In this document: in pieces, positions 1 through 24,570 of the stretch | How the letters are laid out: the number at the start of each line of letters is the position of its first letter | How positions within the stretch are numbered: the first letter of the stretch is position 1 | Origin: a virus | Virus record (IMG/VR): IMGVR_UViG_3300042332_002128 | Span: 1-24,570 of that record | DNA: 24,570 nt | Direction: 5' to 3' (one strand) | Notes under the pieces: model-generated | What the model saw: the letters and a program-made list of their open reading frames with translations, nothing else | The model's database searches: none | Told to the model about the DNA's origin: nothing | Translations under genes and position numbers: made by a program

Positions 1-1
1 A

Positions 2-121
2 TGGTTAAGATTTCAGGCGGCCTTCTCGACAGGGAAAACTCAAGACTCCAACTCCGTCAACTGGCTCCATGTCACCCTGTGTTTAGGGGTGCTCGTCCTG
101 TTAGTTTGGAGTCTTGGGTGA
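2..121 (+). CDS. C-terminal end of a small membrane protein (partial)
   Basis: The second reading frame is open from the window edge to a TGA at 119-121, which overlaps the GTG start of the next gene as GTGA. That is the coupling seen throughout this genome. The visible 39 residues end in a hydrophobic stretch (about residues 21-38, rich in Leu and Val) that would form one membrane-spanning helix with almost nothing after it. A short C-terminal helix of this kind is compatible with a holin or small lysis protein, and a lytic transglycosylase lies two genes downstream, but the N-terminal part is missing so no function can be assigned. The overlap and the hydrophobic end are seen; the role is inference. 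Confidence 0.5.
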   Translation, partial: WLRFQAAFSTGKTQDSNSVNWLHVTLCLGVLVLLVWSLG

Positions 122-465
122 GTAGCTCCCGCGTCCAACGGGGGTATCAAAGTCAGCGCCTTGTCGCTGAATATTTTAGAACTAACGGCTGGCCGTATGC
201 GCAACCCGCAGGCTCAGGTCGTTCAGGTACCGACATCACTGGGGTAATAGGGGTCGATGTCGAAGTAAAAGCACGCCGAGGCATAAAAGTCGCCGAGGCT
301 ATGAAGCAACTCCGAGATCGGTATAAGGACGGGGTCTTGCCAGTGGCAATCCTGCGCTTAGACGGTCAAGGCGAAGCTCACATCGCGGATTGGCCCGCCA
401 TCGTGCCACTCCATGTGTTTATCGACCTATTGAAAGCGGCAGGGTATGACAAACCTAAGTTCTGA
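118..465 (+). CDS. Holliday junction resolvase, Hjc-like PD-(D/E)XK nuclease
   Basis: This 115-residue protein fits the archaeal Hjc/phage resolvase group, which cuts four-way junctions formed during recombination and replication and can clear branched DNA before packaging. Seen: an N-terminal helix starting RVQRGYQSQR (about 5-14), a Gly/Ser-rich loop (about 32-38), then the nuclease core with Asp39, followed by Glu49-Val-Lys51 in the strand VDVEVKAR. This is the D...ExK arrangement of the fold. I chose the GTG at 118 because it overlaps the previous stop as GTGA and gives the usual family length. An in-frame ATG at position 1 would add 39 residues with no family character and would overlap the upstream gene entirely. 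It stands in a recombination group with the Cas4-like nuclease at 1318. Family assignment is fairly firm; substrate is inferred from the family. Confidence 0.75.
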   Translation: MSSSRVQRGYQSQRLVAEYFRTNGWPYAQPAGSGRSGTDITGVIGVDVEVKARRGIKVAEAMKQLRDRYKDGVLPVAILRLDGQGEAHIADWPAIVPLHVFIDLLKAAGYDKPKF

Positions 466-485
466 CCTGTCCGAGAGGAGCGCAG

Positions 486-902
486 ATGCGCCCAACAACA
501 CAGAAGTTTGTTCAGATTGTGGGGACGTCGCTCGCGATAGCGACGCTCACCAACGCATTATCAGCACCAACAGCGAGTCCGATTGTCTATGCACAACGCC
601 CACCTCTGATGCAAGTGGACGCGAAGGCCGTGGCTCGGGAGTTGCTAACAGACAAGCAGTTCAGGTGTCTCACCCGTCTCATCGGCAAGGAGAGCGCTTG
701 GAACCCGAAGGCCAAGAATCCGTCCAGCACTGCCATCGGCATTGGACAGCTTCTTGAAAGCACTTATCAAAACATCGGCATGAAGCACTCAGAGGCTCAA
801 GTGCCACAACTGATCGCGACTCTCGCCTACATTGGGCGAAAGTACGGTTCGGCAGGACCCTGTGGCGCTTGGCGTCACTGGCAAAAGAACAACTGGTACT
901 AG
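486..902 (+). CDS. secreted lytic transglycosylase-like protein
   Basis: A 138-residue protein with a probable signal peptide: a basic start (MRPTTQK), a hydrophobic stretch at about 8-27, and a small-residue region before YAQR (about 35-38). The mature part resembles the SLT/aggregation-promoting-factor C-terminal domain of actinobacteria and their phages. Seen: Glu69 in GKESAWNP, the expected catalytic acid, then GIGQLLESTY, and a Trp-rich end. It would cleave the glycan strand of peptidoglycan, either for lysis or as a wall-degrading exoenzyme. The start ATG at 486 has a good ribosome-binding site (gagaggag). The location, next to a gene ending in a membrane helix but before replication genes, leaves open whether it is the endolysin or a virion enzyme. 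The domain call is good; exact role is inference. Confidence 0.72.
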   Translation: MRPTTQKFVQIVGTSLAIATLTNALSAPTASPIVYAQRPPLMQVDAKAVARELLTDKQFRCLTRLIGKESAWNPKAKNPSSTAIGIGQLLESTYQNIGMKHSEAQVPQLIATLAYIGRKYGSAGPCGAWRHWQKNNWY

Positions 903-912
903 GGGGGACAGA

Positions 913-1239
913 ATGAGCGCGTTCGACAAGGACAAACCAAAGATCGACCTGCCACTTGACGTGGTGGCGTGGATTGAGTTATACCGCAAGACCCAAGGCG
1001 AGATCAAAAGCCTCGAGGAGAAGTTAGACCAAGCAAAAGCCAAGATTCAAGAGATGATGGGCGAGAACGAGGTCGGCATGCTCGACGGTAGAGTCGCAGT
1101 GCGCTGGACCAAGGTGACCTCATTCAGACTTGACGTCGCCAAGGCCAAAGAGGTGCTTGACCCAAAGATTTACACTTTCCTTTCGCGGGAATCCGAGTCT
1201 CGCCGTTTCACGATAGTTGAGCCCGATGTCAATAGTTGA
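913..1239 (+). CDS. hypothetical coiled-coil protein upstream of the Cas4-like nuclease
   Basis: A 108-residue protein of unknown function. The ATG at 913 has a strong ribosome-binding site (aggggggaca). Residues about 17-50 are charged and heptad-like (EIKSLEEKLDQAKAKIQEMM) and should form a coiled coil. The C-terminal half, ending near SRRFTIVEP, resembles small proteins that often sit beside RecB/YqaJ-type phage exonucleases, whose last residues commonly read RRF plus a hydrophobic strand. That suggests an accessory role in recombination, but this is recall of a pattern and not a domain match. Its last 14 bases overlap the short gene at 1226. Confidence 0.65.
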   Translation: MSAFDKDKPKIDLPLDVVAWIELYRKTQGEIKSLEEKLDQAKAKIQEMMGENEVGMLDGRVAVRWTKVTSFRLDVAKAKEVLDPKIYTFLSRESESRRFTIVEPDVNS

Positions 1240-1321
1240 CCCAATCGTGCCAGTTCCCGACTGGGGGCGCCAGCCTAACGTTCCCGACCACGAAATCTAC
1301 GAGGACGAGGACGACGAATGA
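1226..1321 (+). CDS. very short acidic protein (31 aa)
   Basis: A 31-codon frame fills the space between the coiled-coil protein and the Cas4-like nuclease. Its ATG at 1226 lies inside the end of the previous gene, and its TGA at 1319-1321 overlaps the next ATG as ATGA. Both joints are of the translationally coupled type used elsewhere in the window. The product is Pro-rich in the middle (VPVPDWGRQPNVPD) and ends in an acidic run (EDEDDE). It has no recognisable domain. It may be a real small protein, or a leader whose translation feeds ribosomes to the nuclease gene, which otherwise has only a weak ribosome-binding site (gagga inside the acidic codons). Confidence 0.45.
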   Translation: MSIVDPIVPVPDWGRQPNVPDHEIYEDEDDE

Positions 1322-2052
1322 GTTATGCTAGACTATTCAGCGACCAAGAGGAGTACGCAAACGCCGTCCGCGACGTTGTTATCCAAGCAGGCATTTGGTC
1401 TCCTAGAGCTGGGCAAGTTCAAATTGGCCCCAGCGAAGTCGGTCACAAGTGTACCCGCCGCCTCGCTTACAAACTCCTCGACTGGGACAAGCCAAACGAA
1501 ATGCAAGGCGGTTCGTGGGCCGCGCAAGTCGGCACTGCTATTCATGCGTACCTCGCAGAAGTCTTCGGCAAGCGCGAGGGTTTTCTCATCGAGCAGCGCG
1601 TCACTATCCGAGGCAACCTCGCAGGTACCGTCGATCTCTTTGACATCAAGAACGGTGTGGTGCTCGATTGGAAAACGACGGGCGCAACTAAGCTGGCGAA
1701 TTACAAGAAGTTCGGGGCAGACCACCAGCAGCTCGTTCAAGTTCAACTTTACGCCTACGGACTGGCTCAACAAGGAGCTGAGGTCAAGAAGGTGGCGCTG
1801 TGCTACCTACCAACGTCAGGCTCACTCACAGACATGGTCCTTATCATGCACGACTACGACGAGCAAGTCGCTCTCAATGCTTTGGCGCGTCTTGACTCGA
1901 TTCACGCGCTATTGGCCGCGGCAGACGTCGAAGCCAACCCCGAGATTTGGAGTCAAATACCCGCAGAGCCTGACAGGCTTTGTGCTTGGTGTCCATACTT
2001 CAAACCATTCAGCAAGTCTCTCGTAGAAGGGTGCCCAGGTGACACTGCCTGA
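1318..2052 (+). CDS. Cas4/RecB-like PD-(D/E)XK exonuclease with four Cys
   Basis: A 244-residue nuclease of the PDDEXK_1 (Cas4/RecB/AddB C-terminal) group. Seen in order: Cys45 in HKCTRRLAY, His76 in GTAIHAY, Asp106 in GTVDLF, Asp117 and Lys119 in VLDWKTT, a QVQLYAYGL helix (the QxxxY motif of RecB nucleases), and a C-terminal cluster Cys222, Cys225 and Cys239. One Cys before and three after the nuclease core is the pattern that holds a [4Fe-4S] cluster in Cas4 and AddB. In phages such enzymes resect DNA ends for recombination. Neighbours fit this role: a resolvase upstream and a possible single-strand binding protein downstream. No cas1 or cas2 or array is present, so an adaptation role is not supported. 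The nuclease call is firm; the Fe-S cluster is inferred from Cys spacing. Confidence 0.8.
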   Translation: MSYARLFSDQEEYANAVRDVVIQAGIWSPRAGQVQIGPSEVGHKCTRRLAYKLLDWDKPNEMQGGSWAAQVGTAIHAYLAEVFGKREGFLIEQRVTIRGNLAGTVDLFDIKNGVVLDWKTTGATKLANYKKFGADHQQLVQVQLYAYGLAQQGAEVKKVALCYLPTSGSLTDMVLIMHDYDEQVALNALARLDSIHALLAAADVEANPEIWSQIPAEPDRLCAWCPYFKPFSKSLVEGCPGDTA

Positions 2053-2143
2053 GAAAACCATCAACGACATCGTTAAAGAGATGATTGAGGCTGCTGGAGA
2101 GGAACCCACCACCAACACCAACCAACAGAAAGCAGGGGAATAA
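2039..2143 (+). CDS. very short protein (34 aa) before the putative SSB
   Basis: A GTG at 2039, preceded by a fair ribosome-binding site (agaaggg), opens a 34-codon frame that overlaps the end of the nuclease gene by 14 bases and ends in TAA immediately before the ATG at 2144. The product has an amphipathic, charged N-terminal half (EKTINDIVKEMIEAAGEE) and a polar Thr/Asn/Gln tail. It has no known domain. The clean fit between two genes and the two junctions argue for translation; the small size keeps confidence moderate. Confidence 0.45.
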   Translation: MTLPEKTINDIVKEMIEAAGEEPTTNTNQQKAGE

Positions 2144-2587
2144 ATGGAAGCATTCGCTTCGCCAGCCGCCGCAAGCGCTGGTCCAAAACCAGCTGACTTA
2201 CAAGGTCAGTTGCTCATCTTCAAGCCAATCGAATACCGCTCAGGTATCGAGACGGTCAACGGTCCAGCTGACGCGATTTCGTGCGACGTCACCAACCTTG
2301 ACACCAACCAAGAGTACAGTGATGTCCTCTTTTTCAACATCGCAATCCGCAACGCACTGCGCCCTCTAATTGGTCAGCGCGTGCTCGGCCGCATTCAACA
2401 AGGTGTAGCAAAGCCTGGCAAGACTGCCCCATGGATTATCGTGGACGCTTCTGCAGATCAGGCGGCGATTGCCAAGGCCTCGGCTTACAAGCCAGGGGCG
2501 GCAACTCCAGCACCAGCAGCACCAGCGGGTGGAGTTCCACCTGAGGTCGCGGCTCTATTAGCTCAACTCGGGGCTAAACCTCTCTAG
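2144..2587 (+). CDS. putative single-stranded DNA-binding (OB-fold-like) protein
   Basis: A 147-residue protein. The ATG at 2144 has a good ribosome-binding site (cagggga). The first 100 or so residues look like an all-beta domain (LLIFKPIEYRSG, ISCDVTNLD, DVLFFNIAI, RVLGRIQQG, PWIIVDAS), followed by a linker rich in Ala and Pro (about 114-132) and a short C-terminal helix (PPEVAALLAQLG). Domain plus flexible tail is the shape of phage SSB-like proteins found between recombination and replication genes. The tail lacks the acidic tip of bacterial SSB. I cannot match a named family, so the function is inference from shape and position; a structural or unknown role is possible. Confidence 0.5.
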   Translation: MEAFASPAAASAGPKPADLQGQLLIFKPIEYRSGIETVNGPADAISCDVTNLDTNQEYSDVLFFNIAIRNALRPLIGQRVLGRIQQGVAKPGKTAPWIIVDASADQAAIAKASAYKPGAATPAPAAPAGGVPPEVAALLAQLGAKPL

Positions 2588-2628
2588 GTTTCTTAGAGCA
2601 GTATCCTTCCACTGATCTCTAAGGAAGG
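2582..2628 (+). other. two short hairpins downstream of the putative SSB gene
   Basis: Two inverted repeats follow one another. ctcta at 2582-2586 pairs with tagag at 2594-2598 around a 7-base loop and includes the stop-codon region. ccttcc at 2605-2610 pairs with ggaagg at 2623-2628 around a 12-base loop. Neither is followed by a T run, so a classical intrinsic terminator is not supported. They may protect the mRNA end or belong to the structured element just downstream. Confidence 0.35.
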
Positions 2629-2629
2629 C

Positions 2630-2700
2630 GCGGTGTTGCAGGACGTGAGAAGGGGAAGCTCACCAATCTAGGCAAGTTCGGGTGCAAAGCCCGACACCGC
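2630..2700 (+). ncRNA. tRNA-like structured RNA element in the leader of the methyltransferase gene
   Basis: A perfect 7-bp stem joins 2630-2636 (gcggtgt) to 2694-2700 (acaccgc), spanning 71 bases. Directly against its 3' strand sits a hairpin with stem cggg 2679-2682 and cccg 2690-2693 and the 7-base loop tgcaaag. The placement is that of an acceptor stem stacked on a T arm. A third hairpin pairs gtgag 2645-2649 with ctcac 2659-2663 around a 9-base G-rich loop. There is no normal D arm, no standard anticodon arm, no CCA, and the loop is not TTC-type, so this is not an ordinary tRNA. It could be a degenerate tRNA, a tRNA mimic or a cis-regulatory leader of the methyltransferase gene, whose ATG lies 27 bases downstream. 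The pairings are seen; the function is inference. Confidence 0.35.
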
Positions 2701-2726
2701 ACGCAAGACATTTGAACGGGGGAAAA

Positions 2727-3881
2727 ATGGGTCTAACAGGCGTCTCACTCTTTGCTGGTATTGGCGGGTTTGAGCTAGCTATGACGAGGGTTGGCATTTC
2801 GCCAGTCGCTTCAGTCGAGATCGACAAAAAAGCAAGCGGTGTGCTTACTGAGCATTTCACCGACACTACAATCATGGGCGACATCAAGGGGGTAACAAGT
2901 GCAGACTTATTCAGTGCAGGATTTGATTCAGCAAACGGAATTATCACTGGCGGATTTCCATGCCAAGACCTGTCCGTTGCGGGTCGAAGGGCAGGGCTGG
3001 CAGGAGAGCGCAGCGGACTCTTTTGGGAAATCCACAGACTTATCGACCAAACCAAAACGAAGTGGTTCGTCCTCGAAAACGTCCCTGGCTTGTTGTCATC
3101 AAACGACGGAAGAGATATGGGAATCGTCCTCGGGTCGTTGGCAGAGCTCGGGTATGGGCTCGCGTACAGAGTTCTTGACGCTCAGCACTTTGGAGTCGCC
3201 CAGCGACGCCGTCGTGTCTTCATTGTCGGACGTCTTGGAGACGACTGGCGAACACCTGCAAAAATACTCGATCTCGGCGAAGGCCGCAGAGGGTATCATC
3301 AGAAGAGCATCACGAAGGGGCAAGGTGTTGCCACCGAGATTGATGCAAGCACTGCTACGAGCTACGGGCAGACAGGATTCTCAAGGTATACCGAGGGCGT
3401 CACAACCCTAACACACTCTCAACACAAGAGGCCTGAAGACAACATAGTCGTCGAGCCCTACGTCAAGATAGTGCGGTCGGGCGAGCGCGACGCTGAGGGC
3501 AACCTGCCAGCTGAGGTGTGGGCAGAACGCCAAACCGCGCCGACTTTGAACTTGATGGACAACACGGGAGAGTCTAGGGCCACGGTGATTGTGTTCAACC
3601 CGCACAAAGAGGACGGCGCTCGCGTGCAAGGAGATGTCATTAACACGTTGACAGCGTTGATGGGTACTGGCGGCAACAACGTCCCCATGCTCACGGCCGC
3701 TTCGGCTATTCGCCGCTTGACACCAGTAGAGTGTGAACGCTTGCAGGGGTTCCCTGACGATTGGACTCAGATCTCAAACGGCAAGCAACAAGCAGACGGC
3801 TCGCGGTATAAGCAGACTGGTAACGCAGTTGCGGTTCCAGTTGTACAGTGGATTCTTGGAAGGATAGCCCTGAGTGAGTAA
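2727..3881 (+). CDS. DNA (cytosine-5) methyltransferase
   Basis: A 384-residue enzyme that transfers a methyl group from S-adenosylmethionine to carbon 5 of cytosine in DNA. The family motifs stand in order: I, SLFAGIGGFE (about 7-16) binding SAM; IV, GFPCQ with nucleophile Cys79; VI, Glu117-Asn118-Val119; VIII, QRRRR at 159-163; a variable region of about 100 residues or more holding target recognition; IX around TPVECERLQGFP; and X near the end, GNAVAVPVVQWIL. The set is complete, so the enzyme should be active. I chose ATG 2727 because of its ribosome-binding site (acgggggaa) and because motif I then starts at residue 7. An in-frame ATG at 2682 lies inside the structured element. No restriction endonuclease is adjacent, so this is an orphan enzyme, probably guarding phage DNA. 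It overlaps the primase gene by 8 bases. The target sequence cannot be read from the protein. Confidence 0.93.
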   Translation: MGLTGVSLFAGIGGFELAMTRVGISPVASVEIDKKASGVLTEHFTDTTIMGDIKGVTSADLFSAGFDSANGIITGGFPCQDLSVAGRRAGLAGERSGLFWEIHRLIDQTKTKWFVLENVPGLLSSNDGRDMGIVLGSLAELGYGLAYRVLDAQHFGVAQRRRRVFIVGRLGDDWRTPAKILDLGEGRRGYHQKSITKGQGVATEIDASTATSYGQTGFSRYTEGVTTLTHSQHKRPEDNIVVEPYVKIVRSGERDAEGNLPAEVWAERQTAPTLNLMDNTGESRATVIVFNPHKEDGARVQGDVINTLTALMGTGGNNVPMLTAASAIRRLTPVECERLQGFPDDWTQISNGKQQADGSRYKQTGNAVAVPVVQWILGRIALSE

Positions 3882-6093
3882 CCTCGAAGTTCTAACCGCT
3901 GCGCTCAGGTTTGCGGCCGCGGGCTGCTCAGTCGTGCCAGTCATGGCCGACGGCTCAAAGCGCCCAGGCATTGGCGCTTGGAAAGAATACCAACACAAAT
4001 TGCCGACCGTTGAAGAACTGCAGGCTTGGTTCAAAGACGCCAAGGGCGTCGGTATCATCACGGGCAAGATCTCAAACAACCTTGAAATGCTCGAGGTCGA
4101 GGGTCGCGCCGTAGCTGACGGCATTCACACTGAAATCAAAGACATGGCAATCGAGACTGGACTTGGCGAACTTTGGCAACGGCTGAACGAGGGCTACTGC
4201 GAAATGACCCCAAGCGGCGGTCTGCACTGGTTCTACCGCATAGACGGTGAAGTGCCTGGCAATACAAAGTTAGCTAGACGCCCCGCTTCAGGCGACGGCG
4301 TTGATGTGCTGGCCGAGACCCGTGGCGAGGGTGGCTTCGTGGTTGCAGCCCCCAGCGGCGGGTCTTGTCACCCCTCAGGTGGTTCTTGGTCTTTGATTTC
4401 GGGCTCGATTGAGACAATCCCGACCATCACCTCAGGAGAGCGCGAAGCACTGCACTCCCTCTTTAGATATTTCGACCAGCTTCCGAAGGCCTCAATAGTA
4501 GCTTCAGAGGTCACGGAGAGGCATCGGGACGCGAACTCGACACTTCCAGGCGACGACTACAACGCAAAGACCAGTTGGGACGAGATCTTGTTGCCACTGG
4601 GTTGGACAAAGGTATTTTCAAAGGCACAGACTACCGCTTGGTGCAGACCAGGCAAGACTGAAGGCATCAGCGCCACCACCAACTATGAGGGCTCAGATCT
4701 GCTCTTTGTCTTTAGCACTAGCACAATCTTTGAAGCAGAGCGCGGCTACTCCAAGTTCGCGGTTTATACCTTGCTGGAGCACGGCGGAGACTTCCACAAG
4801 GCAGCGTCAGCGCTGGCCGCGAAGGGCTTTGGCAGTGGCAGTTCAAGTGCCCTGCAACCGATTGATATTTCACAGCTGATGCAAGCGCCCGAGCCCGAGC
4901 CATTCGCAGAGCCTGTGACAGAGCCCGACACCAGCTGGCTTCCAAGAGCGATTGAGTATGACGAGGACGAGACCGAGGCTGGCCCTACGGTTCTCTACCG
5001 CACAGACGGGCAGTGCTTGCTCTACGCTGGAAAGATTAACGCCATATTCGGAGAGTCAGAGTCAGGCAAGACTTGGGTGGCACTGGAAGCGGTGCGTCAA
5101 CAACTGGTGCAAGGCAACAAAGTCTTTTATATTGACTTCGAGGATTCAAAGCGTGGTATTCGAGGTCGTTTGAAGGCACTCGGTGTCATGCGAGATCACT
5201 TTGTCCGTTTCAAGTACGCCAACCCTGACGGCTCTTACAACGAGATCGCCCAGCAAGCACTGCTCGGCTCGATTCGCGACTTCACCCCCGACCTGATTGT
5301 GATGGACGGAGTCAACGCCGCCATGAACCTGTTGGGACTAGACCTTGAAAAGAACAAAGACGCCACCCAGTTCAGTCAGGTGGTCTTGCGGCCGCTTCGC
5401 CTTTGGGGTGCTGCTGTCTTGACCATTGACCACGTCACAAAGTCCAAAGACAACCGAGGCAACTACGCAATCGGTGCTCAGGCCAAGCGTGCAGACATTG
5501 ACGGCGTCGCCATCTCGGTGGACGTGTCTATGCCTTTTGGCCGAGGCTCCAACGGCAAGCTGAATCTGAAGATCACCAAAGACCGCCCAGGCTTCGTCCG
5601 TGGCATCAGCCAAGAGGCTTCCTATGTCGGCCACGTCGATCTGATTTCGCAAGCTGACAACCGAATCGAGATCTCCATTGTCGGCGGGCAGGTCGGTTTT
5701 ACCCCTCATGAGTATTTGATGCGCAAGGTCTCGGAGTTCATGCAGAACCACGGCGCAGAACTTTCGACCAATCAAATCGTCCAAGCGATTGACGGTGGCA
5801 CCGACCAGATTAAAAAGGCGCTCGCCCAACTCGAGGGGCAGGGCTTCTTGGCGATTAGAGCTCAGGGGCAGGGGCGCTATTACAAGCACCTCAAGTCCTT
5901 TGTCTTGGGAGCGCCTCAGCCATTTGGCGGCGTCCTAGATAACTTGACCGACTTGACCGACCCTGACCGCGAGGGTATCGGTCAAGTAGGGGCAAGAGGC
6001 GACCGAAACTTGACCGACTTCGCCCCCCCCTATAAGGGGGGGCGGTCGGTGAAGTCGGTCAGCAGTGGTGATGGTGAACCCGATGCAGGATAA
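3874..6093 (+). CDS. primase-polymerase / RepA-like helicase fusion (replicase)
   Basis: A 739-residue replication protein. The N-terminal Prim-Pol domain of the archaeo-eukaryotic primase type spans about 5-190, with acidic pair Glu74-Val-Glu76, SGGLHW with His118, and a GEGGFVVAAPS strand. The middle (about 200-340) has the region often found in Prim-Pol phage proteins (LPGDDYNAKTSWDEIL). A RecA-fold helicase follows, with Walker A GESESGKT at 393-400 and Walker B DLIVMDG at 473-479. Residues about 610-680 look like a winged helix. The tail is repetitive and encoded by the hairpin region described separately. It should prime, possibly extend, and unwind DNA at the fork. The start GTG 3874 overlaps the methyltransferase stop and is preceded by ggaagga. 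No PolA, PolB or PolC gene is visible, so this may be the main phage polymerase, as proposed for S-2L. Glu in place of the more usual first Asp of the metal pair is worth noting. Confidence 0.88.
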   Translation: MSNLEVLTAALRFAAAGCSVVPVMADGSKRPGIGAWKEYQHKLPTVEELQAWFKDAKGVGIITGKISNNLEMLEVEGRAVADGIHTEIKDMAIETGLGELWQRLNEGYCEMTPSGGLHWFYRIDGEVPGNTKLARRPASGDGVDVLAETRGEGGFVVAAPSGGSCHPSGGSWSLISGSIETIPTITSGEREALHSLFRYFDQLPKASIVASEVTERHRDANSTLPGDDYNAKTSWDEILLPLGWTKVFSKAQTTAWCRPGKTEGISATTNYEGSDLLFVFSTSTIFEAERGYSKFAVYTLLEHGGDFHKAASALAAKGFGSGSSSALQPIDISQLMQAPEPEPFAEPVTEPDTSWLPRAIEYDEDETEAGPTVLYRTDGQCLLYAGKINAIFGESESGKTWVALEAVRQQLVQGNKVFYIDFEDSKRGIRGRLKALGVMRDHFVRFKYANPDGSYNEIAQQALLGSIRDFTPDLIVMDGVNAAMNLLGLDLEKNKDATQFSQVVLRPLRLWGAAVLTIDHVTKSKDNRGNYAIGAQAKRADIDGVAISVDVSMPFGRGSNGKLNLKITKDRPGFVRGISQEASYVGHVDLISQADNRIEISIVGGQVGFTPHEYLMRKVSEFMQNHGAELSTNQIVQAIDGGTDQIKKALAQLEGQGFLAIRAQGQGRYYKHLKSFVLGAPQPFGGVLDNLTDLTDPDREGIGQVGARGDRNLTDFAPPYKGGRSVKSVSSGDGEPDAG
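5943..6061 (+). repeat. iteron-like repeats and large stem-loop at the 3' end of the primase gene (possible origin)
   Basis: The 9-mer cttgaccga occurs at 5943-5951, 5952-5960 and 6009-6017, and its reverse complement tcggtcaag at 5978-5986. A long stem-loop follows: tgaccgactt 6011-6020 pairs with aagtcggtca 6052-6061 (10 bp), and inside it 6021-6029 pairs with 6036-6044 (9 bp, almost all G:C) around the loop ctataa, with a 7-base bulge on the right arm. All this lies in coding sequence that yields a low-complexity tail (NLTDLTD, PPYKGGRSV). Repeats plus a hairpin next to the replicase is the layout of a replication origin. A regulatory or terminator-like role between the primase and the downstream operon is the alternative. 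The pairings are seen; the function is inferred. Confidence 0.5.
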
Positions 6094-6094
6094 A

Positions 6095-6403
6095 ATGGCT
6101 ATAAAGGATTTCTGCCGTATTTGTGGGGCTGCGCTTTGGAAGGCGCAGTGGTGCGGTTTTTCGGTGTTTTCGGACGGCACCCCCATAGATACATTGGTAG
6201 AGATCGAGTGCTTACTAAAAAAGCGCCCGACATATGGCGTTTCTAGGTGGTTGCCCAGCTTCTACCTAGAACGCCGATCAATGCGCAACATCAATAAGCA
6301 ATACGAGTTCATACTCGCCAAGCATCTTTGCGGCTCAGCCCAGGCCGTGAAGGAGCACCCAACCTACTGGGCAGTACCACAACAACTCGAACCTAACTTC
6401 TAA
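6095..6403 (+). CDS. small protein with a CxxC motif, unknown function
   Basis: A 103-residue protein. The ATG at 6095 lies one base after the primase TAA and has cagga just upstream; earlier in-frame starts (6065, 6071, 6083) overlap the primase end and lack a good site. Near the start it reads FCRICGAAL, a CxxC-G knuckle, with another Cys at WCGF, so it may bind one zinc ion incompletely or with later residues. The rest is basic and aromatic (LERRSMRNINKQYEF). Position between the replicase and purZ suggests a DNA-binding accessory or regulator, but no family is recognised. Confidence 0.55.
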   Translation: MAIKDFCRICGAALWKAQWCGFSVFSDGTPIDTLVEIECLLKKRPTYGVSRWLPSFYLERRSMRNINKQYEFILAKHLCGSAQAVKEHPTYWAVPQQLEPNF

Positions 6404-6415
6404 AAGGGGGAACAA

Positions 6416-7450
6416 ATGGCAGGACGTCTTATCGCCGTAGTCGGCGGTCAGTATGGTAGTGAAGGAAAGGGCGCCGTAGCAGGCTACCTATCCGCAACCT
6501 CTGATGCACCATTCATGGGAATCAGAGTGGCAGGACCAAACGCAGGGCATACCGTTATCGGCAAAGGCCCCAACGGCGAGGAGTCATATGCTTGGCGACT
6601 TCGCTCAATCCCAGTCAACGCAGTGACTGCACCCGAGTCTGACCTCATTATTGCGGCAGGCTCTGAGATCGACATGGAAGTCTTTAACAGAGAACTTTCA
6701 GAACTGGACAAAGCAGGCTACCAAGCCAGCTCACGCATCATCGTGGACGACCAAGCTACAATCTTGGAGCCTCGCCACCATGATATCGAGACCAGTGACG
6801 GCATTCAAGCCCGAATCGGCTCAACCAGCAAAGGCATCGGCGCTTCACGTGCTGACCGCATTATGCGCAAGGCTTCTCTGTTCGGTGGTGGCGTAGATAC
6901 TTCACAAGTTATTCGCGAGCACCTACAAAGAGGCGGCACTGCTCTAATCGAAGGCACACAAGGCTACGGCCTTGGACTGCACGCAGGTCTGTACCCGTTC
7001 TGCACAAGCCAAGACTGCAGGGCCTTGGACTTCTTGTCGCAAGCTGGTGTCAGCCCGTGGGACCGCGCAGTTGATGTCTTTGACATTTGGGTCACAGCCC
7101 GCACCTACCCAATCCGTGTTGCTGGCAACTCGGGACCGCTAGAGAACGAGACCAGCTGGGAACAACTGGGGCTAGAGGCTGAGCGCACGACCGTGACTCA
7201 AAAGATTCGCAGAGTCGGGCACTTTGACAGCAAGTTGGTGCGTGACGCCGTCATTGGCAACGGTGGTGCTCCAACTGTCAAGATCGCACTCACCATGTTT
7301 GACTACATCTTTCCTGAGTTGAAAGATCAGGGTCAAATAGATATCTTGTCTGAGGAACAACAACGCTACATCACCGACATTGAAAGTGCAGTGAATGCAC
7401 CAGTCAAGTTGGTGGGCACTGGACCTTCAACGATGGCGTGGGTCAAATAA
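6416..7450 (+). CDS. purZ: PurZ, 2-aminoadenylosuccinate (N6-succino-dZMP) synthetase
   Basis: A 344-residue member of the adenylosuccinate synthetase family, shorter than bacterial PurA (about 430). The P-loop reads GQYGSEGKG, with Ser15 where PurA has its catalytic Asp (WGDEGKG). Loss of this Asp is the known mark of phage PurZ, which condenses dGMP with aspartate to N6-succino-2-amino-dAMP, the first committed step to dZTP. Other family parts are present: GPNAGHT, GSTSKGIG at 135-142 (PurA has GTTGRGIG), EGTQG from Glu179, and YPFCTS. The protein is thus an intact enzyme with a shifted substrate and not a decayed PurA. It has a strong ribosome-binding site (aaggggg), and its TAA overlaps the next ATG (TAATG). 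A true PurA for host-like AMP synthesis is the alternative, but the Ser15 change and the MazZ-like neighbour argue against it. Confidence 0.9.
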   Translation: MAGRLIAVVGGQYGSEGKGAVAGYLSATSDAPFMGIRVAGPNAGHTVIGKGPNGEESYAWRLRSIPVNAVTAPESDLIIAAGSEIDMEVFNRELSELDKAGYQASSRIIVDDQATILEPRHHDIETSDGIQARIGSTSKGIGASRADRIMRKASLFGGGVDTSQVIREHLQRGGTALIEGTQGYGLGLHAGLYPFCTSQDCRALDFLSQAGVSPWDRAVDVFDIWVTARTYPIRVAGNSGPLENETSWEQLGLEAERTTVTQKIRRVGHFDSKLVRDAVIGNGGAPTVKIALTMFDYIFPELKDQGQIDILSEEQQRYITDIESAVNAPVKLVGTGPSTMAWVK

Positions 7451-7839
7451 TGGCCTTCGAGAGCTGGGAAGATGTGGCAGCGGCACTTCGAAAAGAGGCG
7501 CCCACCAAAGATGCACCGACTGTTCAGAGTCTTGCTGACTGGTGGTTGGACGAGACCAAAAGCGAACTAGACTCTGTTATACCAAAGGCCGTGGAATACG
7601 GTAGCGCAGATCTAAAAGTCATCGGCTTCGCTTTGAGTCAAATGATTGGCAAGCCGACCAATGTGACTGAGGACGAGTTGGGCATCGCGTTTTACGTTCT
7701 CGGCAAAGTTGCACGGCTGATCGGTGGCTATGCAGATGGCAGAGCGCCTTCTGACGACACATGGCACGACATCGCTATCTACACAAAGATGGCGCAGTAC
7801 GCACGCAAGCACAACGGCTGGGGTGGATTCGTCGAATGA
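7450..7839 (+). CDS. mazZ: MazZ-like (MazG-fold) nucleotide pyrophosphohydrolase
   Basis: A 129-residue, mostly helical protein. Acidic residues fall on helices as expected for an all-alpha NTP pyrophosphohydrolase: Glu35 and Glu39 in DETKSELD, Glu49 in VEYGSAD, Glu76 in ELGIAFYVLGKVAR, and Asp102-Asp107 in SDDTWHD. The pattern WW...PKAVEYG...ELGIxFYVLGK is one I associate with MazG-like proteins of actinophages. MazZ enzymes paired with PurZ hydrolyse dGTP (and GTP) to the monophosphate, giving PurZ its dGMP. Direct TAATG coupling to purZ is strong functional context. ATG 7450 is preferred to the GTG at 7438. The MazG-type fold is likely; the MazZ assignment rests mainly on the purZ partnership. 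The other known reading is a general house-cleaning MazG. Confidence 0.8.
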   Translation: MAFESWEDVAAALRKEAPTKDAPTVQSLADWWLDETKSELDSVIPKAVEYGSADLKVIGFALSQMIGKPTNVTEDELGIAFYVLGKVARLIGGYADGRAPSDDTWHDIAIYTKMAQYARKHNGWGGFVE

Positions 7840-8264
7840 TAGTCTACCTCGCTGGCCCGATTGATTTCGTCACAGGCTCCAAAGTAAACAAGCTAAAAGA
7901 CGAAATCAAAGCACACTTTAAAGAGCAAGAGTGTGTGTGGGTGTACGACCCAGCTGGTGCATGGAACGCACCGAGCGACCTCGTACCTGACGAGTTCGTG
8001 CACTGGGCCAATCTGCTTGTGCTCGAGCAATCCGACCTTGTTGTTGCAGTGTTGACGAAAGGCGTGCTCACAGTGGGCACAATCCTCGAAATCCAGCACG
8101 CACACGACAATGAGATTCCTGTCGTTGTAATTGGCGACCTTGGGATTAACAGCGTAGGACTGGCAGCGCTTGAAGTGCCAGTATTCGAATCAATAATGGA
8201 ATGGAGTGACTGTGGCAGCCCTGTTGTACCGCGTACTGACGCCGACTGGCTTAGCGCCAACTAA
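7836..8264 (+). CDS. nucleoside 2-deoxyribosyltransferase / dNMP N-hydrolase-fold protein
   Basis: A 142-residue protein of the fold shared by nucleoside deoxyribosyltransferases and the DNPH1/MilB nucleotide N-hydrolases. Seen: the N-terminal strand YLAGPID (4-10), DPAGAW (38-43), Asp67 in SDLVVAVLT, and Glu85 in GTILEIQHA, at the place of the catalytic Glu that attacks C1' of the sugar. The last strand is IPVVVIGD. It is joined to mazZ by ATGA, and its last 19 or so codons overlap dut. Family chemistry is either base exchange between deoxynucleosides or cleavage of a dNMP to base and sugar phosphate. In this operon it could destroy dAMP, or salvage or exchange bases to favour dZ, but the substrate cannot be read from the sequence. 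The fold call is good; function within the Z pathway is inference. Confidence 0.72.
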   Translation: MIVYLAGPIDFVTGSKVNKLKDEIKAHFKEQECVWVYDPAGAWNAPSDLVPDEFVHWANLLVLEQSDLVVAVLTKGVLTVGTILEIQHAHDNEIPVVVIGDLGINSVGLAALEVPVFESIMEWSDCGSPVVPRTDADWLSAN

Positions 8265-8643
8265 GGCGTATGGCGACGATGCAGGTTTCGATCTGTATTG
8301 CGATGCTGAAATGGTGATCGAACCTAGCACCTTTGTGGACGTCCCACTCGGTGTTGCAATCAAAGTGCCTGAGGGGACTTGGGGTTTGCTAACAGCTCGC
8401 TCCAGCACCTTGCGCAAGCACGGCCTCATGGTGGCACAAGGTGTCATCGATTGTGGCTACACTGGCCCACTCTTTGCAGGAGTGTGGAACATGACTGACA
8501 AACCCGTCAAAATCGAGCCTGGCATGCGCTTGGTTCAGTATATCCTTATGACCAACGCTTCTCTTGATGTCCAAGCACAAGAGGTGGCAGAACTTCCCAA
8601 AACCGACCGTGGCGCTTCGGGTTTTGGGAGTTCAGGTGTCTGA
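8206..8643 (+). CDS. dut: deoxyuridine 5'-triphosphate nucleotidohydrolase (dUTPase)
   Basis: A 145-residue trimeric-type dUTPase, hydrolysing dUTP to dUMP and pyrophosphate. This keeps uracil out of DNA and feeds dTMP synthesis. Conserved motifs are all present: I, DAGFDL at 25-30; II, Arg65-Ser-Ser67; III, GVIDCGY from Gly79 with Asp82 and Tyr85; IV, PGMRLVQYIL; V, RGASGFGSSG at 135-144. The start GTG 8206 lies 59 bases inside the previous gene. It is supported by the site ggaatgga and because the first beta strand (LLYRVL) is needed for the family fold, so the long overlap appears real. Thymidine pairs with dZ in a Z-genome, so clean dTTP supply remains important there. Confidence 0.93.
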   Translation: MTVAALLYRVLTPTGLAPTKAYGDDAGFDLYCDAEMVIEPSTFVDVPLGVAIKVPEGTWGLLTARSSTLRKHGLMVAQGVIDCGYTGPLFAGVWNMTDKPVKIEPGMRLVQYILMTNASLDVQAQEVAELPKTDRGASGFGSSGV

Positions 8644-9223
8644 GAAGCCCCTTATTGAAACCGCCCAAGAGCTTAGAGACGTGGCCACATGGTACAAAGA
8701 TCTGAGCGCAGAACTGACGCCTGGACGCACTGGCGAGCGCTCCAGCCGTTCGGTTCCTGGCCCAAGGCTCCCACTTCGTGTCGATGTGCTTGATGCGATT
8801 GTGAGCATTCGCACTGATACACTTATGTGGGAAGCCGAACTGAGACTTGAAAGAGATCAGGGGGCTACACCAAACAATGACACTGAGCGGTCGTTGTTTT
8901 GGGTTGCGGACACGATTGAGAACTGGCCGACTGCAAATCGGACACGGTTGATTGAAGAGATCAGCCACTCAACGAGTAAGCGGCACACACAAATCAAGAT
9001 ACTACTAGGATTGGAGCAGAGGCCTTTGACGGCAAGACTAAGATGCCCACATTGTGAAAAGAACTTAGTTATCAAGCTGGACCAAGGGCTTCTGCTCTGC
9101 CGAAATCACAACTGCAGGTGCGCTGTTGAAGAATGCGACTGCGCTAGAGGCAAGGGGCACGCATGGACCGAAAAGGATTGGCCAATGCTGGGATTGATGC
9201 TCGACACGCCAAAGGCTGATTGA
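8636..9223 (+). CDS. unknown protein with C-terminal zinc ribbon
   Basis: A 195-residue protein starting at GTG 8636, which overlaps the dut stop; gggag upstream serves as the ribosome-binding site. The N-terminal two thirds is helical and charged (ETAQELRDVATWYKDL, LDAIVSIRTDTLMWEAEL, RTRLIEEISHSTSKRHTQ). The C-terminal 55 or so residues hold LRCPHCEK, LLLCRNHNCRC and EECDCARG, eight Cys and several His, enough for one or two zinc sites. Cys knuckles of this type usually bind DNA or RNA. It closes the nucleotide-pool operon, so it could be a regulator or a DNA-processing factor for modified DNA, but I recognise no named family. Confidence 0.68.
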   Translation: MSEKPLIETAQELRDVATWYKDLSAELTPGRTGERSSRSVPGPRLPLRVDVLDAIVSIRTDTLMWEAELRLERDQGATPNNDTERSLFWVADTIENWPTANRTRLIEEISHSTSKRHTQIKILLGLEQRPLTARLRCPHCEKNLVIKLDQGLLLCRNHNCRCAVEECDCARGKGHAWTEKDWPMLGLMLDTPKAD

Positions 9224-9248
9224 GTCATGCGGGTGGCACAAACCACGT

Positions 9249-9263
9249 TTTGTGTGGTAGAAT
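9249..9263 (+). promoter_or_regulatory. possible extended -10 promoter
   Basis: The 80-base gap after the zinc-ribbon gene contains tggtagaat at 9255-9263, matching the extended -10 form TGnTAnAAT except at no core position but the third base of the hexamer (tagaat against tataat). No good -35 hexamer sits at the usual distance, as is common for extended -10 promoters. A small inverted repeat (accac 9242-9246 with gtggt 9253-9257) overlaps it and might be an operator or chance. It would drive the HNH/terminase group. Sequence match only. Confidence 0.3.
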
Positions 9264-9303
9264 TATCCTCTTGGGGTAGAGTTGTATTTCTAAGGGCGAT
9301 ATT

Positions 9304-9507
9304 ATGGGCCTAACCGTTTCAATGTCAATCGGCGCTCTACAAACTGAGCTAGATACAGACCAAGACCTCAGCTTTGATGCAATCGAATCCATACTAACTA
9401 GGGCCGTCAGGTCCACTCTTGACGCGTATATGTCCTTGCCACCTGAGGAAAGAATGCGCGTCATCTATGACGTTTTTAGTGGACACGATGACGAGGACGA
9501 TGATTAA
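9304..9507 (+). CDS. small acidic protein, unknown function
   Basis: A 67-residue protein beginning at ATG 9304, with taaggg upstream. The middle is helical (SFDAIESILTRAVRSTLDAYMSL), PPEERMRVIYDVF follows, and the end is strongly acidic (GHDDEDDD). The acidic codons also carry the ribosome-binding region and start of the HNH gene, which overlaps by 8 bases. No known domain. The conserved-looking tail and tight coupling support it as a real gene, perhaps a partner of the HNH protein. Confidence 0.6.
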   Translation: MGLTVSMSIGALQTELDTDQDLSFDAIESILTRAVRSTLDAYMSLPPEERMRVIYDVFSGHDDEDDD

Positions 9508-9784
9508 GCCTTGCACGGATTGTGGCGTCTTAGTACGCGACTGTGCTCGTTGTTTACAATGCCATGCTAAGTATAGGACTACCAAGCTAAGCGCAAGCAA
9601 ACGCGGGTATGATAGCAAATGGCGCCGTTTATCAAGAGAACTGAGGCGTTTGCAGCCTTGGTGTTCGTTTTGTGGTTTTGCTGCAGATCTCACAGTTGAC
9701 CACATAGTACCCCTATCTATGGGGGGCAGTAATGACATCACCAATCTAAGGGTGCTATGTCGCAGTTGCAACTCAGGTAGGTAA
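9500..9784 (+). CDS. HNH endonuclease adjacent to terminase
   Basis: A 94-residue HNH nuclease. It begins with a Cys-rich knuckle (CTDCG, CARCLQC), then a basic helix (RGYDSKWRRLSRELRRLQPW), then the beta-beta-alpha-metal core: WCSFCG, DHIVPLSMGG with the catalytic His, an Asn in NDITN, and LCRSCN. The paired Cys2 knuckles hold structural zinc as in phage HNH proteins. In HK97-type phages an HNH gene beside the terminase genes is common, and the nuclease works with terminase in cutting and packaging DNA. The position just upstream of terS fits. I took ATG 9500, which overlaps the previous stop; longer starts at 9419-9488 would overlap that gene deeply. Confidence 0.88.
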   Translation: MIKPCTDCGVLVRDCARCLQCHAKYRTTKLSASKRGYDSKWRRLSRELRRLQPWCSFCGFAADLTVDHIVPLSMGGSNDITNLRVLCRSCNSGR

Positions 9785-9935
9785 CACGCGCTAAGCGCAG
9801 CATCCCCCTGGCATTTTTCCACCCCCCCTCGAAGTTCAAAAATCCACGCGTACAGAGACCCCGCTACCCCAAAGGACGCGGCGCGTACGGATTCGGGATT
9901 TGACATATTCGCATTTTTTGCATTTTAGGAGATAC
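9785..9935 (+). other. intergenic region with possible cos/packaging site and terS leader
   Basis: A 151-base gap, the longest in the window, lies between HNH and the small terminase gene, where cohesive-end sites of HNH/terminase phages usually lie. It contains C runs (9804-9808 and 9822-9829), a T run (9813-9817), and a 7-base direct repeat cgcgtac at 9847-9853 and 9882-9888. ttgaca at 9900-9905 is a perfect -35 hexamer, but 17 bases later only ttttag is found, so a promoter is doubtful. The strong ribosome-binding site of terS (ttaggag) ends the region. No gene is seen in it. The cos assignment rests on location. Confidence 0.35.
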
Positions 9936-10385
9936 ATGGCAGGCAAAGGTCCAGCACCAAAAGACGCAGACCAGCGCAGACGCAGAAACGCTGACCCAGT
10001 ACCCACTCAGGTGGTCATACAGGACGGCATCTTGCGCGGCCCAGATCTGCCAGCTGGTTACCCTTGGCACTCGCAGACATTCCGTTGGTGGGACACATGG
10101 CGCAAGTCAGCGCAAGCTGCCACTTTCACAGACACTGACTGGGACTTTTTAATCGATACAGCCTTGTTGCACTCGTCCTATTGGAACGGTGACAACGTGG
10201 GAGCAGAATTGCGACTCCGAGTCGCTAAGTTTGGCGCTACACCTGAAGACAGAATGCGACTTCGGTTGCAGGTTGATGGTGAAGCAGAGGGGGCCAAATC
10301 TAACAAGACCCTATCTGACCAGCGACGAACTCGTTTGTTGAGAGTGGTGGGGGAACTTGACAAAGAAGAAACGACAACAGAGTAG
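9936..10385 (+). CDS. terminase small subunit
   Basis: A 149-residue protein starting at ATG 9936 behind a strong ribosome-binding site (ttaggaga). The N-terminus is Lys/Arg-rich (APKDADQRRRRN), then PTQVV and GPDLP, followed by helices (FRWWDTWRKSAQAATFTDTD, LIDTALLHSSYW, AELRLRVAKFG) and a C-terminal basic region (SDQRRTRLLRVV). This is the layout of the actinophage small terminase family, which recognises the packaging site and loads the large subunit. Position between HNH and terL confirms the call. It overlaps terL by 29 bases. Confidence 0.8.
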   Translation: MAGKGPAPKDADQRRRRNADPVPTQVVIQDGILRGPDLPAGYPWHSQTFRWWDTWRKSAQAATFTDTDWDFLIDTALLHSSYWNGDNVGAELRLRVAKFGATPEDRMRLRLQVDGEAEGAKSNKTLSDQRRTRLLRVVGELDKEETTTE

Positions 10386-11916
10386 CTTCATCTCACTCGG
10401 TTGGGACGCGATTGACTGGATTGAGACTTATCTAGTTCACGGCCCAGGCGACGTGCAAGGTGAGGCCATCAACTTAGACGATGAGCAAGCGGCTTTCATA
10501 CTAAAAGCCTACGAACTGGACAAACATGGGCGGCGAGTTACACGACGAGCTTTCTTTTCTCGACCAAAAGGTCGTGCGAAGTCGGAGCTTGCTGGAATGC
10601 TCGTTTGCTTTGAGGCTCTCGGCCCTGCTCGCTTTGACCGTTGGGACGCCTTCGGCAATCCAATCGGACGCCCAGTTCAGTACCCGTTCATCAGGTGCCT
10701 AGCAACCGAAGAGTCACAGTCGGGCAACACATACGACAACGTGCGCTACATGCTCGAGCACATCAAAACGAACTTTGGCACTGAGTATCCAGGCATTGAC
10801 GTCGGACTTACACGCACTTTTTTAAAAGGTGGCGGCGAAATCGTCCCATCAACAGCAGCATCAGCATCAAAAGACGGTGGAAAAGAGTCTTTTGCTGTTG
10901 CTGACGAAACACACCTCTATTCGAGCCCCGAGCTCAAGCGAATGCACGAAACCGTAAGGCGAAATCTCGCCAAGCGAAAGGCTGCAGACCCTTGGATGCT
11001 GGAGACTTCGACAATGTACTCGGTAGGCGAGGAATCAATCGCCGAACAGACGCACCGCTTATGGATTTCGATACAAGAAGGCCGCACAAAAAATCCAGGC
11101 CTGTTATTCGATCACAAGCAAGCGCCCGAGGTCCCCGACCTGCAGGACAGTGAGCAGCTTAAAAAAGCACTTGCTGTCGTGTATGGGCCCGCTTTTAAAT
11201 GGCTAGACATTCCACGTCTAATGGCCGAAATACAAGACCCGATGACAAAAGCATCGGACGCAAGACGCTACTTTTTGAATCAGCCGTCCACAGACACCGA
11301 CCGCTATATGAGCATCACAGCTTGGAACGCAGCGGCAGAGCCTGAGGAACTGGCAGAAGGCACCGAGGTCGTTCTCGGGTACGACGGTTCTCGCAAAGAC
11401 GACGCCACAGTGCTCGTCGCTTGCAGAATTGAAGACGGCAAGATTTTTCAACTCGAGTGTTGGGAGCGACCACCTGGCCCTGCGGGCTACGGTTGGGAAG
11501 TTCCAAGAGTCGAAGTTGATGAAGCTGTTCGAATCGCATTCGCAAAGTACAAAGTTCACAAGATCTGGGCCGACCCTTCAGGTTGGCAGTCTTATTTGGA
11601 CGCTTGGAACTCGACTTTTGCTGACAAAGTAGTTGCAGTTTATCCTTCCAGCCAGCGAAAGCTGATGGCACAAGGTCTTGATAGGTTCCTCGAGGACATT
11701 CTTGAAGGACGCCTAAAGCACAACGGCGCAGCAGAGCTTACAAGGCACGTGACAAACGCGGTACCAACTCGGTATGGTCAAGTCATGAAGCCTTCTCAGA
11801 GCCACAAGATCGACGGCTTAATCGCCGCAGTTCTCGCTTACCTAGGCCGCACCGAAGCTCTTGTCAATCCTGAGCCCGTTGCACCCAAAGTCACTTACCA
11901 CACTATTCAAGTCTAG
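10357..11916 (+). CDS. terminase large subunit
   Basis: A 519-residue packaging motor and nuclease. The N-terminal ATPase has a variant Walker A, SRPKGRAKSE with Lys71, Arg73 and Lys75 near residue 70, and Walker B VADE with Asp183 and Glu184. The C-terminal RNase H-like nuclease has three metal-binding acids: Asp343 in GYDGSRKDD, Asp406 in IWADPSG, and Asp486 in KIDGLIAAVLAYLG. The layout matches Terminase_1-type large subunits of HK97-like phages. The start is TTG 10357, inside terS, with gggggaac just upstream; the N-terminal sequence KKKRQQSSFISLGW reads naturally from it. The enzyme pumps DNA into the prohead and cuts at the site chosen by the small subunit. Confidence 0.93.
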   Translation: MTKKKRQQSSFISLGWDAIDWIETYLVHGPGDVQGEAINLDDEQAAFILKAYELDKHGRRVTRRAFFSRPKGRAKSELAGMLVCFEALGPARFDRWDAFGNPIGRPVQYPFIRCLATEESQSGNTYDNVRYMLEHIKTNFGTEYPGIDVGLTRTFLKGGGEIVPSTAASASKDGGKESFAVADETHLYSSPELKRMHETVRRNLAKRKAADPWMLETSTMYSVGEESIAEQTHRLWISIQEGRTKNPGLLFDHKQAPEVPDLQDSEQLKKALAVVYGPAFKWLDIPRLMAEIQDPMTKASDARRYFLNQPSTDTDRYMSITAWNAAAEPEELAEGTEVVLGYDGSRKDDATVLVACRIEDGKIFQLECWERPPGPAGYGWEVPRVEVDEAVRIAFAKYKVHKIWADPSGWQSYLDAWNSTFADKVVAVYPSSQRKLMAQGLDRFLEDILEGRLKHNGAAELTRHVTNAVPTRYGQVMKPSQSHKIDGLIAAVLAYLGRTEALVNPEPVAPKVTYHTIQV

Positions 11917-11923
11917 GAGAAAC

Positions 11924-12063
11924 ATGAAGCGTTTTGATTTTAGCGTTTTGGTCGAGATCACTGGCGTCGCGTTAGTGACTGTCGGACTTGCGTTGTTCTC
12001 TCCACCGATTGCATTAATCGCTCTCGGTTCATTCCTCGTTTGGGCTACAGAAAAGGCTGATTA

Positions 12064-12064
<1 letters not shown>
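11924..12064 (+). CDS. small membrane protein (46 aa)
   Basis: A 46-residue protein starting at ATG 11924 with a good ribosome-binding site (taggaga). Residues about 8-40 are hydrophobic with a Pro-Pro break (ALFSPPIALIALGSFLVW), giving one long or two short membrane helices, and the end is charged (TEKAD). The TAA overlaps the next ATG as TAATG. Small two-helix proteins like this can be holins, but the location between terminase and tail-fibre genes makes that only a guess. Confidence 0.6.
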
Positions 12065-14986
<2,922 letters not shown>

Positions 14987-14987
<1 letters not shown>

Positions 14988-15565
14988 TGGCTCTACAACC
15001 GTACGCCTCAAACTCAGCTGCTGCGATGCACGGTGCGTTGGTTCCAATTGCAAGCACTACTATTAGCGGAAGTTCGACTTCTGCGTTTTCCTTTACATCC
15101 ATTCCTCAAACGTATCAAGATTTAAGATTAGTAATTACAACACGCAGTGCTCAACCAGGAAATAATTTAGCGGTTTTTTACCTCTGGGCTAACGGTGATG
15201 AAAGCAGTGCTACTGGTCTTTACTCAGCAACAAACCTTCAGGGTGATGGAACAAGCGCAACAAGTTCAAGACAAACAAGCCAAAATCAAGCAATTATTGG
15301 ATTCTCTGTAAACAATGGCGCAACAAGCGGTATTTTTGCAAGCAACACTATTGACATTTTGAATTACACAAATACTACAACTTTCAAAACATCTCTTTCA
15401 AGAAGTGCAGGTGACTTAAATGGCAGTGGAGCGACATTGCTGGTAGCGGCTCTTCGTCGTTCGACATCTGCTATTACATCTTTGTATTTTCGAGCAGATG
15501 GTGGTTATGCACAAATCGCTGGAGCAACTGCAACCCTCTACGGAATCAGAACGGTAGGTCAATAA
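14987..15565 (+). CDS. beta-rich putative tail/receptor-binding protein, paralogue A
   Basis: A 192-residue protein from ATG 14987, overlapping the previous stop by one base (TAATG). It begins with a stretch up to about residue 20 and then the pattern SSTSAFSFTSIPQTYQDLRL, in which FxxIPqTyxDLxL recurs in the two following genes. Later parts are also shared: GDGTSATSSR, an IDILNYTNTTTFKT strand, and an end of form ATLYGIRTVG. These marks are typical of jelly-roll-like phage tail or receptor-binding proteins. Base composition is AT-richer than neighbours (19 of 60 G+C at 15121-15180), a sign of different origin. Receptor role is inference from the fibre context. Confidence 0.68.
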
Positions 15566-15566
15566 T

Positions 15567-16112
15567 ATGTCTATGTTTGTTATTGCAAGCATCGATATGA
15601 ATAGTGGTGCAGCGGCCAGTTTTAACTTTGCCAACATTCCTTCTACTTTTACCCATTTGCAATTGCGTTGTTTTGTTAGAGCCACATCATCACAGTCAAC
15701 TCCATACGATTTGACTTTAACGGTCAATGGGGCAAACCCTACTCAGTTTGCGTACCATCAAGTAAGAGGCGATGGAGCAAGCGCGACCAGCGCAAACCTT
15801 ACATCTGATAATGTCCTTCGTGTTCCTCTTGCAGTTCCAGACGCATTCCATACAGCAAATGTATTCGGTAGTGTGGTTATTGACATACTGGATTATGCCA
15901 ATACAAACAAGAATAAAACACTGCGAGCAACTTTCGGTTGGGATAACAATAGCGGTTCGAGCCCTTCTGCAGGGTGGGCTGGTCTGACTAGCTCTGCGTG
16001 GTTCAATACAAATGCAATTAACCGTTTAGAGTTAGCAACTTTTGGCAATTTTTCACAGTATAGTCGTGTAGACCTTTACGGCATCTCTACTTCTAATGTG
16101 ACAGGAGCTTAA
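15567..16112 (+). CDS. beta-rich putative tail/receptor-binding protein, paralogue B
   Basis: A 181-residue protein whose layout repeats that of the gene before: SFNFANIPSTFTHLQL near the start, GDGASATSANL in the middle, the strand VIDILDYANTNKNKTLR, and an end VDLYGIST. The start could be ATG 15567 or ATG 15573; the first is used because of the closer distance to aggtc. It differs from A mainly in loops, as expected if each paralogue contacts a different receptor or forms part of a mixed trimer. Function is inferred. Confidence 0.66.
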   Translation: MSMFVIASIDMNSGAAASFNFANIPSTFTHLQLRCFVRATSSQSTPYDLTLTVNGANPTQFAYHQVRGDGASATSANLTSDNVLRVPLAVPDAFHTANVFGSVVIDILDYANTNKNKTLRATFGWDNNSGSSPSAGWAGLTSSAWFNTNAINRLELATFGNFSQYSRVDLYGISTSNVTGA

Positions 16113-16115
16113 GCA

Positions 16116-16625
16116 ATGTCTGTATTCTTACAACCGATTTATACGCAAACCGTCGGCAGCGGTGGGGCTTCAAATGTAGTTTTTAATAATATTCCACAAA
16201 CTTTTACTGATCTTGTGTGTCTTATTTCAGCGCGGGGTGTTTACCAGGGGGATGCTGACGCGTATATGTGGTTTAACGGCTCGCAAGGCACCGCATACTC
16301 ATGGACAAAAATGCAAGGTAATGGAAGCAGCGTGCCTACTTACCGAGGAAGCAATGCTGATGTACTCTCACCTTGGACGTTAAAGGGTGATGGAACCGCT
16401 AACACTTTTGGCAATGCACAAATCTACATTCCTTATTATACTTCGTCTGTGTTCAAACAAACAATCTCTGATTCAGTAATGGAAAACAACGCTAGTGTTG
16501 GTTTTACAACCATGGCTGCTGGTGTATGGCGTAATAATTCTGCCATAACGTCTGTTCATTTCACTGTTTTTCAAGGATTTACCCAAAACTCAACTTTCAC
16601 TCTCTACGGAATCACGAAAGGCTAA
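16116..16625 (+). CDS. beta-rich putative tail/receptor-binding protein, paralogue C
   Basis: A 169-residue protein, third of the tandem set: VVFNNIPQTFTDLVCL near the start, GNGSSVPTYR in the middle, the strand AQIYIPYYTSSVFKQT, and the end STFTLYGITKG. Ribosome-binding site aggagc lies upstream of ATG 16116. It is the shortest copy, and the DILxY strand has changed to YIPYY. Same likely role as A and B. Confidence 0.66.
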   Translation: MSVFLQPIYTQTVGSGGASNVVFNNIPQTFTDLVCLISARGVYQGDADAYMWFNGSQGTAYSWTKMQGNGSSVPTYRGSNADVLSPWTLKGDGTANTFGNAQIYIPYYTSSVFKQTISDSVMENNASVGFTTMAAGVWRNNSAITSVHFTVFQGFTQNSTFTLYGITKG

Positions 16626-16628
16626 ACA

Positions 16629-16847
16629 ATGAGCAAAGTAATAGAGGTTGACTGTTCAACAGGCATCTCAACCGAGCGCGACATGACCGAGGCTGAACTT
16701 GCAGCGCATACCGAAATGCAAGAGCAAGCTATAGCGCGGCGTGCTTTAGAAGAAGAAACAGCCGCAGCCAAAGCCGCAGCAAAGGCTTCAGCTGAAGCGA
16801 AACTCGCAGCGCTTGGCTTAACAGCAGACGAAATCGCAGCACTCTAG
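16629..16847 (+). CDS. small Ala/Glu-rich helical protein
   Basis: A 72-residue protein from ATG 16629. A short beta start (SKVIEVDCSTG) is followed by an Ala/Glu helix (about 20-66), likely a coiled coil, ending LGLTADEIAAL. Proteins of this form often follow tail-fibre genes and may act as fibre assembly helpers or small tail components. No specific family is recognised. Confidence 0.58.
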   Translation: MSKVIEVDCSTGISTERDMTEAELAAHTEMQEQAIARRALEEETAAAKAAAKASAEAKLAALGLTADEIAAL

Positions 16848-16867
16848 TGAACAAGGTCGGGGGACCA

Positions 16868-17944
16868 ATGAGATTTCACGTTGTATCGCTTCCACATACA
16901 AATACCACTAAAGACTTCACAAGTTGCGCATTCACTGAAAAAGTGCGGCGCTTCTGCATCATGATGACAAACCTCGGCCATGAGGTCGTTCTTTATGCTG
17001 GCGAGGAAAACGAAGCACCAGTGGCAGAACTCGTCACTTGTATCAACGAGAAGCAACGAGCTGCTGCAACTGCAGGCGGTCATTACACGACGGCTTCATT
17101 TGACACGACACTGCCGCACTGGCAGGTCTTTAATGCAAACGTCGTTCGCGAGATGACCACAAGGCTTCAACCAAAAGATTTCATCTGTTTAATCGGCGGC
17201 TACGCACACAAGCCAATCGCAGACGCTTTCCCCGACCACATGTCGGTGGAGTTTGGCATCGGCTATGGTGGCACATTCGCACGATACCGCGTTTTCGAGT
17301 CCTACGCATGGATGCACTCGGTCTATGCAGGGCACAAGAACCCGACAACCGTAGATGGCAACTTCTTTGATGGGGTTATCAACGGCTACCTTGAACCCGA
17401 AATGTTCCCAGCTGGCAAAGGCGACGGCGACTACTACTTTTTTATTGGCAGGCTGATCGAGCGAAAAGGTTACAACATCGCGCAAGAAGTCTGCGAGCGC
17501 CTCGGCAAGAGGCTCATAATCGCTGGCCCTGGCCAACCAAATGGCGGCTATGGCGAGTTCATCGGCAACATCGGCCCCCAAAAACGGGCAGAGTTGATGG
17601 GTGGCGCGGTTGCGTTGTTTGCGCCGACCACCTATATTGAGCCTTTCGGCAATATTGTGGTCGAAGCTCAGGCTTGCGGCACTCCGACAATCACCACCGA
17701 TTGGGGCGCCTTTACTGAGACCAACGTTCACGGAGTAACTGGCTTCAGGTGCCGCACACTTGCAGACTTCATGAAAGCGGCAGAGGACGTCAAGTCTTTG
17801 AACCGCAAAGAGATCAGAAAGCAAGCAATCGAGAAATACTCACTCGAGGCTATTGCACCAAAATACCAAGACTACTTTGAGCGGCTGTTGACCCTTTGGG
17901 ACGACGGCTGGTATCAACTAAGCAAAGAAAAGGCTGGCAAATGA
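16868..17944 (+). CDS. glycosyltransferase, GT-B fold (GT4-like)
   Basis: A 358-residue glycosyltransferase. The C-terminal half has FFIGRLIERKGYNIA, LIIAGPGQPNGG, and the E-x7-E motif in IEPFGNIVVEAQACGTP, which binds the nucleotide-sugar donor in retaining GT4 enzymes. The N-terminal half (MRFHVVSLPHTNT, then GHEVVLYAGEEN) is the acceptor side. ATG 16868 is chosen over GTG 16847 for its site (tcggggga). The gene sits between fibre genes and portal, overlapping the portal start by ATGA, so it is expressed with virion proteins. It may glycosylate fibre, capsid or tail proteins, or alter host surface glycans to block superinfection. DNA glycosylation seems less likely but is not excluded. Family firm; acceptor unknown. 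Confidence 0.85.
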   Translation: MRFHVVSLPHTNTTKDFTSCAFTEKVRRFCIMMTNLGHEVVLYAGEENEAPVAELVTCINEKQRAAATAGGHYTTASFDTTLPHWQVFNANVVREMTTRLQPKDFICLIGGYAHKPIADAFPDHMSVEFGIGYGGTFARYRVFESYAWMHSVYAGHKNPTTVDGNFFDGVINGYLEPEMFPAGKGDGDYYFFIGRLIERKGYNIAQEVCERLGKRLIIAGPGQPNGGYGEFIGNIGPQKRAELMGGAVALFAPTTYIEPFGNIVVEAQACGTPTITTDWGAFTETNVHGVTGFRCRTLADFMKAAEDVKSLNRKEIRKQAIEKYSLEAIAPKYQDYFERLLTLWDDGWYQLSKEKAGK

Positions 17945-19374
17945 GCTTATCGAAAAGACTGCGAGCAGCAGGCGAGCAACGCGCTCAGAACATGTTCATG
18001 GAGCCGCTTATCCCATCACGACCAGCCTATGCGACTCCAGCTGGTGTTGATGTTAATGCTGAGTCTGCGATTCGCATGTCCACCGTTTACGCTTGTGTTC
18101 GCCTTTTGGGCGACACCATCTCATCTTTGCCGCTTGGCGCTTACGTTCGCCGCGGCCGCAACCGAATCCCGTACGCCGCAGTCTACGGCGAGCAACCAGC
18201 TTGGGTGAACAAGCCAAACCCAGACTGCACCCGCTTGGATTTCTACGAGCAAGTGATCTCGTCTTTAAACTTACACGGCAACGCCTTTATTGTCACAGTG
18301 CGCGACGACCTTGGCGACGTAGTTGAACTCTACGCTGTGAACCCACTGAATGTTCGTATTCGACGTCCCGACCCAAATGCAGAAGTTATTTACGAAGTAA
18401 CTATCGGCATTCAACCAGGCGGCGTGGTATATGAGGACATGCAGTCTGTGACGCAAGAAGTCAAGACCATGATATTGACCAAGCGCGAGATGCTCCATAT
18501 TCCGATGTTTAAACTCCCAGGCCAGCTATTAGGTCTTGGTCCAATCGGCGCGGCTCGCATTACTCTAGGCTCTGCGATGGCAGCCGAGGTTTACGCAGCT
18601 AGCTACTTTGGCAACGCTGCTAACCCTGGCGGTGTCATTGAAGCCCCAACCGAGTTGACCGAGGAACAGATCTCGGACATCGCTCGCAACTGGAACCTCT
18701 CACACTCAGGCCCTTACCGCGCTGGCAAGCTCGGTGTTCTGACTGGTGGCGCTTCATTCAAGCCGCTGACACTTAACGCCGCCGACGCTCAACTTCTTGA
18801 AGTACGTAGGTTCGGCGTTGAAGAGATTGCGCGAATATTCCGCGTCCCGATCTCACTCCTTGGCCACCCAGTGGCTGGAGCCATGAGCTTTGCATCAGTT
18901 GAAGCTCAGAACCTGTCTTTCGTGCAACACTCACTGCGCCCGCTTCTCGAGCGTTTAGAGCAAGCACTCTCACCACTTTTGCCCGAGCCTGATGGTTTCA
19001 TCAAGTTCAACCTTGACGCGCTACTTCGCGGCACCACACTCGAGCGCTACGAGGCTTACACCAAAGGACTTAACGAGGGCTTCTTGTCACTCAATGACGT
19101 TAGAGCCGTTGAAGACCTGAGCCCACTGGGCGAAGCTGGAGATCAGTACCGAGTTCCACTGCAAAACATTGACGCGTCTGACGCAAAAGACGTCGGTTTG
19201 AAGTTGCGTACCGAAATCGCTACCAACTTGATTCAAGTCGGCTTCGAGCCGAAATCAGTGCTTGAAGCGGTTGGTTTGCCGCCCATGGACCACACGGGTG
19301 TTCCAACTGGCCAGTTGCAGCAAGTCTCAACGATTGACCCTGAAGACCCACTTGCGGTCTATGAGGTTAAATAA
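17941..19374 (+). CDS. portal protein (HK97 family)
   Basis: A 477-residue portal of the HK97/phage_portal family. It starts at ATG 17941 (ATGA with the preceding stop). Family features include the N-terminal AESAIRMSTVYACVRLLGDT helix with its following strand, DFYEQVISSLNLHGNAF, the wing/stem region around LLGLGPIGAARITLGSA, FRVPISLLGHPVAG, and a C-terminal Gln/Asp-rich tail. Twelve copies would form the ring at the capsid vertex through which DNA passes. The order portal, protease, capsid is the standard HK97 one. Confidence 0.92.
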   Translation: MSLSKRLRAAGEQRAQNMFMEPLIPSRPAYATPAGVDVNAESAIRMSTVYACVRLLGDTISSLPLGAYVRRGRNRIPYAAVYGEQPAWVNKPNPDCTRLDFYEQVISSLNLHGNAFIVTVRDDLGDVVELYAVNPLNVRIRRPDPNAEVIYEVTIGIQPGGVVYEDMQSVTQEVKTMILTKREMLHIPMFKLPGQLLGLGPIGAARITLGSAMAAEVYAASYFGNAANPGGVIEAPTELTEEQISDIARNWNLSHSGPYRAGKLGVLTGGASFKPLTLNAADAQLLEVRRFGVEEIARIFRVPISLLGHPVAGAMSFASVEAQNLSFVQHSLRPLLERLEQALSPLLPEPDGFIKFNLDALLRGTTLERYEAYTKGLNEGFLSLNDVRAVEDLSPLGEAGDQYRVPLQNIDASDAKDVGLKLRTEIATNLIQVGFEPKSVLEAVGLPPMDHTGVPTGQLQQVSTIDPEDPLAVYEVK

Positions 19375-20357
19375 TGCCATATTACATTTCGGACCAACAG
19401 AGCGACTGCTCAAACTGGGCAACTGTAATGCAAGAATCAGACGGCAGCTACACAACAATAGGCTGCCACGACAACAAACAAGACGCGATTGACCAAATGG
19501 TCGCAGTCTCTATCTCTGAGGATATGGAGCCTGGGGGCGAAGTTGGCCAACGAACAACCGTCGGGGACGATAGGAGCAAGATGAAGAAGATCGAACGTCG
19601 TACCTACACAGTGCGAAACGTGGAGACACGAAAAGAGGACGACGGCAAAATGCGCTTGTCGGGCTACGCTGCTGTGTTTAATAACGCAAGCGTGCCGCTA
19701 CCTTTCATCGAGTACATCGCACCTGGCGCTTTTCGTAAAACCCTAAGCGAGACTCCTGATGTGCGCTTGTTAATCAACCATGAAGGCTTGCCGCTGGCAC
19801 GCACTAAGAATGGCACACTTACTTTAACCGAGGACGAGGTCGGCTTGCGATTTGACGCAGAGCTGCCTGACACAAACGAAGCTCGAGATCTTTACACACT
19901 CATTGAGCGAGGCGACGTCGATCAGATGAGCTTTGCCTTCCGCGTGATACGACAGAAGTTTAACAAAGACCGCAGCGAGCGCACTCTTACCGAAGTGTCA
20001 TTGTCTGACGGAGATGTCAGTGTTGTCACCTACCCAGCTTATCCAACGACAACGGTTGAGGCACGTGAGCATTTGGCTCGGGCGATTCAAGCCGTCAAAG
20101 AGGGCCGTGAGATTTCAGGCGAATCACTTATCGTTTTGCAAAGCGTTTTTGAAAAGATGTCTGAAGGCCATGACTACGTCATGGAAGCTGTCGAGATGAT
20201 GGCCGCATTAGTGGGCGCCCAAGAGGGGCCAGTTGAGGACGAAGCCGCAGTCAATGAGGACGAGGACGAGCTTGAAGACATCATGGAGACCGAAGCCGCG
20301 ACACCGCGCTCGATCTCACTTCGTCTTGCAAAAGCCATAGTTAACAGCACAAAATAA
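19374..20357 (+). CDS. prohead (capsid maturation) protease with extra N-terminal domain
   Basis: A 327-residue protein. The core (about 75-235) matches the HK97 gp4-like serine protease (family U35/S78): GYAAVFN, a strand ending in IAPGAF, catalytic His136 in LLINHEG, Ser186 in DQMSFAF, and EVSLSDGDVSVVTYPAYP. It cleaves scaffold segments from the capsid protein during maturation. The first 60 or so residues (MPYYISDQQSDCSNWATV, then GCHDNKQDAIDQMVAVS) form a separate small domain known in actinophage proteases, with paired Cys12 and Cys31. The C-terminal part is helical with acidic stretches (NEDEDELEDIMETE), perhaps scaffold-like. It starts at ATG 19374, overlapping the portal stop. An internal ATG at 19581 could give the core alone. 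Confidence 0.88.
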   Translation: MPYYISDQQSDCSNWATVMQESDGSYTTIGCHDNKQDAIDQMVAVSISEDMEPGGEVGQRTTVGDDRSKMKKIERRTYTVRNVETRKEDDGKMRLSGYAAVFNNASVPLPFIEYIAPGAFRKTLSETPDVRLLINHEGLPLARTKNGTLTLTEDEVGLRFDAELPDTNEARDLYTLIERGDVDQMSFAFRVIRQKFNKDRSERTLTEVSLSDGDVSVVTYPAYPTTTVEAREHLARAIQAVKEGREISGESLIVLQSVFEKMSEGHDYVMEAVEMMAALVGAQEGPVEDEAAVNEDEDELEDIMETEAATPRSISLRLAKAIVNSTK

Positions 20358-20360
20358 GAT

Positions 20361-20383
20361 TCTGCTGGCAAGTTGCTAGCAGA
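20361..20383 (+). other. hairpin between protease and capsid genes
   Basis: tctgctggc at 20361-20369 pairs with gctagcaga at 20375-20383 (nine pairs, one G:T) around the loop aagtt, four bases after the protease stop. No T run follows. The 116-base gap (20358-20473) contains no gene and ends with the strong ribosome-binding site of the capsid gene (aaggagc). The hairpin could mark an mRNA end or processing point that lets capsid mRNA accumulate separately. Confidence 0.4.
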
Positions 20384-20473
20384 TACCGAAGTCGGAGCGA
20401 GACTCACACCCTAAAAGCGCCGTGAGCACAGTCGCCACCACCTCGATTTCAAACTCATAAGGAGCAGAATACA

Positions 20474-21820
20474 ATGTCATACCTTGACAAAGTAATCGAG
20501 CGCCGTGATGCAGTTAAGGCAGAAATGGATGCAGTTCTTGAAGCAGTTGCTGAAGAGAACCGCACCGACCTTACTGCAGAGGAGACCGAGAAGGTTGACG
20601 CTCTCGTAGAAGAGTCACGTTCACTCGATACAAAGATCGAAAAGTTAAAGACACAGGCAGACGCAGACAATAAGGCTGCAGAAGCACGTGCATCAGTTGC
20701 ACCAGCTGCAACACCAGCATCTACAAGCATCAAGGTCGTGTCAGAAGCACGCACCTATTCACAAGGTTCTGAGAACTCATTCGTACGCGATGCATTCAAT
20801 GCACAAGTACGCAACGACTTCGCAGCATCTGAGCGCCTTGCTCGCCACATGAAAGAGGAAGCCATTGAGCGCCGCGATGTCGGCACTTCAGCTTTCGCTG
20901 GCTTAGTGGTCCCTCAATATCTCATCGAACTAGCCGCACCATTAGCTCGAAGCGGCAGACCGACTGCAGATTTCGCAACCAACAAGATGACCTTGCCAAC
21001 AGCTGGTATGAAGTTGGAAATATCCCGTATGACCACAGGGTCTTCAACTGCGATTCAGGCAACTGAAAATGCAGCTGTCAGCGAGACTGACGTTGATGAC
21101 ACACTGTTAACTGTTGACGTGCGTACAATCGCTGGACAACAGGACCTCAGCCGCCAAGCGATCGAGCGCGGAACTGGCATCGACACTTTCGTCGTAGCAG
21201 ATCTAGTTCGTTCATGGCACACAACTCTTGATGACCAGATTCTAAATGGAGCTGGCACTTCAGGAACAATGAAGGGCATTCGCAACTCAGGCGGTAACGC
21301 AGTTACTTTCACATCAACTGCACCAACTGTTGCGCTCCTTTACCCAAAGCTTGCTGATGCGTTGCAGAAAGTACAAAGCAACGTTTTCACAACACCAACA
21401 CACTGGATTATGCACCCACGTCGTCTAGCATTTTTGCTAGCAGGCGTTGACAGTTCAAATCGTCCATTGGTAGTTCCTTCAGCAAACGGCGTAATGAATG
21501 CCGTTGCAACTGGAGCTGGTGCTGCACAGTACGCAAACACAGGCTATCAATTGCTTGGACTTCCAATCATCACAGATGCAAGTGTAGGCACAACCTACGG
21601 CACAGGCACAAACCAAGACGAAATCTACTTGGTTGACAGCCGTGAAATGCACCTATGGGAGCAACCAGGTACACCGTTCGCACTACGCTTTGATGCAACT
21701 GCCCCAGGCAACTTGACTATCAAGACCGTAGTTTACGGATACGCAGCGTTCACCGCAGAGCGTTATCCACTAGCCGCTTCCATCATCTCAGGAACAGGCT
21801 TAACAGCACCGACCTTCTAG
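20474..21820 (+). CDS. major capsid protein (HK97 fold)
   Basis: A 448-residue HK97-type capsid protein. Residues about 1-100 form the delta/scaffold region: a charged coiled coil (IERRDAVKAEMDAVLEAV, then EETEKVDALVEESRSLD and TKIEKLKTQ) followed by an Ala/Pro linker, which the protease would remove. The mature part shows phage_capsid signs such as AGLVVPQYLIELAAPL, TVDVRTIAGQQDLSRQAIERG, GAGTSGTMKGIRN, HWIMHPRRLAFLL, GYQLLGLPIITDAS, and the end YGYAAFTAERYP. Codon use is more uniform and less GC-rich in its third positions than flanking genes, as expected for a highly expressed gene. Ribosome-binding site aaggagcag is strong. Confidence 0.93.
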   Translation: MSYLDKVIERRDAVKAEMDAVLEAVAEENRTDLTAEETEKVDALVEESRSLDTKIEKLKTQADADNKAAEARASVAPAATPASTSIKVVSEARTYSQGSENSFVRDAFNAQVRNDFAASERLARHMKEEAIERRDVGTSAFAGLVVPQYLIELAAPLARSGRPTADFATNKMTLPTAGMKLEISRMTTGSSTAIQATENAAVSETDVDDTLLTVDVRTIAGQQDLSRQAIERGTGIDTFVVADLVRSWHTTLDDQILNGAGTSGTMKGIRNSGGNAVTFTSTAPTVALLYPKLADALQKVQSNVFTTPTHWIMHPRRLAFLLAGVDSSNRPLVVPSANGVMNAVATGAGAAQYANTGYQLLGLPIITDASVGTTYGTGTNQDEIYLVDSREMHLWEQPGTPFALRFDATAPGNLTIKTVVYGYAAFTAERYPLAASIISGTGLTAPTF

Positions 21821-21846
21821 TCTGAAGGCACGGCACTAAAGTACAA

Positions 21847-21888
21847 GTGCAAGGCAAGTGGGACTCCCCCGACTCACTTGCCTTGCAC
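21847..21888 (+). terminator. strong hairpin after the major capsid gene
   Basis: gtgcaaggcaagtg at 21847-21860 pairs perfectly with cacttgccttgcac at 21875-21888 (14 bp), extended by a G:T and a G:C pair, leaving a loop of about ten bases with a C run. The stem begins 26 bases after the capsid stop. The T content after it is poor (ctctta), so it may be a weak or factor-assisted terminator, or a 3' stabiliser for capsid mRNA. The capsid gene is thus bracketed by hairpins on both sides. Confidence 0.6.
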
Positions 21889-21904
21889 CTCTTAGGGGGA
21901 GAGT

Positions 21905-22600
21905 ATGAAAGCAAGCCATAAAGTATCTATCGGGGTCTGTGACCCTGGCATGGTGAACGGCGATTTCGCCTTTCGCATGATTCAACTTGCACAATCGCGG
22001 TCTTCTAGACTCGGTCCGTTTGTGCGCACCAAAGGCTCGGGTTTGCTTAGCAAGTTGCGCAACCGAGTAGTTAAGTCTTTTCTCGACGACACCAACTCCG
22101 ATTGGCTTTTGCTGATCGACGCTGACGAACAACTGTCGTTGCAAGCATTCGACCAGCTTATCAACACTGCACACGACAAAGAGCGACCAGTAATAGCGGG
22201 CCTGTACTTTGGGGCTTGGGACGCCAACACAAACCTTTACCCTGTGCCCGTGCCATTAATATTTAAAGACACACCCAAGGGCTTTACACCCCTCAACGAT
22301 TACCAGCGCAACTCGATCTTTGAGGTTGACGCTTGCGGAACTGGGTGCATGCTTATTCATCGCAGCGTGCTTGAAAAAATGCGCGAAGCTGCAGACCCAA
22401 ATCAAGGCACCGACTGGTGCTGGTTTTGGGACGGGCCTATCAATGGCGAGTGGATAAGTGAAGATCTGCTTTTTTGCCGCAGGATTAGACAACTGGGCTT
22501 TCCGATCTACGCAAACACCGCGGCTATCTTGCCGCACCAAAAGACTTACTGGCTTGACGAGAGGCACCACATTGACAGGCAGCTCAACAAAGACAGCTAG
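21905..22600 (+). CDS. GT-A fold glycosyltransferase (GT2-like)
   Basis: A 231-residue enzyme. SIGVCDPGMVNGDF begins the nucleotide-binding fold, LLLIDADEQ contains the DxD motif (Asp-Ala-Asp) that holds the metal and nucleotide sugar, and WISEDLLFCRRIRQLGF gives the ED acceptor-side motif of GT2-type enzymes; ACGTGCMLIHRSVL lies between. Ribosome-binding site aggggga lies upstream of ATG 21905. Its place directly after the capsid gene and before head-tail connectors, with no other sugar gene near, suggests it modifies virion proteins or host glycans. A link to the GT4-like gene at 16868 is possible since the two could act in sequence. Acceptor unknown. Confidence 0.83.
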   Translation: MKASHKVSIGVCDPGMVNGDFAFRMIQLAQSRSSRLGPFVRTKGSGLLSKLRNRVVKSFLDDTNSDWLLLIDADEQLSLQAFDQLINTAHDKERPVIAGLYFGAWDANTNLYPVPVPLIFKDTPKGFTPLNDYQRNSIFEVDACGTGCMLIHRSVLEKMREAADPNQGTDWCWFWDGPINGEWISEDLLFCRRIRQLGFPIYANTAAILPHQKTYWLDERHHIDRQLNKDS

Positions 22601-22615
22601 AGAAAAGGACACAAC

Positions 22616-23224
22616 GTGGCTCTAACCAACTGCTATTGCACCCTGTCTGATCTGAAGACCTCACTCGCAATCGAGGACATTCAAGACGACACTGGGCTTG
22701 AAGCTGCGATTTTGACTGCTAGCCGCATGATTGATGACTACACAGGCAGATTCTTTTACCGAGATGGCACCACAGCAGCGCCTGTGACTCGCTACTACAC
22801 ACCCGACAGCTGGTACATTACCAACTTAGACGATTTTGTCTCTCTTAATCAAATCGCGCTAGACGACGATTTTGACCAAACCTACACTACCATTCTTGCG
22901 ACTAGCGATTACTTAATCGACCCAGTCAACAACGCACGGCGCGGTTGGCCATACACTCGCATTACCGCTATCGACCGCTACATTTTTCCTTATGCTTATC
23001 CGCAATCGGTTCGAGTCCAAGCCGTTTGGGGCTGGCCCTCAATTCCAGCCGAAATCGCTATGGCGACCAAGATTCAAGCTTCACGCCTTTTCATTCGCCG
23101 TCAATCTCCGTTCGGTATTGCAGGCACTCCTGAGCTCGGCACAGTTCGTCTGACGTCTCGGCTTGACCCAGATGTTGAAGCCTTAATCCGCCCGTTTAAA
23201 AAGATGAACGGTCTAGTGGCGTGA
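22616..23224 (+). CDS. head-tail connector (gp6-like adaptor)
   Basis: A 202-residue protein of the phage head-tail connector type (HK97 gp6/SPP1 gp15-like). N-terminal LSDLKTSLAIEDIQDDTGLE with a long helix (ILTASRMIDDYTGRFF) is the typical start. A middle beta insertion holds DDFVSLNQIALDDDFD, then YLIDPVNNA, VQAVWGWPSIPAEIAMATKI and helix ASRLFIRRQSPFG. It would form a ring under the portal. It starts at GTG 22616 with aaaagga upstream, and its stop overlaps the next GTG (GTGA). Confidence 0.8.
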   Translation: MALTNCYCTLSDLKTSLAIEDIQDDTGLEAAILTASRMIDDYTGRFFYRDGTTAAPVTRYYTPDSWYITNLDDFVSLNQIALDDDFDQTYTTILATSDYLIDPVNNARRGWPYTRITAIDRYIFPYAYPQSVRVQAVWGWPSIPAEIAMATKIQASRLFIRRQSPFGIAGTPELGTVRLTSRLDPDVEALIRPFKKMNGLVA

Positions 23225-23628
23225 TTCCAAGTGAGATCAGAGAAGGCCTCAAAAAGAATCTCAGCGACATTGATGGGCTTCGGTGCTACGACCAAGTCCC
23301 TGATGTCATCGTTCCACCATGCGCAATCGTTGGGCAACTCGATTTCACTTTCGATCTGAACAACGCCCGCGGCCTCGACCAGTCGAATCTTGATGTGTTT
23401 GTTATCGTTCAGCGCTTTTCGGAGCGTACTGGACAGGACAAGTTAGACAAGTATCTAGCTGGTTCGGGCGACTACTCAATCAAGGCGGCCATCGAGTCAG
23501 ACCGAACTTTGGGCGGTGCTTGCAACACTTTGCGAGTCACTTCAGCAGAGTCTGGTACTTTCCAAATGGGCGATATTGACTACCTGTCTTATCGTTATCG
23601 AATCACTGTATGGGGTCAAGGAGACTAA
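23221..23628 (+). CDS. head-tail joining / tail terminator-like protein
   Basis: A 135-residue protein starting at GTG 23221 and overlapping the connector stop. Its start is IPSEIREGLKKNLSDI, then VIVPPCAIVGQLDF, DVFVIVQRFSERTGQDKLDKYLAG, and a beta end YLSYRYRITVWGQGD. This is the pattern of tail-completion or neck proteins in actinophages, with an alpha/beta fold like the tail terminators. Position between connector and tail tube supports this. Exact neck role (stopper or terminator) cannot be separated by sequence alone. Confidence 0.7.
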   Translation: MIPSEIREGLKKNLSDIDGLRCYDQVPDVIVPPCAIVGQLDFTFDLNNARGLDQSNLDVFVIVQRFSERTGQDKLDKYLAGSGDYSIKAAIESDRTLGGACNTLRVTSAESGTFQMGDIDYLSYRYRITVWGQGD

Positions 23629-23630
23629 CC

Positions 23631-23804
23631 ATGAATTACACCATCGCCTCGGACACTCTCGAGGTCGGCACCAAGAAAAAAGGCGACCAAATCGCTACTA
23701 AAGAATTGCTCGAAGCTGGATGCGACATCGCTGCGCTTGTTAGCGGTGGACATCTTTCTAGCAATAGCCCAACTAAGCCACAAGCAGAAGGAGCCGCAGA
23801 ATAA
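23631..23804 (+). CDS. small protein before the tail tube gene (57 aa)
   Basis: A 57-residue protein starting at ATG 23631 behind caaggag. It begins with a beta-like stretch (NYTIASDTLEVGTKKKGD), a helix with IATKELLEAGCDIAALVSGG, and a disordered tail (SSNSPTKPQAEGAAE). Small proteins of this form are regularly found between neck and major tail genes of actinophages. Its TAA overlaps the next ATG. Function unknown; a minor head-tail part is likely. Confidence 0.6.
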   Translation: MNYTIASDTLEVGTKKKGDQIATKELLEAGCDIAALVSGGHLSSNSPTKPQAEGAAE

Positions 23805-24211
23805 TGGCCCGATTAGTCCTAACAAACGCGTACATCACAATCAACTCAGTCAATCTGAGTGACCACATCGCTAGCGTCACACTAACCACAAATGACGACG
23901 TAGTTGAGACAACTGCTTTCGGCTCAACAGCTCGCACTCGCGTAGCAGGTCTTGGCGACAACTCAGTTGCACTCGAGTTCCACCAAGACTACGCAACAAG
24001 CAACGTGGAAGCAACGATTTATCCACTGCTTGGTAGCACCACTGCAGTAGTCATCAAGCCAAACGGTTCAACCACAGCAGCAGACAACCCATCATACAGC
24101 TTCACAGCCTTGGTTTCCGAGTGGACTCCTTTGAATGGCGCCGTCGGCGAGTTAGCAACTGCAAGCGTGACTTGGCCAATCAGCGGTGAAGTAACAAAGG
24201 CGGTTTCATAA
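23804..24211 (+). CDS. major tail tube protein, paralogue 1
   Basis: A 135-residue protein with strongly beta character: ARLVLTNAYITINSVNLSDH, VVETTAFGSTARTRVAGLGD, SVALEFHQDY, then ATIYPLLGS, and SFTALVSEWTPLNGAVGELA near the end. This matches short major tail (tube) proteins of siphophages, which stack as hexameric rings. ATG 23804 overlaps the previous stop. The protein directly downstream is nearly the same over its visible length. Confidence 0.78.
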   Translation: MARLVLTNAYITINSVNLSDHIASVTLTTNDDVVETTAFGSTARTRVAGLGDNSVALEFHQDYATSNVEATIYPLLGSTTAVVIKPNGSTTAADNPSYSFTALVSEWTPLNGAVGELATASVTWPISGEVTKAVS

Positions 24212-24570
24212 TGGCACGCATTGTTCTAACCAACGTTGCTGTCACTTTCGGCACCACAGACATTTCAAGCTACGTCACTTCGGTGACACTCGGCTCGACT
24301 TTTGACGTAGTTGAGACAACTGCTTTCGGCAATACAGCCCGCACAAGAGTGGCTGGGCTTGCGGACAACAGCGTTGCTCTAGAGTTTAATCAAGACTACG
24401 CCACTAGCGCATTAGAAGCCACAATCTACCCAACACTAGGCACAGGAGTCTCAATGACCGTGCGCCCAGTCGCTGGCAGTTCGCCCGCGTACAGCTTTAC
24501 TGCATTGGTTTCCGAATGGACTCCGCTTAATGGAGCCGTCGGAGAGCTTGCAACCGCCTCGGTCACCTGG
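24211..24570 (+). CDS. major tail tube protein, paralogue 2 (partial, runs off the window)
   Basis: From ATG 24211 (overlapping the previous TAA) an open frame continues to the window end, 120 codons. It keeps the same blocks as paralogue 1: VVETTAFG, TARTRVAGL, NSVALEF, QDYATS, EATIYP, and the long shared run beginning SFTALVSEWTPLNGAVG. Differences lie in the start strands (VAVTFGTTDISSYV) and the loop before SFTAL, where it is shorter. A tandem copy of this kind may form mixed tubes, or one copy may be a decoration or tail-end variant. It is cut by the window, so its length is unknown. Confidence 0.78.
   Translation, partial: MARIVLTNVAVTFGTTDISSYVTSVTLGSTFDVVETTAFGNTARTRVAGLADNSVALEFNQDYATSALEATIYPTLGTGVSMTVRPVAGSSPAYSFTALVSEWTPLNGAVGELATASVTW

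Follow-up and report, generated by a model that had tools for sequence, protein, structure and literature searches.

A PurZ0-type cassette beside a PrimPol replication module predicts a 2,6-diaminopurine genome in an uncultured phage lineage

Phages of Actinomycetota that carry a PurZ0 synthetase also encode DutZ, a dUTPase-fold dATP/dGTP diphosphatase (PMC12884076), and DmtZ, an NDT-family enzyme acting as a dAMP hydrolase and transferase (PMC12884076); the DmtZ and DutZ orthologues of Ghobes and Wayne have been assayed (PMC12884076). DNA polymerase I sequences divide exactly according to the synthetase, DpoZ-2 occurring with PurZ and DpoZ-1 with PurZ0 (PMC12884076). In cyanophage S-2L, the PrimPol accepts A and Z (2,6-diaminopurine) without discrimination, and purity results from dATP hydrolysis (PMC8065100); with these two activities S-2L reaches full replacement of adenine (PMC8065100). 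The DNA examined here, referred to as the window, comprises positions 1 to 24,570 of IMG/VR record IMGVR_UViG_3300042332_002128 and covers about 70% of an uncultured phage genome of ~34 kb. Its features are listed in Table 1.

Complete relatives of the window are 32 to 35 kb long. Four were taken as complete because of exact end repeats (99 bp in G001 and 123 bp in G013) or shared cos-like ends (G007 and G010). Judged from the relatives of the terminase, the host is probably an actinobacterium. A C5-cytosine DNA methyltransferase gene at window positions 2682 to 3881 is an accessory gene, the close relative G001 having ~38 bp in its place. The window also encodes collagen-like tail fibre proteins with long 9-, 18- and 27-bp tandem repeats (12411 to 14222 and 14244 to 14987) and two glycosyltransferase-like genes located amid the structural genes (16847 to 17944 and 21905 to 22600).

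The predicted product of purZ0 begins MAGRLIAVVGGQYGSEGKGAV. The sequence-only reading of this DNA had described a synthetase in which the P-loop Asp of PurA was replaced by Ser, and this was borne out by alignment: Ser15, encoded by AGT at positions 6458 to 6460, corresponds to Ser23 of S-2L PurZ and to the Asp in the GTQWGDEGKG motif of E. coli PurA. The same reading had put the protein about 85 residues below PurA in length; the actual difference from E. coli PurA is 88 residues, which does not identify a PurZ, since archaeal-type PurA structures also have ~340 residues. Of the 18 nucleotide-pocket residues listed for S-2L PurZ (PMC8342488), 16 are kept in the window protein, the exceptions being Tyr203, which is Phe195 here, and Phe306, which is Met294. 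The former is the only change among the dGMP-pocket residues, and the latter, replacing the Phe that stacks on ATP, is common to most of the PurZ0 proteins examined. The dN/dS of purZ against ten relatives was 0.02 to 0.13, indicating strong purifying selection, and on this basis the reading frame is certainly a genuine coding gene.

The protein scored 341.3 bits against the NCBIfam PurZ model NF038379 (cut-off, 300), and every PurA model scored it far under the model's own cut-off. The nearest phage proteins were those of Streptomyces phages Galactica and Hiyaa (51 to 53% identity), followed by those of Gordonia and Arthrobacter phages. In a maximum-likelihood tree of 71 PurZ and PurA proteins, the window protein was placed inside the phage PurZ0 clade (support, 100/100), with the PurZ proteins of S-2L, phiVC8 and ZP6 forming a separate clade (100/99) and PurA forming another on a long branch (100/100). 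The assignment to PurZ rather than PurA was therefore upheld by both score and tree, with the refinement that the protein belongs to the PurZ0 lineage of Ghobes, Wayne and Hiyaa and not to the S-2L type. The only cellular entry in the PurZ0 clade, L073, is a 14.6-kb contig from a Verrucomicrobia metagenome-assembled genome that carries the full PurZ0 cassette together with PurB; it most likely comes from a phage and was placed in that assembly by binning. From these sequence comparisons we consider it very highly probable that the gene encodes a PurZ0 enzyme, with the corresponding predicted activity.

The Ser substitution alone would have been a less secure guide. A scan of cellular genomes yielded 350 relatives, and the Ser P-loop (GSE) was present in 78 of the best 80, although the scan pattern itself selected for GSE. 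A full-length PurA was also present in all 10 genomes with a Ser paralog that were checked, and each of the 9 full-length PurA proteins read from such genomes had the GDEGKGK P-loop. Alternatively, the phage DNA could be normal and the window protein could be either a PurA of reduced length or a Ser paralog of cellular type, serving to raise adenine synthesis or to do something else: chromosomal paralogs share the Ser P-loop, and archaeal-type PurA is just as short. However, the cellular Ser paralogs formed clades of their own in the 71-protein tree, the PurZ scores of the four that were examined, 219 to 228 bits, fell short of the cut-off that the window protein exceeds, and the window protein lies within the phage PurZ0 clade and is linked to DmtZ and DutZ. 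We regard this alternative as very improbable. Ser for Asp was therefore a correct marker in this case but an insufficient one, because cellular paralogs share it, and we caution against reading Z-DNA from this substitution by itself; what justifies predicting a Z genome is the PurZ0 clade together with the cassette.

Some chromosomal Ser-type PurZ-like proteins (L077, 8007 to 11152; L130, 7865 to 11008; L109, 9242 to 11038) were found with a P-loop kinase-like domain, which adjoins the PurZ-like protein in Bradyrhizobium and Microbacterium and is fused to it in Sorangium. Two of the kinase-like partners additionally contained RNase_H_2 and DUF429 domains, and near them lay a gene of dCTP-deaminase-like or trypsin/EAD1 type. 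Such pairs make up a putative cellular nucleotide system, possibly one related to defence.

Table 1. Positions and supporting evidence for the features of the window
Feature	Position	Strand	Evidence or remark
PrimPol (AEP) and AAA/RecA-like helicase protein	3874..6093	+	PF09250, PF13481; AEP motifs
purZ0, candidate succino-2-amino-deoxyadenylate synthetase	6416..7450	+	344 aa; NF038379 score, tree, dGMP-pocket residues
P-loop GGQYGSEGKG, residues 10-19 of PurZ0	6443..6472	+	Ser15 replaces PurA Asp
Unnamed Z-cassette protein of 129 aa, all-helical; predicted pool enzyme, probably like a dNTP diphosphohydrolase	7450..7839	+	purZ linkage, AF2 model
dmtZ candidate, NDT-family dAMP hydrolase/deoxyribose-5-phosphate transferase	7836..8264	+	PF05014; catalytic residues
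dutZ candidate, dUTPase-fold dATP/dGTP/dUTP diphosphatase	8206..8643	+	PF00692; identity to PurZ0-phage DutZ
cos-like genome ends	9860..9870	.	End shared by G007 and G010 at window 9859; shared start at ~9872

The genes downstream of purZ0 are tightly packed and make up an operon with it: the purZ stop codon overlaps the start of the next gene (TAATG), this gene overlaps dmtZ (ATGA), and dmtZ overlaps dutZ. The dmtZ product retains the catalytic triad of Ghobes DmtZ (Tyr6, Asn77 and Glu103) as well as Asp12 and Pro57; its residues Y4, D10, P39, N59, G81 and E85 correspond to Y6, D12, P57, N77, G99 and E103, respectively. All 45 of its phage matches were from Gordonia and Arthrobacter phages of the PurZ0 group. 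Ranked by identity, the dutZ product was 45 to 53% identical to the sampled DutZ proteins of PurZ0 phages and 27 to 38% identical to the sampled dUTPases of other phages. In seven relatives, a PurB-like lyase gene lay just upstream of the position at which the window starts, and the lyase of the complete relative G001 exceeded the TIGR00928 cut-off; the window lacks the last ~10 kb of the genome, so that the presence of PurB and the lack of DpoZ in this part are both deduced from relatives, the closest having ~90% identical DNA. All five genes, including dutZ, dmtZ and the small gene after purZ0, are under purifying selection. It is these neighbours (DmtZ, DutZ and, in relatives, PurB) that decide the case, and from them a genome containing Z is predicted with high confidence.

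The small protein encoded between purZ0 and dmtZ had no match in Pfam. Homologues were found in 31 records of an annotated phage collection, and in Microbacterium, Gordonia and Streptomyces phages their counts per genus were the same as those of PurZ matches. When viral contigs were scanned with this family alone, 79 of the 80 loci found also had purZ; because the query consisted of family members from Z-phages, distant relatives elsewhere would go uncounted. The one exception, L228, is cut at the contig end, with a dutZ/dmtZ gene still present. The family is a component of the Z cassette. An AlphaFold2 model of the protein was helical and confident (pLDDT, 90.7). A fold search of the PDB gave nothing significant (E > 1), MazG, DCTPP1, DR2231 and PRA-PH appearing only at E values of 8 to 10. 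In BFVD the protein's own family came first, followed by many nucleotide-modification-associated (NMAD1) and DUF6378 proteins, the best of these non-family matches having probabilities of up to 0.98 at non-significant E values of 0.15 to 1. A comparison with DUF6378 by hhalign was weak (score, 16.2), all 60 shuffles scoring lower (maximum, 15.3). A match to PHROG 474 ("phosphofructokinase") was weak at 21 bits and was set aside. Direct profile comparison with the DUF5664 of Wayne and with the MazZ of S-2L gave no match, and the protein was therefore not filed under either.

The place immediately after purZ is occupied by mazZ in S-2L, by DUF5664 in Wayne and by the small gene here, from which it follows that the product is probably a dNTP hydrolase if position is taken as the guide. 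Taking all the evidence together, this is our preferred reading, held at about an even chance. There is a somewhat smaller chance that the protein hydrolyses no nucleotides and instead serves PurZ0 or the replisome, either as a regulator or as a structural partner, as suggested by its translational coupling to purZ, the absence of a significantly matching solved structure and the failed profile comparisons with DUF5664 and MazZ. The shared position with S-2L MazZ and Wayne DUF5664 argues against such a role, as do the finding of DUF5664 (PF18909) in Wayne only among all records searched, the BFVD folds, which, though non-significant, include nucleotide-modification-associated and DUF6378 proteins, and the invariant K, E, K, R, D, D and Y residues of the family, which suggest an enzyme. 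As a putative dNTP hydrolase, this gene without a Pfam match, found beside purZ0 in several phage lineages, may be the missing enzyme on the PurZ0 side.

The PrimPol-AAA gene is directly upstream of purZ with one small ORF between them, and its product keeps the AEP motifs ExE, SGGLH and GVD. Only these motifs were used for comparison with the S-2L PrimPol because automatic alignment of the two proteins was unreliable. PrimPol was present in 17/17 lineage records; that of G028 was missed by PF09250 and found by a lineage HMM, and a missing PF09250 match was therefore not read as a missing PrimPol. Family-A polymerase (DNA_pol_A) was detected in none of the 17 lineage records, four of them complete. 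Among 50 other PurZ0 records, the same search detected it in 29. An HMM built from six DpoZ-1 proteins was run on ten lineage records and matched none, searches of the lineage for pol III alpha and pol B were negative, and outside the tail region every ORF of G001 large enough for a polymerase had an assignment. These absences reach as far as the Pfam and DpoZ HMMs detect, and a more diverged polymerase could escape them. DatZ-type HD and DUF550 (MazZ-type) domains were likewise not detected in the lineage, the S-2L positive control being matched, and neither was DUF5664. The PrimPol-AAA protein is thus the only DNA polymerase candidate found in the lineage, its activity being predicted. The nearest group outside the lineage in the PurZ tree (L153 to L155) has DpoZ-1 and the next, L156, has a PrimPol of the window type, so the Z cassette has been combined with either replication module. 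Two viral records of 73 and 81 kb (G045 and G048) had the PurZ0 cassette, with neither DNA_pol_A nor a PF09250 PrimPol detected.

A pathway can be proposed from these genes. DutZ and the small protein would cleave dGTP and dATP to the corresponding monophosphates, dGMP and dAMP, and PurZ0 would join aspartate to dGMP, using (d)ATP, to form dSMP. The phage PurB, encoded outside the window and seen in relatives, would release dZMP from dSMP, and host kinases would convert it to dZTP. DmtZ would either destroy dAMP or transfer the deoxyribose-phosphate from it to free Z. Copying of the DNA, by the phage PrimPol or else by the host replicase, would make no distinction between A and Z, adenine being kept out by emptying of the dATP pool as in S-2L, here with enzymes of the PurZ0 type. 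Since no Z-selective polymerase was found in the lineage, Z would be enforced by control of the nucleotide pool; we consider discrimination of this kind reasonably likely, and the simplest reading is the pool-control logic of S-2L, with DutZ and DmtZ taking over from DatZ and MazZ. Overall, an uncultured phage making ZTGC DNA by a PurZ0 pathway with pool control is an explanation in which we have considerable confidence.

Without DpoZ, imperfect depletion of dATP might instead leave a genome that mixes A and Z, as could be expected from the lack of a Z-selective polymerase in the lineage and from the blindness of the S-2L PrimPol to A versus Z (PMC8065100). We think such partial incorporation unlikely, as S-2L is fully replaced using PrimPol and dATP hydrolysis (PMC8065100) and as the genes for DutZ, DmtZ and the small protein are all under purifying selection. 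Returning to pool control, its strongest form, a widespread uncultured lineage fully substituted with Z by pool editing alone through DutZ, DmtZ and a new small helical dNTP hydrolase, is put forward tentatively.

The window shares the PurZ0 clade with the Actinomycetota phages Ghobes and Archimedes (Gordonia), Wayne (Arthrobacter) and Hiyaa (Streptomyces) (PMC12884076), and, as in those phages, DutZ and DmtZ are neighbours of the synthetase. Ghobes, Archimedes and Hiyaa have a PurB-like lyase, as do the window's relatives. A homologue of the small gene adjoins purZ in these three phages and in Goodman, Olihed and Parvaparticeps, whereas Wayne has DUF5664 instead. The seven characterised PurZ0 phages examined all have DpoZ-1 (DNA polymerase I), most with a separate primase, whereas the window lineage has PrimPol-AAA only. 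The PurZ0 family is known, and the new elements are the unnamed cassette protein and a configuration that lacks a Z-selective polymerase; neither was reported in a literature search (main texts of openly readable papers). Bridgettevirus phages of Arthrobacter globiformis, such as Peas, have a PrimPol whose N-terminal domain is ~52% identical to that of the window but no annotated purZ in the 26-kb stretch examined, and their DNA is presumably canonical. A PurZ0 cassette on a PrimPol-only replication module suggests that a Z-selective polymerase is probably not essential, and because it lacks one and has the added small protein, this phage can test how normal adenine is excluded.

The closest parallel in replication is S-2L, in which PrimPol is likewise the sole polymerase candidate, DpoZ is absent and purity comes from dATP removal, as inferred here. 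The gene order is also alike, with purZ followed by a small protein (MazZ in S-2L) and then an enzyme that removes dATP. However, S-2L has a synthetase of the PurZ clade with DatZ and MazZ, whereas the window has PurZ0 with DmtZ and DutZ, and the PrimPol profile of the window lineage had no match to the S-2L PrimPol. If the proposal of full substitution by pool editing is true, the lineage would be the PurZ0-side counterpart of the S-2L solution, achieved with other enzymes, and the small protein would be a partner of PurZ0 that had escaped notice.
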